Assembly: GCA_947088345.1 (NCBI GenBank)
Contig: CAMUGE010000001.1
Span: forward strand, 1-64,000
Source of the DNA: an uncultured Roseburia sp.
GTDB taxonomy: Bacteria; Bacillota; Clostridia; Lachnospirales; Lachnospiraceae
Length of the DNA stretch: 64,000 bases
Direction of reading: 5' to 3'
Shown here: positions 1 through 64,000 of the stretch, one piece after another
Layout of the letters: each line of letters opens with the position of its first letter
Numbering within the stretch: position 1 is the first letter of the stretch
Program-made: the position numbers and the translations under genes
The notes under the pieces: model-generated
Databases searched by the model: none
The model's input: the letters and a program-made list of their open reading frames with translations, nothing else
Told to the model about the DNA's origin: nothing

Positions 1-56
1 TGAAGAAGAATCTTCGGAAAGGATGTTTAGAATTATCCTTCTGTCTAACAAAAAAG

Positions 57-96
57 AATAAGTTTGTAAGCTGTTTTTCTTGCTTACAAACTTATT
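57..96. promoter_or_regulatory. perfect 15-bp inverted repeat upstream of the small ORF
   Basis: Arms at 57-71 and 82-96 (AATAAGTTTGTAAGC and its exact complement) enclose a 10-base T-rich loop. The hairpin ends about 18 bases before the start codon at 115. There is no T-run after it, so it is not a canonical terminator for + transcription. It could be an operator, a leader hairpin or the end of an upstream element. Confidence 0.6.
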
Positions 97-114
97 ATAC
101 GAGGAGTTGCCGCC

Positions 115-303
115 ATGTGTAAAATTATGGAAGATATGAGGAATGAAGCGGCGAGAGAAGCTGTTAGGAAAACAACAAAAGAAAATGCACGCAGACTTTT
201 GAAATTAGAAAAGATAAAAATTGATGAAGTACCCGAGTGCTTTCCTGATTTGCTTGATAGTGGCATCAAGGAATTAGAAGCCGAACTTATGCAACTGGTA
301 TAA
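115..303 (+). CDS. small hypothetical protein, resembles the C-terminal tail of Rpn/PD-(D/E)XK transposase-family proteins
   Basis: A 62-residue, charged, mostly helical protein that begins MCKIMEDMRNEAAREAVRK. A GAGGAG motif lies about 9 bases before the ATG. From memory, the opening residues resemble the region after the nuclease domain in Rpn-family (recombination-promoting nuclease) proteins of Clostridia, which often carry a CxIxEDMRNEA segment. No nuclease core is present here, so this is either a remnant or a stand-alone small protein. A terminator-like hairpin follows at 337-374. The family link is tentative; that the frame is translated is plausible from the ribosome binding site. 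Confidence 0.5.
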   Translation: MCKIMEDMRNEAAREAVRKTTKENARRLLKLEKIKIDEVPECFPDLLDSGIKELEAELMQLV

Positions 304-336
304 TCGACAACTTAATATCAATAAATAGCGTAAAGG

Positions 337-374
337 CGCATGGAACAGTAAATTGTAAACCATGCGATTTTTTT
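337..374 (+). terminator. rho-independent terminator after the small ORF
   Basis: CGCATGG (337-343) pairs with CCATGCG (360-366) across a 16-base loop and is followed by a run of seven T (368-374). Confidence 0.6.
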
Positions 375-392
375 GCGCCCAAAAGGAGGACT

Positions 393-449
393 ATGAGCGA
401 CAACATTCAGACCAATACCACAGGGCGATTGCCTGCCGCTTGTAAGTAG
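393..449 (+). pseudogene. possible truncated start of a lost gene (18 codons)
   Basis: An AAAAGGAGG ribosome binding site at 381-389 precedes an ATG at 393, giving MSDNIQTNTTGRLPAACK and then a stop. A strong start signal followed by an immediate stop suggests the 5' end of a deleted gene, or a very short peptide. I do not recognise the parent gene. Confidence 0.3.
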
Positions 450-621
450 CGTTTTGTATATAGTTCTGCGATCTTACCGAAACGTGTTTTAGTCTAAAAC
501 CTATTTTGGCCCCGATTGAGCAGAATGAAGCGGTGATAAGAGAATGCCGTTGCCTGGGTTTTGTCCATGCAGCGGCATTTTGTAGTGTTGATTCAGTTTT
601 TTGATATAGAAACGGAAAGAT
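450..621. other. non-coding stretch between gene remnant and the minus-strand gene
   Basis: No convincing coding frame. A loose inverted repeat (AATGCCG at about 542, CGGCATT at about 572) lies just past the stop of the minus-strand gene at 622. It could be that gene's transcription end, although the T-run on the minus strand is weak. Confidence 0.35.
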
Positions 622-1443
622 TTACATGTCCAGTTTTTCATGCGGGACTTTTGCGAGAAAGTCTGTCTCCTCAAGATTGGAAAAATATGCATACACGGCT
701 GTTTTAAGCTGTTCCAGCGATATAATATCCAGCTCACGCGGAGTATATTGACCGAACGGTGTAACAAGATTTACGCGTTCGGTATTCGCGCAGTCAGGAT
801 TGATCAGGGCATACGCTCTGCGTCCGCCCAAGTTGAACCAGGCCTCGCAGACAAATTGGTTTCCAAATCCGTAAAACTGAAAAAATCCGTCGTGGGATTT
901 GAAAATAACAAAATCTTCTTTTCCCTCCGCAACAAGGGATATGTAGTAATCCGATTCTTTAAAAACAATTCTCTCGATTTTTTCACCGCTAGCCGTTTCA
1001 ACATCGGGAACTCGCAATACGCCTGTTTTTGGCCATTCGCCATTTGCGGCGGAGAACACCACGTCAACAAAGCTTTTAACGCTGTCCTCTGCGCCGTTAA
1101 GAATCCGTTTGTGAGCTTTGGTGATGGGGGAAACGGCAATTTGTGTGTCGGGACTTTGGAGTATAGGAAGTCCGTCATCCTCGACCCAGGCAAACCCTTT
1201 TTCAGAAAGTCCGGAGTGCAGCAACATCTCTCCGATATATGTTCCGAACAGAACTGCAATATTCCATAAGATGTTTGCACCCTCATCGCTTTCATACTCA
1301 TCGAGGCTATCGTGAAAGTTTCCGAGAAAAGTATCAACGTTTTGGACACTTTCTCTGGTATAATCAAGCGCTATTCCGTTCTGCATGGCATATCGTACCG
1401 CATCTTCCGCAATACGGTTTGCGGTGTCATTAAAATTTTTCAT
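622..1443 (-). CDS. hypothetical protein, no recognised family
   Basis: A 273-residue soluble-looking protein without signal peptide or membrane segment. The N-terminal half is helical with acidic stretches; the segment ILWNIAVLFGTYIGEML (about residues 59-75) is reminiscent of proteins in which a small helical domain precedes a mixed beta domain (DUF3806-like), but I cannot assign it. The middle contains a beta-rich part around EKIERIVFKESDYYISLVAEG. GGAGGACATTCCAG precedes the ATG on the minus strand. It is flanked by accessory material (a gene remnant on one side, a secreted hydrolase on the other) and its role is unknown. Confidence 0.7.
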   Translation of the reverse strand: MKNFNDTANRIAEDAVRYAMQNGIALDYTRESVQNVDTFLGNFHDSLDEYESDEGANILWNIAVLFGTYIGEMLLHSGLSEKGFAWVEDDGLPILQSPDTQIAVSPITKAHKRILNGAEDSVKSFVDVVFSAANGEWPKTGVLRVPDVETASGEKIERIVFKESDYYISLVAEGKEDFVIFKSHDGFFQFYGFGNQFVCEAWFNLGGRRAYALINPDCANTERVNLVTPFGQYTPRELDIISLEQLKTAVYAYFSNLEETDFLAKVPHEKLDM

Positions 1444-1646
1444 CTGGAATGTCCTCCTGTTTCTTCACATAACCATACGATGTTTGATCTGTCATGGCTT
1501 CATTGTATCGCAACGGCTTCCCGGATGGAATAGGTTTTATAAAAGTTCCGCTGTGTAATGGCGCCCTGAATTGACAAGGGCCCCGATTCGCATCTGATTT
1601 TTTGATAGGTTCTGACGCAAAGACGGCTGGTATTCATACCCGCTTT

Positions 1647-2567
1647 TTATCTCAGAGTCACTCTGTTTGGCGCAGTTGAGAAATCAAGCGCAGCTTTGTT
1701 CTGTCTCAGCAGATTTTTTTTGAAATTGCACGCGGGAAAGTCGGGATTGTCTGTAATTTCAGCCGGAGCGTCAAAAAAGAACAGATCGGCGCCGGTCGTT
1801 TCGTAGAAATTTTCCGAAAAAGACCAGTTGCCGTGGTGGCCGACCTGCACATAATCGCACGGAGGGAGATTGCGTATGGACTCTGTCAGAAGCGCGTCCA
1901 TATCATATTTAATATCAGAACAAAACAGCATACTGCTGTTTTTGCTCTTTAAGAGGAACAGCAGAGAAGCATTGTTCTGGTAATCTTTTTCTTCGCCTAC
2001 CGTGTACAGTACAGATTCGTCCCATGTATTGAGCGTTTCGAGAGTCAGACCGCAGATTTTGACAGAATCCCCGCGTTTTAGATGCGTAACGCGCGCATCG
2101 TCTTTTGTCAGACTGTAATAAGTTTCCATCACTGTAATATCATCGTAAGGTTCTCCGTTCGCCTCCACAAAATCATAGTCAAAGCCATTGTCGTAAACCG
2201 TATCAATCACAATATCCTGCGGGTCCCGGAAAATCTCATTAAAAGCGCCGGCGTGGTCACGGTGCGGGTGAGAGATAATCCATGCGTCAACATGACTGTC
2301 ATGATCCCGGATCACTTTTCGGACCGCATCTGCATTGTCAGCCCAGCCCCCGTCAATAATTACAAAACAGCTGTCGTTTTCAATCGTATAAAAGGTGGCC
2401 TGCGCGCCTGTCTCGTCAGCATATTGTGTCACCAGATACTCCGATGAGAGATCGGGCGTATGTCCAAAATGATCTGATACCGGAAGCGTTTTCTGGAATG
2501 CGATAAAAAACATGGCGCTAAGCCACATGCAGACAATACAGGAAGACAATATTTTTTTTCTGTTCAT
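1647..2567 (-). CDS. secreted or membrane-anchored metallo-beta-lactamase-fold hydrolase (ComEC C-domain-like)
   Basis: 306 residues. Residues about 5-25 form a hydrophobic signal/anchor segment. The metal-binding signature HPHRDHAGAF (about residues 100-109, HxHxDH) and the preceding VIIDGGWADNADAV region are typical of metallo-beta-lactamase-fold enzymes of the ComEC/Rec2 C-terminal type. Later residues VGHHGN match the distal His motif of that family. No ComEC membrane channel is present, so it is a stand-alone extracellular domain; its substrate is unknown, with phosphodiesters or nucleic acid as a guess from the family. It is a minus-strand monocistronic gene, divergent from the polysaccharide genes that start at 3013. 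Confidence 0.75.
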   Translation of the reverse strand: MNRKKILSSCIVCMWLSAMFFIAFQKTLPVSDHFGHTPDLSSEYLVTQYADETGAQATFYTIENDSCFVIIDGGWADNADAVRKVIRDHDSHVDAWIISHPHRDHAGAFNEIFRDPQDIVIDTVYDNGFDYDFVEANGEPYDDITVMETYYSLTKDDARVTHLKRGDSVKICGLTLETLNTWDESVLYTVGEEKDYQNNASLLFLLKSKNSSMLFCSDIKYDMDALLTESIRNLPPCDYVQVGHHGNWSFSENFYETTGADLFFFDAPAEITDNPDFPACNFKKNLLRQNKAALDFSTAPNRVTLR

Positions 2568-2911
2568 GGATGTAGATTTCCTCTCTGTTTTCGATGAAAA
2601 TTGTTAGATAATAAAGTCAGGATGACCGCCCCAATTTGGACCAGAAAGCCTTTCTTAATTATAATAGACATATTTTGATTCGCATATTATAACATAAAGA
2701 GATTTTTTCTACAACAAAAACCGTCGTACCATGTCAGAGATTTTGGCGCAGTATCGCATTATGATATTCTGCGGCTGGAATTGTTTCGTATGCGTTTATT
2801 ACGGTTTTCGCATTTTGTGCGTATCAGGCGTGACAGGGAGACCAGAGTGAAAGGGAACGGAATGAAAGTAAAAAGCTAAAAGCGGGAAGATAACGAATTT
2901 TTTGTTAAATC
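2568..2911. other. intergenic region, no gene seen
   Basis: An AT-rich divergent spacer between the minus-strand hydrolase and polysaccharide locus I. I found no supported ORF with a ribosome binding site. The right end carries the promoter at 2912-2940. Confidence 0.5.
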
Positions 2912-2940
2912 TTGCAACAATTGCCATAAAATGGTAGTAT
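2912..2940 (+). promoter_or_regulatory. sigma-A type promoter for polysaccharide locus I
   Basis: TTGCAA (2912-2917), a 17-base spacer, then TAGTAT (2935-2940), about 72 bases before the ATG at 3013. Confidence 0.55.
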
Positions 2941-3012
2941 AGATAAAGTGAACATAACGGCGCACAAAATGGGAACCCTAATTTTACCGGTAAGAGCAGG
3001 GAAAGGATATCT

Positions 3013-5460
3013 ATGGATACACATAAATTCTTTGTGGAAAATATGAGATTTCATCTGACAGAAGAAGATACGCTTGTCTTTGTGGGCTGGTTTTATGACG
3101 GAACTACAAAAAACCATACATTGACGGCAAAATTTGACGGCGGGAATCTTCCGGTTATCAAATTGGTCAATAAGGGCCCGCAGGTGCGCCAGAAATATAT
3201 AGGCAGCATCAATCAGATTGATGAAGAGGTTGTTGGAATTATTCAACTTCCAAAAGACTGGAAATCGGGCAGGAAGCTAACCCTTATTTCTTCCTATTAT
3301 AATGAGAAGCGCACAGACGCTGTGTTTTCTGTCAGAAAACTTCGAAAAATCCAAAATGAAATACAATATTATATCGAAAATTGTCACAGGGGAGAGAATC
3401 ATGTGACAGTCAGCGGCTGGTGCATGGGCGGCGGCGAGATTAAGCTTACGCTGCTTGATGCGAAAAAACAGCCGCTTTTGGTAAAGACCGATCATTTTTA
3501 CCGGAAAGATTTAATCGGCGTATATCCGGAGTGTACCAAAGAGTCAAAACCGGGGTTTCAGGTACAGTCGGAGGAAATCGGAACGATTCAGCAGACATTT
3601 TATCTGGAGCTGCGCGGAGCAAAGAGCTGCCGGACGATTCGGCTGAAAAAATGGGATGAGGGCACGCGGCTGCAGTATGCAGCCGGCAAGATAAGCGATA
3701 CGCTGCGTTATCTTGCAAGGAACGGCGCTGCGGCGACAATCTGCAAAATACATGGAAAATTGTCGAAAAAAGGGGAAAATACGTATCAGGCATGGCGGAA
3801 AAAATACACGCTTTCGCCGGAGCAGCTGAACGCGCAAAGAAAGACGAAATTTGCGGCAGAGACGTTGTTTTCCATTGTTGTACCGCTTTATCGGACAAAT
3901 CAGAAGTTTTTGCAGGAGATGATCAAATCCGTTCAGGCACAGACTTATCCGCACTGGGAACTTTGTCTTGCGGATGGGAGCGGAGATGGGGGAGCGCTAA
4001 CTGGTATTGTGGCGGAATACCAGAGAGAGGACAAGAGGATTCGCTACCGTCTGCTGAAACAAAATCTGGGCATCTCCGGCAATACAAACGCTGCGGTCGA
4101 GATGGCGGGGGGGGATTTTATTGTACTGATGGATCATGACGACCTGCTGGCTCCCGATGCGCTCTATGAATTTGCAAGGACAGTTGAACGAAACCCGCAG
4201 GCGGATGTTATTTATTCCGACGAGGACAAAGTTGATTATAGCGGCAGTAAATATTTTGAGCCGCATTTTAAACCTGATTACAGCCCGGATTTGCTTACAA
4301 GTGTGAATTATATCTGTCATTTGTTTGCTGTGAAGAAAGATTTAATTCAATTGACAGGCGGTTTTCGCAGTGAGTATGACGGAGCGCAGGATTATGACTT
4401 TATTTTAAGATGCACGGAAGCCGCAGGAGAGGTTTTCCATGTGCCCAAAATATTGTATCACTGGCGCTGTCATGCAGATTCTACAGCGGAAAAGCCGGAG
4501 AGCAAGCTCTATGCGTTCGAAGCGGGAAGACGGGCGGTCAAGGCTCATTTCGACAGGCTTTCGATTCCGGTGGAGATAGAAAATACACAGTTTTATGGTA
4601 TGTATCATACGATTTACCGCTGGGGGGAAGAACCGCTCGTCTCGGTTGTGATTCCAAATAAGGATCATATGGACGATCTTTCCAAATGTCTGCATTCACT
4701 CTATTCCAAGTCGGATTATCGTAATTTTGAAGTAATTGTTGTGGAGAACAACAGCGAACAGCAGGAGACATTTACTTATTATCGTGAGATAGAAGCAGAA
4801 TATCAGAATCTGCATGTGGTGAAATACGGGGGCGGATTTAATTTCTCAAAAATCAACAACTTTGGAGTTAAAGCTGCAAACGGAACGTATATTCTGCTTT
4901 TGAATAACGACACCGAGATCATTGCAGGCAGCTGTATCCGTGAGTTACTAGGAGTCTGTATGAGGGAAGATGTCGGAGCTGTCGGCGCCAAACTGCTTTA
5001 TGAGGATGATACCATACAACATGCCGGTGTGGTGCTTGGGTTTGGCGGTACGGCCGGTCATGCGTTTATTGGAAAATCCCGTTTTGATACGGGCTATTTC
5101 GGAAGGATACTTTGTACACAGAATTATTCGGCCGTAACGGCTGCATGTATGATGACAAAGCGAAGCGTCTATGAAGCGGTCGGAGGAATGACCGAGGAGT
5201 TGGCGGTTGCCTTTAACGATATTGATTATTGTCTGAAAGTGCAGCGGGCAGGATGGCGCATTGTTTATAATCCGTATGCCGAGCTTTACCATTATGAATC
5301 AAAATCGCGCGGTTATGAGGATTCTCCGGCAAAGGTAGAACGTTTTCAGGAGGAGACGGCGCTTTTGCTGAACCGCTGGCGCGATGTGATTGAGCAGGGT
5401 GATCCCTGTTACAACAGGAATCTGGCGCTTGATCGTTCGGATTTTGCACTGCGTCATTAG
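3013..5460 (+). CDS. tandem double GT2 glycosyltransferase with N-terminal beta-domains
   Basis: 815 residues, cytoplasmic. Residues 1-210 hold two beta-sandwich-like segments, each with a V-x-GW motif (LVFVGWFY near 20, VTVSGWCMG near 133). The first GT-A/GT2 domain starts near 285 (FSIVVPLYR) and has DHDD near 374 as the DXD-type metal/nucleotide site and the LYHW motif. The second starts near 540 (PLVSVVIPNKD) with NNDTE near 631. This architecture occurs in rhamnosyltransferase-like enzymes of Firmicute surface polysaccharides. It probably adds two sugars, or alternates linkages, on a lipid-linked glycan; the sugar cannot be read from sequence. A GGAAAGGA site precedes the ATG. The next double GT (5750) is a paralogue. 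Confidence 0.85.
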   Translation: MDTHKFFVENMRFHLTEEDTLVFVGWFYDGTTKNHTLTAKFDGGNLPVIKLVNKGPQVRQKYIGSINQIDEEVVGIIQLPKDWKSGRKLTLISSYYNEKRTDAVFSVRKLRKIQNEIQYYIENCHRGENHVTVSGWCMGGGEIKLTLLDAKKQPLLVKTDHFYRKDLIGVYPECTKESKPGFQVQSEEIGTIQQTFYLELRGAKSCRTIRLKKWDEGTRLQYAAGKISDTLRYLARNGAAATICKIHGKLSKKGENTYQAWRKKYTLSPEQLNAQRKTKFAAETLFSIVVPLYRTNQKFLQEMIKSVQAQTYPHWELCLADGSGDGGALTGIVAEYQREDKRIRYRLLKQNLGISGNTNAAVEMAGGDFIVLMDHDDLLAPDALYEFARTVERNPQADVIYSDEDKVDYSGSKYFEPHFKPDYSPDLLTSVNYICHLFAVKKDLIQLTGGFRSEYDGAQDYDFILRCTEAAGEVFHVPKILYHWRCHADSTAEKPESKLYAFEAGRRAVKAHFDRLSIPVEIENTQFYGMYHTIYRWGEEPLVSVVIPNKDHMDDLSKCLHSLYSKSDYRNFEVIVVENNSEQQETFTYYREIEAEYQNLHVVKYGGGFNFSKINNFGVKAANGTYILLLNNDTEIIAGSCIRELLGVCMREDVGAVGAKLLYEDDTIQHAGVVLGFGGTAGHAFIGKSRFDTGYFGRILCTQNYSAVTAACMMTKRSVYEAVGGMTEELAVAFNDIDYCLKVQRAGWRIVYNPYAELYHYESKSRGYEDSPAKVERFQEETALLLNRWRDVIEQGDPCYNRNLALDRSDFALRH

Positions 5461-5523
5461 AAATTTAGACAGAATAAAATGCTGCCGCATATCAATGGAG
5501 CTGGCGGAGGAATGAGGGTATCT

Positions 5524-5748
5524 ATGATGAAAGTGTATATATGTCCGTCCTGTGGCTGGATGCGTGTCGTATCCCGAAGGAAAGACGTGGAATGTTATAA
5601 ATGCGGTGAGAAAAGTATGATACTTACCAAAATGGATTTTACCACATTTGCCGAAATGCCGGAGAAAGAGAGAAGCGCATATGCGGCGGCATGGCTTTAT
5701 ATGCATCAGCCGCCGGGGAAAGGGAACAGGGAAAAATTCAGGCGTTAA
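5524..5748 (+). CDS. small zinc-ribbon protein
   Basis: About 74 residues. CPSCGW near the start and CYKCGEKS about 18 residues later give a CxxC...CxxC zinc-ribbon or rubredoxin-like knuckle; the remainder is polar and helical. The start at 5524 is preferred because the GGAGG at 5506-5510 sits 13 bases upstream; the in-frame ATG at 5512 is too close to it, and an upstream extension to 5479 lacks a site. It lies between two paralogous double GT2 genes, and its stop is one base before the next ATG, so translation is coupled. A regulatory or accessory role in glycan synthesis is inferred only from position. Confidence 0.65.
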   Translation: MMKVYICPSCGWMRVVSRRKDVECYKCGEKSMILTKMDFTTFAEMPEKERSAYAAAWLYMHQPPGKGNREKFRR

Positions 5749-5749
5749 C

Positions 5750-7723
5750 ATGAAATTAACAGTGAAAAAAATTATAAAAGGGTATCGCTATTTAAAACAT
5801 TATGGGCCAAGAGAATTTTTGGTCCGTATGAAAGAGAAGATGCAGCCGGAGACAGTGCCGTATGAACCGTGGTATGAGCGTCATAGGGCAGATGAAAAGC
5901 AGCTTGAAGCACAGAGAAAAGCAGCTTTAAGCTGGCGGGACGGGCCGCTTTTGAGCGTCGTAGTTCCGCTTTACCGGACGCCGGAACCATTCTTAAGGGC
6001 AATGATCGCATCCGTAACGGCGCAGTCCTATCAAAAATGGGAGCTTTGCCTTGCGGACGGCAGTCCGGACAATGAGCTTTCACAAATTATACAGGCTGTT
6101 GCCAAAGAGGACGGACGTATTATCTATCGCAAATTAGACGGCAATCTTGGAATCGCAGGAAATACAAATGCGGCAATTGCAATGGCGCAGGGCGATTATA
6201 TTGCTTTTTTAGATCACGACGATCTTCTGGCGCCGGATGCGCTCTATGAAGCGGCTTTTTTGATACGTGAGAAGAAGAGAAAAAAGGCGCAGCCGGAAGC
6301 GTCCCCCCTGCATAAAGCGTCAGGGGATTTTGGGGAAGCGCCCTATGATCTTATCTACACGGATGAAGACAAGGTGGACGCTCAGGGGCAACGCCATTTT
6401 CAGCCCCATTTTAAACCGGATATCAATATTGACCTGCTTCGCTCGAATAACTATATTACACATTTTCTGATTGTCAGAAAGGAAATACTGGAGAAAGCAG
6501 GCCCCGTTCGCTCAGAATTTGAAGGGGCGCAGGATTATGATCTGATCCTGCGATGTGTGGAACAATCGCAAAAAATAGGGCATATTCCGCGAATATTGTA
6601 TCACTGGCGCACGCACGAACTGTCGACTTCGGACAACCCGTTCAGCAAACAATATGCGGTAGACGCCGGAAAGCGTGCGATTGAAGCGCATCTGGCCCGC
6701 ATGGGGCAGGCGGCTTTTGTCAGCGAAACAAAAGATATGGGATTTTATAAAGTGCGCTATCAGATTACGGAAAAACCGTTGATTTCTGTGATAATTCCGA
6801 ACAGGAACGAGGCTGAATCGCTAAAAAAATGCCTGGATTCGCTGCAGAAATCCGATTACACGAATTATGAAGTCATTATTGTAGAAAATAACAGTAATGA
6901 GGATACGTTTCGCTTTTATCAGTCGCTTGCAGCAGAAGAGAAGACTGGCCGCGCATACCGCCCGGCGGGAGGTGATGTGGAAATCATGCCTTTTACCAGG
7001 GAGGGTAAATTGCCCGGCGGTCAGCGCATCTGTGTTGCCGACTATACCAAAACGTGCAGTAGTACGGGGAAAAAAGAGGGATTTCATTACTCCAGACTCA
7101 ATAATTTCGGCGTTTCGCAGGCGAGAGGCAGTTATCTTGTATTAATGAATAATGATATCGAGCTGATCGGCGAAGAATCACTGTCCGTTATGCTTGGTTC
7201 CTGCAGCCGCAGCGAGGTGGGTGTGGTTGGAGCGAAACTCTGCTATCCGGATCACACCATACAACATGCGGGCATTATTGTAGGCATGGGAGGAAACGCC
7301 AGAGGGATAGCAGACAACCTTTTTGCAGGAATGCCCGGGGCGCAGGGGGGATATCTTCACAAAGCGTCGCTTCAAATGGATTACAGTGCGGTGACGGCGG
7401 CGTTACTGATGACAAAAACCGAGGTCTATCATGCGGTAGGCGGTCTTACAGAAGCGCTTGCTGTTGCGTTTAACGACGTAGATTACTGTCTGAAAGTAAG
7501 GGAGCTCGGATATCTGGTCGTCTACAATCCGGATGTTTTAGCCATTCATTATGAGTCAAAATCGAGAGGGTTGGAAGATTCCCCGGAGAAAGTGGAACGT
7601 TTCCAGCGTGAAATTGAATATATGAGAACCAGATGGATTTCCATTTTAAAATATGGCGACCCGTACTATAATCCGAATTTATCCAATATATACAACAATT
7701 ACACCATCAAAGACAACCGTTAG
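5750..7723 (+). CDS. tandem double GT2 glycosyltransferase
   Basis: 657 residues. GT2 domain 1 starts near 66 (LLSVVVPLYR) with DHDD near 154; domain 2 starts near 342 (PLISVIIPNRNE) with NNDIE near 466. It is clearly paralogous to the 3013 protein (shared ELCLADGS, AQDYD, LYHWR and NNFGV motifs) but lacks the N-terminal beta-domains. It carries two extra loops: a Lys-rich one after ALYEAAFLI in domain 1, and about 45 residues near 390-435 in domain 2. The start at 5750 overlaps nothing and begins right after the zinc-ribbon stop; a longer in-frame reading from 5648 only shadows that gene. It is likely a polysaccharide chain-elongating enzyme. Confidence 0.85.
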   Translation: MKLTVKKIIKGYRYLKHYGPREFLVRMKEKMQPETVPYEPWYERHRADEKQLEAQRKAALSWRDGPLLSVVVPLYRTPEPFLRAMIASVTAQSYQKWELCLADGSPDNELSQIIQAVAKEDGRIIYRKLDGNLGIAGNTNAAIAMAQGDYIAFLDHDDLLAPDALYEAAFLIREKKRKKAQPEASPLHKASGDFGEAPYDLIYTDEDKVDAQGQRHFQPHFKPDINIDLLRSNNYITHFLIVRKEILEKAGPVRSEFEGAQDYDLILRCVEQSQKIGHIPRILYHWRTHELSTSDNPFSKQYAVDAGKRAIEAHLARMGQAAFVSETKDMGFYKVRYQITEKPLISVIIPNRNEAESLKKCLDSLQKSDYTNYEVIIVENNSNEDTFRFYQSLAAEEKTGRAYRPAGGDVEIMPFTREGKLPGGQRICVADYTKTCSSTGKKEGFHYSRLNNFGVSQARGSYLVLMNNDIELIGEESLSVMLGSCSRSEVGVVGAKLCYPDHTIQHAGIIVGMGGNARGIADNLFAGMPGAQGGYLHKASLQMDYSAVTAALLMTKTEVYHAVGGLTEALAVAFNDVDYCLKVRELGYLVVYNPDVLAIHYESKSRGLEDSPEKVERFQREIEYMRTRWISILKYGDPYYNPNLSNIYNNYTIKDNR

Positions 7724-7750
7724 AGATACATCTGACCGGAGAGGAGCAAA

Positions 7751-8710
7751 ATGGCCGCGCAAGTAACCGTTATAATTCCCAATTACAATGGAAGACAACT
7801 GCTTTTAAACTGTATCCGATCACTCGAAAAGCAAACCTGCAAAGATTTTAAACTTCTGGTAATCGACAATGGCTCCACCGACGGGAGCACGCAGCTAAAT
7901 TCCGCTGTTTTAGATATGGAGATTGTGCGTTTGTCCTGCAATACCGGGTTTTGCAGGGCTGTCAATATCGGGCTGAAACATACGAAAACGCCATATGCAA
8001 TCCTCTTGAATAATGATACGGAAGCGCACCCTGGATTTGTAGAGGCGCTTCTTTCCGCGGCGAGGGGGCATAAGCGTCTTTTTTCCTTAAGCGCATGTAT
8101 GATTGATTACACCGACAGGACAAAAGTTGATAACGCCGGTGATCTCTACACCGTCTTCGGCTGGGCCGTTGCCCGCGGAAAAGGAAAAGACAGAAAGAAC
8201 TTTGACCGGCCGTGCAGCGTATTTTCCGGCTGCGGGGGAGCCGTGCTCTATCGAATGGAAGCGCTCAAACAGACCGGTCTGATGGACGAGAATCATTTTG
8301 CGTATCTTGAGGATGTTGATCTTGGTTACCGCGCCAGAATATACGGGCTGTACAGCCGATATGAGCCAAAAGCGAAAGTATATCATGTCGGAAGCGCCAC
8401 GACAGGATCGCGGTACAATGCAAAAAAAGTTTTTCTTGCGGCGCGCAATTCCGTCTATGTGATCTATAAAAATATGCCGGTTTTACAGATTCTCTTTAAT
8501 CTTCCGTTTTTTCTGGCCGGTATTTTAATTAAATTTCTGTTTTTTTTAAGAAAAGGTTTCTCGAAAGAGTACATGAAAGGTATTGCAGCAGGGCTGAAAG
8601 GAGCGCAGCAATGCAAAAAGACAGTCGTTTTGCCCCAAAATATAATAAATTATGTCGTGATAGAAATGGAGCTTTTTGTAAATTGTTTCCGCATTCTGCT
8701 GGGGAAATAG
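7751..8710 (+). CDS. GT2 glycosyltransferase (rhamnosyltransferase-like)
   Basis: 319 residues. The GT-A domain opens at residue 3 (VTVIIPNYNG), with DNGSTDGS, NNDTEAHP near 86 and EDVDLGYRAR near 187, the order seen in WbbL-type rhamnosyltransferases. The C-terminus has a hydrophobic stretch near 243-265 followed by basic residues, suggesting a membrane-associated enzyme. GAGGAG precedes the ATG. It ends locus I's first transcription unit; a new promoter follows at 8765. Confidence 0.8.
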   Translation: MAAQVTVIIPNYNGRQLLLNCIRSLEKQTCKDFKLLVIDNGSTDGSTQLNSAVLDMEIVRLSCNTGFCRAVNIGLKHTKTPYAILLNNDTEAHPGFVEALLSAARGHKRLFSLSACMIDYTDRTKVDNAGDLYTVFGWAVARGKGKDRKNFDRPCSVFSGCGGAVLYRMEALKQTGLMDENHFAYLEDVDLGYRARIYGLYSRYEPKAKVYHVGSATTGSRYNAKKVFLAARNSVYVIYKNMPVLQILFNLPFFLAGILIKFLFFLRKGFSKEYMKGIAAGLKGAQQCKKTVVLPQNIINYVVIEMELFVNCFRILLGK

Positions 8711-8764
8711 AAAAAATTAAATAAAATATTAAGAATCTCAGTCGATTTTTTTCAGAAAAAAGAG

Positions 8765-8793
8765 TTGTGCTTTGTTGGAAATTATTGTATTAT
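8765..8793 (+). promoter_or_regulatory. sigma-A type promoter before the sugar transferase
   Basis: TTGTGC (8765-8770), a 17-base spacer, TATTAT (8788-8793), about 70 bases before the ATG at 8864. Confidence 0.5.
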
Positions 8794-8863
8794 TAAGAGT
8801 GTGAAATTTTGGGGATAGTAAAATTATAAATAGAATTATCTGTTTTCGCTAAAGGATGGCATT

Positions 8864-10282
8864 ATGATCAAAGATAATCAGCAGCACTTTAACCGGCTGC
8901 ATGTTGTCGTAGATGCGTTTGTGCTTATCATTTCCTATGCGTTTGCATGGTGGCTGAAGTTTGAAAGCGGTATTCTGGAGCATGAAAAGGGCGTTTTATC
9001 ATTTGAGTTTTATATGTGGGCGCTGGTTGTTCTTGTGCCGGGGTATATCCTGTTGTATTATGCGTTTCACCTCTATACGCCAAAGCGCGTGCAGGGCCGC
9101 AGGCTGGAATTTTCCAACATTGTGATGGCAAATACCGTCGGACTACTTCTGTCGTTTGCTGTTTTATATACACTGCAGTCGTATTCGGAAGAATTTCAGA
9201 ATTTTTCGCGTGAGATGTTTTTGTACTTTTATGTCGTAAATATTTTCAGCGAAGAAGTGGTTCGGCTGTTAATCAGGCGTATTTTACGCCATATACGCAG
9301 GAACGGGTATAATCTGAAGCATCTTCTCCTGGTGGGGTATTCGCGTGCCACGGAGCAGTATATAGACCGGATTTATGCAAATCCGCAGTGGGGATACCAT
9401 GTGAGGGGCGTTTTGGACGACCATATCGCACGAGGTACCACCTATAAAGGAGTCAAGGTGATCGGGAGCATTGGCAATCTGAAATATATTCTGCCGCAGA
9501 ACCGGCTGGATGAGATTGCGATTACGCTTGGTCTGGAAGAATACTACAAGCTGGAAAAAATTGTCGCCGAGTGCGAAAAATCCGGCGTGCATACAAAGTT
9601 TATACCGGATTACGGCAATATCATTCCGACAAAGCCCTATACGGAAGATCTGTTGGGACTGCCGGTGATTAACATACGATATGTGCCGTTAAACGATACA
9701 TTCAATATGCTGTTAAAACGTATGATGGACATCGTCGGTTCGCTGCTTTGCATCCTTGTTTTTTCTCCCGTTATGCTGATTACGGCGCTGGCAGTGAAAA
9801 TAACGTCGAGGGGGCCGCTGATTTTTAAACAGGAGCGGGTAGGGCTGCACAATAAGTCCTTTTGGATGTATAAATTTCGGACAATGTATGTACAGACAGA
9901 AGAAGAAGAGCAAAAGGGATGGACGACGGCAAATGATCCGCGTATCACGAGAGTGGGACGTTTTCTGCGAAAAGTAAGCCTGGATGAATTCCCTCAGCTG
10001 TTTAATGTACTGAAAGGCAATATGAGTCTGGTGGGGCCACGGCCGGAACGTCCGCAGTATGTGGAAAAATTCCGCGAGGAGATCCCAAGATATATGGTAA
10101 AACACCAGGTGCGTCCCGGTATGACCGGATGGGCGCAGGTCAACGGATATCGGGGAGATACCTCAATCCGGGAACGTATCGACCACGACTTGTATTATAT
10201 AGAAAACTGGTCAATCGGACTCGACATTAAAATACTCATTCTGACCGTTTTCAAAGGTTTTATCAATAAAAATGCATATTAG
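8864..10282 (+). CDS. polyprenyl-phosphate sugar-1-phosphate transferase (WcaJ/CpsE family)
   Basis: 472 residues. Four N-terminal membrane segments (about 11-110) are followed by a CoA-binding-like Rossmann region (HLLLVGYSRATEQYI near 152), a membrane segment near 285-305, and the bacterial sugar transferase domain: FKQERVG, MYKFRTMY, SLDEFPQLFNVLKG, SLVGPRPERP and RPGMTGWAQVNGYRG. The enzyme starts glycan synthesis by moving a sugar-1-phosphate from a UDP-sugar to undecaprenyl phosphate at the inner face of the membrane. A second, distinct member is at 60914, implying two initiating activities. The followers are an LCP protein and another GT2. Confidence 0.9.
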   Translation: MIKDNQQHFNRLHVVVDAFVLIISYAFAWWLKFESGILEHEKGVLSFEFYMWALVVLVPGYILLYYAFHLYTPKRVQGRRLEFSNIVMANTVGLLLSFAVLYTLQSYSEEFQNFSREMFLYFYVVNIFSEEVVRLLIRRILRHIRRNGYNLKHLLLVGYSRATEQYIDRIYANPQWGYHVRGVLDDHIARGTTYKGVKVIGSIGNLKYILPQNRLDEIAITLGLEEYYKLEKIVAECEKSGVHTKFIPDYGNIIPTKPYTEDLLGLPVINIRYVPLNDTFNMLLKRMMDIVGSLLCILVFSPVMLITALAVKITSRGPLIFKQERVGLHNKSFWMYKFRTMYVQTEEEEQKGWTTANDPRITRVGRFLRKVSLDEFPQLFNVLKGNMSLVGPRPERPQYVEKFREEIPRYMVKHQVRPGMTGWAQVNGYRGDTSIRERIDHDLYYIENWSIGLDIKILILTVFKGFINKNAY

Positions 10283-10294
10283 GAGAAAACTATC

Positions 10295-11395
10295 ATGAGC
10301 AAAGCAGGACAAAACGGAGCGCAGTCAAACAGGGGGGCGTCATCCAAAAAAAAGAAACGTAAGACAAAAATTCTGATTCTTGTTGTAGAAATTCTGGTTT
10401 TGTTGATTTTGGCAGTAGCCGCATTTTTCCTGCTCAAATTAAACAGAATCGAAAAAGACACTACGTTTGAGCCGGAAAAGATTGAGGTAAATGAGGGTAT
10501 CTCTGAAACTTCCAAAAAAATCATGGAAGGATATACGACAATAGCGCTGTTCGGCCTTGACAATCGTTCCAACGGAAATCTTTCCAAAGGGAACAGCGAT
10601 GTTATCATGATTGCAAGTATTAATAACGATACTCATGACGTAAAACTTGTTTCCGTTTACCGCGATTCCTATCTGGACACCGGGGACAACACATTCCGCA
10701 AGTGCAATTATGCCTATGCGAAAGGCGGGCCGGAGCAGGCGATCAATATGCTTAATAAAAACCTTGATCTGGATATCACTGATTATGTAACCGTGGATTT
10801 CAACGCAATCGCAGAATGCGTGGATCTGCTCGGCGGCGTGGAAGTGACGGTTACAGATGAGGAAGCCGTACTGATGTATGGATATATGGATGAGATTAAC
10901 AAAATGTTAAAGAAGAAGTCGGAGTACCTGCCGGGAGCCGGAACCTACAATATGGACGGTGTGCAGGCAACAGCGTTTGCACGTATCAGAGCAACGGCCG
11001 GAAACGATTATAAGCGTACCGAGAGACAGAGGACTGTGCTTACTGCAATGATTAACAAGGCGCAAAAGTCAGATCTGATGACGATGAACAGTCTGATTGA
11101 TCAGGTATTCAGCGATATCAAGACGAGCTTTTCCAATTCGGAGCTGATAGCGCTTGCAACAAAGATATTTGACTATAAACTGGGAGAGACAACAGGATTT
11201 CCGTTTGAAAAAAATACAAAAATACTTGGCTCGAAAGGCGATGTGGTTGTTCCGTGCAGTCTGGAGTCAAATGTTACCGAGCTTCATGTGTTTTTATATG
11301 CGGATGAGGATTATGCGCCGACGGATGCGGTAAAGAAAAACAGTACGCAGATTATAAGCGATACCGGTTTCCGTCAGGGAGACGGTTACCGATGA
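10295..11395 (+). CDS. LCP (LytR-CpsA-Psr) family glycopolymer transferase
   Basis: 366 residues: a Lys-rich cytoplasmic start, one membrane segment near 25-48, then the extracellular LCP domain. Family marks are TTIALFGLDNRS, DVIMIASINNDT, VYRDSY, LLGGVEVTV, AFARIRATAGNDYKRTERQR (the Arg-rich active-site stretch) and a closing KTSFSN region. LCP enzymes transfer lipid-linked glycans to peptidoglycan, so it probably anchors the locus I polymer. GGAGAA precedes the ATG. Its stop overlaps the next ATG by 4 bases (ATGA), showing translational coupling. Confidence 0.9.
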   Translation: MSKAGQNGAQSNRGASSKKKKRKTKILILVVEILVLLILAVAAFFLLKLNRIEKDTTFEPEKIEVNEGISETSKKIMEGYTTIALFGLDNRSNGNLSKGNSDVIMIASINNDTHDVKLVSVYRDSYLDTGDNTFRKCNYAYAKGGPEQAINMLNKNLDLDITDYVTVDFNAIAECVDLLGGVEVTVTDEEAVLMYGYMDEINKMLKKKSEYLPGAGTYNMDGVQATAFARIRATAGNDYKRTERQRTVLTAMINKAQKSDLMTMNSLIDQVFSDIKTSFSNSELIALATKIFDYKLGETTGFPFEKNTKILGSKGDVVVPCSLESNVTELHVFLYADEDYAPTDAVKKNSTQIISDTGFRQGDGYR

Positions 11396-12372
11396 AAGTA
11401 GATATGGTGATTCCGACGTTTCGGCCGGACGACACATTTTGTCTGCTTCTGCAAAAATTGCAGGAGCAGACCTTTCTTATTCATAAACTTTTTCTGGTTA
11501 ACACAGACGAAGCTCTCTGGGAAGAATCGAAAAAAAAATATCCGATTGCGGAGGCGATTGGCGCCCTGCCGTTTCCGGTTCAAATTTTGCAGATCCGCAA
11601 AGAAGAGTTTGACCACGGCGGTACGAGAAATTTTGGCGCAAACCTTTCAAAGGCAGATATTGTGATCTTTATGACACAGGATGCGGTCGCGGCGGACCGT
11701 TATCTGATAGAGCGCCTGACCAATGCGCTCCATTATGAGAAAAAGAGTGAAAAAACTGTCGCAGTCGCTTACGCAAGGCAGCTTCCGAGAGAAAACTGCA
11801 GAATCGTTGAGCGCTATACGCGTAAATTTAACTATCCGGACAAGAATCAGATCAAAGGGAAAGAAGATCTGGCAAAACTTGGGATCAAGACATATTTCTG
11901 TTCGGACGTCTGCGCAGCATACCGGAAAGATATTTTTGCAAAACTTGGCGGTTTTGAGGAGCCTGTAATTTTTAATGAAGATATGTTTTATGCGGCAAAG
12001 GCGGTAGAAGCCGGGTATTACGTTGCCTACGCGGCCGATGCCAGAGTCGTCCATTCTCATAATTATTCGCTGAAGCAGCAGTTTACGAGAAATTTTGATC
12101 TGTCTGTTTCACAGAAGCAGCGCCCGGATATTTTTTCCCATGTCAGTTCTGAGTCGGAAGGCATAAAGCTTGTAAAAGGCGCGGTGCGCTATCTTTGTTC
12201 GATCAGAAAGCCATGGCTCGTTTTTGCGCTGGCGGCGCAGTGCGCGGCGAAATATATGGGATATTTTCTGGGAAAACATTATGAGCGGCTGAGCAGAAAG
12301 CAGATTTTAAAATGTACAGCGAGCAGAGATTACTGGAAAAATAGATGGAAAAAATCATCGGAGCCGCACTAA
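11392..12372 (+). CDS. GT2 glycosyltransferase
   Basis: 326 residues. VDMVIPTFRPDDTF opens the GT-A fold. The HGGTRNFGA motif near 76 and MTQDAVAADRYLI near 92 (QDA replacing a classical DXD) are typical of RgpB/RfbF-type rhamnosyltransferases; FNEDMFYAAKAVEAGY follows near 194. The C-terminus is basic and probably membrane-associated. It overlaps the LCP gene by 4 bases. Confidence 0.8.
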   Translation: MKVDMVIPTFRPDDTFCLLLQKLQEQTFLIHKLFLVNTDEALWEESKKKYPIAEAIGALPFPVQILQIRKEEFDHGGTRNFGANLSKADIVIFMTQDAVAADRYLIERLTNALHYEKKSEKTVAVAYARQLPRENCRIVERYTRKFNYPDKNQIKGKEDLAKLGIKTYFCSDVCAAYRKDIFAKLGGFEEPVIFNEDMFYAAKAVEAGYYVAYAADARVVHSHNYSLKQQFTRNFDLSVSQKQRPDIFSHVSSESEGIKLVKGAVRYLCSIRKPWLVFALAAQCAAKYMGYFLGKHYERLSRKQILKCTASRDYWKNRWKKSSEPH

Positions 12373-12449
12373 ATGATATTGATAAAGTTTGGCAGGCAGT
12401 TTCTCATTCCCAAATGGGAGCGATGGATTCGGCCTGCAGGGAGGGCTGA

Positions 12450-13796
12450 TTGGGAAGAAAGAAATTAAATTATGTCATATGGGCATGTTTGTTTGTGGGA
12501 GTATTTCTTATTCTGTGTCAGATCGGGTACTCCGACGGGGATGATGCTTTTTTTTATGAATTTACAAATCAGATGAGTTTTGGCGAATATTTGACCTGGC
12601 GCTATCACACATGGGTGGGAAGAATGGCCGCAGAGGCGCTTGTGTATGTCACGTTTCACTGCGGGATCTGGTTTTGGCGTGTGATCAACGCGTGTATGCT
12701 GGCGCTTCTTCCGGTTGGGATTTTGCATCTGGCAAAGATAACGGCGAAAACCGCGCATTACGGCGCCGGAGCAGCAGCTGCGGCAATTGCCGGGTATTTT
12801 CTGATGGATGTTATGACAGTCGGATATGCCGCGATCTGGGTAAACGGATCTATCTTTTATACCTGGACTTTTACCTGTGGGATTTATGCGCTTATCCCGA
12901 TTGCAGACTGTATTTATAATGAAAGGAACCAGAAGATATCGTTGTGGCGGCTTGTGCCGGTTCTGCCGCTTAGTGTAATTGCCGCAATGTCTATTGAGCA
13001 GATGGGCGCCGTGCTTCTGACATTAGAAGCGATTGGGGTTGGATGTCTGATACGAAAAAAGAGAAAAGTTCCTGTTTTTTTTCTGATACAGCTTCTTTGC
13101 ACCGGTATTGCGTTTACGGTACTTTTTTTAGCTCCGGGTAATGAGCTGAGAGTGGCGAGCGAGACGCTCACATGGATGCCGCAGTTTTCGTCGCTTTCTT
13201 TCCCGGATCATCTGTTTATGGTTGTTTTGTGGCTGGTTTCTTCGTTTGCAAATGAAAATTGTCTTTTCTTATGTGTAATCTGGGCAGTCGGAATGGCGCT
13301 TCTCTATGAAAAAAAAGCGCATCCTGCATGGATGGCTGCAGGAGGAATTTTTACAGCGGTCGGACTGCTTGGACTTGCAGGCGTTTCGTTTTTTTCAGAC
13401 GTAGGACTTTCCATATCTGATATTACAGTATGCCTGCAAGAAGTTCCGCAGGCGGCGGATCTTACGGCACAGAACTGGTTTGCGCTAATCTGGTGGAGCG
13501 CTGCGCTTGTCTTTACTTTAGTATATCTGTGGAAAGCGGCCGGTTTTTCGCCTGATGTTTTGCTTGTTTATGCGGCGGGTATCGCGTCGCTCGCGATTAT
13601 GTATTTTTCTCCGACAATTTTTGCATCAGGTGCAAGAGTGTATTATCTTACGGATCTTCTTTATCTGTATATCATGCTTACGCTTTCTATGCGGATCAAA
13701 AGTGAAGGTCTTAGAAATTGTCTTTATATGATGGTAAGTGCGCTTGGCGCCTGTAATTTTGTATTACAGATACCTGAAATTTTGAATAATTTTTGA
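12450..13796 (+). CDS. polytopic membrane protein (DUF6056/GT-C-like)
   Basis: 448 residues with about 11 membrane segments. The acidic GDDAFF motif in the first outer loop (near 30) and the WVGRM motif (near 56) resemble GT-C-type glycosyltransferases and DUF6056 proteins. The start is TTG at 12450 with CAGGGAGGG just upstream; no ATG is suitably placed. It follows the GT2 gene after about 77 bases and ends locus I. It likely modifies or handles a lipid-linked glycan, but the activity is inferred. Confidence 0.65.
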   Translation: MGRKKLNYVIWACLFVGVFLILCQIGYSDGDDAFFYEFTNQMSFGEYLTWRYHTWVGRMAAEALVYVTFHCGIWFWRVINACMLALLPVGILHLAKITAKTAHYGAGAAAAAIAGYFLMDVMTVGYAAIWVNGSIFYTWTFTCGIYALIPIADCIYNERNQKISLWRLVPVLPLSVIAAMSIEQMGAVLLTLEAIGVGCLIRKKRKVPVFFLIQLLCTGIAFTVLFLAPGNELRVASETLTWMPQFSSLSFPDHLFMVVLWLVSSFANENCLFLCVIWAVGMALLYEKKAHPAWMAAGGIFTAVGLLGLAGVSFFSDVGLSISDITVCLQEVPQAADLTAQNWFALIWWSAALVFTLVYLWKAAGFSPDVLLVYAAGIASLAIMYFSPTIFASGARVYYLTDLLYLYIMLTLSMRIKSEGLRNCLYMMVSALGACNFVLQIPEILNNF

Positions 13797-13918
13797 AAAA
13801 CACAAAAAAGACAAATGAAAAACATGATTTTATAATGATTCTTTCACAGTTAAAACACAAATATAGGCTAGACTCATTACTATCAAAAGGAAACCAGCAC
13901 AGGAAGGGAGCGGATTTT

Positions 13919-15703
13919 ATGGAAAATAACACGAACAATAACGATAATTCTTATTCTTACAGTCAAAATCAGCCAGAAACCAAAAAAGATGAGACGGTCG
14001 GCAGCAATTCATATTATGCAGGTTATAATAGTTTGGGCAGCGCAGAAAGCAGTCAGAATGCGTCTTATGGAACAGGAAATCAGAATGTTTCCGCAGCCGG
14101 TTTGAACTCTGCATACGGAACAGGAAGCCAGAACGTGTCGTCATCTGATCAGAATACAGCATACGGTGCTGCGGCGCAGGGAGCCGGTACAGTCGGTCAG
14201 GGCGTTTCTTATGGAACTGGAAGCCAGGATTCCGGTATTTCCGGTCAGAACACTGCGTATGGCACGGAAAGTCAGAGCAGCGTATACGGAGCAGGAGGTC
14301 AGAATCAGGTGTCTTACGGAGCGGGTAGTCAGAACACATCCTATGCGTCAGGAAATTATTATCAGAACAATGCATATCAGGGAAATATGAACTACCAGAA
14401 TATCGGCGGTACACAGCCGCAGCAGCAAAGTCAGCCGGGAGTACAGGGGAAACCCAAAAAAGAGAAGAAAAAACGGGACAAGAAACCGGCCGGTTTTGGC
14501 ACAAAGCTTGCAAAATGCGCAGCGCTTGCACTGGTGTTTGGAGCAGTATCCGGCACGGTTTTTGAGGGGGTACATTTTGCAGGCAGACAGCTGGCCGGTG
14601 AGACAAAAACACAGTCGCAGGATTCGGATGCAAACACACAGGGAGGCGTTCTTTCCAAATCAGATCAGAAAGTTGATGCGACGCCGGTATCTTCCAAATA
14701 TGTTGCAACGGATGTATCCGACATCGTAGATTCTGTCAGGCCATCTATTGTAGCAATCACAAATGTAAGCAGGACGGAGTACCAGAGCTTCTGGGGCGGC
14801 ATGCCGCAGCAGTATGAGAGCACAAGCTGTGGATCAGGTATCATTGTTGGTCAGAACGACGAGTATCTCTACATTGCCACAAACAATCATGTGGTAGAGG
14901 GAGCGGTCAGCCTGACTGTTACATTCGACGATTCGTCCACGGTGAGCGCCGAGATCAAGGGAACAGATCCGTCCACCGATCTTGCGGTAATTAAGGTAAG
15001 ATGTGACAGCATTGAGAGCGATACGTTAAATACAATTAAAGTGGCTACGCTCGGAAGTTCGGAGAACCTTCGCGAAGGTCAGGCGGCAATTGCAATCGGA
15101 AATGCCCTGGGGTACGGACAGTCCGTCACAACAGGATGTATCAGCGCATTAAACAGGGAGGTATCGGTATCTGACCAGGCAAGTTCCACCAGCTATACCG
15201 CGGAATTGATTCAGACAGATGCGGCGATCAATCCGGGAAACAGCGGCGGCGCGCTGTTAAACGCAGCAGGAGAGGTGATTGGGATCAATTCGGTTAAATA
15301 TTCCGATACATCGGTTGAGGGCATCGGCTATGCGATTCCGATCAGCACAGCAATCCCTATTATTGAAGACCTGATCACAAAGGAAAAAGTCGATGCATCC
15401 GACAGCGCATATCTTGGAGTTGCAGGCGTGGATGTAACAAACGATGTTTCCTCTTCCTATCAGATGCCGGTCGGCGTCTATGTGGCGCAGGTAACGGCCG
15501 GTTCCAGTGCAGAGCAGGCGGGAATCCAAAAAGGCGATATCATTACAAATTTTGACGGAAGAAAAGTCACAACAATGGAAGAACTTGCCTCCACAATCGA
15601 ATACTACAAGGCGGGAGAAACGGTCGACGTGACGCTGCAGAGGGCAATCGGCGGAGAATATACAGAACAGGTTATCTCTGTGACGCTGGGTAAGAAGAAC
15701 TAG
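13919..15703 (+). CDS. HtrA/DegP-like membrane serine protease with a long low-complexity N-terminus
   Basis: 594 residues from the ATG at 13919, chosen for GGAAGGGAG at 13902-13910; the upstream in-frame extension has no such site. Residues 1-170 are Tyr/Gly/Ser/Gln/Asn-rich with irregular YGTGSQN-like repeats; 175-190 are Lys-rich; a membrane segment spans about 195-215. The trypsin-like domain has His324 (NNHVVEG), Asp354 (STDLAVIK) and Ser442 (NPGNSGGAL); one PDZ domain covers about 493-590 (YLGVAGVDV, AGIQKGDIITNFDG). This surface protease family handles misfolded exported proteins. The low-complexity part would be cytoplasmic, which is unusual. It is followed by the terminator at 15753. 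Confidence 0.9.
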   Translation: MENNTNNNDNSYSYSQNQPETKKDETVGSNSYYAGYNSLGSAESSQNASYGTGNQNVSAAGLNSAYGTGSQNVSSSDQNTAYGAAAQGAGTVGQGVSYGTGSQDSGISGQNTAYGTESQSSVYGAGGQNQVSYGAGSQNTSYASGNYYQNNAYQGNMNYQNIGGTQPQQQSQPGVQGKPKKEKKKRDKKPAGFGTKLAKCAALALVFGAVSGTVFEGVHFAGRQLAGETKTQSQDSDANTQGGVLSKSDQKVDATPVSSKYVATDVSDIVDSVRPSIVAITNVSRTEYQSFWGGMPQQYESTSCGSGIIVGQNDEYLYIATNNHVVEGAVSLTVTFDDSSTVSAEIKGTDPSTDLAVIKVRCDSIESDTLNTIKVATLGSSENLREGQAAIAIGNALGYGQSVTTGCISALNREVSVSDQASSTSYTAELIQTDAAINPGNSGGALLNAAGEVIGINSVKYSDTSVEGIGYAIPISTAIPIIEDLITKEKVDASDSAYLGVAGVDVTNDVSSSYQMPVGVYVAQVTAGSSAEQAGIQKGDIITNFDGRKVTTMEELASTIEYYKAGETVDVTLQRAIGGEYTEQVISVTLGKKN

Positions 15704-15739
15704 CTGAGATTTCAATATTAAATCGTGCACAGTCAGTGA

Positions 15740-15793
15740 ATAAAAAAAGAAGACACATCCGAATGAAATAAACCGGATGTGTTTTCTTTTTAC
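15740..15793. terminator. bidirectional terminator between htrA-like gene and amylase
   Basis: ACACATCCG (15753-15761) pairs with CGGATGTGT (15774-15782). A T-rich tail follows on the + side, and an A-run (15742-15748) gives a T-run for the minus strand. It serves the convergent genes on both sides. Confidence 0.75.
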
Positions 15794-15798
15794 TGTAT

Positions 15799-17109
15799 TT
15801 AATGTTCCATTTTCCAGTAAGCCACAGAGTAGGGCGCAAGCTTGCTGCCGCCGCCAAAATCATGCGTTGTATTGGTGATCAGTTCATCGGCGAGGCCGCA
15901 TCCGGCATCGAAATGTGCGTCGAACTCCTGGTCGTCTGCATTGATTGCGACGAGTACGCGTTCCGTATCTGTTTTGCGTTCAAAAATACACTGCTTATTT
16001 GTCAGCAGGATGGAACGGAAAGATCCGTAGTTTAGAGCGTGAGAAGATTTTTTAATCTCTGCAAGTTTTGAGATCAAGTCGGTCAGGCCGTTCCACTCCG
16101 GTTCTTTAAAACATGCGCGCAGCGCAGGGTCGCCTTCTTCCTTGCGTGCTTTTGCCCCCCATTCGCTGCCATAGTAGACGCAGGGGATTCCGGGCATACC
16201 AAACATCAGACCGTAGATCAACGGGAGATGTTCCTGTTTTGTAAGCAGGCTTGCAATACGTGTGACATCGTGGTTATCTACAAAGGAAAGCAGATGTCTG
16301 CCTTTGTACAGCGTCCAGTTGTCCGGTCCGAACTGCCGCAGCAGCGAGTGGTTGATTTCAAACATATTCATGGAGTTAAAACTTGAGTGAAGCCCTTTGT
16401 AACATTCATAGTTTGTCACGGAGTGCAGCATGGCGTCATTCATCAGCTGGTTATAGTCGCCGTGGAGAGTTTCTCCCACAAGGAAAAAATCTTTTTTCAG
16501 ACTGTCGCAGTAGTTTCGCAGCCTGCGGATAAAATCGTGGTCGAGGCAGTAGGCGACATCCAGGCGGAGGCCGTCGATATCAAATTCTTCTACCCATCCT
16601 TTGATGCATTCAAAAATATGCTGGATTACTTCCTCGTTGCGCAGGTTAATTTTTACCAGATCGTAATTACCCTCCCAGCCTTCGTACCAGAGGCCGTCGT
16701 TGTAATTGGAATTGCCGTTAAAATTCACGAAGAACCAATCCTTGTAGCGCGATTCGTGGCGGTTTTTCAGGACGTCTTCAAATGCCCAGAAACCGCGCCC
16801 CACATGATTAAATACGCCGTCAAGCACGACATGGATATTTTCTGCGTGCAGATTTTTGCATACTTGTGCAAAATCTTCGTTTGTTCCAAGCCTGGTATCA
16901 ATTTTTCTGTAATCCCTTGTATTATATCCGTGCGTATCGGATTCAAAAACAGGGGAAAAGTAGATGGCGTTTGCCCCTAATTTTTTGATATGAGGGACCC
17001 AGTCATTGACTTTTAAGATGCGATGTTCTAAATTGCCGTCATTTTCAAACGGCGCGCCGCAATAGCCAAGCGGATAGATCTGATAAAAAACACTTTCGTA
17101 AGCCCACAT
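15799..17109 (-). CDS. intracellular GH13 alpha-amylase family glycoside hydrolase
   Basis: 436 residues, no signal peptide. The TIM barrel shows the four conserved GH13 regions: DGVFNHVG, DGLRLDVAY with the nucleophile Asp, VGETLHGDY with the acid/base Glu, and FVDNHDVTR. A short C-terminal beta domain follows. The size and cytoplasmic location fit enzymes acting on imported maltodextrins. AAAGGAGG precedes the ATG on the minus strand. It is a single gene with no transporter beside it. Exact specificity (amylase, cyclomaltodextrinase or glucosidase) cannot be settled. Confidence 0.88.
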   Translation of the reverse strand: MWAYESVFYQIYPLGYCGAPFENDGNLEHRILKVNDWVPHIKKLGANAIYFSPVFESDTHGYNTRDYRKIDTRLGTNEDFAQVCKNLHAENIHVVLDGVFNHVGRGFWAFEDVLKNRHESRYKDWFFVNFNGNSNYNDGLWYEGWEGNYDLVKINLRNEEVIQHIFECIKGWVEEFDIDGLRLDVAYCLDHDFIRRLRNYCDSLKKDFFLVGETLHGDYNQLMNDAMLHSVTNYECYKGLHSSFNSMNMFEINHSLLRQFGPDNWTLYKGRHLLSFVDNHDVTRIASLLTKQEHLPLIYGLMFGMPGIPCVYYGSEWGAKARKEEGDPALRACFKEPEWNGLTDLISKLAEIKKSSHALNYGSFRSILLTNKQCIFERKTDTERVLVAINADDQEFDAHFDAGCGLADELITNTTHDFGGGSKLAPYSVAYWKMEH

Positions 17110-17196
17110 AAAGGTAAGCCTCCTTTTTATTGTATTTGGATTAAAAGGACGGTGAAAAAATGCCGCCCGTTGTTCCCTGTGGTCAATGCTGCTGTT

Positions 17197-18012
17197 TTAC
17201 TGCATTTTATTCATCTCACGTGATTTAGCCGAACAGGCGCGCTGCGCCTGTATGACGGCGCTGCGGAAGCCGCTCTCTTCCAGGGCGGCAACGGCTTCGA
17301 TTGTAGTGCCGGCCGGCGAGCAGACAGCGTCTTTTAGCACACCGGGATGTTCGCCGGTTGCCAGAACCATTTTTGCAGCGCCAAGGACGGCCTGCGCCGC
17401 AAATTGATAGGCGGATTTGCGGGGCAGACCGTCCGCGACAGCGGCGTCCGCCATTGCTTCCAACATAAGAAAGACATAGGCGGGGGAGGAGCCGGAGACG
17501 CCGATTACGGCGTCGAATAAAGATTCCGGCACACATTCGCATTTCCCGAAACATTGGAAGATTGTTTTCACCTGCTCCAGTTCATCGGAAGTAACATTTG
17601 CATTACAGCAGAGCGCGCTCATTGCCTCGCCTACAAGCGCGGGCGTGTTTGGCATTGCCCGAACCAGTTTGATTTGTCTTCCGAACGATTGCTCGATCGC
17701 GGAAATCGTTTTTCCGGCTGCAACGGAGACGATGACGCATTGACTTTTGACGCAGTCGCTTATTACGGGAATGATATCGTCAAATTTATTCGGTTTTACA
17801 GCTAAAAACAGGATATCGCTTTTTCTGGCGACTGTCTCGTTGGAGAGCGTTGTCTCAATGGAAAATTTGTTCTTTATTTTCTCCAGGGTTGTGACGGAAG
17901 AGGCGCTTGCGATAATCTGTCCGGTCGAAGCGAAAGAAGAGGCGAGGATACCGCCGATCATTGCGCGGCCCATATTGCCTGCGCCGATAAATCCGATCAT
18001 TTTGTCGAACAT
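17197..18012 (-). CDS. proC: pyrroline-5-carboxylate reductase
   Basis: 271 residues. It reduces 1-pyrroline-5-carboxylate to proline with NAD(P)H. IGFIGAGNMGRAMIGG is the Rossmann dinucleotide site; VRAMPNTPALVGEAM and SGSSPAYVFLMLEAM are family signatures; LKDAVCSPAGTTIEA near the end covers the substrate-binding dimer domain. The start at 18012 is chosen because AAGGAGGG sits 5 bases upstream; the 16-codon upstream extension overlaps a hairpin. It is monocistronic on the minus strand. Confidence 0.92.
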   Translation of the reverse strand: MFDKMIGFIGAGNMGRAMIGGILASSFASTGQIIASASSVTTLEKIKNKFSIETTLSNETVARKSDILFLAVKPNKFDDIIPVISDCVKSQCVIVSVAAGKTISAIEQSFGRQIKLVRAMPNTPALVGEAMSALCCNANVTSDELEQVKTIFQCFGKCECVPESLFDAVIGVSGSSPAYVFLMLEAMADAAVADGLPRKSAYQFAAQAVLGAAKMVLATGEHPGVLKDAVCSPAGTTIEAVAALEESGFRSAVIQAQRACSAKSREMNKMQ

Positions 18013-18040
18013 GAAATCCCTCCTTCTGTAGTGTAAAAGA

Positions 18041-18062
18041 GGATGCTCCGTGTGGAACATCC
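18041..18062 (-). terminator. probable terminator after crt
   Basis: GGATG...CATCC with an inner TCC/GGA pairing (8 pairs, one mismatch, 4-base loop). On the minus strand it is followed by TCTTTTA. It lies between crt and proC. Confidence 0.5.
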
Positions 18063-18084
18063 CCGTCTATGTAATGTGTAACTA

Positions 18085-18888
18085 TTAGAAGTCTGTCATG
18101 TTTGCTTTTCTCTTCTCTAAAAATGCGCCCATGCCTTCTTTTTTGTCGTTAGTGGAGCATGTAATGCCAAACAGGTTGGCCTCCATTTCAACTGCATTTT
18201 TAATATCCATATCGTAGCCGTTGTTGATCGCAGCCTTTGCGATAGATACGGCATAGCTTCCTTTGGAGATAATTTTTGCTGCCATAGCTTTTGCAGTCGG
18301 CATCAGTTCTTCTTTGGCAACAACTTTGTTGACAAGACCGATGCGGTATGCTTCGTTTGCGTCAATGTTGTCACAGGTGAAAATCAGCTCTTTTGCACGT
18401 CCCATGCCGACCAAACGAGCGAGTCTCTGCGTACCGCCAAAGCCGGGGATAATACCAAGACCGCATTCCGGCTGTGCGAAAGATGCGTTGTCAGAAGCAA
18501 TGCGGATATCGCATGCCATGGAGATTTCGCATCCGCCGCCAAGAGCAAAGCCGTTGACTGCCGCGATTGTCACCTGACGCATATTCATTAATTTAAAGAA
18601 CGGAACGCTTGCTTTCATGCCGAAAGCTCTTGCTTCTGCCGCCGTAAAATTGACCATTTCCGCAATGTCGGCGCCTGCTACGAATGATTTAAATTCGTTT
18701 CCTTTTTTGTCCGGCCCGCCGGTTAAGATCACTACTTTTACATCATCACGCGCTTCAATTTCGGATAACGCAGTGTTAAGCTCGTCCAGTGTCTCGCTGT
18801 TTAAGGCGTTTAAAGCGGCAGGTCTTGTGATTGTAAGGACAGCTGTCTCATCGGCAACTTCCAGTTTTAAATTATTAAATTCACTCAT
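18085..18888 (-). CDS. crt: enoyl-CoA hydratase/crotonase (short-chain, Crt-like)
   Basis: 267 residues of the crotonase fold. FVAGADIAEM forms the CoA/oxyanion site; GGGCEISMACD and PECGLGIIPGFGGTQ hold the two catalytic glutamates. The family hydrates crotonyl-CoA or related enoyl-CoA, and in Clostridia Crt serves butyrate formation. It stands alone here, not in the usual bcd-etf-hbd cluster, so a different enoyl-CoA substrate is possible. MSEFNNLK is the likely start; GGAGG lies somewhat far (about 14 bases) upstream. A near-consensus promoter is at 18947-18975. Confidence 0.85.
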   Translation of the reverse strand: MSEFNNLKLEVADETAVLTITRPAALNALNSETLDELNTALSEIEARDDVKVVILTGGPDKKGNEFKSFVAGADIAEMVNFTAAEARAFGMKASVPFFKLMNMRQVTIAAVNGFALGGGCEISMACDIRIASDNASFAQPECGLGIIPGFGGTQRLARLVGMGRAKELIFTCDNIDANEAYRIGLVNKVVAKEELMPTAKAMAAKIISKGSYAVSIAKAAINNGYDMDIKNAVEMEANLFGITCSTNDKKEGMGAFLEKRKANMTDF

Positions 18889-18946
18889 GGGTTTCTTATG
18901 GACCTCCTTGATCGTTTGATAAAAATTTAACAACACAACTATTAGA

Positions 18947-18975
18947 AGAATACCCTAAACGGGCGGTTTTGTCAA
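18947..18975 (-). promoter_or_regulatory. strong sigma-A promoter for crt
   Basis: Read on the minus strand: TTGACA (18975-18970), a 17-base spacer, TATTCT (18952-18947). It is a near-consensus promoter about 59 bases before the crt start. Confidence 0.75.
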
Positions 18976-19031
18976 TAGATTGCGATTTAAGTTGGCTGTT
19001 TTTCCGTGAAAGATTTTTCACCATATTCTGG

Positions 19032-19060
19032 TTGTGCATCCATTTTAAGTATGTTATCAT
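19032..19060 (+). promoter_or_regulatory. sigma-A type promoter for the secreted thioredoxin-like protein
   Basis: TTGTGC (19032-19037), a 17-base spacer, TATCAT (19055-19060), divergent from the crt promoter and about 49 bases before the start. Confidence 0.5.
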
Positions 19061-19108
19061 TGTTAAAAAGGGAAAAAATATAAAAAGAGACAAAAAAGGA
19101 GGATGATC

Positions 19109-20818
19109 ATGTCTGAAAAATTTTTTACCAGACAATGCAAACTGCGCGTGTCTGCATTTTTTATGTTGCTGTTTTTGGCTGTGTTGGCTGCTTTTGCAAC
19201 AGGAAAAAATGTGCAGGCGCAGGAGACGCTGCCGGAGAGTAAGGATAATCTGACCTATACCTTTACTTCCACAGGCGATGAAGCGGTTTCCACAAAGGCA
19301 AATCCTGGTCAGACTACGGTTCTGGTGTTTGGCCATACAAAATGCAGCTACACCAGGACTACTTTAAACAGCCTTTCTTCCTGCGAGTGGGTAAAACGCG
19401 CCGATGTCCGGGTGATTTTTGTGGAAACCGAAGGCCATACAAAAGAGGAAGTTCATTCCTACGAGCAGGGGTATGCGTGTCCTGATATGACGTTTTGTTA
19501 TTCCGAAGAAGAAGATAACTTTATGGCCATGGTAGGATACAGCCAGCTCTATGGACTGTCCGGCGGCAAGTATCCGATGATCGTACTGATTGATCCGTAC
19601 AATAGAGTGCGCAATATTTTGTCCGGTACGAAAACATCCGACGAAGTGCTGACAGAGATCAAAAAATTTCAGCCGATTGACGTGGAAGGGAGCGATACGC
19701 CGTCAGATCCTAGCGTCGGCATCGAAAACTTTGCCTATGGTCTACATACGACAGACGATACGGTTGTCTCTACAAAGGCAAATCCGAATCAGACAACCGT
19801 ACTGTTGTTCGGGTATACGACATGCGGTCTTACAAAAGCGACTTTAAAGGAAATAAGCGGCAGCGATCTTGTCGGCAGGGCAAATCTGCGGGTGATATTT
19901 GCAGATGTGTACGGCGCTTCATTAGAGGAGACGAAAGCGTTTGCGCAGGAATTTGCGGGCAGTGGGATTGTGTTCTGTCATGATAAGGATATGCTCAATT
20001 TTAATTTTGCAATGAGTTATTTAAATCTTTATCACTATACGGGAGGAACATTCCCATATATGGTACTGATTGATCAGAATAACAAGATAAGGAATATCAC
20101 CCTTGGTCCGAAGACGGCGGACGAAATTAGGCAGGAAATACTAAAATTTGCAAGTCTGGACCAGCCGCCGACAGGAGGCGATACAACACCGCCGACAGGA
20201 GGCGATACAACACCGCCGGCAGAAGGAGACGATCCCTTGCCGCCAGCGGATACGCCGGTTGGGGAACTTTCGGATGTCGTGGGATTGAAAGCTGTTTCTG
20301 AGGCAAAAAATGTGAAGTTCTCCTGGAGCGCCGTATCCAATGCGGACGGATATCTGGTGTATCAGTACAATACTTCCAAAAAAACATGGGTCAAAAAAGC
20401 GACGCTGAAAGGAAATATCCTTTCCTATAAAGTCAAAGGACTGACGCCGGCAACCGCCTATCGGTTTGCAGTTAAGGCGTATGCACAGGGGGCGGACGGG
20501 GAGCAGGTAAGCAGTAAAACCTATACCTCCCTGTATACGGCAACCGCTCCAAACGCCGTAAATTTTACCGTGAAAGCCGGCAGGAAAAAGGCGGTTCTAA
20601 GCTGGAAAAAAGTAAAAGGAGCCACAGGATATACGGTATACTATAAAACAAAAGCGAACGGCGACTGGAAAAAGTTAAAAAATACAAAAGGAACCAGCTA
20701 TACGAAAACAAAGCTGAAATCCGGGACTACATATTACTTCACAGTCAAAGCATATAAAACATACAAAAAAGAAACTTATACCAGCGCTTTTAAAAGCAGG
20801 AAAGTCAGAGTAAAATAA
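19109..20818 (+). CDS. secreted protein with two thioredoxin-like domains and Fn3-type repeats
   Basis: 569 residues. A signal peptide covers about 1-38 (ending near NVQAQE). Two paralogous thioredoxin/redoxin-like domains follow (about 45-195 and 210-350). Each begins KANP[GN]QTTVL and has a single-Cys CxxT site (TKCSYTRTTL, TTCGLTKATL) rather than CxxC, plus the KYPMIVLIDP / TFPYMVLIDQ cis-Pro-type strand. A Pro/Gly/Thr linker made by a 24-bp DNA repeat leads to two fibronectin-III-like domains (about 390-475 and 480-569). No cell-wall anchor is visible. The start at 19109 has a GGAGG 6 bases upstream; the ATG at 19103 abuts it. Function unknown; extracellular redox or binding is inferred. 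Confidence 0.75.
   Translation: MSEKFFTRQCKLRVSAFFMLLFLAVLAAFATGKNVQAQETLPESKDNLTYTFTSTGDEAVSTKANPGQTTVLVFGHTKCSYTRTTLNSLSSCEWVKRADVRVIFVETEGHTKEEVHSYEQGYACPDMTFCYSEEEDNFMAMVGYSQLYGLSGGKYPMIVLIDPYNRVRNILSGTKTSDEVLTEIKKFQPIDVEGSDTPSDPSVGIENFAYGLHTTDDTVVSTKANPNQTTVLLFGYTTCGLTKATLKEISGSDLVGRANLRVIFADVYGASLEETKAFAQEFAGSGIVFCHDKDMLNFNFAMSYLNLYHYTGGTFPYMVLIDQNNKIRNITLGPKTADEIRQEILKFASLDQPPTGGDTTPPTGGDTTPPAEGDDPLPPADTPVGELSDVVGLKAVSEAKNVKFSWSAVSNADGYLVYQYNTSKKTWVKKATLKGNILSYKVKGLTPATAYRFAVKAYAQGADGEQVSSKTYTSLYTATAPNAVNFTVKAGRKKAVLSWKKVKGATGYTVYYKTKANGDWKKLKNTKGTSYTKTKLKSGTTYYFTVKAYKTYKKETYTSAFKSRKVRVK
20167..20214 (+). repeat. two exact 24-bp tandem repeats in the linker
   Basis: Copies at 20167-20190 and 20191-20214, with a degenerate third after them. 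They encode a PTGGDTTP unit between the thioredoxin-like and Fn3 parts. Confidence 0.8.
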
Positions 20819-20828
20819 TAGAGAAACG

Positions 20829-20873
20829 AGCCTGCTGCTCCGGCAACAAAATCATGGGGCAGCGGGCTTTTTT
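20829..20873 (+). terminator. rho-independent terminator
   Basis: A 12-bp G+C-rich stem (GCCTGCTGCTCC with GGGGCAGCGGGC, two G-T pairs) and T6. It follows the secreted protein gene and precedes mutY. Confidence 0.75.
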
Positions 20874-20900
20874 AAGACAGAGAGAAGATTGAGGGAACTG

Positions 20901-22100
20901 ATGCTGGACGAAATTCAACTGGAACTATATATAGAGCCGCTGTTGGACTGGTTTTTTGCAAATGCACGCGTTCTGCCGTGGCGCAGCGAAACCACGCCGT
21001 ATCGTGTGTGGGTGTCAGAAATTATGCTGCAGCAGACGCGCGTAGAAGCGGTTAAACCATATTTCGCTCGTTTTATCAAAGCGCTTCCCGATGTGAGAGC
21101 GCTTGCAGAATGCCCGGAGGATAAGCTTTTCAAACTGTGGGAGGGGCTTGGTTACTATAACAGAGCGCGCAATATGCAGACAGCGGCAAAAGAGATGATA
21201 GAACGGCATGACGGCGTTTTGCCGGCGGATTACAATTCGCTTTTAAAATTAAAGGGGATCGGACATTATACAGCGGGTGCAGTTGCTTCCATTGCATACG
21301 GTCTGCCGGAGCCTGCGGTCGATGGAAATGTGCTGCGTGTTTTGACGCGTGTCGCAGCCGATGACACTGATATTATGAAACAGTCGTTTCGGCTGCGTGT
21401 GGAAAATATGCTTCGTGAACTTCTGAAATATATAACGGCTTCCGGTGAACTTAAGAGACGTATGCAGGAAAAATTTAAGGGGAAGATTTCGGATTCGTCG
21501 GACATCGGATTTAACCGGCGTATGATGTCGGCCGCGAATATGCCCGGAAGTATCAACCAGGCCTGGATGGAACTTGGCGCGATTGTCTGTCTGCCAAACG
21601 GGGAGCCATTGTGCGGGGAATGTCCCTGGCAAAATGTCTGTAAGGCAAAGGCACAGAACAAAACAGATGCATTTCCGGTTAAAAGCAAAGCTAAGGCCAG
21701 AAAGATTGAACAGAGAACCGTCTTTGTGATACAGGAGGGCAATAGGGTGGCGCTTAGCAGACGGCCCGGACAGGGTCTTCTGGCAGGATTGTATGAACTT
21801 CCGAATACAGAAGGAAAGCTGAACGCGGATCAGGCGCTTACCTGGATCAGGGAGAAAAATATGGTTCCGCTGCATATAAAGCCGTTGTCTGAAACAAAAC
21901 ATATCTTTTCCCATATTGAGTGGCATATGAGCGGATTCGCCGTGCGCATCGAAGAGAGAGGTTTTTCAAAAGAGCCTGGGGACATCGGAGAAAATCTGCT
22001 TTTTGTGGAAGCGGAAGATGCAAGAGAGAGGTATGCGATCCCTTCCGCGTTCGCGGCTTACGCAAAATATTTCAATATGGAGTTGCAGCGCAGGCCGTAA
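20901..22100 (+). CDS. mutY: A/G-specific adenine glycosylase
   Basis: Excises adenine mispaired with 8-oxoguanine. About 399 residues from the ATG at 20901 (GAGGGA 4 bases upstream); a TTG at 20889 is an alternative start. The HhH-GPD core has LQQTRVEAV with the catalytic Glu, LKGIGHYTAG (the helix-hairpin-helix) and AVDGNVLRVL with the catalytic Asp. The four Cys of the 4Fe-4S loop are in CLPNGEPLCGECPWQNVC. The C-terminal NUDIX-like domain (TVFVIQEGNRVALSRRP on) recognises 8-oxoG. Oddity: about 38 extra residues, Arg/Lys-rich and around KYITASGELKRRMQ, sit between the catalytic Asp region and the NQAWMELGA motif, where the family is usually short. Confidence 0.9.
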   Translation: MLDEIQLELYIEPLLDWFFANARVLPWRSETTPYRVWVSEIMLQQTRVEAVKPYFARFIKALPDVRALAECPEDKLFKLWEGLGYYNRARNMQTAAKEMIERHDGVLPADYNSLLKLKGIGHYTAGAVASIAYGLPEPAVDGNVLRVLTRVAADDTDIMKQSFRLRVENMLRELLKYITASGELKRRMQEKFKGKISDSSDIGFNRRMMSAANMPGSINQAWMELGAIVCLPNGEPLCGECPWQNVCKAKAQNKTDAFPVKSKAKARKIEQRTVFVIQEGNRVALSRRPGQGLLAGLYELPNTEGKLNADQALTWIREKNMVPLHIKPLSETKHIFSHIEWHMSGFAVRIEERGFSKEPGDIGENLLFVEAEDARERYAIPSAFAAYAKYFNMELQRRP

Positions 22101-22251
22101 GAATGTGATTTGGGAGTGTGCAAATCAAATATACGAGGTGAATTTTAGCAGATTTGTGAAAGTTCCTGTGGGCGGAGTGAACAAAAACGTTTGGAAAAGA
22201 GCAGTTTGATAATTTATGAAAAATTAAGTAGATAATAGGAAAAAAGAAGTG

Positions 22252-22257
22252 TATAAT
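22252..22257 (+). promoter_or_regulatory. candidate -10 box for glf
   Basis: A perfect TATAAT 40 bases before the glf start, in an AT-rich stretch. No good -35 box lies 16-18 bases upstream (nearest TAGATA), so an activator may be needed or the call may be wrong. Confidence 0.35.
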
Positions 22258-22297
22258 AAAAAACAGGTATTTCTGTACAAAAGGAAGGAGAATCGGC

Positions 22298-23464
22298 ATG
22301 TACGATTGCATCATAGTGGGTGCGGGCGTTGCAGGAGCAGTTTGTGCCAGAAAACTTGCGGAGGAGAAACACAAAAAAGTGCTTGTGATTGAGCGGCGGG
22401 ACCACATCGGCGGCAACTGTTATGACGAGCCGGATGAATTTGGGGTTCTGATTCACAATTACGGTCCGCATATTTTTCACACCGGCATGGAAGAGGTGTT
22501 TGCATTTTTCTCTCGTTTTACGGACTGGTATCTGTTTGGTCATGAAGTTGTCGCAAAGGTAAACGACCGTCTGATCCCCGTCCCGTTTAATTTAAATACG
22601 CTTCATATGGTATACGAAAAAGAGAAAGCAGACCGTCTTGAGAAAAAGCTTATCGATCTGTATGGGGAGGGCAGCAGAGTCCCGATTATGAAGCTGCGCG
22701 AGAGCGAGGATCAGGATATTCGCGAGATTGCCCAGTATGTCTACGAAAATGTGTTTTTGCAGTATACAATGAAGCAGTGGGGGCAGAAACCGGAGGAGAT
22801 CAGTCCTGAGGTGACAGGACGCGTCCCGGTGATTGTTTCGCGCGATAACCGCTATTTCGGCGATAAATACCAGGGTGTTCCCAAAGACGGGTTTACGCCG
22901 ATGTTTGCGCGTATGCTTGACCATGAGAATATTACGGTTTGTCTGCATACGGATTGTAAGGAGCTTCTTGCGATTGAGGAAAGCAAAGAGCCGCGTATCT
23001 TATATAAGGGAGAGCCGTATCACGGAGATGTGATTTACACCGGGGCGTTGGATGAGTTGTTTGACTGCAGATACGGCAGGCTTCCGTACCGGTCTTTAGA
23101 TTTTCGGTTTGAGCATTATGAGAAAGATTCCTACCAGGGACGCAGTGTTGTGAATTATACTGTCAGTGAAGAATTTACGCGGATTACCGAATTTAAATTT
23201 CTGACCGGACAAAAGGATGCGCAGGGAACGACGATCGTGAAAGAGTTTCCGTTCTCCTATACCGGGGCGGCGGGAGAGATTCCGTATTATGCGATTTTAG
23301 ATAAAGACAATGAGGCGCTGTATCTTAAATATAAGGCGCTTGTCTCGGAAAATCATAAATTTCATTTGCTTGGACGCCTTGCGGAATATAAATATTATAA
23401 TATAGATGTAATGGCGAAAAAGGCGCTGGAACTGGCAGAGCGGATCTCAAATTATGTTGGTTAG
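22298..23464 (+). CDS. glf: UDP-galactopyranose mutase
   Basis: 388 residues, a usual length. It converts UDP-galactopyranose to UDP-galactofuranose with reduced FAD. The N-terminal FAD site is IIVGAGVAGAVCA; further family marks are NYGPHIFHT, TMKQWGQKPEEI, PVIVSRDNRYFGDKYQG and LLGRLAEYKYYN. It supplies galactofuranose for a surface glycan. A GT2 gene follows, but the spacer holds a truncated copy of the window's repeated element, whose TAG is this gene's stop codon. AAGGAAGGAG precedes the ATG. Confidence 0.95.
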   Translation: MYDCIIVGAGVAGAVCARKLAEEKHKKVLVIERRDHIGGNCYDEPDEFGVLIHNYGPHIFHTGMEEVFAFFSRFTDWYLFGHEVVAKVNDRLIPVPFNLNTLHMVYEKEKADRLEKKLIDLYGEGSRVPIMKLRESEDQDIREIAQYVYENVFLQYTMKQWGQKPEEISPEVTGRVPVIVSRDNRYFGDKYQGVPKDGFTPMFARMLDHENITVCLHTDCKELLAIEESKEPRILYKGEPYHGDVIYTGALDELFDCRYGRLPYRSLDFRFEHYEKDSYQGRSVVNYTVSEEFTRITEFKFLTGQKDAQGTTIVKEFPFSYTGAAGEIPYYAILDKDNEALYLKYKALVSENHKFHLLGRLAEYKYYNIDVMAKKALELAERISNYVG

Positions 23465-23482
23465 CGTGAGAAAAACTTCTAA
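23462..23482 (+). repeat. truncated copy of the 136-bp intergenic element
   Basis: Matches the first 21 bases of the 53546 unit at 19 of 21 positions (TAGCGTGAGAAAAACTTCTAA). The rest of the element is absent. The TAG doubles as the glf stop. Confidence 0.6.
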
Positions 23483-23502
23483 TCGCGGAAATGGGGATTT
23501 TT

Positions 23503-24516
23503 ATGAAATTACTGACAATTGCAATACCATGCTACAATTCACAGGATTATCTGGAAAAATGCGTCGAGTCGCTGTTACCGGGAAAAGAAGAAGTCGAGAT
23601 TCTGATTGTGGATGACGGCTCAAAAGATTCGACTCCCGAAATTGCCGACTCCTACGAGAGACGTTATCCCACAATTGTGCGTGCGATTCATCAGGAGAAC
23701 GGCGGCCACGGGGAAGCGGTCAATACGGGGATTAAAAATGCAGGCGGCCTTTTTTTTAAGGTGGTGGACAGTGACGATTGGGTTGATCCTGACGCATACC
23801 TTAAGATTTTGGATAAACTGCGGGAACTCGCAGGCGGGGAACAGGTGCTTGACCTTTTGATTTCCAATTATGTCTATGAGAAAGAGGGGGCGAAAAGGAA
23901 AAAAGTCATGCATTATTCTTCGCTGCCGAAGAATAAAATGTTTACCTGGTCCGATGCGGGCCATTTTCGCAAGGGGCAGTATATTCTGATGCATTCCGTC
24001 ATTTACCGTACAAAGCTGCTGTTGGAGTGCGGGCTTGTTCTTCCGAAACATACATTTTACGTGGACAATATCTATGTCTACAAACCGCTCCCGAGTGTGC
24101 GCAATATGTATTATATGGATGTGGACTTTTACCGTTATTTTATTGGGCGGGAAGACCAGTCTGTCAACGAAAGCGTTATGATCGGACGTATTGACCAGCA
24201 GATCCGTGTCAATAAAATTATGATAGACGAATTTGATCTCTGGAAAATTCAAAACAGGAAGCTGCGCCGTTATATGTTTAATTACCTTGAGATTATAACG
24301 GTTATTTCGACAATTATGCTGATACGTTCCGGCACGAGTGAGAATCTGGAAAAGAAGCGCGAATTGTGGAGATATATCAAAGAAAAAGATATACGTCTGT
24401 TTCACCATCTGCGCGCCGGTATAATGGGCAACACCATGAATCTGCCGGGCCGGGGCGGCAGAAAGATTTCGGTTGCCGCTTATAAAATTTCGCAGAAGAT
24501 CGTAGGGTTTAACTGA
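23503..24516 (+). CDS. GT2 glycosyltransferase
   Basis: About 337 residues from the ATG at 23503, where GGGGA lies 6 bases upstream; an ATG 12 bases earlier is also in frame. LLTIAIPCYNSQDYLEKC starts the GT-A fold, with DDGSKDSTPE, ENGGHGEAVNTG and VDSDDWVDPDAY (the DXD-type site). The C-terminal part is basic and helical. It follows glf and may use galactofuranose or a related sugar, an inference from position only. Its stop overlaps the next start (TGATG). Confidence 0.82.
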   Translation: MKLLTIAIPCYNSQDYLEKCVESLLPGKEEVEILIVDDGSKDSTPEIADSYERRYPTIVRAIHQENGGHGEAVNTGIKNAGGLFFKVVDSDDWVDPDAYLKILDKLRELAGGEQVLDLLISNYVYEKEGAKRKKVMHYSSLPKNKMFTWSDAGHFRKGQYILMHSVIYRTKLLLECGLVLPKHTFYVDNIYVYKPLPSVRNMYYMDVDFYRYFIGREDQSVNESVMIGRIDQQIRVNKIMIDEFDLWKIQNRKLRRYMFNYLEIITVISTIMLIRSGTSENLEKKRELWRYIKEKDIRLFHHLRAGIMGNTMNLPGRGGRKISVAAYKISQKIVGFN

Positions 24517-24974
24517 TGAGAAGAGAAAAAGCGATGGAATTATTTGAACAGGGATATAACTGTTCGCAGTCCCTTGTTTTAGCATTTGCCGACCTGTATG
24601 AACTGGATGAAAAAACGGCGGCGGCGGTCAGTTCTTCGTTCGGCGGGGGAATGGGGCGGCTTCGTGAAGTATGCGGTTCCGTCAGCGGGATGTTTCTGGT
24701 GGCCGGTCTGTTATACGGATATACCGAGCCGGGAGCCAGAGAAGAGAAAGCGGGGCACTATGTCAGAATACAGGAGCTGGCAAAAAAATTTGAAGAAAAA
24801 AACGGGTCGATCGTCTGTCGGACATTGCTTGGATTGTCTGTGCAGCGGGAATCTCCGGTTCCATCGGAGCGCACGGCGGCGTATTATAAGAAAAGGCCGT
24901 GCAGGCAGCTGATCGGGGATGCGGCGGAGATTTTGGAAGCATATATCAATGCACATCCGCCCAAAGAAAGGTAA
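24516..24974 (+). CDS. C_GCAxxG_C_C family redox protein
   Basis: 152 residues. It has the family's spaced cysteines: GYNCSQSLVLAFADLY near 11, FGGGMGRLREVCGSVSG near 43, then C near 109 (CRTLLG) and C near 130 (KKRPCRQLIGDAA). The usual GCA is GYNCSQ here. Members are small cysteine-rich proteins thought to bind a metal or redox cofactor; the role is unproven. The start overlaps the GT2 stop by one base. Confidence 0.8.
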   Translation: MRREKAMELFEQGYNCSQSLVLAFADLYELDEKTAAAVSSSFGGGMGRLREVCGSVSGMFLVAGLLYGYTEPGAREEKAGHYVRIQELAKKFEEKNGSIVCRTLLGLSVQRESPVPSERTAAYYKKRPCRQLIGDAAEILEAYINAHPPKER

Positions 24975-25024
24975 AAGGAAGACATGATTGCCGATACGGC
25001 AGAAATGGAGAGTATGACAAAGTT

Positions 25025-26065
25025 ATGGACGAACAGGATAACATGACAAAAAATGACCAAAGCGCGTCATCCGTTTCACTGGATAAGGAGACGGGCAGTA
25101 ACGGAAGCGCGGCAGCGCACACCAAAATAACCGGTACCGGAAACAACCCGGGGAACGCAAACAGTTATGGGAGCAATGGCCAAAACAATTTTGGGGATAT
25201 GGGAGGAAGCAATGGAAATGCCGGAAACGGAGCCGGCTATGCAACTGGTGGAAACAGCTATGGAAGCGGACCGGGCTATGGGAATACAAATAGTTCCGGA
25301 GATGCAAACGGCTATGGAAACGCTGCCGGAAATTATGGAAATGCCGGGAACGGAAGCGGCTGCGGAAATGCCGCGGGAAACTATGGAAATCCTGCGGGCG
25401 GCTACGGAAGCGGACCGGGCTATGGGAACGCAAACGGTTACGGAACCGGAGGAGGCAATGAAAATGCCGGGAACGGAGCCGGGTATGGAAGCAGTGGAAA
25501 CAGCTGCGGAAGCGGACCGGGCTATGGAAGTAATGGAAACAGCTATGGAAGCGGACCGGGTTATGGGAACGCAAACGGCTACGGAAACGGAGCCGGGAGT
25601 TACGGCTATGGAAACGGTCAGAGCGGACAGACATACGGGAATGGAAATGGTCAGAACGGACAGACATACGGCAGCCAGCAGTATTCCTATCAGTCGCAGA
25701 AACAAAAGGACAACAATCAGGGATTTGGCATCGCATCTCTTGTACTTGGGATTGTATCGCTGCTGCTGTTCTGTACCTGTATGAACTGGATTACTGCGAT
25801 TCTAGCAGTAGTGTTCGGGGTGATTCAGCTGACAAAAAGTAAAGAGAAAGCGCTGGCCATTACCGGTATTGTTACGGCAGGCGTATCTATCGTATTCAGT
25901 ATTATTTTTTACATCATTGTAGGATTTAGTTCCTATGATAGCTCTTATAATTACTACAAAAATTTTCCATATGATTACTATAATTATTACAATCAATACG
26001 ATTACGATACGCCGGAGGACGGCGGTGTAAAGCATCTGGAGGCATTTGTGCCGACAGAGGAGTAG
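25025..26065 (+). CDS. membrane protein with Gly/Asn/Tyr-rich N-terminus and DUF4190-like domain
   Basis: 346 residues from the ATG at 25025; the ribosome binding site is poor, so the start is uncertain. Residues about 45-215 are made of irregular SYGSGPGYGN / GNGAGYG units. The hydrophobic pair GFGIASLVLGIVSLLLFCTC and a second segment ending in IIFYIIVGF match the DUF4190 two-helix domain. The tail is Tyr-rich with acidic residues. Both soluble parts probably lie on the same face of the membrane. Function unknown. It converges with the araC-type gene, leaving 4 bases between stops. Confidence 0.75.
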   Translation: MDEQDNMTKNDQSASSVSLDKETGSNGSAAAHTKITGTGNNPGNANSYGSNGQNNFGDMGGSNGNAGNGAGYATGGNSYGSGPGYGNTNSSGDANGYGNAAGNYGNAGNGSGCGNAAGNYGNPAGGYGSGPGYGNANGYGTGGGNENAGNGAGYGSSGNSCGSGPGYGSNGNSYGSGPGYGNANGYGNGAGSYGYGNGQSGQTYGNGNGQNGQTYGSQQYSYQSQKQKDNNQGFGIASLVLGIVSLLLFCTCMNWITAILAVVFGVIQLTKSKEKALAITGIVTAGVSIVFSIIFYIIVGFSSYDSSYNYYKNFPYDYYNYYNQYDYDTPEDGGVKHLEAFVPTEE

Positions 26066-26069
26066 TCTT

Positions 26070-26915
26070 TTATGATTTGTGTGTATTTCGCCATTCGCGT
26101 GGGGAGACGCCATAGATCGTTTTAAATGCGCGCGAAAAATGAAGCTGATTTTCATATCCGACCGCAGAACCTATTTCCGCGACGGAGAGGGAAGTCAGCT
26201 TTAATAATTCGGCGGCTTTGACCATTCTATAGTTCATTAAAAATTCCTGAGGTGCGCGTCCGACGGAGCGTTTAAAAATTTTTCCGAAATAGCTGCGGTT
26301 GATTCCGCAGACTTCTGCAATATCTTCAATGGTGATGTTATTCTGAAAATTCTGCTCAATATAGTTGATCGCTTCTTTAATATAATAATCACTCATTTTA
26401 CTGCTCGGCACAAGTTTGGTCGATTTGGACGAGCGGATCAGAAAATCGAAAAAGAGATACAGGTGTCCGATTTGATGGAAAGACGGTTCGTTTGCGTGAT
26501 GGACAATGTAGAGCATTTCCTGCATCATCTGTTCGCGAAAATCCTTACTGGTCGCATGGTAGACCGGCGAATCGAGAGAGAGGTCTGTTAAAGTGAGAGC
26601 TTCCTTTACGCGAAGGCCGTCAAATTCAATCCAGATATATTCCCAGGGAAGATTTTTGTCGGCAAAATAGGTTGTGATCTGACCGGGGAAGATCAGAAAG
26701 CCCTGTCTGCTTTTTACAGAATGAGTGATCGTTTCTCCTCTGGCGTTATCTGCCATCAGAGTTCCGGTACCCGATATGACATAGTGAAACAGGTAATGAT
26801 TTCTGGCAACAGGACCGAACGAGTGTCCGGGCGTACACTGTTCATAACCGTGCTGGTACAAGCAAAGATCAATAAAATTTTCATTCGGGAAAATATGGAA
26901 AAATGTATTTGCCAT
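26070..26915 (-). CDS. AraC-family regulator, MsmR/RafR-type
   Basis: 281 residues from the minus-strand ATG at 26915 (AAGGAGA about 5 bases upstream); a longer reading to 27026 has no site. The N-terminal cupin-like sugar-sensing domain includes NHYLFHYVISGTGTL and FPGQITTYF. Two helix-turn-helix motifs form the C-terminus (ITIEDIAEVCGINRSYFGKI; SVAEIGSAVGYENQLHFSRA), ending FKTIYGVSPREWR. It is divergent from the sugar operon at 27093, in the arrangement of MsmR activators of raffinose/sucrose operons. Repeated TTTTGGTATA-like sites in the shared upstream region are candidate operators. Confidence 0.88.
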   Translation of the reverse strand: MANTFFHIFPNENFIDLCLYQHGYEQCTPGHSFGPVARNHYLFHYVISGTGTLMADNARGETITHSVKSRQGFLIFPGQITTYFADKNLPWEYIWIEFDGLRVKEALTLTDLSLDSPVYHATSKDFREQMMQEMLYIVHHANEPSFHQIGHLYLFFDFLIRSSKSTKLVPSSKMSDYYIKEAINYIEQNFQNNITIEDIAEVCGINRSYFGKIFKRSVGRAPQEFLMNYRMVKAAELLKLTSLSVAEIGSAVGYENQLHFSRAFKTIYGVSPREWRNTHKS

Positions 26916-26935
26916 AGCGTCTCCTTTTCCTGTAA

Positions 26936-27036
26936 TATACCAAAATGCGTCCTCATACAATAGTATAACACAAAATAACGTATTTTGGTATAAAAAATGA
27001 AAAAACATGGTATTTATTGATAGCATATTGGTATGT
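26936..27036. promoter_or_regulatory. three TTTTGGTATA-like motifs, candidate AraC-type operators
   Basis: TATACCAAAA (26936-26945, inverted), TTTTGGTATA (26983-26992) and ATTGGTATG (27028-27036). The motif starts are 45-47 bases apart, a regular spacing in the divergent control region. Confidence 0.45.
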
Positions 27037-27092
27037 TAAAATGTGCCTATCAAAAAACAGAGACAAAATAATGAAAGAGAGGAGAGCAGGTT

Positions 27093-28391
27093 ATGTCAGA
27101 AAAAAAGACGGCGAAAAAGGTGGCGCTGCTGTTCATGAGCGGGATTGGAGCGATCAGCCTGGCCGGATGCGGACAGGAGAATACCGACGGCAGGGTAGAA
27201 GTGGAACTGGTATCTTATAAGCCGGAGGCGGTAGACGCATTTGAGGAGATTGCAGCGGCGTTTAATGAGACGCATGATGAAATTAAGCTTAAAGTTGATT
27301 CGCCGAACGAAGCAATGACCATTCTGAAAACGAGGTTTATCCGGGAGGATTATCCGGATATTGTGGCGATCGGAGGGGATATCAACTATTCAAATTTTCT
27401 GGATGCCGATTTGTTTTTAGACATCTCGGATCTTGCGGAAGTCGGAATGGTAAAACAGGCATATCTTGATATGGAAAAAGAGTTGGAGCTTGTTCCAAAA
27501 GACGGCGTCTATGCGCTGCCCTATGCAGCCAATGCGGCCGGCATTCTCTACAACAAGGAGATGTTTGAGGAACACGGATGGGAGATTCCAACGACCTGGG
27601 ACGAATTTACGCAGCTGTGCGCGCAGATTGAATCGGAGGGAATTTTACCGCTGTATTTCGGATTTAAGGATACCTGGACTTGTCTGGCGCCCTGGAACGC
27701 ACTTGCAGTCGGGTTGGCCGACTCGGATACCTGCAATCAGGTAAATCTGGGCGATACGACATTTCAGGAGGCATACCGCGAGACGGCAGTGAAAATCAGA
27801 CAGCTTTTGGATTATGCGGAACCGAATCCTTATGCATACAGCTATAATGACGCATGTACCGCCTTTGCAAGAGGCCAGGCGGCGATGTATCCGATCGGAA
27901 GCTATGCAATTCCGCAGATTAAGTCCGCAAACCCGGATATGGAGATAGACTCGTTTGCATTTCCGGCAAATCAGGCAAAAGAAGATAATGTGTTAAATTC
28001 CGGCATTGATCTTCATTTCAGTGTATTGAAAAACACAGAAAAGAAAGATGCGGTTTACGAAGTTCTGCGCTTTTTGTATCAGGACGAGACAGTGCAGATT
28101 TATTTAAACCACCAGGGCGGTATTGCCTGCAAAGAAGGGGAGTTTGAGATCCCTGTGGAATTAGAAGGGATGAGGGAATATATTGAGAGCGGCCGCATGG
28201 CTGATTTCCAGGATCACCATTATCCGAGCGAGATGAGCGTCGATGCTATGATACAGACCTTTTTGCTCGACCAGGGCGAAGATTCGGTCGACACCTTTTT
28301 GACGCGATTTGATAAAGACTGGAAACGCTATAACAGAGATCTGATCCGAAAAGTGCAGAAGTATCAGGAAGAAATGGAGGGAACCAGATGA
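27093..28391 (+). CDS. msmE: sugar ABC transporter substrate-binding lipoprotein
   Basis: 432 residues. The signal peptide ends with the lipobox SLAGCGQ (Cys near 27), so it is a membrane-anchored receptor. The bacterial extracellular solute-binding protein family 1 fold shows LPYAANAAGILYNKEMFEEH, TWDEFTQLC and FARGQAAMYPIGSYA. It is the first gene of an operon with two permeases, a sucrose phosphorylase, an alpha-galactosidase and a fructokinase, so sucrose, raffinose or melibiose are likely ligands. GAGAGGAGAGCAGG precedes the ATG. The symbol is by analogy with the msm operon. Confidence 0.85.
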   Translation: MSEKKTAKKVALLFMSGIGAISLAGCGQENTDGRVEVELVSYKPEAVDAFEEIAAAFNETHDEIKLKVDSPNEAMTILKTRFIREDYPDIVAIGGDINYSNFLDADLFLDISDLAEVGMVKQAYLDMEKELELVPKDGVYALPYAANAAGILYNKEMFEEHGWEIPTTWDEFTQLCAQIESEGILPLYFGFKDTWTCLAPWNALAVGLADSDTCNQVNLGDTTFQEAYRETAVKIRQLLDYAEPNPYAYSYNDACTAFARGQAAMYPIGSYAIPQIKSANPDMEIDSFAFPANQAKEDNVLNSGIDLHFSVLKNTEKKDAVYEVLRFLYQDETVQIYLNHQGGIACKEGEFEIPVELEGMREYIESGRMADFQDHHYPSEMSVDAMIQTFLLDQGEDSVDTFLTRFDKDWKRYNRDLIRKVQKYQEEMEGTR

Positions 28392-29263
28392 AACATAAAA
28401 TGTCAAACCGCGACAAAACATTTTGGGCAGTGACTGTTCCGGTACTGGTTTTGTTTTTTGCATTTAACACACTGCCGATGATCAAGGGCGTGATCTACAG
28501 TTTCACCAACTACAGGGGCTACGGCAGCTATGAGTTTGTGGGACTGCGCAATTACCTTGATCTGTTTACCGACGCCAGAGTCGGAAAGAGTTATCTTTTT
28601 ACATTTAAATATGCGATTGCAGGAACGGTGTTAGTCAATGTGTTGAGTCTTGTTATGGCGCTTGGATTAAACAGCAGGATACGGTTTAAAAGTGCGCTGC
28701 GCGGAATTTATTTTGTGCCGAATATTTTGGGCGGCCTTGTCATAGGCTATATATTCAGCTTTATTTTTACTTATATCCTCCCGGCAGTCGGTACGACTTT
28801 TCATATCGGTTTTCTGGAGAACAGTATTCTTGCAAGCGAGACATACGCGTGGGTCGGCGTGTTGATTGTAGGCGTATGGCAGGCGGTTGCAATGAATACG
28901 ATCATCTATATCTCCGGGCTGCAGACTGTTCCGCAGGAAGTATACGAGGCCAGTATGCTGGATGGAGCCAGCAAATGGAAAGAATTTTGGAGCATTACCT
29001 TTCCGCTTGTACTGCCGTTTGTAACAATTAACCTGGTACTCAGCACGAAAAACTTTTTGATGGTATTTGATCAGATTATGTCTCTGACAAAAGGAGGTCC
29101 TGCGCAGAGTACGGAATCGATTTCCTATCTGATTTACCGAAACGGTATGGACGGCGGACAGTTCGGTTTTCAGAGCGCAAATGCAGTCATCTTCTTTATT
29201 GTGATTGTTTTGATTTCGGTCGGACAGATGACGATTATGAATAAGAAGGAGGAGCAGTTATGA
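28388..29263 (+). CDS. msmF: sugar ABC transporter permease
   Basis: 291 residues with six membrane segments (MalF/UgpA type). The EAA cytoplasmic loop reads EVYEASMLDGASKWKEFWSI. The N-terminus WAVTVPVLVLFFAFNTLPM is a first membrane helix. The start overlaps the receptor stop by 4 bases (ATGA). Pairs with the next permease to form the channel. Confidence 0.88.
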   Translation: MKHKMSNRDKTFWAVTVPVLVLFFAFNTLPMIKGVIYSFTNYRGYGSYEFVGLRNYLDLFTDARVGKSYLFTFKYAIAGTVLVNVLSLVMALGLNSRIRFKSALRGIYFVPNILGGLVIGYIFSFIFTYILPAVGTTFHIGFLENSILASETYAWVGVLIVGVWQAVAMNTIIYISGLQTVPQEVYEASMLDGASKWKEFWSITFPLVLPFVTINLVLSTKNFLMVFDQIMSLTKGGPAQSTESISYLIYRNGMDGGQFGFQSANAVIFFIVIVLISVGQMTIMNKKEEQL

Positions 29264-30102
29264 TGGAAGAGAAAAAGAAAACAAACTGGGTGCTTACGAT
29301 CGTCCTGATTTTAGGAACCCTTACCGTATTTTTTCCGCTTTACATGGCGTTTATTATTGCGTTTAAACAGCCCAGCGAGATGACAAACGATGTTGCAGGC
29401 GCGCTTGCTTTTCCGCAGAAATGGAGTTTTGATAATTTCAGACAGGCGATGGAGGTAACTGACTTCTGGCGTTCTCTGGGAAACAGCCTTTTGATTACGC
29501 TTGCTACGATTGTGCTTGCCATTTTGATTCATTCCATCGCCGGATATGTGATTGGCCGCGGCATGGCGCATAAAAAAAGTTTTCGCTTTATTTATCTTTA
29601 TATTGTCAGCGGAATGTTTGTCCCGTTTTCAATTCTGATGATGCCGCTTGTCAAACAGACGGCGCAGATGGGTCTGGGAAACCGCGCGGGCGTTATATTG
29701 CTCTACCTTGTATTTTATATGCCGATGAATGTGCTGCTCTACACGGGCTATCTGAAAAATATACCGATAGCGCTGGAGGAGGCCGCAGATATTGACGGTG
29801 CGAGCACATGGAAGATGTACTGGAAAATCGTGTTTCCAATGATGACGCCAATGCATGCGACGGTTGCGATTTTAACGGCGCTTGGCACATGGAATGATGT
29901 CATGACGCCGCTTGTCATTATGTCGGGAACCGGACAGAACACACTGCCGCTGGCGCAGCTTAATTTCCAGACGCAGTTTGGCACAAATTACAATCTTGCA
30001 TTTGCATCGTATATACTGGCGCTGATACCAATTCTGATCTTTTATATCATCTGCCAGAAGCAGATATTAAACGGTGTTGCGAACGGCGCCGTGAAAGGAT
30101 AA
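29260..30102 (+). CDS. msmG: sugar ABC transporter permease
   Basis: 280 residues, six membrane segments (MalG/UgpE type), with the EAA loop EEAADIDGASTWKMYWKIVF. It overlaps the previous permease by 4 bases; AAGGAGGAG is upstream. No ATPase gene follows, so an MsmK-like ATPase must be encoded elsewhere and shared. Confidence 0.88.
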   Translation: MMEEKKKTNWVLTIVLILGTLTVFFPLYMAFIIAFKQPSEMTNDVAGALAFPQKWSFDNFRQAMEVTDFWRSLGNSLLITLATIVLAILIHSIAGYVIGRGMAHKKSFRFIYLYIVSGMFVPFSILMMPLVKQTAQMGLGNRAGVILLYLVFYMPMNVLLYTGYLKNIPIALEEAADIDGASTWKMYWKIVFPMMTPMHATVAILTALGTWNDVMTPLVIMSGTGQNTLPLAQLNFQTQFGTNYNLAFASYILALIPILIFYIICQKQILNGVANGAVKG

Positions 30103-30117
30103 CAGGAGGTTTGGAAC

Positions 30118-31548
30118 ATGAAACTGGACAATAAGGTAATGCTGATCACTTATGCGGACAGCATGGGGAAAAATTTAAAGGAGCTGCATACGGCATTAAA
30201 CACTTACTATAAGAACGCAGTGGGGGGAGTTCATATACTCCCGTTCTTTCCCTCCTCTGCGGATCGCGGTTTTGCACCGATGTGCTATACAAAAGTTGAC
30301 GAGGCGTTCGGTGATTTTTCGGATGTCGAGGCAATCGGGGCGGAGTATTATCTGATGTTTGATTTTATGGTAAATCATATCTCTGCTTCCTCCGAATATT
30401 TTAAAGATTTTCTGGAGAAAAAAGATGCTTCCCGGTACAAAGATTTTTTTATCCGGTACCGTGATTTCTGGAAAAACGGGGAGCCCACAGAGGAGCAGAT
30501 TGATAAAATCTATAAGAGAAAACCAAGGGCTCCTTATATTGAAGCGGAATTTGCGGATGGAACAAAAGAAAAAATCTGGTGTACGTTCTGTGAAGAGCAG
30601 ATTGACCTGGATGTGACAAAAGATGCGACAAAACAGTTTATCCGCGGGACGATCGCGGACATGTGCAAGAGAGGCGCCGCCGTGATTCGATTAGATGCGT
30701 TTGCCTATGCGGTAAAAAAAGAGGATACCAGCTGTTTTTTCGTAGAACCGGATATCTGGGATCTGCTGCATGAAATTGAACAGACTGCAGACGAAAACGG
30801 CGCGCAGATTTTGCCGGAGATTCATGAGCATTATACGATTCCAATGAAACTTGCAAAAAAAGGGTTCTGGATCTATGACTTTGCGCTTCCGGTGCTTACG
30901 CTGCATGCGCTGTATAATCACACCGGGGTTTATCTGAAAAAGTGGATGCAGATGTGCCCGATGAAGCAATTTACGACGCTCGATACACACGACGGGATCG
31001 GAATTGTCGATGTAAAGGACCTTCTCCCCGATGAGGAAGTGGAGGCTGTCAAGGAGCAGATGTATAAACAGGGCGCCAACGTCAAAAAAATATACAGTTC
31101 CGAAGCCTATAACAACCTTGACATTTATCAGGTGAATACAACTTATTATTCGGCGCTTGGCAATCAGGATGCGCCGTATCTTCTGGCAAGAGCGATTCAG
31201 TTTTTTGCGCCCGGCATACCGCAGGTATACTATGTTGGTCTGCTGGCAGGCGAAAATGATATTGCGCGGATGGAACAGACGAAAAACGGGCGCGATATCA
31301 ACCGCCATGCATATACGATGGCAGAGATTGAGGAACAGCAGAAGCGTCCCATTGTGCAGCAGTTGAAATCATTGATGCGTCTTAGAAATACGAACCCGGC
31401 TTTTCATTTGGACGGGAAAATCAGTATCGAAACAGAGGGGGACAAACTTTCGATTACAAGAAGTTATGGCGAGGACAGTATTACGCTTTCTGCAGATCTG
31501 ACCTCTTATACATTTGAAATTATCGAAAATAACGGCGAAAGGAAATAA
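30118..31548 (+). CDS. gtfA: sucrose phosphorylase (GH13_18)
   Basis: 476 residues, cytoplasmic. Splits sucrose with phosphate into glucose-1-phosphate and fructose. Family marks are [18 protein letters not shown] near the start, the nucleophile Asp193 in [12 protein letters not shown], the acid/base Glu234 in LPEIHEHY, and the transition-state stabiliser in [11 protein letters not shown] near 291. The length matches GtfA/SucP enzymes. Close relatives act on sucrose-6-phosphate or glucosylglycerate, but the next-door fructokinase and alpha-galactosidase favour sucrose. AACAGGAGG precedes the ATG. Confidence 0.85.
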
Positions 31549-31552
31549 TCAT

Positions 31553-33871
31553 ATGGCAATAACGGTAAAAGACAATGTATTTTTTCTGGAGACTGCCAAT
31601 ACACTTTATCAGATGAAGACAGATGAATTTGGCGTATTAAATCATTTATGGTATGGGGCAAAGACAGATCAGTGTATGGACTATCTTTTGGATTATCCGG
31701 ATATGGGGTTTTCCGGGAATCCGTATGAGGCCGGGAACAGAAGAACGTACTCGTTGAATACACTGCCGCAGGAGTATGCGCAGGCGGGGGTGGGCGATTA
31801 CCGCGTGCCTGCCGTCTGCGTGACCCACGCAGATGGCAGCAGCGCATTGGATTTAAGATTCTCAGGGTATCGCATTTTTCCGGGTAAATATAAAATACCG
31901 GGTCTTCCGGCAGTGTATGCTGCGGACAGTGAGGCGGAAACGCTTGAGGTGACATTAAAAGATACCGCTACGGAAACGGTAGTCTGCCTGCGCTATGGCG
32001 TCTTGCAGGAGGCGGATGTGATTACACGCAGTGTGGAGATAAAAAATAATGCAGCGGAACCGCTGATACTGCATAGGGTGCACAGCCTCTGCCTCGATAT
32101 CCCGTATGGAGAGTTTGAGTGGATTCATTTTTACGGCAGGCATGCGATGGAGCGCCAGACGGAGCGTGCGCCGCTGATTCACGGTATCCAGGAGAGCAGC
32201 AGCACACGGGGGACTTCAAGCCATCAGCAGAATCCGTCCGTATTGCTGTGTGAAGCGGGCTGTACCGAGAAAGAGGGTTTTTGTATTGGCGCAGCGCTGA
32301 TGTACAGCGGGGGATTTCAGACACAGATTGAGCGCGACCAGGCGAACCAGGTTCGACTTGTGATGGGGATCAATCCGGATACATTTTCCTGGAAATTAAA
32401 CCCCGGCGAGAGCTTTCATGCGCCGGAAGTCATACTGTCCTGTTCGCTGCAAGGGATGGCGGAATTGTCGCACCGTTTTCATTATGTGATACGCAATCAT
32501 GTGTGCAGGGGCAGGTATAAGCTCTCAAAACGTCCGGTGCTGATCAACAACTGGGAGGCGACTTACTTTTCGTTTGATGAGAAAAAGATAGAGGAGATTG
32601 CCAGGCAGGCAAGCTTGCTTGGCATTGACATGCTGGTGCTTGACGACGGGTGGTTTGGCAAACGGGATACAGACATGTCAGGTCTTGGGGACTGGCAGGT
32701 CAATAAGGCAAAACTTTCCGGAGGCCTTGGAAGGCTGGTTGAGCGCATTAACCGCTTGGGTTTGAAATTCGGGATTTGGTTTGAGCCGGAGATGGTTTCC
32801 GAGGACAGCGATCTCTACCGAAGCCATCCGGAGTGGGCGATCCGTATTCCCGGCAGAAATCCGGTAAGAGCAAGATACCAGCTTGTACTTGATATGTCCA
32901 ACGAACAGGTGCGGGAATACCTGTATCTTGCGATGAGAAAGATTTTAATCGAGAATCATATTGAATATGTCAAATGGGATATGAACCGGAGTATATGCGA
33001 CTGGTACAGCACAGCGCTCTCGGATGACTGCCAGAAGGAACTGCCGCACCGCTATGTGCTTGGCGTATATCAGCTTTTGGAGCGGCTGACAGTTGAGTTT
33101 CCGCATGTGCTGTTTGAGGGATGCAGCGGCGGCGGCGGCAGATTTGACGCAGGGATGCTCTATTATTGTCCGCAGATCTGGTGCAGCGATAATACGGATG
33201 CATACCACCGGACGTTTATTCAGTACGGAACCAGCTTTTTTTATCCGATCTCATCGGTGGGCGCGCATGTGTCGGCAGTTCCAAATCATCAGACCGGGCG
33301 TATCACCCCGTTTTCGACCAGGGGGACTGTTGCGATGGCGGGCAGTTTCGGCTATGAATTGGATTTAAACCGGCTTAGTGACGAGGAGAGGGAGCAGGTA
33401 AAAAAACAGATCTGCGCATATAAGGGATATCAGGATCTAATCTATAACGGTGATTATTACAGACTCAGCAATCCGTTCTGTGACGAAATGGCAGCATGGT
33501 CTTTTCTTTCGGCTGACCGGACAAAAGCGCTTGTGCAGGGAGTTGTATTCCGTGCAAGGGCCAATCTGGTACGCCATCGGATTCGGCTTGCCGGACTGAA
33601 AAAGGATGCGCTCTACCGTTCAAATGAGGGAGCTGTCTATACCGGAAGCGCACTGATGGCGGCGGGGATTCTTCTGCCGGAAATAAAGGGAGACGATGTA
33701 TCGTTTGAACTGTATCTGGAAATAATCAGCAGTGAAGAAAAGAATGCAATGCAGGCAGGCGGTGCGCAAAACGCAAAAGACAAAGGCGCAGGAAGCGGTC
33801 TTCGCGCAGGAGGAGGGAGCGCGCCGGTACACACAGTGCGCGGGAACGATTTGGTATGGTATGAACTGTAA
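31553..33871 (+). CDS. aga: GH36 alpha-galactosidase
   Basis: 772 residues. Hydrolyses terminal alpha-galactosides such as raffinose or melibiose. The catalytic barrel has LVLDDGWFGKR, the nucleophile Asp476 in VKWDMNR, CSGGGGRFD, and the acid/base Asp546 in WCSDNTDAY; positions closely match well-studied GH36 enzymes. The N-terminal beta-supersandwich covers about 1-320. The C-terminus has an extra Gly/Ala/Lys-rich loop (about 725-755) unlike most relatives. No signal peptide, so it acts on imported sugar. It starts 4 bases after the phosphorylase stop with AAAGGA upstream. Confidence 0.92.
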   Translation: MAITVKDNVFFLETANTLYQMKTDEFGVLNHLWYGAKTDQCMDYLLDYPDMGFSGNPYEAGNRRTYSLNTLPQEYAQAGVGDYRVPAVCVTHADGSSALDLRFSGYRIFPGKYKIPGLPAVYAADSEAETLEVTLKDTATETVVCLRYGVLQEADVITRSVEIKNNAAEPLILHRVHSLCLDIPYGEFEWIHFYGRHAMERQTERAPLIHGIQESSSTRGTSSHQQNPSVLLCEAGCTEKEGFCIGAALMYSGGFQTQIERDQANQVRLVMGINPDTFSWKLNPGESFHAPEVILSCSLQGMAELSHRFHYVIRNHVCRGRYKLSKRPVLINNWEATYFSFDEKKIEEIARQASLLGIDMLVLDDGWFGKRDTDMSGLGDWQVNKAKLSGGLGRLVERINRLGLKFGIWFEPEMVSEDSDLYRSHPEWAIRIPGRNPVRARYQLVLDMSNEQVREYLYLAMRKILIENHIEYVKWDMNRSICDWYSTALSDDCQKELPHRYVLGVYQLLERLTVEFPHVLFEGCSGGGGRFDAGMLYYCPQIWCSDNTDAYHRTFIQYGTSFFYPISSVGAHVSAVPNHQTGRITPFSTRGTVAMAGSFGYELDLNRLSDEEREQVKKQICAYKGYQDLIYNGDYYRLSNPFCDEMAAWSFLSADRTKALVQGVVFRARANLVRHRIRLAGLKKDALYRSNEGAVYTGSALMAAGILLPEIKGDDVSFELYLEIISSEEKNAMQAGGAQNAKDKGAGSGLRAGGGSAPVHTVRGNDLVWYEL

Positions 33872-33918
33872 ACATATGCAGCCGGAATAAGCAGTACAGA
33901 TACGTTGGAGGTGGGCTG

Positions 33919-34875
33919 ATGAAAAAATATGATGTCGCAGCGCTTGGGGAGCTGTTAATTGATTTTACAAGAAACGGGGAAAGCGATCATGGAAACGGCC
34001 TTTTTGAGGCAAATCCCGGAGGCGCGCCCTGCAATGTACTTGCCATGCTGCAAAAACTTGGAAAAAGGACGGCATTTATAGGAAAGGTCGGCCAGGATAT
34101 GTTTGGCCACCTGCTGCAGAAAGTACTGCAGGAAGCTAAGATTGATACCGCGGGCTTATGTTTTGATGAAAAGACAAACACAACACTTGCGTTTGTGCAG
34201 AAAAACGAGAGCGGGGACCGGGATTTTTCTTTTTATCGCAATCCGGGAGCCGATATGATGATCACAGAGGAAGATTTGCGTGAGGATATTCTGACGGACT
34301 GCAGATTGTTTCATTTTGGCACATTGTCAATGACGTCGCAAAGTGCAAGGGCTGCGACAAAAAAAGCAGTGCAGCTTGCCCGACAGTCAGGCGCATGTAT
34401 TTCGTTTGACCCTAATATTCGCAAGCCGCTCTGGGATTCTCTCCTGGATGCGCAAGAACAGACGGCTTACGGAATGGAACAGTGCGATATCTTAAAGATA
34501 TCGGATGACGAGGCTGTCTGGTTTACCGGAATAAAGGATCCTGCTGCTGCGGCAAGGAAATTATGGGACCAGTATCAGATTCCGCTTGTGCTCCTGTCAT
34601 TGGGAAAGGACGGGAGTATGGCATTTTGCGGCGGACAGGAGGTTTATGTATCTGCGTATCCGATCGAGAGTACCGTTGATACGACAGGAGCGGGCGATAC
34701 TTTTATGGGGTGCGCGCTTTCCTTTGTGCTGGAGCACGGGCTGGAACTTAGTGAAGCGCAGCTTACGGAAATGCTTTCCTTTGCAAATGCGGCGGCGGCG
34801 CTGATTACGACAAGAAGAGGGGCTCTGCGTGTGATGCCAAAAGAAAGCGAGATATTGCAGCTGAGCAAAGGATGA
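33919..34875 (+). CDS. scrK: fructokinase (PfkB family)
   Basis: 318 residues. Phosphorylates fructose released by sucrose phosphorolysis. GGAPCNVLAMLQKLG is the PfkB signature 1 region; VDTTGAGDTFMGC is signature 2 with the catalytic Asp. The N-terminus ALGELLIDF is typical for sugar kinases of this branch. Last gene of the operon and followed by a strong terminator. GGAGGTGG precedes the ATG. Confidence 0.9.
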   Translation: MKKYDVAALGELLIDFTRNGESDHGNGLFEANPGGAPCNVLAMLQKLGKRTAFIGKVGQDMFGHLLQKVLQEAKIDTAGLCFDEKTNTTLAFVQKNESGDRDFSFYRNPGADMMITEEDLREDILTDCRLFHFGTLSMTSQSARAATKKAVQLARQSGACISFDPNIRKPLWDSLLDAQEQTAYGMEQCDILKISDDEAVWFTGIKDPAAAARKLWDQYQIPLVLLSLGKDGSMAFCGGQEVYVSAYPIESTVDTTGAGDTFMGCALSFVLEHGLELSEAQLTEMLSFANAAAALITTRRGALRVMPKESEILQLSKG

Positions 34876-34886
34876 GTAATATTTGG

Positions 34887-34924
34887 GCTGTTCGATTGCG
34901 CAAAAGCGCATCGAACAGCTTTTT
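34887..34924 (+). terminator. strong rho-independent terminator
   Basis: A 14-bp stem with one bulged T (GCTGTTCGAT-T-GCGC with GCGCATCGAACAGC), AAAA loop, then T5. It ends the sugar operon; the stem may also stop the opposing regulator gene. Confidence 0.85.
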
Positions 34925-34933
34925 GTCTGTGTT

Positions 34934-35158
34934 TTAATCGCTGACGGAATTTAAGCTTTTTGAATACTCCGGGCAGAGAAGCTCATCCACACCGCAGTTT
35001 AAGTAACCGCACAGTTTATCTAAAATGTCGAAACTGATTCTGGCCGTTCTGTTATGGTTTAGATTTCGAAGCGTTGTGACGGAGATTCCGGTATCTTTTG
35101 CCAGCTGATTTTGGGAGATCCCACGGTCGTCTAACAATCTGTTCAATAAAATTTTCAT
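34934..35158 (-). CDS. small XRE/Cro-like helix-turn-helix regulator
   Basis: 74 residues from the minus-strand ATG at 35158 (GGAG 8 bases upstream; a GTG three codons earlier is possible). The motif ISQNQLAKDTGISVTTLRNL is a classic lambda-repressor-type helix-turn-helix; ISFDILDKLCGYLNCGVDEL fits the YozG/Cro-like family. Its target is unknown. It is divergent from mbl and convergent with scrK. Confidence 0.82.
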   Translation of the reverse strand: MKILLNRLLDDRGISQNQLAKDTGISVTTLRNLNHNRTARISFDILDKLCGYLNCGVDELLCPEYSKSLNSVSD

Positions 35159-35284
35159 CTTAATCACTCCATTCTTTCTATCCGGATATGGATTATAGTA
35201 TCCGATAAGTTATTTATTATGTATTGTAAAAATAGGAAGAAAATCTTATTTTTGAAAAAAAAACACTAAATCAAAAAAAATGGT

Positions 35285-35312
35285 TTGAAAAATATAGAAT
35301 ATTGTATATAAT
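35285..35312 (+). promoter_or_regulatory. sigma-A promoter upstream of mbl
   Basis: TTGAAA (35285-35290), a 16-base spacer, TATAAT (35307-35312), in very AT-rich DNA about 128 bases before the start at 35441, leaving a longish 5' leader. Confidence 0.6.
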
Positions 35313-35440
35313 GTTACTGTATAAGTAAAAATATGATTAAATGTGGTTTTGTGTCCATTTTGAAACTATGTGATGGAAACACAGGCCTGGATAGATAAGA
35401 GTCGACTGAGGATTAAGATGAGAGAGAGGAAAATGGCCGT

Positions 35441-36436
35441 ATGTTAGGTACAGATATTGGCATAGATTTGGGAACCGCAAGTATTTTAGTATATATCAAA
35501 GGAAAAGGGGTCGTACTAAAAGAACCGTCCGTAGTGGCGTTTGACCGTGATACAAATAAAATAAAAGCAATCGGCGAGGAGGCGAGGCTGATGCTTGGAA
35601 GGACGCCGGGCAATATTGTGGCGGTCAGGCCGCTTCGTCAGGGAGTTATCTCCGATTACACCGTAACAGAAAAGATGATCAAATATTTTATCCAGAAAGC
35701 GCTTGGCAAAAAGACATTCCGTAAACCGCGCATCAGCGTCTGTGTGCCGAGCGGTGTCACCGAAGTAGAAAAGAAAGCGGTCGAAGATGCGACATTCCAG
35801 GCGGGCGCCAGGGAGGTCAAAATTATTGAGGAGCCGATCGCGGCTGCGATCGGGGCGGGAATTGATATATCGAGGCCATGCGGAAATATGATTGTCGATA
35901 TCGGCGGCGGTACGGCGGATATTGCAGTGATTTCTCTTGGCGGGTCTGTTGTCAGTACGTCAATTAAGATTGCGGGGGATGATTTTGACGAGGCAATTGT
36001 CCGATATATGAGAAAGAAGCACAATTTATTGATCGGAGAGCGCACCGCGGAGGATATCAAGATTAAGATCGGTTCCTGTTTTCCGCTGGCTCAGGTTGAA
36101 ACAATGGATGTCAGGGGCAGGAATCTTGTGACCGGCCTTCCGAAAACCGTTACCGTGTCGAGCGAGGAGACGGAGGAAGCGCTGCGCGAACCGACGCTTC
36201 AGATCATAGAAGCCGTGCACTCGGTGCTTGAGAAGACGCCGCCGGAACTTGCGGCAGATGTGGCAGACCGCGGGATTGTACTGACAGGGGGCGGTTCGCT
36301 TCTTCGGGGTCTGGAGGAGCTGATTGAGGACCGGACAGGGATAAACACAATGGCGGCTGACGAACCAATGACCTGCGTTGCCATTGGCACAGGCAAATAT
36401 GTAGAGTTTCTGGCAGGAAAACGAGACGATGAATAG
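35441..36436 (+). CDS. mbl: MreB/Mbl-type cell-shape actin
   Basis: 331 residues. An ATP-dependent filament former that guides side-wall synthesis. GIDLGTASILVYIKGKG is phosphate loop 1, PSGVTEVEKKAVEDA is typical MreB, DIGGGTADIAVISLGG is phosphate loop 2, and LTGGGSLLRGLEELI is the adenosine motif. It is named mbl rather than mreB because flhO- and flhP-like genes follow, the order known in Bacillus subtilis, and mreC/mreD are absent. A repeat element separates it from flhO. Confidence 0.85.
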   Translation: MLGTDIGIDLGTASILVYIKGKGVVLKEPSVVAFDRDTNKIKAIGEEARLMLGRTPGNIVAVRPLRQGVISDYTVTEKMIKYFIQKALGKKTFRKPRISVCVPSGVTEVEKKAVEDATFQAGAREVKIIEEPIAAAIGAGIDISRPCGNMIVDIGGGTADIAVISLGGSVVSTSIKIAGDDFDEAIVRYMRKKHNLLIGERTAEDIKIKIGSCFPLAQVETMDVRGRNLVTGLPKTVTVSSEETEEALREPTLQIIEAVHSVLEKTPPELAADVADRGIVLTGGGSLLRGLEELIEDRTGINTMAADEPMTCVAIGTGKYVEFLAGKRDDE

Positions 36437-36497
36437 CCTGAAATTTGTAATTTTACGATCCTGATCGAAATGCACGCCGAAGAGGGCGTACGAAAGT

Positions 36498-36633
36498 AAG
36501 CATGAAAAGCGCTTCAAAAGCACAGGCCAATGGGCATTCTGCTGAGATTACCAAAAGTTTACGCCAGAGAATCTTAAAAAGCGCGCCATGTATGGCGTTG
36601 GATTCTTTGCTCAAATTAAAGTTGCGGCAAGGA
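36498..36633 (+). repeat. 136-bp intergenic element, divergent copy
   Basis: Lies between mbl and the flagellar genes. It aligns to the 53546 unit by the TA(A)GC-start codon edge, the GCCAATGGGCAT hairpin shared with the 62336 copy, the CGCCAGAGAATC junction and a 3' AAGGATAAAGTG edge. The period from one edge to the next is 136. The internal hairpins are degraded, with an added CGCCAT/ATGGCG hairpin near 36583-36596. Confidence 0.6.
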
Positions 36634-36636
36634 TAA
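36502..36636 (+). CDS. possible 44-residue peptide from the repeat element
   Basis: An ATG at 36502 begins MKSASKAQANGHSAE and runs 44 codons to a TAA at 36634-36636, nearly the full element. The first residues align with the 17-residue peptides of the other copies (MKSTCKAHANGH...). The stop found at codon 18 in those copies is lost here by a small rearrangement. Rich in Lys, Arg, Leu. There is only a weak upstream ribosome binding site, so translation is doubtful. Confidence 0.3.
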   Translation: MKSASKAQANGHSAEITKSLRQRILKSAPCMALDSLLKLKLRQG

Positions 36637-36671
36637 AGTGAAATTCACACACAGAAAGGAAAGGGACAGAC

Positions 36672-37472
36672 ATGGTAAAAGGACTATATACCGCGCACAC
36701 CGGTATGATCAACGAACAGAGACGGCTTGATATTTTGTCGAACAACCTTGCGAATGCCGATACAAACGGGTACAAGAAAGAGGGGGCGACTTCCCAGACG
36801 TTTGCAGATGAACTTGCAATTCGAATCAAAGACTCTTCCCGCTATAATCTGCCGAAAAATCTGGGTATTGTCAGTATGGGCGTCCATATTGGCGAGACAT
36901 ATACGGATTACTCTCAGGGGAATTTTAAAGTGACAGATAATGAGACGGATGTGGCGTTAAACGGGGACGGTTTTTTTGCGATTGCCTATACGGACAAAGC
37001 GGGCAATACCATGGTAAAATATACGCGTGACGGTGCGTTTACCGTCAATACGGAGGGATATCTTGTCACAAAGGACGGGGATTATGTATTAAATATGAAT
37101 GGGGCGCAAAACGGCGACCCAGCGGAAGGAAACCGAATCCGCATTGACCCGAACGCACATATCTTAATCTGGGAAAACGGCGATATCTATCAGGACGGAG
37201 CTCCTGTGGCAAGACTTGGGTTCGTTGATTTCGAAGATTATAATTATCTTCGTAAATTTGGCGAGAATATGTATGATCTTGTGGACGGCGGCGTGCGTGT
37301 GGCATCCGAGGCCAAAGTCGATCAGGGTACGATTGAGGGGGCAAACGTCAATATTGTCTCGGAGATGGTCAATATGATTACAATTTCAAGGGCATATCAG
37401 GCCGGGCAGAAAGTAATCAATTCGATAGACGATACATTGGAGAAAGCGGTAAACAGTGTCGGAACAGTATAA
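36672..37472 (+). CDS. flhO: flagellar hook-basal body rod protein, FlhO/FlgF type
   Basis: 266 residues. MVKGLYTAHTGMINEQRRLDILSNNLANADTNGYKK is summarised by its conserved parts LDILSNNLANADTNGYK (N-terminal rod signature), then a central D1 domain (DVALNGDGFFAIAY) and a C-terminal ANVNIVSEMVNMITISRAYQ coiled coil typical of FlgE/F/G proteins. It builds the proximal or distal rod. A FlgG-like paralogue follows after 33 bases. Confidence 0.87.
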   Translation: MVKGLYTAHTGMINEQRRLDILSNNLANADTNGYKKEGATSQTFADELAIRIKDSSRYNLPKNLGIVSMGVHIGETYTDYSQGNFKVTDNETDVALNGDGFFAIAYTDKAGNTMVKYTRDGAFTVNTEGYLVTKDGDYVLNMNGAQNGDPAEGNRIRIDPNAHILIWENGDIYQDGAPVARLGFVDFEDYNYLRKFGENMYDLVDGGVRVASEAKVDQGTIEGANVNIVSEMVNMITISRAYQAGQKVINSIDDTLEKAVNSVGTV

Positions 37473-37505
37473 GACAGCACATAGAATGAACAGGAGGTAA
37501 CAGAG

Positions 37506-38321
37506 ATGGTCAGGTCACTTTATACGGCGGCAACAGGTATGATTGCGCAGCAGTCAAATGTTGACAATATTTCGAACAATCTGGCAAACGTAAATACAAT
37601 CGGATACAAACAGGAAAAAATGGAGTTTAAGTCGCTTCTGTATCAAACGCTGCAGACGAGAACGACATCGGCAAACGGCGAGACAAAGCCGATACCGGCG
37701 CAGGCCGGCCTTGGAACAAGGGTTGCGTCCAATACATCCATATTTACGCAGGGCTCCATGCTTGAGAGTGAAAGCGCAACGGATTTTGCAATTGTGGGAG
37801 ACGGATTTTTTGCGGTGCGCGGAGCGGACGGCGAGACTTATTACACAAGAGCCGGAAGCTTTACATGGGCAATGGGACCGACAGGACTTACGCTCACGAC
37901 GCCGGAGGGATATCCGGTACTTGGCACAAACGGCAATCCGATTGTGATCCCAAACGGCGTGCAGGCGGAGCAGGTCAGCGTCAGCACGGACGGCTCGATC
38001 GGTTATCGCACCAACGAGGGAAATTTTGTGGATTTGAATCAGCGGTTTGCACTTTATCAGTTTAACAATCCGGCCGGACTTGAGAAAATCGGCTCCAATC
38101 TGCTCAGTGTGACAGACGCGTCCGGGAATGCGCTTCCGGAAGCTACGACGGCAAATTTAACGGCAAGCCAGGTACGTCAGAAATGGCGCGAGGGTTCAAA
38201 TGTCAACGTTGCAACGGAGATGGTCAATCTGATTGTCGCACAGCGCGCATACCAGTTAAATTCCAAAGCAATTACAACTTCGGACGATATGTTGGAACAG
38301 GCAAACAATCTGAAACGTTAA
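37506..38321 (+). CDS. flhP: flagellar rod protein, FlhP/FlgG type
   Basis: 271 residues. The N-terminal rod signature is VDNISNNLANVNTIGYKQ, the central domain has DFAIVGDGFFAVRGADG, and the C-terminus SNVNVATEMVNLIVAQRAYQ closes the coiled-coil pair. Length and motifs match FlgG; the context after flhO suggests the flhO-flhP pair of Firmicutes. GGAGG precedes the ATG. The rod-binding protein follows. Confidence 0.88.
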   Translation: MVRSLYTAATGMIAQQSNVDNISNNLANVNTIGYKQEKMEFKSLLYQTLQTRTTSANGETKPIPAQAGLGTRVASNTSIFTQGSMLESESATDFAIVGDGFFAVRGADGETYYTRAGSFTWAMGPTGLTLTTPEGYPVLGTNGNPIVIPNGVQAEQVSVSTDGSIGYRTNEGNFVDLNQRFALYQFNNPAGLEKIGSNLLSVTDASGNALPEATTANLTASQVRQKWREGSNVNVATEMVNLIVAQRAYQLNSKAITTSDDMLEQANNLKR

Positions 38322-38399
38322 CATCATTTTGAGATAAAGTTTTAAATCGTAAACGGGTGTTTGGAAAATGCGGCACAACAGAAAAGTGAGGGATTACAT

Positions 38400-38759
38400 A
38401 TGGCATTAGACGCGATTACTGCAATGATGAGTACAAATGCGAGCAATGCGGCTGCGAGCAGCAAGGCTGATTCTGTAACCGGAAATCTGAAAAATATTTC
38501 TTCCGAGACAAGCGCGGACGAATTAATGGACGTCTGCAAGGACTTTGCTTCCTATTTTGTCGAAGAAATATTAAAAGAGATGAAAGAGAATATGACCTTG
38601 GAGGAAGAGGATGAAGATCCTACCGTGTCTATGATGACGGACTATCATATGGACAGTACGATTGAACTGCTGGCAGATGAGCTGACGGATACGGTTGGCG
38701 GAGGATTTATCCAGCAGATGTATGAGCAGATGAAACGCAATTACAATATTACCGAATAA
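38400..38759 (+). CDS. FlgJ N-terminal-like rod-binding protein
   Basis: 119 residues from the ATG at 38400 (GAGGG about 7 bases upstream; the 13-codon extension has none). The helical core has DVCKDFASYFVEEILKEMKE and a later ELLADELTDTVGGGFIQQMY, which fit the rod-binding domain (FlgJ N-terminal type) without the muramidase half. It would help assemble the rod with the two preceding proteins. A terminator follows. Confidence 0.78.
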   Translation: MALDAITAMMSTNASNAAASSKADSVTGNLKNISSETSADELMDVCKDFASYFVEEILKEMKENMTLEEEDEDPTVSMMTDYHMDSTIELLADELTDTVGGGFIQQMYEQMKRNYNITE

Positions 38760-38780
38760 AATGATCAGGATAGAGGAGAG

Positions 38781-38824
38781 AACCATATCGTGAACGTGTC
38801 AGGTTCATGGATATGGTTTTTTCT
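38781..38824 (+). terminator. rho-independent terminator after the flagellar genes
   Basis: AACCATATC (38781-38789) pairs with GATATGGTT, with an inner TGAAC/GTTCA pairing, followed by T-rich sequence. Confidence 0.75.
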
Positions 38825-38854
38825 GATTAAGGGAGACTGCCTGTAAGAGGGATT

Positions 38855-41065
38855 ATGGAAAAGATAACTGGTTATGTGGAACATATCATTTACAGAAATG
38901 CAGACAACGGATATGCTGTTTTAAATCTGGTCAGCGGAGAGGAAGAGATCACATGTGTGGGCATCTTTACCGGCATTTCGGAAGGGGAAAACATTGAGGT
39001 TTCCGGTGAATTTACCGAGCATCCGACCTACGGCAGACAGCTTCGTGCAGAATCTTTTCAGGAAAAAATGCCGGAAAATGAGGAGGCCATCGAACGCTAT
39101 CTTGGATCGGGTGCAATCAAAGGCATAGGACTTTCCCTGGCGGCGCGCATTGTGCGTCATTTTAAGGAGGATACGTTCCGGATTATTGAGGAGGAGCCGG
39201 AACGTCTTGCAGAAGTAAAAGGGATCAGTAAGAGAAAGGCAATGGAGATCGCCGATCAGGTCAACGGAAAAAGAGATATGAGGCAGGCGATGATCTTTTT
39301 GCAGCAGTATGGTATTACGATGAATCTTGCACTGAAAGTCTATCAGGCGTACGGGCAGGAGATCTATACCATAATCAAAGAAAATCCGTACCGCATGGCA
39401 GAGGACATCGACGGTGTGGGTTTTCGGACAGCCGACGATATTGCGGCGCGCGCCGGGCTTCGGATGGATTCGGAGTATCGTGTGCGCAGCGGAATTTTAT
39501 ATGTGCTTTCGCAGGCGACGTCCGAAGGGCATACTTATCTGCCGAAGGAGGAGCTGACAGAACGGGTGAAAAATCTGCTTGGGGTGGAGGAGGAGCAGAT
39601 TGAGAAACAATATATGGATTTGTCGATTGAGCGCAAAATTATTTTAAAGCAGCAGGAACAAATGCTTCAGATTTACAGCGCCCCGTTTTACTATATGGAA
39701 TCCAATACAGCTGTTTTGCTGCAGCGGTTAAATATGAGCTACGATGTGCCTGATATTGAGATTGAACAGCGAATCAGGGACATCGAAAAGAAGACAAAGA
39801 TGCAGTTGGATGAATACCAGGCGACTGCAGTAAAAGAGGCGGTGAAAAACGGACTCCTGGTGATTACGGGAGGTCCCGGTACAGGAAAGACGACGACAAT
39901 CAACTCGATAATCAAGTATTTTGAACTGGAAGGGCTTGATATTTTTCTGGCGGCGCCGACCGGCCGCGCAGCAAAGCGCATGAGCGAGACGACCGGTTAC
40001 GAAGCGCGAACGATACATCGTATGCTGGAGTTAAATGGAGGGATGGAAGGGAGCGCCGGGTTTGAGCGAAATGAAAGCCGTCCGTTGGAGACGGATGCCA
40101 TTATTGTTGACGAAATGTCCATGGTCGATATCTCGTTGATGCATTCGCTGTTAAAGGCAGTTGCAGTCGGCACGCGTCTGATTTTGGTAGGAGATGTAAA
40201 TCAGCTTCCGAGTGTTGGCGCAGGGAGTGTTCTTCGCGATATTATTGCCGCAGGGACCTGCCATGTTGTAATGCTCACACGCATCTTTCGGCAGGCGTCC
40301 AGCAGCGATATTATTATCAATGCGCATAAGATTAATCAGGGCGAGGAAGTCTCGTTAGATAACAGAAGTATGGATTTTTTCTTCTTAAAGCGTTATGATG
40401 TAAACCTTATCATTAACGTCGTCCTGCAGCTTGTCTGTCAGAAGCTGCCCAAATTTGTTGAGGCGACGTCTTTTGATATTCAGGTATTGACGCCGATGCG
40501 CAAAGGGCTGCTCGGAGTGGAGCGGCTCAATGTGATTCTGCAGCAGTATTTGAACCCGCCGTCCAGAGAAAAAACCGAAAAAGAGCATCGGGATTTTGTG
40601 TTCCGTGAGGGCGACAAGGTAATGCAGACAAAGAATAATTACCAGCTTGAGTGGGAAATCCGCAGTAAATACGGGATTTTGGTTGAAAAGGGAACGGGTG
40701 TTTTTAACGGTGATATGGGTGTTATCCGTGAGATCAATGAATTTGCGGAGATGATGACAATTGAGTTTGATGAGGGCAGAATGGCAGAATATCCTTTTAA
40801 GATTTTAGACGAGCTGGAGCCGGCATATGCAATTACCATACATAAATCGCAGGGAAGCGAATATCCGGCGGTTGTTATACCTCTTTTAAACGGGCCGTCG
40901 ATGTTGATGAACCGGAATCTGCTCTACACGGCTGTGACGCGCGCGCAGAAATGTGTAACACTGGTTGGCAGCGACGGCACATTTCAGACGATGATTCGAA
41001 ATAATTCACAGCAAAAACGCTACAGCGGATTGAGAGAGAGACTGGAAGAAAATAAAGATGTTTAA
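38855..41065 (+). CDS. recD2: RecD2-type ATP-dependent DNA helicase
   Basis: 736 residues. A 5'-to-3' superfamily 1B helicase acting without RecBC. The N-terminal OB-like and helix-hairpin-helix parts (YLGSGAIKGIG, VKGISKRKAMEIA, DGVGFRTADDIAARAG) precede the motor: GGPGTGKTTTINS (Walker A), APTGRAAKRM, IIVDEMSMVDISL (Walker B), GDVNQLPSVGAG, TRIFRQ, and the C-terminal YAITIHKSQGSEYPAV with LLYTAVTRAQK. Length matches the family. Monocistronic, ended by a hairpin shared with the convergent ABC operon. Confidence 0.93.
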   Translation: MEKITGYVEHIIYRNADNGYAVLNLVSGEEEITCVGIFTGISEGENIEVSGEFTEHPTYGRQLRAESFQEKMPENEEAIERYLGSGAIKGIGLSLAARIVRHFKEDTFRIIEEEPERLAEVKGISKRKAMEIADQVNGKRDMRQAMIFLQQYGITMNLALKVYQAYGQEIYTIIKENPYRMAEDIDGVGFRTADDIAARAGLRMDSEYRVRSGILYVLSQATSEGHTYLPKEELTERVKNLLGVEEEQIEKQYMDLSIERKIILKQQEQMLQIYSAPFYYMESNTAVLLQRLNMSYDVPDIEIEQRIRDIEKKTKMQLDEYQATAVKEAVKNGLLVITGGPGTGKTTTINSIIKYFELEGLDIFLAAPTGRAAKRMSETTGYEARTIHRMLELNGGMEGSAGFERNESRPLETDAIIVDEMSMVDISLMHSLLKAVAVGTRLILVGDVNQLPSVGAGSVLRDIIAAGTCHVVMLTRIFRQASSSDIIINAHKINQGEEVSLDNRSMDFFFLKRYDVNLIINVVLQLVCQKLPKFVEATSFDIQVLTPMRKGLLGVERLNVILQQYLNPPSREKTEKEHRDFVFREGDKVMQTKNNYQLEWEIRSKYGILVEKGTGVFNGDMGVIREINEFAEMMTIEFDEGRMAEYPFKILDELEPAYAITIHKSQGSEYPAVVIPLLNGPSMLMNRNLLYTAVTRAQKCVTLVGSDGTFQTMIRNNSQQKRYSGLRERLEENKDV

Positions 41066-41105
41066 AAATAAGCGCCGTATCCTTAGGGGATATGACGCTT
41101 TTTAT
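41064..41105. terminator. bidirectional terminator between recD2 and the ABC operon
   Basis: AAGCGCCGTATCC pairs with GGATATGACGCTT (one mismatch, one G-T). T5 follows on +; an A-run precedes it, giving T's on minus. Confidence 0.7.
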
Positions 41106-41132
41106 TATGTTTTGTTTTGGGTAAACGGATTA

Positions 41133-41936
41133 TCAGGAAAGCAGCGCTTTATCGCTTGCAAATTCCTCTCCGCTTACTTTTTCAAACTGGTGTAACAAGT
41201 CTTCCACAGTCAGTTTCTTTTTTTCTTCTCCCGAAATATTTAAGATCACTTTTCCTTCATGCATCATAATCAGACGGTTTCCATGTACAATGGCGTCTTT
41301 CATGTTGTGTGTGACCATCATGGCGGTAAGATGATTATCCGCTATAATTTTATCAGAAATTTCAAGTACTTTTGCGGCAGTCTTCGGGTCAAGCGCCGCC
41401 GTGTGCTCGTCTAATAACAAAAGTTTCGGTTTTTGGATGGATGCCATCAGGAGAGTGATTGCCTGGCGCTGTCCTCCTGAGAGCAGGCCGACTTTGCTTG
41501 TCAGCCGATCCTCAAGACCCAGATCAAGAGTTTTTAACAGGGAGCGGTATGTCTCGCGCTCTGCTTTTGTAACGCCCCATGTCAGACGGCGTTTTTTTCC
41601 TCTCCGCGCAGCGATTGCCATATTTTCCTCGATGGACATCGTAGTGGCTGTGCCTGTCATCGGGTCCTGAAATACGCGGCCGAGGTAGCGTGCGCGTCTG
41701 TGTTCGGATAATTTGGTGACATCGTCGCCGCCGATATATATTTTTCCCGAATCAACCGGCCAGACGCCGGCGACTGCGTTTAGCGTTGTGGATTTTCCGG
41801 CGCCGTTGCCGCCGATGACCGTGACAAAATCGCCCTCTTCCAGAGAAAAAGATACGCCGTTTATGGCAACTTTCTCATTGATCGTTCCGGCATTAAATGT
41901 CTTATGGATATTGTCTATTTTTAACATTTCAGCCAT
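41133..41936 (-). CDS. ABC transporter ATP-binding protein (ABC.X4 family)
   Basis: 267 residues. GGNGAGKSTTLNAVAG (Walker A), LLSGGQRQAITLLMAS (signature), KLLLLDEHTAALDP (Walker B with the catalytic Glu) and MVTHNMKDAIVHG (switch His). The pairing with a single LivH-like permease and an ABC_sub_bind lipoprotein defines the ABC.X4 importers, some of which carry tryptophan or tyrosine (TrpXYZ). AAGGAGA precedes the start, which overlaps the permease stop by 8 bases. Confidence 0.88.
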   Translation of the reverse strand: MAEMLKIDNIHKTFNAGTINEKVAINGVSFSLEEGDFVTVIGGNGAGKSTTLNAVAGVWPVDSGKIYIGGDDVTKLSEHRRARYLGRVFQDPMTGTATTMSIEENMAIAARRGKKRRLTWGVTKAERETYRSLLKTLDLGLEDRLTSKVGLLSGGQRQAITLLMASIQKPKLLLLDEHTAALDPKTAAKVLEISDKIIADNHLTAMMVTHNMKDAIVHGNRLIMMHEGKVILNISGEEKKKLTVEDLLHQFEKVSGEEFASDKALLS

Positions 41937-42870
41937 TTGATTTTTTCTCCTTTTTCATATATTTCCCTTTCAGATAAGGAAGCGCAAGGAAAAGCGCTAC
42001 GACAATTGCAGAAAACAGTTTCAGGTCGTCGGAAGGAAGCTTTAACCACAGTACCACATTTATTACAATATAGTAGATAATAGCGCCTGCGATCACGGAG
42101 AGCAGCGTGTAGGCAAAGGCAAATCGTTTTCCCTCGCAGAGTTTTGAAAAAAGAACTTCGCCGATAATGACGGAGGCAAGTCCGATTACAATTGCGCCGC
42201 GGCCGATATTGACGTCGGCGGCTCCCTGAAACTGTGCATACAGAGCGCCGGAGAGGCCGACAAGACCGTTCGAGAGCATAAGGGCGATTACGATGTGAAA
42301 ATTCGTGCTGATGCCCTGTGCCCTTGCCATCTGCGGGTTACAACCGGTTGCGCGTATTGCCTGTCCCTGTTCCGTTCCGAAGTACCAGTACAGCAGCAAT
42401 ATGATCGCAAGACAAAACAGGATGCAGGTTGCGAAAATTCGTACTTTTGCCGATTCCGAGATATAGCGCAGCGAGACGACAAGGTTATATTTGTCTACGC
42501 TGACGGCCTGATTGGAACGGCCCATAATATTTAAGTTAATGGAGTACAGGGAGATCTGTGTGAGTATACTTGCAAGGATTCCCGGAATACCGAGCGCGGT
42601 ATGCAGGAGGCCGGTGACAAATCCGGCAAGCATTCCTGCCAGAAATGCGACCAGAAGCGAAACCCAGGGGTTTACGCCATTTCGAATCAACATAACGGCC
42701 ACGGCGCCGCCTGTTGCGAGGGAACCGTCAACTGTCAGGTCGGCAAAGTCAAGCAGCCGGTATGTAATATATACGCCGAGTGCCATAATGCCCCAGATAA
42801 GCCCCTGCGCTACCGCGCCCGGCATGGAGCGCACAAGGGCCATGGGATCTAAAAACATTAAGATAGCCAT
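41929..42870 (-). CDS. ABC transporter permease (ABC.X4 family)
   Basis: 313 residues, about nine membrane segments, of the branched-chain amino acid permease type. Family segments include GLIWGIMALGVYITYRLLDF and LTVDGSLATGGAVAV. The start at 42870 (MAILMFLD) has AGAGG about 6 bases upstream; an ATG five codons earlier is less well placed. It sits between the binding protein, from which a terminator hairpin separates it, and the ATPase. Confidence 0.86.
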   Translation of the reverse strand: MAILMFLDPMALVRSMPGAVAQGLIWGIMALGVYITYRLLDFADLTVDGSLATGGAVAVMLIRNGVNPWVSLLVAFLAGMLAGFVTGLLHTALGIPGILASILTQISLYSINLNIMGRSNQAVSVDKYNLVVSLRYISESAKVRIFATCILFCLAIILLLYWYFGTEQGQAIRATGCNPQMARAQGISTNFHIVIALMLSNGLVGLSGALYAQFQGAADVNIGRGAIVIGLASVIIGEVLFSKLCEGKRFAFAYTLLSVIAGAIIYYIVINVVLWLKLPSDDLKLFSAIVVALFLALPYLKGKYMKKEKKSNG

Positions 42871-42920
42871 AAAGTAACCTCTCATTTCCTGGTAAATCTG
42901 ATATTTTCATTGTTTGACGT

Positions 42921-42949
42921 AAAAACCGCAGGCAAAGGAACCTGCGGTT
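42921..42949 (-). terminator. intra-operon terminator between binding protein and permease
   Basis: On the minus strand a 9-bp stem (AACCGCAGG with CCTGCGGTT) is followed by T5 (42925-42921). Partial read-through would give more binding protein than permease. Confidence 0.7.
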
Positions 42950-42986
42950 CGCGTTTTCGCTGAATCAGTTGTTATGTTGCAGTCTC

Positions 42987-44060
42987 TTACTGTTCGATTG
43001 CGACATAGTCGTCCGGAGGGGTAATATTTAACTGCTCGCAGATGGATGCGTTATACTCCTTTGTAACGTTTGGTGCATACTCGATATCCATGGTGCTGAT
43101 ATCAGCGCCGTTTACCAGTATATCGTAGGCCATTTCACCTGCTTTATATCCGATATCATAGTAACTGATGGAAAGCGTTGCAACGCCGCACCCGCTGCAG
43201 AGTCCCTCCTCGCCGGCGATAATCGGGATGCCGGCCGGAACTGCAATATTGTAGACCGCTTCCGTATTGCCTGCCATGGTGTTGTCAGTCGGAATATAGA
43301 TTGCGTCTACTTCGGATACTGCGCTCTGTACTACGGCTGCAATATCATTCGAATCTGCCGCGGTATATTCTGTAAACGCAATATTGTCCTTCTGCAGAGC
43401 CTCGCCGAACAGTTTTGCCTGGTAAGCTGAGTTTGGCTCGGCCGAACAGTAGAGAATGCCGACTTTTTTCGTGTCAGGAAGAAGTTCTTTTAACATTTTT
43501 TCCTGCTCTTCAATCGGAGCCAGGTCGGAAGTGCCGGAAATATTCATGCCGGTCGCGCCGGTCCATTCGTCTATTTCAAGAGCGACTGCATAATCCGTAA
43601 TGGAAGTTCCAAGAATCGGGATGGAGCTTGTCGCTGCGGAGGCGCACTGCAGAGCCGTCGTAGCGTTTGCAAGGATCAAATCGACATTGTTCGACACAAA
43701 GCCGTTGCAGATAGTGGCGCAGTTTGCCTGTTCTCCCTGTCCGTTCTGCAGGTCAAACGAGACGTTTTCTTCGCCCAGCAATTCCTTTAACGCGTCCTGG
43801 AAACCTTCGCTTGCCGCGTCAAGCGCCGGGTGCTCTAATTGCTGGCAGATGCCAATGGAATATTTTTTGCCGTCTCCATCTGCGGAATTGCCGGCATCAC
43901 CGGAAGCGTCGGCATCACTGGAAGCGTCGGCATTTCCAGCATTATCTGCGTCGCTGTTGGATGCGGCGCTGCCGCCATTGCCGGAATCGCCGCATGCCGC
44001 CATAGAGAAAGCAAGCGTGCCTGCCATCAGGATTGAAATCAGTTTTTTTACATTTCTCAT
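42987..44060 (-). CDS. ABC transporter substrate-binding lipoprotein (ABC_sub_bind)
   Basis: 357 residues from the minus-strand ATG at 44060 (GAGGAGGG 5 bases upstream). The signal peptide ends at the lipobox FSMAAC. An Asp/Gly/Ser/Ala-rich linker (about 28-60) precedes the periplasmic-binding fold: IGICQQLEHPALDAASEGF, DLILANATTALQCASA, KKVGILYCSAEPNS, DAIYIPTDNTMAGN and PIIAGEEGLCSGCGVATLS. These are hallmarks of the ABC_sub_bind family. Ligand unknown; aromatic amino acids are known for relatives. A strong promoter is upstream. Confidence 0.9.
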   Translation of the reverse strand: MRNVKKLISILMAGTLAFSMAACGDSGNGGSAASNSDADNAGNADASSDADASGDAGNSADGDGKKYSIGICQQLEHPALDAASEGFQDALKELLGEENVSFDLQNGQGEQANCATICNGFVSNNVDLILANATTALQCASAATSSIPILGTSITDYAVALEIDEWTGATGMNISGTSDLAPIEEQEKMLKELLPDTKKVGILYCSAEPNSAYQAKLFGEALQKDNIAFTEYTAADSNDIAAVVQSAVSEVDAIYIPTDNTMAGNTEAVYNIAVPAGIPIIAGEEGLCSGCGVATLSISYYDIGYKAGEMAYDILVNGADISTMDIEYAPNVTKEYNASICEQLNITPPDDYVAIEQ

Positions 44061-44100
44061 AAATACCCTCCTCGTAATTCTAATCACGTTACCGCATTAA

Positions 44101-44129
44101 ATTATAATAAGGAAATCTGGATTCGTCAA
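44101..44129 (-). promoter_or_regulatory. strong sigma-A promoter for the ABC.X4 operon
   Basis: On the minus strand TTGACG (44129-44124), a 17-base spacer, TATAAT (44106-44101), about 40 bases before the start. Confidence 0.78.
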
Positions 44130-44290
44130 CAAAAAACTGTCATTTCAGAGGGAAATCGGCAAAACCCAGGCTCTGTATCGAAAAAGTAACAGAAAAATTA
44201 ATAAAATAATATGGTATTTGCACGCAATAGGTGGTACAATAAGAACAATGGAAAATTTCTTTTTCGGGGAGAGTAATCGGAAAGGAAACA

Positions 44291-45040
44291 ATGAAAGTTT
44301 CAAAAAGAACAGGCACAGAAAAAGCGTATGCGGCAGGAAAATTCCTGTTGTCATTTTTATATCCGGACAGGTGCCCGCTTTGCGACAGCCTGCTGATGCC
44401 GGGAGAATTGATCTGTCCGTGTTGTGAAAGAGACGTAAAGCCGGCGCGCGGCGCAGTCTGCTTGAAATGTGGAAAGCCGCTTTCGGATGAGCGACGGGAG
44501 TATTGCGCCGATTGTGCGAACAAAAAGCATTATTTTACACAGGGAAAGGCAGTATTTTTATATGAGGGGAAAATAAGAAGTTCTCTGTATCGTTTTAAGT
44601 ACAAAAACCGGCGGGAATATGGCGGCTATTATGCCGGGGAGGCCGCGGCGCAGTTTGACGGATGGATACGAAAGATTGGTGTGCAGGTGATTGTGCCAGT
44701 TCCCATGTATCGATCGAAGCAGCGTTTGCGCGGATACAATCAGGCGGAAGTGTTTGCAAAGGCGCTGGGACGGAGTACCGGTATTCCGGTAGACAAAAAA
44801 CTTCTTTTTCGTGTGCGCAATACGACGCCTCAAAAAGACTTAAATGAACATGAAAGAAAATATAATTTAAAAAATGCTTTCCAATTGCGTGCAGATATAG
44901 TAAAATATAATAAGATACTGCTTGCGGACGATATTTATACGACGGGCAGTACCATGGACGAAGCGTCAAAAACCCTGCTTGAAGCAGGAGCAACAAAAAT
45001 ATATTTTATCTGTATTGGGATCGGTGCAGGGTACAGATAG
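44291..45040 (+). CDS. comFC: ComFC/ComF-family phosphoribosyltransferase-like protein
   Basis: 249 residues. An N-terminal double zinc finger (CPLCDSLL, CPCCERD, CLKCGKPL, CADCANKK) precedes the PRTase fold with RGYNQAEVFAKALG and the PRPP loop LLADDIYTTGSTMDEA. Family members act in DNA uptake or in unknown nucleotide chemistry; here ComFA is absent. The following yvyF-like gene reproduces the comFC-yvyF order of Bacillus. GGAAAGGAAAC precedes the ATG. Confidence 0.88.
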   Translation: MKVSKRTGTEKAYAAGKFLLSFLYPDRCPLCDSLLMPGELICPCCERDVKPARGAVCLKCGKPLSDERREYCADCANKKHYFTQGKAVFLYEGKIRSSLYRFKYKNRREYGGYYAGEAAAQFDGWIRKIGVQVIVPVPMYRSKQRLRGYNQAEVFAKALGRSTGIPVDKKLLFRVRNTTPQKDLNEHERKYNLKNAFQLRADIVKYNKILLADDIYTTGSTMDEASKTLLEAGATKIYFICIGIGAGYR

Positions 45041-45061
45041 AGCAATAAGGGGGAACGGTGT

Positions 45062-45466
45062 ATGGATGCAAGAAACTGCAGGAGCTGCGGGTCATTATTT
45101 AATTATATAGGAGGAGAACCGATTTGTGCGTCCTGTAAAAAGAAAATGGAGGACGTATTTTTGCAAGTCCGCGAATATCTGGATGAACATCCTCATGCAA
45201 CCATCAATGAGGTATCAGAAGAGGTTGGCGTTTCGGTAAAGCAAATCAAGCAGTGGATTCGGGAAGAGAGACTTACTCTCTCCGATGCGACGGATGCCGG
45301 AATTACATGCCTTGTCTGTGGGGTTCAGATCAAAAGCGGGAAATATTGCGACAGATGCAAAACAAAGATGCAGAACGATCTTGCAAGCGTGACTGACAAG
45401 CCGCGTGCACAGGAACCTGCGCAAAAGAAAGAATCTAACGGAAACCGGATGCGTTTCTTTCAATAA
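45062..45466 (+). CDS. yvyF: YvyF-type flagellar-region protein
   Basis: 134 residues. Zinc-knuckle CRSCGSLF plus CASCKKK at the start; a MerR/HTH-like helix pair (TINEVSEEVGVSVKQIKQWI) in the middle; and a second CLVCGVQI...CDRCKTKM knuckle near 83-104. This is the architecture of TIGR03826 (YvyF), whose gene lies between comFC and flgM in Bacillus. Here flgM is not next; a terminator and two membrane proteins follow. Likely a regulator of flagellar genes, by context. Confidence 0.85.
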   Translation: MDARNCRSCGSLFNYIGGEPICASCKKKMEDVFLQVREYLDEHPHATINEVSEEVGVSVKQIKQWIREERLTLSDATDAGITCLVCGVQIKSGKYCDRCKTKMQNDLASVTDKPRAQEPAQKKESNGNRMRFFQ

Positions 45467-45484
45467 CACGCATTATATGGAAGA

Positions 45485-45517
45485 AGCAGGAATCAATGTG
45501 AGGCCTGCTTTTTTTCC
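45485..45517 (+). terminator. rho-independent terminator after yvyF
   Basis: AAGCAGG (45485-45491) pairs with CCTGCTT (45505-45511), followed by T-rich sequence. Confidence 0.72.
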
Positions 45518-45549
45518 TATGTTAGACAGTTGGAAAGGATAAAGTAAGT

Positions 45550-45978
45550 ATGGTCAATGAAGAACGGCTTTCACATATGATTAAGATTGCCCGGTTTGAT
45601 ACGTATGACGATAAAACCTGTAAACCGATGGCACAGTATGCGAGACGCGATTATGTTTCGCTTCAGATGTTAAAAAGCTTTATCACAGGTTCTCTTGTAT
45701 ATGCTCTGATTTTTGGCATGTGGTGTCTCTATTATATGCAGTCGCTGATGGAAGAACTTAACAATATTAATCTTCAGGAGTCTGCGATGACGCTTGGCAT
45801 TTCTTATGCAGTTTGGATTGTAGTTTATGAGGCTGTCACTTATATTATTTATCAGCTGCGTTATACGAGAGGGCGGCGTAAAATCAAAAGCTATTATGCC
45901 AGCCTGAAAAAGGTCAATCAAATGTACGAACGAGAAGAAAAATTAAAAATACCTGAGGAGAAAGCTTGGGATTCATAA
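45550..45978 (+). CDS. small two-helix membrane protein, unknown function
   Basis: 142 residues: a soluble start, two membrane segments (about 45-65 and 75-98), and a basic, helical tail. No recognised domain. GGAAAGGATAAAG precedes the ATG. It is 12 bases upstream of another unknown membrane protein, with which it is likely co-transcribed, and the pair lies just before cdaA. Confidence 0.65.
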   Translation: MVNEERLSHMIKIARFDTYDDKTCKPMAQYARRDYVSLQMLKSFITGSLVYALIFGMWCLYYMQSLMEELNNINLQESAMTLGISYAVWIVVYEAVTYIIYQLRYTRGRRKIKSYYASLKKVNQMYEREEKLKIPEEKAWDS

Positions 45979-45990
45979 CAGGAGGAGGCA

Positions 45991-46986
45991 ATGACATCTT
46001 TATTAGAATTGAGGGAAAAACTGATACGGTTTTATGGCAAAAACGAGGTACTGATCAAACCAATCATAAAATTTATTGTTTCTTTTGCCATATTTTTTAC
46101 AATTAATAAATATATAGGATATATGAGCAGAATCAGTAAAATATCTGTTGTTTTGATACTTTCGCTGATCAGCGCCGTGATGCCGGCGGGAATTATGATA
46201 TTCCTTGCAGCAGCAGTGATTCTTGCAAATCTGTTTGCGCTGTCACTTGAAGTATGTATTGTGGCGCTTGTATTGTTTCTGCTGATTTTCCTGCTGTATT
46301 TTCGGTTTGCGCCAAAGAGTGAATATGACATGTGTCTGATGCCGCTTTGTTTTCAGATGGGGATTCCGCAGGTAATGCCGCTTGCAATGGGGCTTGTGCG
46401 GGGCGTATATTCGGTGTTTTCTATTATCTGCGGGACAGTGCTTTATTTTTTCCTGCAGGGCGTGTATCAAAATGCAGCCACACTGGGAGCCGCTTCGGAA
46501 GTGGGGGAGGATACTGCTTCAAAGATTGTTGTGCTGATTAACCAGCTTCTGGGAAATAAAGAAATGTACCTGGTACTTGGTATTTTCTTTGTGACGGTAC
46601 TGATTGTCTATCTGATTCGCAGGATGTCAATTGAGAATGCATGGACGATAGCGATTATCTCCGGTACATTGTTTGAGGCGATCGGTTTGACGGCGGGTTA
46701 TATTCTGATGGAAATTCAGGGCAAGATTATCCTGACGCTGATTGGGAGCGGCATTTCCTGTCTGATTGCATTTTTGCTGCAGTTTCTGTTTTTTAATCTC
46801 GATTACTCAAGAACAGAACGGCTTCAGTTTGAGGACGACGAATATTATTACTATGTGAAAGCTGTGCCAAAGGCGATTGTATCAAAGACGGAGAAAAAGG
46901 TAAAGCGTTTCACCGGAAAAGAGGAGCATTTGACGAAAAAGCAGTTTGCGGAAGAACTTGATATAGATGAGGAACTGTTAGATTAA
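45991..46986 (+). CDS. polytopic membrane protein, unknown function
   Basis: 331 residues with about eight membrane segments (residues 20-275) and a charged cytoplasmic tail (GKEEHLTKKQFAEELDIDEE). I do not recognise a family. AGGAGGAGG precedes the ATG. cdaA begins 33 bases after its stop, so it may be part of a cdaA operon. A role linked to cyclic di-AMP or the envelope is only positional inference. Confidence 0.65.
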   Translation: MTSLLELREKLIRFYGKNEVLIKPIIKFIVSFAIFFTINKYIGYMSRISKISVVLILSLISAVMPAGIMIFLAAAVILANLFALSLEVCIVALVLFLLIFLLYFRFAPKSEYDMCLMPLCFQMGIPQVMPLAMGLVRGVYSVFSIICGTVLYFFLQGVYQNAATLGAASEVGEDTASKIVVLINQLLGNKEMYLVLGIFFVTVLIVYLIRRMSIENAWTIAIISGTLFEAIGLTAGYILMEIQGKIILTLIGSGISCLIAFLLQFLFFNLDYSRTERLQFEDDEYYYYVKAVPKAIVSKTEKKVKRFTGKEEHLTKKQFAEELDIDEELLD

Positions 46987-47019
46987 AGTAAAACATGAGA
47001 CAGAAAGGAAAGAAGATTT

Positions 47020-47922
47020 GTGCAGAATATGAGGGCGGCGTGGGATACGTTCTGGGAAAAAGCTTCTTTATATATGGATGTGCCAAAGATGACCAGAACT
47101 GATATCGTAGAGATTGTCATTATAACGATACTGCTTTACTATGTGCTCATATGGATTCGAAATACGCGGGCATGGGCCCTGTTAAAAGGGCTGCTCGTTA
47201 TTTTGGTGTTTGTCGGTATTGCAGCTTTGTTCCAGATGAATACGATTATCTGGATCGTAAAAAATACAGTGAGCGTTACCATTATCGCGCTGGTCGTTGT
47301 CTTTCAGCCTGAGATGCGCAGGGCGCTTGAAAATCTGGGCAGAAAAAACATACTTACTTCGATTTTTTCTATAGAATTTAATAAAACTGTGGAGGGAAAA
47401 TTTTCAGATAAAACGATAAACGAGCTGACAAAGGCATGTTATGCAATGGGTAAGGTTAAAACGGGAGCGCTGATTGTTCTTGAAAATGAGATTACACTGA
47501 CCGAGTATGAAAGAACAGGTATTGAGGTGGATGCTATATTGACGAGTCAGCTGCTGATCAATATTTTTGAGAAAAATACGCCTTTGCACGACGGGGCGAT
47601 TATCGTCAGGGGAGATCGCGTCGTCGCGGCAACCTGTTATCTTCCGCTGACGGACTCGAGAGCTTTGAGCAAAGAACTTGGAACAAGGCATCGGGCGGCG
47701 CTTGGAGCGAGCGAAGCGAGCGACTGCCTTGTGATTGTTGTGTCAGAGGAGACAGGGAACGTATCGATCGCCATGGGCGGCAAATTAAACCGGAACATAG
47801 ACGCAGACTTTCTGCGCAGCAGACTTCAGCTTCTCCAGAAACGGGAGCAGGAGGTATCAAAAATCAAATCCATAAAAAGGAGGCTGACCAATGCTAAAAA
47901 AGCTAGGGAAAAGGATCATTAA
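47020..47922 (+). CDS. cdaA: diadenylate cyclase
   Basis: 300 residues from a GTG at 47020 (AAAGGAAAG about 8 bases upstream; an ATG three codons later is an alternative). Makes cyclic di-AMP from two ATP. Three N-terminal membrane helices (about 22-100) precede the DAC domain with the catalytic LHDGAIIV and GTRHRAALGASE motifs. The next gene, cdaR, starts inside its 3' end (overlap 32 bases). With cdaR and glmM it forms the conserved cdaA module controlling wall and osmotic state. Confidence 0.93.
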   Translation: MQNMRAAWDTFWEKASLYMDVPKMTRTDIVEIVIITILLYYVLIWIRNTRAWALLKGLLVILVFVGIAALFQMNTIIWIVKNTVSVTIIALVVVFQPEMRRALENLGRKNILTSIFSIEFNKTVEGKFSDKTINELTKACYAMGKVKTGALIVLENEITLTEYERTGIEVDAILTSQLLINIFEKNTPLHDGAIIVRGDRVVAATCYLPLTDSRALSKELGTRHRAALGASEASDCLVIVVSEETGNVSIAMGGKLNRNIDADFLRSRLQLLQKREQEVSKIKSIKRRLTNAKKAREKDH

Positions 47923-49360
47923 TAATTTTGGCCTCAAAATTATAGCCGTTATGGCTGCGGTCAGTTTATGGATTTTTGTCGGAAATATTGATGATCCGCA
48001 AAAATCTCTGCCTTATACAATCAGCGTTACACCGATCCATACGGAGTATCTTGCCTCACAGGATAAATATTTTGAGGTGCTTGACTCCAATAATACAATT
48101 ACATTTACGGCTACTGCAAAGCGAAGTGTAATGACTCGCGTTTCCGCATCCGATTTTTCGGCGACAGCCGATATGGAAAAGGTCGAGTTTGATGAGAAAA
48201 CCGGAAATTACCGTGTGCCGGTGACAATTACAAACAACAAATACAGTGCGACGCAGCTTACCATTACGGCCAAAAACCCGTATCTTCAGATTGTACTGGA
48301 AGATATGGGACGCATTCAGAAGACAATCACCGCCGATACTAGGGGGAACGTCGCGACAGGCTGTGCGCTTGGAGACGTTCATGTTGTCGGGTCAAACCTG
48401 TTAAAGATTACCGGACCGTCCGCCCTTGTGAGTCAGGTGGACACGGTAAGAGGGACGATAAACGTGGATAATATGTCGCAGGATGTGACGGACAGCGTAG
48501 TACCGGTGCTCTACGACGCGCAGGGCAATCCGATGGATACAACAAAGCTGACACTCAGCATGAGCACGGTTACAGTAGAGGCGCAGATTCTAAATACAAA
48601 AGACGTGACCGTAGAAGTTAATGCATCGGGAAAGCCGGCGGACGGGTATATGGTGACGGGTATTTCTAACGTACCGGAGTCGGTAAAGATCAAAGGGGAA
48701 GCGGCAGTATTAAATCCGATCAATAAGATCACAATCCCGGAGGATGTGTTAAATATTGCAGGGGCAAATGCGAACCTTGAAACAACAATAGACATCTCCG
48801 CATATCTGCCTCAGGATACCGCATTGGTGAATAATTCGGATGCAAAGATACATGTCACTGTCAGGATAGAGCCGATTGTAAAGCGTACTTTTGAAGTGCC
48901 TGTATCGCGTATTACTGTTTTAAATCTGCGTGACAATTACCATGTGGACTTTGGAGTGGAAGCGATGACGGTAGAAATTGCGGGTTCCGGCAGAGCAATG
49001 GCATCTTTTTCAGAAGGACTGCTGCGAGGCACGATCGACGCTGAGGGGCTGTACGCAGGTCATTATAATCTGCCGGTTGAATTTGAACTGGATGAGACAA
49101 AATATCAGACAACCGCTGTTGTGCAGGCGCCTGTGATCATTACCTATCAGGGGTCTGATAATTCCGGCGGACAGGCGCCGCCACAGACCGGCGGACAGCC
49201 GGAGGGCAGTGAACAGCCGGGTGATACACAGCAGCCGGAGGAAAATCAGACGCCGGGCGATACACAGCAGCCGGAGGGCAGTGGACAGCCGGGTGATACA
49301 CAGCAGCCGGGGGAAAATCAGACGCCGGGCGATACACAGCAGCAAAATACCGGTCAGTAA
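47891..49360 (+). CDS. cdaR: YbbR-domain regulator of CdaA
   Basis: 489 residues: one N-terminal membrane helix (about 13-35), an extracellular array of YbbR repeats (about 35-410), and a Pro/Gln/Gly/Glu-rich tail (about 420-489) encoded by two 72-bp repeats. CdaR proteins modulate the cyclase. AAAAGGAGG lies inside cdaA before the ATG. The tail is unusual and may reach into the wall. Confidence 0.88.
   Translation: MLKKLGKRIINNFGLKIIAVMAAVSLWIFVGNIDDPQKSLPYTISVTPIHTEYLASQDKYFEVLDSNNTITFTATAKRSVMTRVSASDFSATADMEKVEFDEKTGNYRVPVTITNNKYSATQLTITAKNPYLQIVLEDMGRIQKTITADTRGNVATGCALGDVHVVGSNLLKITGPSALVSQVDTVRGTINVDNMSQDVTDSVVPVLYDAQGNPMDTTKLTLSMSTVTVEAQILNTKDVTVEVNASGKPADGYMVTGISNVPESVKIKGEAAVLNPINKITIPEDVLNIAGANANLETTIDISAYLPQDTALVNNSDAKIHVTVRIEPIVKRTFEVPVSRITVLNLRDNYHVDFGVEAMTVEIAGSGRAMASFSEGLLRGTIDAEGLYAGHYNLPVEFELDETKYQTTAVVQAPVIITYQGSDNSGGQAPPQTGGQPEGSEQPGDTQQPEENQTPGDTQQPEGSGQPGDTQQPGENQTPGDTQQQNTGQ
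49199..49342 (+). repeat. two 72-bp tandem repeats in the cdaR 3' end
   Basis: Units 49199-49270 and 49271-49342 differ at only a few bases. Each encodes a 24-residue unit of the type PEGSxQPGDTQQPxENQTPG... They could expand or shrink by slippage. Confidence 0.82.
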
Positions 49361-49438
49361 GAGATAGAATCATGAAAAAGTTTGGAAAAACGCAGGCAAT
49401 ATGCTGCGGGAAAAGTCAGGAAAGGGATGAGAGAACAG

Positions 49439-50788
49439 ATGGGGAGAATGTTTGGTACGGACGGAGTGAGGGGAATTGCCGGTTCGGAGCTGACAATTGA
49501 ACTTGCAACAAAGTTGGGACAGGCGGGAGCTTATGTTCTGACAAGAGAGAGGGAGCATCAGGCAACCATTATCGTGGGATGTGATACCAGGATATCAGGC
49601 GGGATGCTTGCAAGCGCATTGATGGCAGGAGTTTGTTCCGTCGGTGCAAACGCGATCTTTGTGGGTGTGATGCCTACGCCTGCAATCGCATATCTTACCA
49701 GGCGTCATAAAGTTGACGCCGGAGTTGTCATATCTGCGTCGCATAATTCTATGGAGTTTAACGGGATTAAGTTTTTCAACGGAGAAGGGTATAAACTTTC
49801 TGACGATCTGGAAGATGAGATTGAGTCGCTGATCTGCAATCATATGAAAGACATCGTGCTCCCGATCGGTTCGGGTGTCGGGAAGATTGAGTATCGCTTT
49901 GATCTCAGAGATGAGTATGTTAATTTTATGAAAAAGAGTGTTCCGGTGGATCTTAGCGGCTTAAAAATTGTTGTGGACTGCGCCGAGGGCGCTGCGCACT
50001 ATACTTCTGTAAAAACACTGCGCGATCTTGGGGCGGATCTGATTGCGATTCACGTGGAACCGGACGGGACAAATATCAATGCAAACTGTGGATCTACGCA
50101 TATGGATGAGCTGAAAGCGCGGGTGGTCTATGAGAAAGCAGATCTTGGGATTGCATTTGACGGGGATGCGGACCGCATGCTGGCAGTTGACGAGCAGGGA
50201 CAGCTTGTGGACGGCGATCAGGTTATGGCAATATGCGGCAATTTCATGAAACAGAACGGCACATTGAAACAAAATACGATTGTTGTCACTGTGATGACAA
50301 ATTTAGGATTTACTCTGATGGGAGAAAGGCAGGGAATCCACATAGAAAAGACAAAAGTCGGAGATCGGTATGTGCTTGAACTGATGAGAAAAGACGGGTA
50401 TAATCTAGGGGGAGAACAGTCGGGACATATTATATTTTTGGATGATAATACAACAGGAGACGGGCTTTTGAGCGCACTGCATCTGCTTCGCGTTATGGTG
50501 CAGACAAAGAAAAAGCTGTCCGAGCTGGCAGGCGTTATGGAAGTGCTGCCGCAGGCGCTTGTCAATGCAAAAGTTCCGGAACACAAAAAAAATCAGTTTA
50601 TGGAATATCAGGAGATTGCGGAGGCAGTGCATGAATTGGAAGAAAAATTCCATGGAGAGGGAAGAGTGCTGATAAGACCTTCCGGTACGGAGCCTTTAGT
50701 GCGTGTCATGATAGAAGGGAAAGACCAGAATATCATTGAGCGGGAGGCGGAAAAACTGGCGGGACTGATTACAAAAGTTATGTTATAA
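49439..50788 (+). CDS. glmM: phosphoglucosamine mutase
   Basis: 449 residues, the family's usual length, from the ATG at 49439 (AAAGGGATGAG upstream; a longer reading to 49382 has no family equivalent). Interconverts glucosamine-6-phosphate and glucosamine-1-phosphate for peptidoglycan precursors. FGTDGVRGIAG starts the protein, VISASHNSMEFNGIKFF holds the phosphoserine loop (near 103), FDGDADRML the metal site, GGEQSGHIIF the sugar-binding loop and RPSGTEPLVRVM the phosphate site. Part of the cdaA-cdaR-glmM module. Confidence 0.93.
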   Translation: MGRMFGTDGVRGIAGSELTIELATKLGQAGAYVLTREREHQATIIVGCDTRISGGMLASALMAGVCSVGANAIFVGVMPTPAIAYLTRRHKVDAGVVISASHNSMEFNGIKFFNGEGYKLSDDLEDEIESLICNHMKDIVLPIGSGVGKIEYRFDLRDEYVNFMKKSVPVDLSGLKIVVDCAEGAAHYTSVKTLRDLGADLIAIHVEPDGTNINANCGSTHMDELKARVVYEKADLGIAFDGDADRMLAVDEQGQLVDGDQVMAICGNFMKQNGTLKQNTIVVTVMTNLGFTLMGERQGIHIEKTKVGDRYVLELMRKDGYNLGGEQSGHIIFLDDNTTGDGLLSALHLLRVMVQTKKKLSELAGVMEVLPQALVNAKVPEHKKNQFMEYQEIAEAVHELEEKFHGEGRVLIRPSGTEPLVRVMIEGKDQNIIEREAEKLAGLITKVML

Positions 50789-50812
50789 AACAGAAGTATT
50801 GGAGGAAGAATA

Positions 50813-51076
50813 ATGGTAAGCCAGAAAGTGACAATTAAGAATCCGACGGGCCTTCACTTACGGCCTGCAGGGATTTTGTGCAAAGAGGCAATGCAGTACA
50901 AAGCGCATATTACATTTCATTATCGTGAAAATACGGCAAATGCAAAGAGCGTCTTGAGCGTTCTTGGGGCGTGCATCAAATCCGGTGACGAAATTGAGCT
51001 TGTCTGTGAAGGGGAGGATGAGGAAGAGGCGCTTGCCGCGCTTGTAAAAGCAATTGAAAACGGATTGGGAGAGTAA
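50813..51076 (+). CDS. ptsH: HPr phosphocarrier protein
   Basis: 87 residues. NPTGLHLRPAG carries the phosphorylatable His15; NAKSVLSVLG carries Ser46, the HPr-kinase site of Firmicutes. GGAGGAAG precedes the ATG. It is 24 bases after glmM and 8 bases before rfbD, so it is probably co-transcribed with wall and glycan genes rather than with ptsI. It could equally be a Crh-like paralogue, but Crh lacks His15. Confidence 0.87.
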   Translation: MVSQKVTIKNPTGLHLRPAGILCKEAMQYKAHITFHYRENTANAKSVLSVLGACIKSGDEIELVCEGEDEEEALAALVKAIENGLGE

Positions 51077-51084
51077 ACAGGATT

Positions 51085-51951
51085 ATGACAAGAAAAATAT
51101 TGGTGACAGGTGCAAACGGGCAGCTGGGACGCGCTCTTTTGCAGGTATATGACAAAGAGGATGTGGAATTTATACTGACAGATGTAACCGGGGATGGGAA
51201 TGTCATCGCACTTGATATCACGGATATCGATGCGGTGCTCTCCGTAGTGAGAGAGAAAAAACCGGATGTGATCATGAATTGCGCCGCACATACAAATGTG
51301 GATGCCTGTGAAAAGCAATGGGATCTGGCATACCGGATCAATGCGCTTGGCGCAAGGAACCTGAGCGTTGCTGCGGCGGAATGCGGCGCTGTGATGGTAC
51401 ATGTTTCCACCGATTATGTGTTTGAGGGAAACGGGACGAAACCATATACGGAGTTTGACGAGCCGCACCCGATCAGCGCTTATGGGAAAACCAAGTTGGA
51501 GGGCGAGCGGTTTGTGAGAGATTTTGCCGGGAAATATTTTATTTTTCGAACGGCATGGCTCTATGGCGACGGAAAAAATTTCGTAAAGACAATGCTTTCT
51601 CTGTCGGAAAAGTATGACGAAGTTAATGTTGTCTGCGACCAGAAAGGTTCGCCGACAAGCGCGTTAGAATTGGCGCGCTGCATTCGTCATTATGCGGGTA
51701 CGCAAAATTACGGTATTTACCATGCGACATGTGAGGGCGATACGAACTGGGCTGATTTTACCGAAGAGATTTTTCGGCTTGCTGGCAAAAATACAAAGGT
51801 CAACCATGTTACAAGCGCGCAGTATAAGGAAATGAACCCGGCGTCAGCAGACCGGCCTGCGTATTCGATTCTGGATAATTATATGATGCGTTTGACGGAC
51901 GGTTATTGTATGGCAGACTGGAAAGCGGCGTTAAAAGAATATATGAAATAA
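51085..51951 (+). CDS. rfbD: dTDP-4-dehydrorhamnose reductase
   Basis: 288 residues. Last step of dTDP-L-rhamnose synthesis. ILVTGANGQLGRAL is the Rossmann site; NCAAHTNVDACE and STDYVFEG are family motifs; the catalytic YGKTKLEGE gives the Tyr/Lys pair. It is separated from rfbB-A-C by a GtrII-like gene and the repeat array, so the four genes are split. ACAGGA precedes the ATG. Confidence 0.92.
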   Translation: MTRKILVTGANGQLGRALLQVYDKEDVEFILTDVTGDGNVIALDITDIDAVLSVVREKKPDVIMNCAAHTNVDACEKQWDLAYRINALGARNLSVAAAECGAVMVHVSTDYVFEGNGTKPYTEFDEPHPISAYGKTKLEGERFVRDFAGKYFIFRTAWLYGDGKNFVKTMLSLSEKYDEVNVVCDQKGSPTSALELARCIRHYAGTQNYGIYHATCEGDTNWADFTEEIFRLAGKNTKVNHVTSAQYKEMNPASADRPAYSILDNYMMRLTDGYCMADWKAALKEYMK

Positions 51952-51985
51952 ACTATATGCATAAGATGGAAGGAAACCGGATCAG

Positions 51986-53545
51986 ATGAAAAATGTAAGG
52001 ATAGATTGGAAAGATTATGTCACGAAACACAGCGGACTGATTTTGCTCTCTGTCATTACATCAGTTCTCTGCTTCGGTTTTCTTGCGTTAGACGGAAATA
52101 TCCGCATTGATACCGAGGAACTGATCAATACGCCGGGTACAACGCTCGGCTGGCTTCGTATTGGCAGATTTGGGCTTGTACTGTTCAAACGCTTTCTGGG
52201 GCTGTCGACGCATCATGCGTGGTTAAGCGGTCTTTTGTTTCTGCTGTTTTTCAATCTTTCCGCCAATTTGCTCACTTTTTTGTTTTATCATGTGAGCGGC
52301 AAAAATGAAAAATATCCGTATTGGGTATTTCTTTTGCTCTATAGTACGTCGAATATCTGGTGTTATCAGATTTATTTTTCGCTGCAGCAGGCGGAAGTTG
52401 CACTGGCGCTTTTTCTGATAGCGCTGGCGGCGTTTCTTGCGTTTGAGGGCAGTTTTATAGCGCGTGGATTCTGGGGATTCGTGTGTCAGCTTTTTGCCGG
52501 GATTCTTTTGATTGTAGGCTTTGGCGCTTATCAGGCGTTTGTGGCATATTATATTGCAGTTTGTGTGTCATCGTTTCTGCTGTATCTCTTTAGCAGGCAT
52601 ACGTCCGATGTGCGCGCGCTGTTTTCTGGAACAGGAAAACTGCTGGCATCTTTTGCCTTTTCTTATGGGATTTATCTATGGATTGCAAAAACATGGTTTA
52701 TGTCGACCGGTGAATATCTGACCGGTCAAATGGGATGGGGCAGGCTGACGGCGGCAGGTTGTATTAAAAATATTGTTAAAACGGTACAGCGTGTTGTGAT
52801 TTGCCGTGGATCGGAATATTTTTCGTTTTATGCGATTGGCGCAGTTTTTACAGCGGTTGCCGTTATTATGATTTGCCGCAGAAACTTTGCGAAGAACCGT
52901 GTAAAATGTGTCCTTTGTGCTGCGTCGGCGTTTGGTCTTATGCTGACGCCGTTTCTTATGACTGTCTATATGGGAGAATTTGTCGTGACAAGGGCGCAGT
53001 TTGCGCTTCCCGTTGCGTCAGCGTTTCTGGGAATGTACGGAATTGGAGAGCTGACAGCTGTGTCAGGCAAAAAATTTGCTGCATTAAGCAGTCTGCTGGC
53101 GTTTGTTTTTATGCTGGTGCAGTTTGCATATTGTATGCAGCTGACTTATACGGATGATGTGAGGTATCGGGAAGACGTGTTATTCGCAGACGATGTTCTG
53201 CATACAATTAGCGAGACATGCGGGGAGAATGCGGCGAAAAAGCCGTTTGTTTTTGTCGGGCGGCGCATTCCAAAGCTTAAACGGGGCTGTGCCAGAACAG
53301 AGATGTTCGGGTGGTCGTTCTTTGAGTGGGATTACCATCCCGCTATGCAGACTGGCGCGACACATCGTATTGTAGGTTTCTTAAATGCTTATGCGGATGC
53401 AGGTTTTAAAGAACTGCGGGATGAAACACTGCTGCTGGAAGCGCAAAAACTGGCAAAAGAACTTCCGGTTTATCCGGAAAAAAAATCAGTTTTGGAGACG
53501 AAAGATTATATTTTGGTGCATTTATCGGATGAAGATGAGGGATAA
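51986..53545 (+). CDS. GtrII-like polytopic membrane protein (putative glucosyltransferase)
   Basis: 519 residues, about ten membrane segments. The outer-loop motif RIDTEELI and the WLRIGRFG stretch near 50 resemble GtrII-family (GT-C-like) proteins that add glucose side groups to surface glycans with a lipid-linked donor. The soluble C-terminal part (about 410-519) follows the last helix. AAGGAAACCGG precedes the ATG. Its stop is followed at once by the tandem repeat element. Confidence 0.7.
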   Translation: MKNVRIDWKDYVTKHSGLILLSVITSVLCFGFLALDGNIRIDTEELINTPGTTLGWLRIGRFGLVLFKRFLGLSTHHAWLSGLLFLLFFNLSANLLTFLFYHVSGKNEKYPYWVFLLLYSTSNIWCYQIYFSLQQAEVALALFLIALAAFLAFEGSFIARGFWGFVCQLFAGILLIVGFGAYQAFVAYYIAVCVSSFLLYLFSRHTSDVRALFSGTGKLLASFAFSYGIYLWIAKTWFMSTGEYLTGQMGWGRLTAAGCIKNIVKTVQRVVICRGSEYFSFYAIGAVFTAVAVIMICRRNFAKNRVKCVLCAASAFGLMLTPFLMTVYMGEFVVTRAQFALPVASAFLGMYGIGELTAVSGKKFAALSSLLAFVFMLVQFAYCMQLTYTDDVRYREDVLFADDVLHTISETCGENAAKKPFVFVGRRIPKLKRGCARTEMFGWSFFEWDYHPAMQTGATHRIVGFLNAYADAGFKELRDETLLLEAQKLAKELPVYPEKKSVLETKDYILVHLSDEDEG

Positions 53546-53681
53546 TAGTGTGAGAAGAACTTCTAAAGCTCGCAGCAGATCCTGCTTCGCTAAGAAGTTC
53601 TAAGTCTCACACCAGAGAATCCCAAAAAACAGGGGATTCTCCGCGCAGATTTGAGTCGCGGCAGAGCCGCGACATGGAGGT
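53546..53681 (+). repeat. 136-bp intergenic element, tandem copy 1
   Basis: Identical by eye to copy 2. Order: TAG, start codon GTG at 53550, a bulged hairpin with arms near 53551-53564 and 53590-53610, hairpin 2 (53615-53623 with 53633-53641, 9 bp), hairpin 3 (53655-53662 with 53666-53673, 8 bp, AGA loop), then ATGGAGGT leading into copy 2's TAG-TGTG. Confidence 0.9.
53550..53603 (+). CDS. possible 17-residue basic peptide in copy 1
   Basis: GTG-started frame MRRTSKARSRSCFAKKF ending TAA. A GAGG lies in the upstream gene end. It is duplicated exactly in copy 2 (53686-53739) and its length and pattern (T4, K6-A7, A14, K16, aromatic 17) recur in the 62340 copy. Translation is not proven. Confidence 0.35.
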   Translation: MRRTSKARSRSCFAKKF

Positions 53682-53817
53682 TAGTGTGAGAAGAACTTCT
53701 AAAGCTCGCAGCAGATCCTGCTTCGCTAAGAAGTTCTAAGTCTCACACCAGAGAATCCCAAAAAACAGGGGATTCTCCGCGCAGATTTGAGTCGCGGCAG
53801 AGCCGCGACATGGAGGT
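53682..53817 (+). repeat. 136-bp intergenic element, tandem copy 2
   Basis: Second exact unit; the period is 136. Its 3' edge ATGGAGGT is followed by TAGTGTG at 53818, the start of a third, decayed unit or a new ORF. Confidence 0.9.
53686..53739 (+). CDS. possible 17-residue basic peptide in copy 2
   Basis: Same frame and sequence as the copy 1 peptide. Here the GGAGG at copy 1's 3' end lies 6 bases before the GTG, a good ribosome binding site. Confidence 0.4.
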   Translation: MRRTSKARSRSCFAKKF

Positions 53818-53821
53818 TAGT

Positions 53822-53878
53822 GTGGAAGAATACGAAAGCTCTACTAGTACGATTTTAAAATTTCTTAATAAGGAATAA
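53822..53878 (+). CDS. possible 18-residue peptide after the tandem repeats
   Basis: The GGAGG of copy 2 precedes a GTG at 53822, reading VEEYESSTSTILKFLNKE then TAA. It begins in the place where a third repeat unit would, but the sequence differs and is acidic at the start. It overlaps no known gene. Confidence 0.3.
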   Translation: MEEYESSTSTILKFLNKE

Positions 53879-53879
53879 C

Positions 53880-53908
53880 TTGTACTATGTTGCAGAATGT
53901 GGTAAAAT
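53880..53908 (+). promoter_or_regulatory. sigma-A type promoter for rfbB
   Basis: TTGTAC (53880-53885), a 17-base spacer, TAAAAT (53903-53908), about 83 bases before the start. Confidence 0.6.
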
Positions 53909-53990
53909 ATGGAAAATATTGTTGTTTCCTGGCTTTTGTATGATTGATATATTTACTGGCGTCAGGAAAATGAGAAAGGGGACGAATGTA

Positions 53991-55073
53991 ATGAGGACAT
54001 ATCTGGTTACAGGCGGCGCAGGATTTATTGGTTCTAATTATATCCATTATATGTTCCGCAAATATGGAGATGAAATACGCATCATTAATGTGGATGCGCT
54101 GACATATGCGGGGAATCTGGAAAATTTAAAAGAGGTTGCAGAACGCAGTAATTATACGTTTATCAAGGCGGATATTACGGATAAAGAGGCGATTACAAAG
54201 ATTTTTTCAGAGAATGAGATTGACAGGGTTGTGCATTTTGCGGCTGAGAGTCATGTCGATCGAAGTATTAAAAATCCCGAAGTTTTTGTCAAGACAAACG
54301 TACTCGGCACGGCAGTGATGTTAAACTGTGCAAGGGAATCCTGGGAACTGCCGGACGGCTCTTACAAGGAGGATAAAAAGTTTTTGCATGTGTCAACAGA
54401 CGAGGTCTACGGGTCTCTTGAGGACGACGGCACTTATTTTTATGAGACAACGCCGTATGCGCCGCACAGCCCGTATTCGGCCAGCAAAGCTTCCTCGGAC
54501 ATGCTGGTGAAAGCATATATTGACACGTATCATTTTCCGGCCAATATTACAAATTGCTCCAACAATTACGGACCATACCAGTTTCCGGAGAAACTGATAC
54601 CGCTTATTATCAACAATGCGCTTTTGGGAAAAAAGCTTCCGGTTTACGGTGACGGGAAGAATGTGCGCGACTGGCTTTATGTGGACGACCATGCAAAAGG
54701 GATTGATATGGTGCAGGAGATGGGACGTCTGGGAGAGACTTACAATATTGGCGGACACAATGAGAAGCAGAATATTGAGATTATTACTATTATCCTTGAC
54801 ACACTGCTTGAGATGCTGCCGGAGGACGACGCGCGCAGAGCGCATATCAGCAGAGATCTGATTACCTATGTGGAGGACCGCAAGGGACACGACAGGCGTT
54901 ATGCTATTGCGCCGGACAAGATCAAAGCCGAAATCGGCTGGGAGCCGGAAACTATGTTTAAAGAGGGCATTAAAAAGACAATTGCATGGTTCTTTGAACA
55001 CGAAGAGTGGATGAAAAATGTGACCAGCGGCGATTACCAGAATTATTATAAAGAAATGTATCACGGGAAATAG
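53991..55073 (+). CDS. rfbB: dTDP-glucose 4,6-dehydratase
   Basis: 360 residues from the ATG at 53991 (AAAGGGGA 9 bases upstream; the 37-codon extension to 53880 would overlap the promoter). Second step of dTDP-L-rhamnose synthesis. [11 protein letters not shown] binds NAD; STDEVYG holds catalytic Thr/Asp/Glu; YSASKASSD carries Tyr/Lys. [13 protein letters not shown] is the substrate region. Confidence 0.94.
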
Positions 55074-55100
55074 AAAGTGCGCGAGGGCGTACTTTCTATT
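55069..55100 (+). promoter_or_regulatory. 10-bp hairpin between rfbB and rfbA
   Basis: AATAGAAAGT (55069-55078) pairs exactly with ACTTTCTATT (55091-55100). The following bases are not T-rich, so it is more likely an mRNA stabiliser, processing site or weak attenuator than a full terminator. The first bases overlap the rfbB stop. Confidence 0.5.
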
Positions 55101-55138
55101 GTTGCGTTATAAATCTCGAAAGTAAACGGAGGAAAGAT

Positions 55139-56017
55139 ATGAAAGGGATTATTCTTGCCGGTGGAGCGGGCACAAGGCTTTATCCGCTTACCAGGGCGAT
55201 ATCAAAACAAATTATGCCGGTTTATGACAAGCCTATGATTTATTACCCACTGTCAACGCTGATGCTTGCTGGTATACGTGAGGTACTGATTATTTCAACG
55301 CCGCGCGATCTGCCGGTTTTTGAGGAGTTGTTCGGGACAGGTGAGCAGCTGGGAATGCAGTTTTCGTATGCAGTTCAGGAGGAACCGCGCGGTCTTGCAG
55401 ATGCATTTTTAATCGGAGCGGATTTTATCGGTTCTGATGCGGTTGCGCTTGTTCTGGGAGACAATATATTTTACGGGCAGAGTTTTTCTCGCGTCTTAAA
55501 ACATGCGGCGGAGCGCACGGAGAGCCGGCCGGGAGCCACAATTTTCGGTTATTATGTCAAAGATCCGAGAGAGTATGGCGTTGTTGAATTTGACGGGGAA
55601 GGAAAAGCGCTTTCCATTGAGGAGAAGCCAGAGAAGCCGAAGTCAAATTATGCAGTGCCGGGTCTTTACTTTTATGATAATGATGTTGTGGAGATTGCAA
55701 AAAATGTAAAGCCGTCTGCACGAGGCGAAATTGAGATCACATCGGTTAACAATGAATATCTGATGCGCGGGACGCTTTCGGTCGAGACGCTTGGACGCGG
55801 ATTTGCCTGGCTTGACACCGGGAATCATGATATGCTGCTTGCCGCGGCGGATTTTGTCAGCGCATTCCAAAAGCGACAGGGTCTTTATATATCCTGTATT
55901 GAAGAGATCGCATATAAGCGTGGTTTTATTAATAAAGAGCAACTTCTTAAATTGGCAGAACCGCTCTTAAAGACTGACTATGGCAGATATCTTGTGGATG
56001 TTGCAGAAGGGTTATAA
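55139..56017 (+). CDS. rfbA: glucose-1-phosphate thymidylyltransferase
   Basis: 292 residues. First step: makes dTDP-glucose. [11 protein letters not shown] is the nucleotide-binding signature; [31 protein letters not shown] and [11 protein letters not shown] are family motifs. GGAGG precedes the ATG. rfbC starts 16 bases after the stop. Confidence 0.94.
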
Positions 56018-56033
56018 AAAGCGGAGGAAAAAG

Positions 56034-56615
56034 ATGGGAAAGATAAAGGTAACAGAAGACTGTAATGGGATTAAGGGATTAAAGGTGATTGAGCCGGCGG
56101 TTTTTGGCGATGCGCGCGGTTATTTTATGGAGACATATAATTACAATGATTTTGCAGAAGCAGGGATTGACTGTAAATTTGTACAGGATAATCAGTCGGC
56201 ATCCTCAAAAGGCGTGCTTCGAGGACTGCATTTTCAAATTAACTATCCGCAGGATAAACTGGTGCGTGTCATCAGGGGAGAGGTTTTTGATGTGGTCGTC
56301 GATATACGCAAAGGGTCAGAGACATTTGGAAAGTGGTTTGGCGTTCGCCTCTCCGACGAAAATAAAAAACAGTTTTTTGTCCCGAAAAATTTTGCGCACG
56401 GATTTATTGTGTTATCCGATTATGCAGAATTTTGTTATAAGGTAACTGATTTTTATCATCCAAACGATGAGAGCGGTATTTTGTGGAATGATCCGCAGAT
56501 CGGGATAAAATGGCCGATGCCGGACGGGATGACGGAAAAAGACCTGCTGCTCGCCGAAAAAGATAAATTATGGGGCGGGATTAAAGAGGTGAGCGCACGT
56601 TTCGGAAACGAGTGA
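56034..56615 (+). CDS. rfbC: dTDP-4-dehydrorhamnose 3,5-epimerase
   Basis: 193 residues from the ATG at 56034 (GGAGG 6 bases upstream; a longer reading overlaps rfbA). Third step of rhamnose synthesis. FGDARGYFMETY, NQSASSKGVLRGLHFQ with the catalytic His, VVDIRKGSETFGKW and FAHGFIVLSDYAEFCYK are family motifs of the cupin fold. With rfbB, rfbA and the distant rfbD it completes the pathway. Confidence 0.93.
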   Translation: MGKIKVTEDCNGIKGLKVIEPAVFGDARGYFMETYNYNDFAEAGIDCKFVQDNQSASSKGVLRGLHFQINYPQDKLVRVIRGEVFDVVVDIRKGSETFGKWFGVRLSDENKKQFFVPKNFAHGFIVLSDYAEFCYKVTDFYHPNDESGILWNDPQIGIKWPMPDGMTEKDLLLAEKDKLWGGIKEVSARFGNE

Positions 56616-56631
56616 TAAGGAGGTTGGCTGC

Positions 56632-57465
56632 TTGGGAGAGAAGAGGAAAAACGAGCGGATGCTGGTTCATATTGCAGGCAGCCGAAGCATGATTTGGAAT
56701 CTGGCGAAAAACGATTTGAGAAAAAAGTTTGCCGGGTCTGCGTTTGGTATTTTTTGGGCTTTTGTACAGCCTGTGATTACGGTTTTGCTGTATTGGTTTG
56801 TATTTGAAAAGGGATTAAATTCTAAGGCGACGGATCTTAGGACGGGACTTCCGATACCGTTTGTACTCTGGCTGATGGCAGGACTGATTCCATGGTTTTA
56901 TTTTCAGGAGGCGGTAAACGGAGGTACCGGAGTTTTGGTAGAATACAGCTATCTTGTAAAGAAAGTTGTGTTTCGAATCGAGATCCTTCCCATAGTAAAA
57001 ATAGTGTCTTCTTTGTTTACGCATCTTTTTTTTGTTGTGTTCGCAGTTGCCTTGTTTTCATGTATGGGATTTTACCCTGATTTGTATCTGCTTCAGGTGG
57101 TTTATTATACGTTTTGTATGATATTATTTACCACGGGGATCGTTTATATGACCAGCGCGGTCAATGTATTTTTCCGCGATATGAAAGAGGTGGCTGCCAT
57201 TGTGCTGCAGATCGGAATGTGGGTAACGCCCATTATGTGGTCATTTGAGACAATGACGAGTATTCCGGAATGGGCGGCGTCGCTGTTGCGGTTAAATCCG
57301 ATGTATTATATTATTGCCGGATACCGCGATGCGCTGATTCATAAGGCGGGATTTTGGGAACATCCGTATCTGACGCTGTCGTTTTGGTTATTTACCGGCG
57401 TTTCACTTCTCTTTGGCAGGTTTGTGTTTCAAAGACTGCGGCCGCATTTTGCGGATGTTTTATAA
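56632..57465 (+). CDS. polysaccharide ABC-2 exporter permease (Wzm/TagG type)
   Basis: 277 residues with six membrane segments, from a TTG at 56632 with AAGGAGG 8 bases upstream. ABC2_membrane family: NDLRKKFAGSAFGIFWAFVQP and the late WVTPIMWSFE and LNPMYYIIAGYRDAL motifs are typical of exporters for O-antigen, capsule or teichoic acid chains. It pairs with the ATPase that follows 29 bases later and moves finished, lipid-linked glycan across the membrane. Confidence 0.9.
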   Translation: MGEKRKNERMLVHIAGSRSMIWNLAKNDLRKKFAGSAFGIFWAFVQPVITVLLYWFVFEKGLNSKATDLRTGLPIPFVLWLMAGLIPWFYFQEAVNGGTGVLVEYSYLVKKVVFRIEILPIVKIVSSLFTHLFFVVFAVALFSCMGFYPDLYLLQVVYYTFCMILFTTGIVYMTSAVNVFFRDMKEVAAIVLQIGMWVTPIMWSFETMTSIPEWAASLLRLNPMYYIIAGYRDALIHKAGFWEHPYLTLSFWLFTGVSLLFGRFVFQRLRPHFADVL

Positions 57466-57494
57466 AACTGATCAACACAGCAGAAAGGTAACAT

Positions 57495-58763
57495 ATGGAA
57501 GAAATAGCGATCCGAGCAGAGGAAATCTGTAAAGTATATAAACTCTATAACCGTCCGACGGAGCGTCTTTTGGACGCGCTGGGGCTGATCAGAAAAAATC
57601 GTTTTCAGGAACATATGGCGCTTGACCATGTCTCGTTTGAAGTAAAAAAAGGCGAGACAGTGGGCATTATCGGAACAAACGGTTCCGGAAAATCTACCAT
57701 ACTCAAAATTATTACAGGTGTGTTGAATCCGACAAAGGGAAACATCACGGTAGAAGGAAGGATCTCGGCGCTGCTTGAGCTCGGAGCCGGTTTTAATATG
57801 GAGTATACCGGGATAGAAAATGTCTATTTAAACGGAATGATGATGGGATTTTCCAGAGAAGAGATGGACGAGCGGTTAGAGGGGATTCTCTCATTTGCCG
57901 ATATTGGAAATTTTGTGAATCAGCCCTGTAAAACATACTCGAGCGGGATGTTTGTGCGCCTTGCATTTGCCGTTGCCATTAACATTGATCCTGAAATCTT
58001 AATTGTGGATGAGGCGCTCTCGGTTGGAGACGTTTTTTTTCAGGCGAAATGCTACAAAAAATTTGAAGATTTCAAAGCGCAGGGAAAGACGATTCTCTTT
58101 GTAAGCCATGATATCAGCAGTGTTGCAAAATACTGTGACAGGGTCATTTTATTAAATAAAGGAAATAAACTGTCCGAGGGAGAACCAAAAGAGACGATAG
58201 AGCTTTACAAAAAAGTCCTGTTAAAGCAGGAACAGAATATAAAAAGCGGTCAGGTGCTTGGCAAAGCGGAAAGTTCACAGGCAGCATGGAAATCAAATTA
58301 CGTTTTAAATTCGGGTGTGAATGAGTATGGCACAGGGGAAGCAGAGATCATAGATTTTGCGCTGATTGACGAATACGGCAGTTACACAAACTGCATTCAA
58401 AAAGGAACATCTTTTACCATCAAGTCAAAAGTAGCTTTCCACAAAAAGATTATTGACCCGATCTTTACTTATACCTTTAAGACCGTCTCAGGTACGTCTG
58501 TAACCGGTACAAATACTATGTATGAAAATGCGGGGATTGGAACGGCGGATCAGGGCGAAATTTATGTTGCAACCTTTTGTCAGAATATGGATTTACAGGG
58601 AGGAGAATATCTATTGTCGCTGAGCTGTACCGGCTATGTCGGCGGGGAGTTTCGCGCATACCACCGGCTTTACGATATCTGCAGCGTAACTGTGATTTCC
58701 GATAAAAATACAGTGGGATTCTTTGATATGAATTCAAAGACTACCGTAGAACGGATACAATAA
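57495..58763 (+). CDS. polysaccharide exporter ATPase with C-terminal Wzt-like domain
   Basis: 422 residues. The ATPase (about 1-250) has GTNGSGKSTILKIITG (Walker A), TYSSGMFVRLAFAVA (signature), ILIVDEALSVGD (Walker B) and FVSHDISSV (switch). Residues about 265-422 form a beta-rich Wzt_C-like domain (EIIDFALIDEYG; KSKVAFHKKI). In Wzt proteins that domain binds the modified end of the glycan, so export is tied to chain completion. AGAAAGG precedes the ATG. The next gene encodes a candidate terminus-modifying enzyme. Confidence 0.9.
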   Translation: MEEIAIRAEEICKVYKLYNRPTERLLDALGLIRKNRFQEHMALDHVSFEVKKGETVGIIGTNGSGKSTILKIITGVLNPTKGNITVEGRISALLELGAGFNMEYTGIENVYLNGMMMGFSREEMDERLEGILSFADIGNFVNQPCKTYSSGMFVRLAFAVAINIDPEILIVDEALSVGDVFFQAKCYKKFEDFKAQGKTILFVSHDISSVAKYCDRVILLNKGNKLSEGEPKETIELYKKVLLKQEQNIKSGQVLGKAESSQAAWKSNYVLNSGVNEYGTGEAEIIDFALIDEYGSYTNCIQKGTSFTIKSKVAFHKKIIDPIFTYTFKTVSGTSVTGTNTMYENAGIGTADQGEIYVATFCQNMDLQGGEYLLSLSCTGYVGGEFRAYHRLYDICSVTVISDKNTVGFFDMNSKTTVERIQ

Positions 58764-58960
58764 GGATAGAAAAGTAATTTGTCTGACACAATAACCTTTC
58801 AACAGATGCGTGCGATTTTGCAGGAGACTTACTGTGCTTTGGTACAGCAAAAATCGGCGCGGCGAACGTCAGAATAATTTTTGCCGTTTGCTGTAAGATC
58901 AGAACAAGACGTACGATACAGATTCAGAACGAATAATTGTTCTTTGTGACAGGAGAGTCT
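58764..58960. other. 197-bp spacer before the methyltransferase-kinase
   Basis: No gene. A weak promoter-like pair (TTGCTG, 18-base spacer, TACGAT near 58889-58918) is possible. No clear terminator after the ATPase. Confidence 0.3.
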
Positions 58961-60895
58961 ATGGTTTCGGAAGAGCTGCTTTTTATTTTAAAACAGAATA
59001 ACAGGCCGGATTTTAATGAGCTGATCCGCAAAAAAGCTTCTTACGAGTATCTGTACCATCTGTCGTTTCAACGGTCCAATATCATTGACTGGATTGAATT
59101 GAAAAAGGATATGCATGTGCTTTTGTGGAATGCAGAATGCGGCGCTTTAACCGGCGTATTGCTGGAAAAAGCAGGCTCGGTGACCACAGTCTGCGAGACG
59201 CAGGCAGAGGCTGCTGTTCTGCGTGAGCGGTATCGTGATAGGAAAACGTTATCCGTCTATCAGATGGACTTGTTTTCGACGGCAGATTCAGAAATGTTTG
59301 ATTATATTTTTCTAATCGGACATGTTGCGAAATACAGCGGGCTGCTTGCTGATTTTTACCGGTTGTTAAAAAAGGATGGCAGTCTGATCGTAGCGGATGC
59401 CAATCGTTTGGGTCTCAAATATTTTGCAGGCGATCAGGAAGAGTACCTTGGAGGGTATTTTACCGGAGTCGAAAATCGTTATTCTGTTGAAAATGCCGAT
59501 CGCTGCTTTTCGATGCAGGAGTACAGTGGGCTGCTTTCGGACGCAGGTTTTGCAAAGCAGAGCCGCTATTATCCGTATCCTGATCATAAATTTATGACGG
59601 ATCTTTATTCTGACGCATGGCTGCCGCGTTCGGGTGAGTTAAACGATAACCGAAGGAATTTTGAACGCGATCGTTATCTGCTGTTTGACGAGAGAACCGT
59701 CTTTGACGCGCTGCTTGCGGAGGGCGTCTTTCCTGTTTTTTCCAATTCTTTTCTGATTGAGGCAAAAAAACTGGAAAAAGCAGGAAAAAGGAGCGTGCTG
59801 TATGTGCGTTATTCCAATGAGCGCAGAGAGTGTTTTCAGATCAGGACTGACATTGTGCAGGAGGACGGCGTAAAATGGGTGTATAAGCGTGCGCTTCTGA
59901 AAGAAGGGCGGGAGCATGTCTTTAAGATGGAAACAGCGTTTGCCGCATTGAGCAGTTGTTATACAACAGAGAATCTTATTTTCTGCCGATGCAGCAGGAC
60001 GAATGAGGGGGTACGCTTCCCTTTTGTAAGAGGGACGTTGCTGTACGACAGGATTCGCAGGGCGCTTGATGCAAAAGAAGATGTCCTTGTATGGGAACTG
60101 GTGAGAGAATTTGTCAGAAGAGTCTTAGGGGACGGCGGCAGCCGCTCGTTTGAAATGACAGATGGGTTTCGTGAAGTATTTGGTGATGTCACTCTGGACA
60201 AACATATGGACTGTCCGCTGTTCTGCGATATCGACCTTATTTTTTCGAATTTGTATGTAGAGGACAGTACGGGGGTATGGAACGTTATTGATTATGAGTG
60301 GTCGTTTGATTTTCCGATTCCGAAAGCTTTTGTGATTTATCGGGCGCTTTACTTTTCATATTATCAGATGTTTCAGGGTACGCATGTTACGTTTCGGCAG
60401 CTGATGGAGGCCGGCGGTATTTCTCAGGAGATGGCGGGTGTATTCCGCGTGATGGAAGAACATTTTCAGCGTTACATTGGAAGCGGCGCATTTCCGGTTC
60501 GCTCAATCCGACATTTGATGGGAACAAAGACAATGCGGCTTGCGGATACGTCTGATCCGGAAGAAACTGCCCGTTTTTTTGCCGGAAAGTTAAGATTTTC
60601 GATTGACCGGGAGGAAATTCAGGATGGCTGTGTTGTCCTTAGCGGCTGGGCGCTGGGGGTTTCTTTGCGCAAAGAGGCATTTGCCGCGCATATTGCCATT
60701 TTTGGCAAAGGAGGCGTTCCGATTGATGCCGAGATTACACGCACAAAGCGCCGCGACGTGCTGGATGCATTTTTGATCAGGCAGCAAAAGGAACCGGCAG
60801 TGGGTTTTGACTGTGTATTTCTAGTGCCGGAGGACGGAATCTGGCAGGCGGTTTTTTCGGTTGGCGCGAAAAAAAAGAAATATAAGCGGAGTTGA
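58961..60895 (+). CDS. putative chain-terminating methyltransferase-kinase (WbdD-like) with C-terminal beta-domain
   Basis: 644 residues from the ATG at 58961 (GGAG 5 bases upstream). Residues about 35-275 are a class I SAM methyltransferase: VLLWNAECGALTG, FDYIFLIGHVAKY, NRLGLKYFAGD, YYPYPDHKFMTDLYSD and FSNSFLIEAKK. About 280-520 look like an aminoglycoside/lipopolysaccharide kinase fold: VKWVYKRALLKEG (Lys), FCDIDLIFSNLYV near 421 (catalytic Asp/Asn) and NVIDYEWSF near 440 (metal Asp). About 545-644 carry a VVLSGWALG beta-domain like those of the 3013 enzyme. WbdD caps O9a chains by methylation and phosphorylation, and pairs with a Wzt of the same type; here the same role is inferred from fold order and neighbours. 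Confidence 0.65.
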   Translation: MVSEELLFILKQNNRPDFNELIRKKASYEYLYHLSFQRSNIIDWIELKKDMHVLLWNAECGALTGVLLEKAGSVTTVCETQAEAAVLRERYRDRKTLSVYQMDLFSTADSEMFDYIFLIGHVAKYSGLLADFYRLLKKDGSLIVADANRLGLKYFAGDQEEYLGGYFTGVENRYSVENADRCFSMQEYSGLLSDAGFAKQSRYYPYPDHKFMTDLYSDAWLPRSGELNDNRRNFERDRYLLFDERTVFDALLAEGVFPVFSNSFLIEAKKLEKAGKRSVLYVRYSNERRECFQIRTDIVQEDGVKWVYKRALLKEGREHVFKMETAFAALSSCYTTENLIFCRCSRTNEGVRFPFVRGTLLYDRIRRALDAKEDVLVWELVREFVRRVLGDGGSRSFEMTDGFREVFGDVTLDKHMDCPLFCDIDLIFSNLYVEDSTGVWNVIDYEWSFDFPIPKAFVIYRALYFSYYQMFQGTHVTFRQLMEAGGISQEMAGVFRVMEEHFQRYIGSGAFPVRSIRHLMGTKTMRLADTSDPEETARFFAGKLRFSIDREEIQDGCVVLSGWALGVSLRKEAFAAHIAIFGKGGVPIDAEITRTKRRDVLDAFLIRQQKEPAVGFDCVFLVPEDGIWQAVFSVGAKKKKYKRS

Positions 60896-60913
60896 CGTAA
60901 GGAGGCAGGGGGC

Positions 60914-62338
60914 ATGTATCAATCAAGGGAAAAACTGCAGGATATGGTGTTACTGCTTACCGATATTATCTGTTTTATGGTAAGTTATCTGGGCGGCGGC
61001 TATCTGTGGCTGGTCGGATATCGTAATGTCTCCGTTGCGGATATGAAGACGGAGCTGTTGGAAAGTTTTGGCGTTGTGTTTGTCATCTATGTGCTGTTTA
61101 TGTTATTTTCGGATTTAGAGCGTAAGTTTATCCGCAGAAGCGTCTACCAGGAGATTTGGGCCGCGGTAAAAGCGGGCGTTGCACTGGTTTTTATCATGGC
61201 TATGATTATCTTTTTGCAGCACAATAATGCGGATGCATCCAGAGGCGTATATTTTTGTATTGCGGCGATTAATACCGTTATCTTTTTTGCCGCGCATATG
61301 CTGTTAAAGTATTATCTTTTGCGCGTTTATCGCAATAAGCGGGCGGCGAATCAGGTTTTTCTTGTGACGACAGGGGATCGCGTTTCCGATATTATGGCGG
61401 AAACGGATAATGCAAGGGACTGGGAACATCGGCTGGCAGGGATTGCCATTATCGACGATAATCAGATCGGCAGATGGTACGAAGGCGTTCCGGTTGTTGC
61501 GACTTATTCCAATATGTTTCAGTATGCGAAAGAACAGATTGTGGATGAGGTATTTATTGACGTACCGTATGAGGACGGCAGTTCGCTTGCAAAAGTGGTA
61601 CAGGAATTTGCTAATATGGGGGCTACGGTTCATATCACGATTGAACTGCTTCATAAATTTGACGATTATCATAAGAGTTTTACCATGCTGGGATATATAC
61701 CTGTCATTACATTCACCAATCAGTATAACGACTGGAAGATGCTTGCCGTAAAACGTCTGATGGACATTGCAGGTGCGCTGATCGGACTTCTTATTACTGC
61801 TGTAGTCACTGTTTTTTTGGCGCCGCCGCTCTTGATTGAATCACCCGGGCCGCTGTTTTTTTCACAGCAGCGTGTCGGCAAGAACGGGCGTTATTTTAAA
61901 ATATATAAGTTCCGTTCGATGTACAGGGATGCGGAGGAGCGAAAAAAAGAGCTGGAACACCAAAATGAGATGGGCAGTGCGCTGATGTTTAAAATGAAAG
62001 AAGATCCGCGCATCACGAAAGTCGGAAAATTTATTCGAAAGACAAGTATTGACGAGCTTCCGCAGTTTTTTAACGTGCTAAAAGGCGATATGAGTCTTGT
62101 GGGGACAAGGCCGCCGACGGTTGATGAGTTTAAGCAGTACGAACTGCACCAGAAGCGCCGTTTAAGTGCAAAACCCGGGATTACCGGACTCTGGCAGGTC
62201 AGCGGCAGAAACCGGATCGTTGATTTTGACGAGGTGGTAAAGCTGGATGTGCAGTATATTGACAATTGGAGCATAGGGCTGGATTTAAAAATCCTGTGCA
62301 AGACAGTATTGGTTGTATTTAAAAGCGAGGGCGAGTAG
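60914..62338 (+). CDS. polyprenyl-phosphate sugar-1-phosphate transferase (second copy)
   Basis: 474 residues. Four N-terminal membrane segments, a Rossmann-like middle and the sugar transferase domain: FSQQRVGKNG, IYKFRSMYRDAEER, TSIDELPQFFNVLKG, SLVGTRPPTVDEF, KPGITGLWQVSGRN. Only moderately similar to the 8864 enzyme and probably uses another sugar. Starts the locus II glycan. AAGGAGG precedes the ATG; its stop TAG is the first base triplet of a repeat element. Confidence 0.9.
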   Translation: MYQSREKLQDMVLLLTDIICFMVSYLGGGYLWLVGYRNVSVADMKTELLESFGVVFVIYVLFMLFSDLERKFIRRSVYQEIWAAVKAGVALVFIMAMIIFLQHNNADASRGVYFCIAAINTVIFFAAHMLLKYYLLRVYRNKRAANQVFLVTTGDRVSDIMAETDNARDWEHRLAGIAIIDDNQIGRWYEGVPVVATYSNMFQYAKEQIVDEVFIDVPYEDGSSLAKVVQEFANMGATVHITIELLHKFDDYHKSFTMLGYIPVITFTNQYNDWKMLAVKRLMDIAGALIGLLITAVVTVFLAPPLLIESPGPLFFSQQRVGKNGRYFKIYKFRSMYRDAEERKKELEHQNEMGSALMFKMKEDPRITKVGKFIRKTSIDELPQFFNVLKGDMSLVGTRPPTVDEFKQYELHQKRRLSAKPGITGLWQVSGRNRIVDFDEVVKLDVQYIDNWSIGLDLKILCKTVLVVFKSEGE

Positions 62339-62469
62339 CGTGAAAAGTACCTGTAAGGCTCATGCCAATGGGCATATCGCCAACAAGTACTAAGTTTCAC
62401 GCCGAAAAATGCCAAAAAACGGCATTTTTGATCTGAACATGAGTCACAGCAAAGCTGTGCTATGGAGGG
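62336..62469 (+). repeat. 134-bp intergenic element, single copy
   Basis: Same plan as the 53546 units: TAG (stop of the upstream gene), GTG at 62340, hairpin ATGCC/GGCAT inside the short ORF, hairpin 2 (62405-62413 with 62421-62429, AAAAAAC loop), hairpin 3 (62445-62450 with 62454-62459, AAA loop), then ATGGAGGG ahead of TAGCGTG at 62470. Stems differ in sequence but stay paired. Confidence 0.82.
62340..62393 (+). CDS. possible 17-residue peptide in the element
   Basis: GTG-started frame MKSTCKAHANGHIANKY then TAA. Preceded by GAGGGCGAGTAGC, which contains a usable Shine-Dalgarno overlapping the upstream stop. It matches the length and pattern of the 53550 peptide. Translation is unproven. 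Confidence 0.35.
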   Translation: MKSTCKAHANGHIANKY

Positions 62470-62473
62470 TAGC

Positions 62474-63616
62474 GTGGGATTTCAGTCTGTTTTATCTATG
62501 TTTATGTTGTTTGTTGTGATACCGGTATGGATCGGGATGATCTGGGTGAGATTTTTGCGGATCAAAGACGGAGCGGAAGTATTTTTTATGGCGTGGATTA
62601 CGGGGATTGTGACGATGCTTGCAGTCGGGCAGATTGTACTTGTCCCAATGATTGCAGCAGAGTCAACGCTTTCGCTGGCGGTTTCGGTCATTAAAATGTT
62701 GTATACGGTATTCGCAGTTATTTCCTTTTATATTGTTCTGGGACGTTTTTTTACTCCCAGTGTAAAATCAGACATAGAAAACGCCCGTGGGACGATTGAT
62801 ACTGATATTAAGGGAGAGGACGCTGATGAGAAGCGCGGGGCTGTTAAGGAAAATGCTGGAAAGAAAAGCATATTTACGGCAGTATTTGGAGTGGCTGCCG
62901 CTCTTCTTATTTTTCTGCAGGCTTTTGTGCCGGCGTATTATCAGCACATTGACGATGACGATTCGCGTTTTGTGTCCGAGGAGGTTTCGGCGGTTGTGCA
63001 TGACACTATGCTCAAAGACGATCCCATCAGTGACCGGTTTATGTATTGGGATATGGGGGAGACGCGAAAAGATCTTGCTTCGCCGTGGACGATGTATGTC
63101 GCAGCGTGCTGCCGTATTGTAAATCTTGCGCCTGCTGTTTTTTCTCATACGTTGTTTCCTTTTTTTATGATTCCGATTTGCTATGCCGTTTTTTTTATGA
63201 TCGGCTGTATTTTGTTTCGGGACGACAGGGAAAAAGTGTTTTTATTTCTGATTTTTTTATCGGTCTTGCTGATCTGGGATTATACGTCGACACATACGAT
63301 AGGGTCGATGCTTCTGCTTCGGATCTGGCAGGGAAAAGCGCTTGCGGCCAGTTTTATCATACCGGTTTTGCTGCTGTTGTTTTACCGGATTTTGCAGCAA
63401 AAAGAGTCGGTGCGTGAAATGGCTCTGCTGCCGGTCGTATCGTTTGCCGGCTCTCTGGTATCGGGGATTGGGATTGTGATTGTTTCGATTCTGCTGGCAA
63501 TCTACGGTCTGGTTGATTTTATCTATTACAGGAATGGAAAGAAAACGCTTGCCATTTGGATGTCGGCAGCGCCATGCGGGGTCTATCTGGTCTATTATTT
63601 AAGTGGAATTGTTTAA
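62474..63616 (+). CDS. polytopic membrane protein (DUF6077-like)
   Basis: About 380 residues from the GTG at 62474, whose GGAGG is provided by the repeat element 5 bases earlier; an ATG at 62462 in the same frame lies inside that site. About nine membrane segments, with a variable acidic loop near residues 105-135 and YYQHIDDDDSRFVSEE near 160, a DDD motif like those of GT-C enzymes. The next gene starts 32 bases later. Possibly a glycan-modifying enzyme. Confidence 0.68.
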   Translation: MGFQSVLSMFMLFVVIPVWIGMIWVRFLRIKDGAEVFFMAWITGIVTMLAVGQIVLVPMIAAESTLSLAVSVIKMLYTVFAVISFYIVLGRFFTPSVKSDIENARGTIDTDIKGEDADEKRGAVKENAGKKSIFTAVFGVAAALLIFLQAFVPAYYQHIDDDDSRFVSEEVSAVVHDTMLKDDPISDRFMYWDMGETRKDLASPWTMYVAACCRIVNLAPAVFSHTLFPFFMIPICYAVFFMIGCILFRDDREKVFLFLIFLSVLLIWDYTSTHTIGSMLLLRIWQGKALAASFIIPVLLLLFYRILQQKESVREMALLPVVSFAGSLVSGIGIVIVSILLAIYGLVDFIYYRNGKKTLAIWMSAAPCGVYLVYYLSGIV

Positions 63617-63647
63617 ACGGCAAAAGCGGCAAAATGGGGGTGGAATC

Positions 63648-64000
63648 ATGCTGGCGGATTGTATCGCTGTTTGGGATAATTTTAAAAATTTTATAGGCGG
63701 CAGAGCCGGTATTTTTCACTGGCTTTTGTTTTGTACTGCCATGTTAGCTGTGCTTTTGCCAGGGAAGAGAGACCGCCGGCTGATGTTCTGGCCGACGGTA
63801 ATTGTACTGCTTTTTTTCTTTAATCCGTTTTTTTACCGGTTTGTGGGCAGCCGTTTTTTGTCTGGCGTTTACTGGCGTCTGATGTGGATGGCGCCAGTCG
63901 GTATTATTACGGCGTATGCCGCGGTAAGAGCAGTCTGTCGTCCAAACAGCCGCTTTTTGCGCGCGGCGGCGGGAGCGCTTGTCATTATCTGCGTGATCGT
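63648..64000 (+). CDS. membrane protein, cut by the window end
   Basis: An open frame from the ATG at 63648 (GGGGGTGG upstream) with no stop before 64000, so at least 117 residues. It starts MLADCIAVWDNFKNF and has at least three membrane segments (near 24-40, 45-60 and 88-105), with FNPFFYRFV and VYWRLMWM. It resembles DUF6077-type neighbours found in surface glycan loci. The real end lies beyond the window. Confidence 0.6.
   Translation, partial: MLADCIAVWDNFKNFIGGRAGIFHWLLFCTAMLAVLLPGKRDRRLMFWPTVIVLLFFFNPFFYRFVGSRFLSGVYWRLMWMAPVGIITAYAAVRAVCRPNSRFLRAAAGALVIICVI

What the first reader, a model, noticed from the sequence alone, without database searches (positions are those of the whole stretch)
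53546..53817. Exact tandem pair of a 136-bp hairpin element with its own ribosome binding site
Two apparently identical 136-bp units lie between the GtrII-like gene and rfbB. Each unit has three inverted repeats and ends in ATGGAGGT, which places a Shine-Dalgarno 6 bases before the next unit's GTG. The unit therefore repeats in phase as start codon, short ORF, hairpins, ribosome binding site, start codon. Perfect identity implies recent duplication or ongoing conversion. I know of no named repeat with this plan.
Basis: partly seen in the sequence, partly recalled or inferred. Interest (0 to 1): 0.82.

Follow-up and report, generated by a model that had tools for sequence, protein, structure and literature searches.

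The report
Modular hairpin repeat at gene junctions
The tandem pair belongs to a large, apparently undescribed family of small non-coding repeats in Lachnospiraceae bacteria that sit in the gaps between neighbouring genes, usually read in the same direction as the gene that follows, and are present in one species and missing at the same place in another.

Summary
In detail: 53546-53681 and 53682-53817 are identical 136-mers, each folding into three hairpins. The pair is one member of a dispersed, modular repeat family. I found 77 arrays in 254,787 nt fetched from the same genome around hits. Matches occur in 14 of 60 genus genomes and 4 of 200 family-level genomes, own genome included in both. 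In a congener, G032, the pair is absent and the site reads TAG^TGTGAGAAAC, the TAG being the upstream gene's stop codon there. Arrays run with the downstream gene in 67 of 76 cases; in 15 of 35 testable cases the element's first triplet is the upstream stop codon. Stems show strong compensatory change. I read it as a mobile, non-autonomous, BOX-like composite repeat; I found no Rfam entry and no paper. Mobility is inferred from presence/absence, not seen. The mobilising enzyme is unknown; Y1 and IS110 transposases were not detected in the two high-copy draft genomes.

The parts
53546..53681 (+). repeat unit 1 (type A, 136 nt): TAG + head hairpin, middle hairpin, tail hairpin, ATGGAGGT
53682..53817 (+). 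repeat unit 2, identical to unit 1
53548..53612 (+). head hairpin of unit 1 (GTGTGAGA...TCTCACAC plus inner stem); repeated at +136
53615..53641 (+). middle hairpin of unit 1 (GAGAATCCC...GGGATTCTC); repeated at +136
53655..53673 (+). tail hairpin of unit 1 (GTCGCGGC...GCCGCGAC), preceded by GATTTGA; repeated at +136
53674..53681 (+). SD-like tail ATGGAGGT; repeated at 53810-53817
53818..53827 (+). right junction TAGTGTGGAA, read as the right side of the target site; the congener G032 reads TAGTGTGAGAAACC here without any element
53543..53545 (+). stop codon TAA of the GtrII gene, abutting the array; in G032 the frame runs one codon further, to the TAG of the site
62336..62469 (+). second full unit in the window (B2-like, 134 nt; BLAST-matched part 62336-62432). 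Its TAG is the stop codon of the upstream sugar transferase gene (PF02397). Its right junction GGAGGGTAGC precedes a GTG (62474) that aligns with a GTG in G032; an in-frame ATG in the tail (62462) is an alternative start. G032 empty site: GAGGGCGAGTAG^TGTGAAATATC
36434..36490 (+). degenerate copy (type C-like) starting at the TAG stop codon of an MreB gene (PF06723)

Best explanation
The pair is two head-to-tail copies of a small (about 64-170 nt), non-coding, non-autonomous mobile repeat. Units are built from a head hairpin starting TAG-YGTGARA, an optional middle hairpin, and a GATTTG-linked tail hairpin ending in SD-like purines. Shown: many copies; presence/absence differences between congeners; mixed head-to-tail arrays; orientation with the downstream gene; arms kept complementary by paired changes. 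Inferred: a unit is inserted (or removed) at TAG^YGTGA, often the stop codon of the upstream gene, by an enzyme supplied in trans that acts on unpaired or extruded hairpin DNA. The join lies after TAG, so the upstream stop codon survives, and the tail takes the place of the old ribosome-binding region when a start codon follows at once. This would make insertion between co-transcribed genes tolerable, so the element behaves as a nearly neutral selfish linker whose hairpins become part of the operon mRNA. Tandem pairs then arise by local duplication or by a second insertion at the regenerated TAGYGTGA.
For: Copies: 53 rows; 62 rows, type B; 40 rows, type D; rows overlap between searches; 77 arrays in 254,787 nt chosen around hits. 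TAGYGTGARA occurs 81 times there against 2 for the reversed pattern; GGNNNTAGYGTGARA 27 times in the own genome against 1 for the reversed pattern. Empty sites: the window's own pair and four other G000 arrays have G032 sites without the element that read TAGTGTGA (C16_46271, C1_62336, C1_69096, C34_12694). rapZ of G045 carries a unit just before its GTG start while G057, its closest match, has none. Downstream gene on the same strand 67 of 76, p=4e-12; upstream 53 of 74, p=2.6e-4; the element's first triplet is the upstream stop codon in 15 of 35. 34 modelled pairs in 30 units: 97.2% of cells paired, 14 pairs with changes on both sides (1 of 500 shuffles as high), covariation score 0 of 500, 91 two-sided against 8 one-sided cells. 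In two cases (C34_12694, C1_62336) the unit's left junction is TAGC although the G032 site has TAGT, which places the join after TAG. 100 neighbouring proteins match 144 Pfam families, the commonest in 4 proteins, against a dedicated regulon.
Against: No mobilising enzyme was found and no movement was observed. My hand classification of the 36 rows gives 5 unoccupied G032 sites with TAGTGTGA but 10 unoccupied without it, 2 shared copies, 12 sites with another element or fragment (some may be diverged orthologues), and 7 rows dropped as repeat-to-repeat or unclear. Target specificity therefore rests on 5 of 15 unoccupied sites plus G057, which has TTCG in place of TAG. The empty sites could also be scars of precise loss. 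In 31 host-flanked units the last tail bases resemble the host bases left of TAG more than permuted pairs do (mean shared suffix 1.35 against 0.55, 0 of 20,000); the five best cases are all followed by another unit start. That suggests that some tandems copy a few flank bases and are not simple clean joins. In one search the number of further pair types was not above the shuffles (453 of 500 as high), and related sequences inflate such counts.
Confidence: 0.7

Rival explanations
1. A host-owned cis-acting RNA module (mRNA stabiliser, translational coupler or attenuator) that spread because it benefits the operons carrying it.
For: Sense orientation with the downstream gene; conserved hairpins; SD-like tails; type-D units end right before start codons ('close start' rows). 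G-T pairs exceed A-C mismatches among head stems (18 against 10) and in a looser tail set that includes chance matches (63 against 19), which leans towards a + strand RNA.
Against: Neighbouring genes share no evident function (top 25 of 144 families seen). Tails beside genes are no more SD-like than internal tails. In the cleaner 39-unit alignment G-T and A-C are near equal (11 and 9). At 15 of the 36 compared rows the orthologous G032 junction has no unit.
Confidence: 0.15
2. A REP/BIME-like or IS200/IS605-derived element moved by a Y1 (RAYT-type) transposase.
For: No terminal inverted repeats; a hairpin close to the tail end; a short motif (TAG) before the head hairpin; orientation-specific joining after TAG.
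Against: PF01797 has no match in G000 or G032, the two high-copy genomes; it is found in 22 of 62 genus genomes and in 4 of the 14 repeat-bearing genomes. Both are drafts (90.5% and 87% complete), so the absence is not absolute.
Confidence: 0.08
3. A derivative of an IS110-type element using a bridge-RNA-like guide (the guide mechanism is recalled, not looked up).
For: No terminal inverted repeats, an apparently sequence-specific target, and a structured unit.
Against: No PF01548 match over the cut-off in G000 or G032; each has one weak hit in an open frame of about 1,445 residues, as many other genomes do, which I take for a chance match to an exonuclease domain (inference). Over-cut-off hits occur in 22 of 62 genus genomes and in 3 of the 14 repeat-bearing ones.
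Confidence: 0.03
4. The tandem pair (not the family) is an assembly duplication.
For: The two copies are identical and the genome is an 80-contig draft.
Against: Other tandems exist, some with diverged copies, and the junctions on both sides fit a real insertion when compared with G032.
Confidence: 0.1

Closest known systems
BOX elements of Streptococcus pneumoniae (PMC3049150; passages and section 9 seen)
   Same: Short composite repeats of hairpin-forming modules, variable in number, dispersed in the chromosome; the paper reports 36 genes whose stop codon lies in a BOX repeat, and BOX transcribed as 5' and 3' extensions of operons.
   Different: Other taxa: the titles of the 26 stretches name Lachnospiraceae or genera that I recall as belonging to it. 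Whole units stack head to tail, not one inner module. No terminal inverted repeats seen (the paper mentions TIRs for BOX). Joining point TAG^YGTGA. Sequence similarity to boxA/B/C was not compared.
REP/BIME sequences with RAYT transposases (PMC2817692, PMC3733652; passages seen)
   Same: High-copy extragenic palindromes with a conserved short motif beside the hairpin, arranged in composite arrays.
   Different: Units here are longer (64-170 nt against 20-40 bp in PMC3733652), multi-hairpin and head to tail; TAG, not the GTAG or CGTC tags; no Y1 transposase detected in the two high-copy genomes.
MITE-like small repeats such as RUP, SPRITE, ERIC and Correia elements (PMC10969869 passages; background passages of PMC3049150; otherwise recalled)
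   Same: Small elements in intergenic regions, thought to be moved in trans, able to change the mRNA of neighbouring genes.
   Different: MITEs are defined there by terminal inverted repeats and target-site duplications; here the two unit ends are not inverted repeats of each other.

Membership tests
BOX elements | composite of separable hairpin modules with variable copy number | tested here: met
   Head, middle and tail modules occur in different combinations; arrays mix types A, B, C, D
BOX elements | boxA/boxB/boxC sequence homology | not tested
   No BOX sequence was compared
MITE with DDE transposase | terminal inverted repeats | tested here: not met
   Unit ends TAGTGTGAGAAG and ATGGAGGT are not inverted repeats of each other (read)
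MITE with DDE transposase | fixed-length target-site duplication | tested here: inconclusive
   TAGYGTG is shared by both junctions, but TAGTGTGA is already in five empty sites; a few flank bases recur in some tails
REP/RAYT | Y1 transposase (PF01797) in the genome | tested here: not met
   0 matches in G000 and G032; drafts, so absence is not absolute
REP/RAYT | 20-40 bp single palindrome with a GTAG-type tag | tested here: not met
   Units of 64-170 nt with two or three hairpins and TAG before the head
IS110 derivative | DEDD transposase (PF01548) in the genome | tested here: not met
   No hit over the cut-off in G000 or G032; drafts
Rfam RNA family | match over gathering score | tested here: not met
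   53400-54050: best S35, 27.1 bits against 69; 20 repeat-bearing loci: three hits (tRNA, TwoAYGGAY, group II intron), each in an 8-kb locus and away from the recognised units
Small protein gene | reading frame conserved among copies | tested here: not met
   ORF lengths from the GTG scatter among 39 units

The most novel reading that the evidence does not exclude
A class of mobile hairpin element without terminal inverted repeats that targets stop-start junctions of operons (TAG^YGTGA) and is shaped so that insertion rebuilds both the upstream stop codon and the downstream ribosome-binding region, moved by an enzyme that is neither a Y1 nor an IS110 transposase.
Probability: 0.3. Interest if true: 0.75.

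Novelty: new variant of a known kind. Interest (0 to 1): 0.52.

Why it matters
If right, operon junctions in a group of gut bacteria are being rewritten by a small element that fits between stop codon and start codon with little disturbance. This offers a natural experiment on intercistronic RNA structure, a possible strain-typing marker, and a search for an unknown mobilising enzyme. It would also place BOX-like composite repeats outside the streptococci.

Tried and rejected
Rejected: a conserved short ORF. Rejected: SD under stronger selection beside genes. Rejected: an SD-rich left flank as the distinguishing feature of target sites (17 of 45 array starts against 11 of 33 TAG stops without element, mean anti-SD energy -2.98 against -3.03; all stops without element 40 of 164, -2.11). 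Rejected: intrinsic terminator or sigma-70 promoter in the pair (one terminator-like site at 53480-53462 and one promoter-like site at 53944-53971, both outside the pair and near shuffled expectation). Rejected as resident mobilisers, within draft genomes: Y1 and IS110 transposases. Phage carriage: 0 hits in viral contigs for one exact pattern, weak evidence. An integron attC reading was considered from recalled motifs and dropped; it was not tested with a tool.

Limits. The strand test (G-T against A-C) is inconclusive: 11 against 9 (39 units), 18 against 10 (126 of 149 heads), 63 against 19 (136 of 319 regex-picked tails, many of them chance or duplicate rows). The Pfam scan of 100 neighbours shows only the top 25 of 144 families, so a single transposase could be missed. 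Gene calls come from my own hexamer-and-start scoring. Some downstream starts were called at the tail's own in-frame ATG, so start-codon positions beside tails are ambiguous. A recognisable head was found at the left boundary of 45 of 77 arrays. The 77 arrays are a sample built around search hits; the own-genome searches scored at most 40 first-look candidates each.

Papers: PMC3049150 (passages and section 9), PMC2817692, PMC3733652 and PMC10969869 (passages only); all other papers were seen only as search listings.

Full report
Check. The two units are real, identical and at the stated coordinates. Each folds into three hairpins, far beyond shuffled sequence. No Rfam family reaches its threshold there.

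Family. The 136-mer gives 53 match rows in its own genome. A related 122-nt unit gives 62 rows and a 98-nt unit gives 40; these overlap and each search scored only 40 first-look candidates, so they are neither additive nor a census. Merging the fetched stretches gave 77 arrays in 254,787 nt, three of them in the window: 53546-53817, 62336-62432 (full unit to 62469 by reading) and 36434-36490. Units share a head TAG-YGTGARA hairpin, an optional middle hairpin, GATTTG plus a tail hairpin, and an SD-like end; types A, B, C and D (my labels) mix in head-to-tail chains. Matches to the 136-mer occur in 14 of 60 genus genomes, own included, with two of them, G000 and G032, at high copy, and in 4 of 200 family-level genomes, own included. 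The one scan of named genomes, with a single exact pattern, returned 26 stretches, 24 of them titled as MAGs, under Lachnospiraceae, Blautia, Parablautia or Lachnoclostridium. One exact-pattern scan of viral contigs returned none.

Mobility. In G032 the GtrII gene (84% identity over the query) and rfbB follow each other, but the pair is missing and the site reads GAGGGATACTAG^TGTGAGAAACC; the TAG is that gene's stop codon in G032, whereas the window's gene ends one codon earlier in TAA. I searched G032 with joined upstream flanks and obtained 28 places. One search then compared 36 array rows, which I classified by hand: 5 empty with TAGTGTGA (including the window's own site), 10 empty without that motif, 2 shared copies, 12 holding another element or fragment, 7 dropped as repeat-to-repeat or unclear. 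Some of the 12 may be diverged orthologues (70-84% identity, against flanks of 84-92%), while others match only in short pieces. In the rapZ comparison (58 of 62 genomes matched, 30 loci returned and read, one of them, G006, too short to show its upstream region), G045 has a unit between GGATGGAGTTAG and CGTGAAATTTG, and its closest match G057 has GGATGGAGGTTCGTGTGAAATTTG without it (RapZ-like domain PF03668). G000, G032 and G058 show a tail-like hairpin and GAGAGG before the rapZ ATG, which I read as old remnants (inference).

Where the units sit. With simple gene calls, the downstream gene is on the same strand in 67 of 76 arrays and the upstream gene in 53 of 74. Of 35 arrays with a recognisable head and a same-strand upstream gene, 15 have the first triplet of the head as that gene's stop codon (14 TAG, 1 TAA); TAG ends 49 of 198 called genes. 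The window's 62336 copy is a clean case: TAG closes a sugar transferase gene (PF02397), and the tail GGAGGGTAGC precedes a GTG of a DUF6077 gene that aligns with a GTG in G032. My gene caller preferred the tail's own in-frame ATG there and at several other arrays, so the true start is open. SD-like left flanks are not more frequent than at TAG stops without an element, and tails beside genes look like internal tails. The SD-like end is therefore a property of the element and not shown to be kept for translation.

Structure. In 30 aligned units the 34 modelled pairs are 97.2% paired, 14 pairs show changes on both sides, and no shuffle of 500 reaches the covariation score; sliding the partners destroys it. 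Only 8 cells changed on one side against 91 on both. The number of further pair types was not above the shuffles (453 of 500 as high). Cells count sequences, not independent events, and the structure was taken from one of the sequences. Near-equal G-T and A-C counts in 39 units (11 and 9) fit DNA hairpins or arm correction at least as well as RNA; the heads (18 and 10) and a loose tail set (63 and 19) lean towards RNA. This stays open.

Tandems. Other tandems include an identical 134-nt pair (L099), four copies (L077) and a 114-of-136 pair (L008). Tail ends resemble the host bases left of TAG beyond chance in 31 host-flanked units (0 of 20,000 permutations). The five best cases are all followed by another unit start, which suggests local duplication that takes a few flank bases along. 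The window's own pair does not show this: its left flank ends GATAA, its tails AGGT.

Mobiliser. PF01797 is found in 22 of 62 genus genomes but not in G000 or G032. PF01548 is over its cut-off in 22 of 62 but not in those two. Neighbouring proteins match many unrelated families. The enzyme is unknown.

Comparison. The closest published analogue that I looked at is the pneumococcal BOX element: composite, hairpin-forming, transcribed at both operon ends, and supplying the stop codon of 36 genes (PMC3049150). The present family may work in a similar way but is not shown to be a member. I found no description of it in seven literature searches; the library holds only open-licence PMC papers.

Noticed in passing
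window 36434-36650: Decayed repeat modules directly after the stop codon of an MreB gene; G032 carries a different unit at the same place.
   Followed up: partly
L161 1501-1598 and other type-D places: A related 98-nt unit type often ends in an AATGRGGAT-like stretch immediately before an ATG start codon (about ten 'close start' rows), so its tail could serve as the ribosome binding site.
   Followed up: partly
tails beside genes, e.g. window 62462-62476: The tail's own ATG is often in frame with the start codon that follows (ATGGGGGTTAGCATG and the like), so it could act as an alternative start adding four residues.
   Followed up: no
L077 6049-6546 (- strand): Four tandem units of 124-125 nt whose tails (GGAATAG in the first three) repeat the host flank left of the array (GGGAATAG).
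   Followed up: partly
window 49196-49343: Coding tandem repeat (72-nt period) at the C-terminal end of a 489-residue protein.
   Followed up: no
window 25356-25673: Cluster of short tandem repeats (periods 21, 39 and 33) reported by Tandem Repeats Finder.
   Followed up: no
L064 7391-7567; L081 7677-7838: Group II intron D1D4-3 and TwoAYGGAY RNA matches in repeat-bearing loci of other Lachnospiraceae.
   Followed up: no
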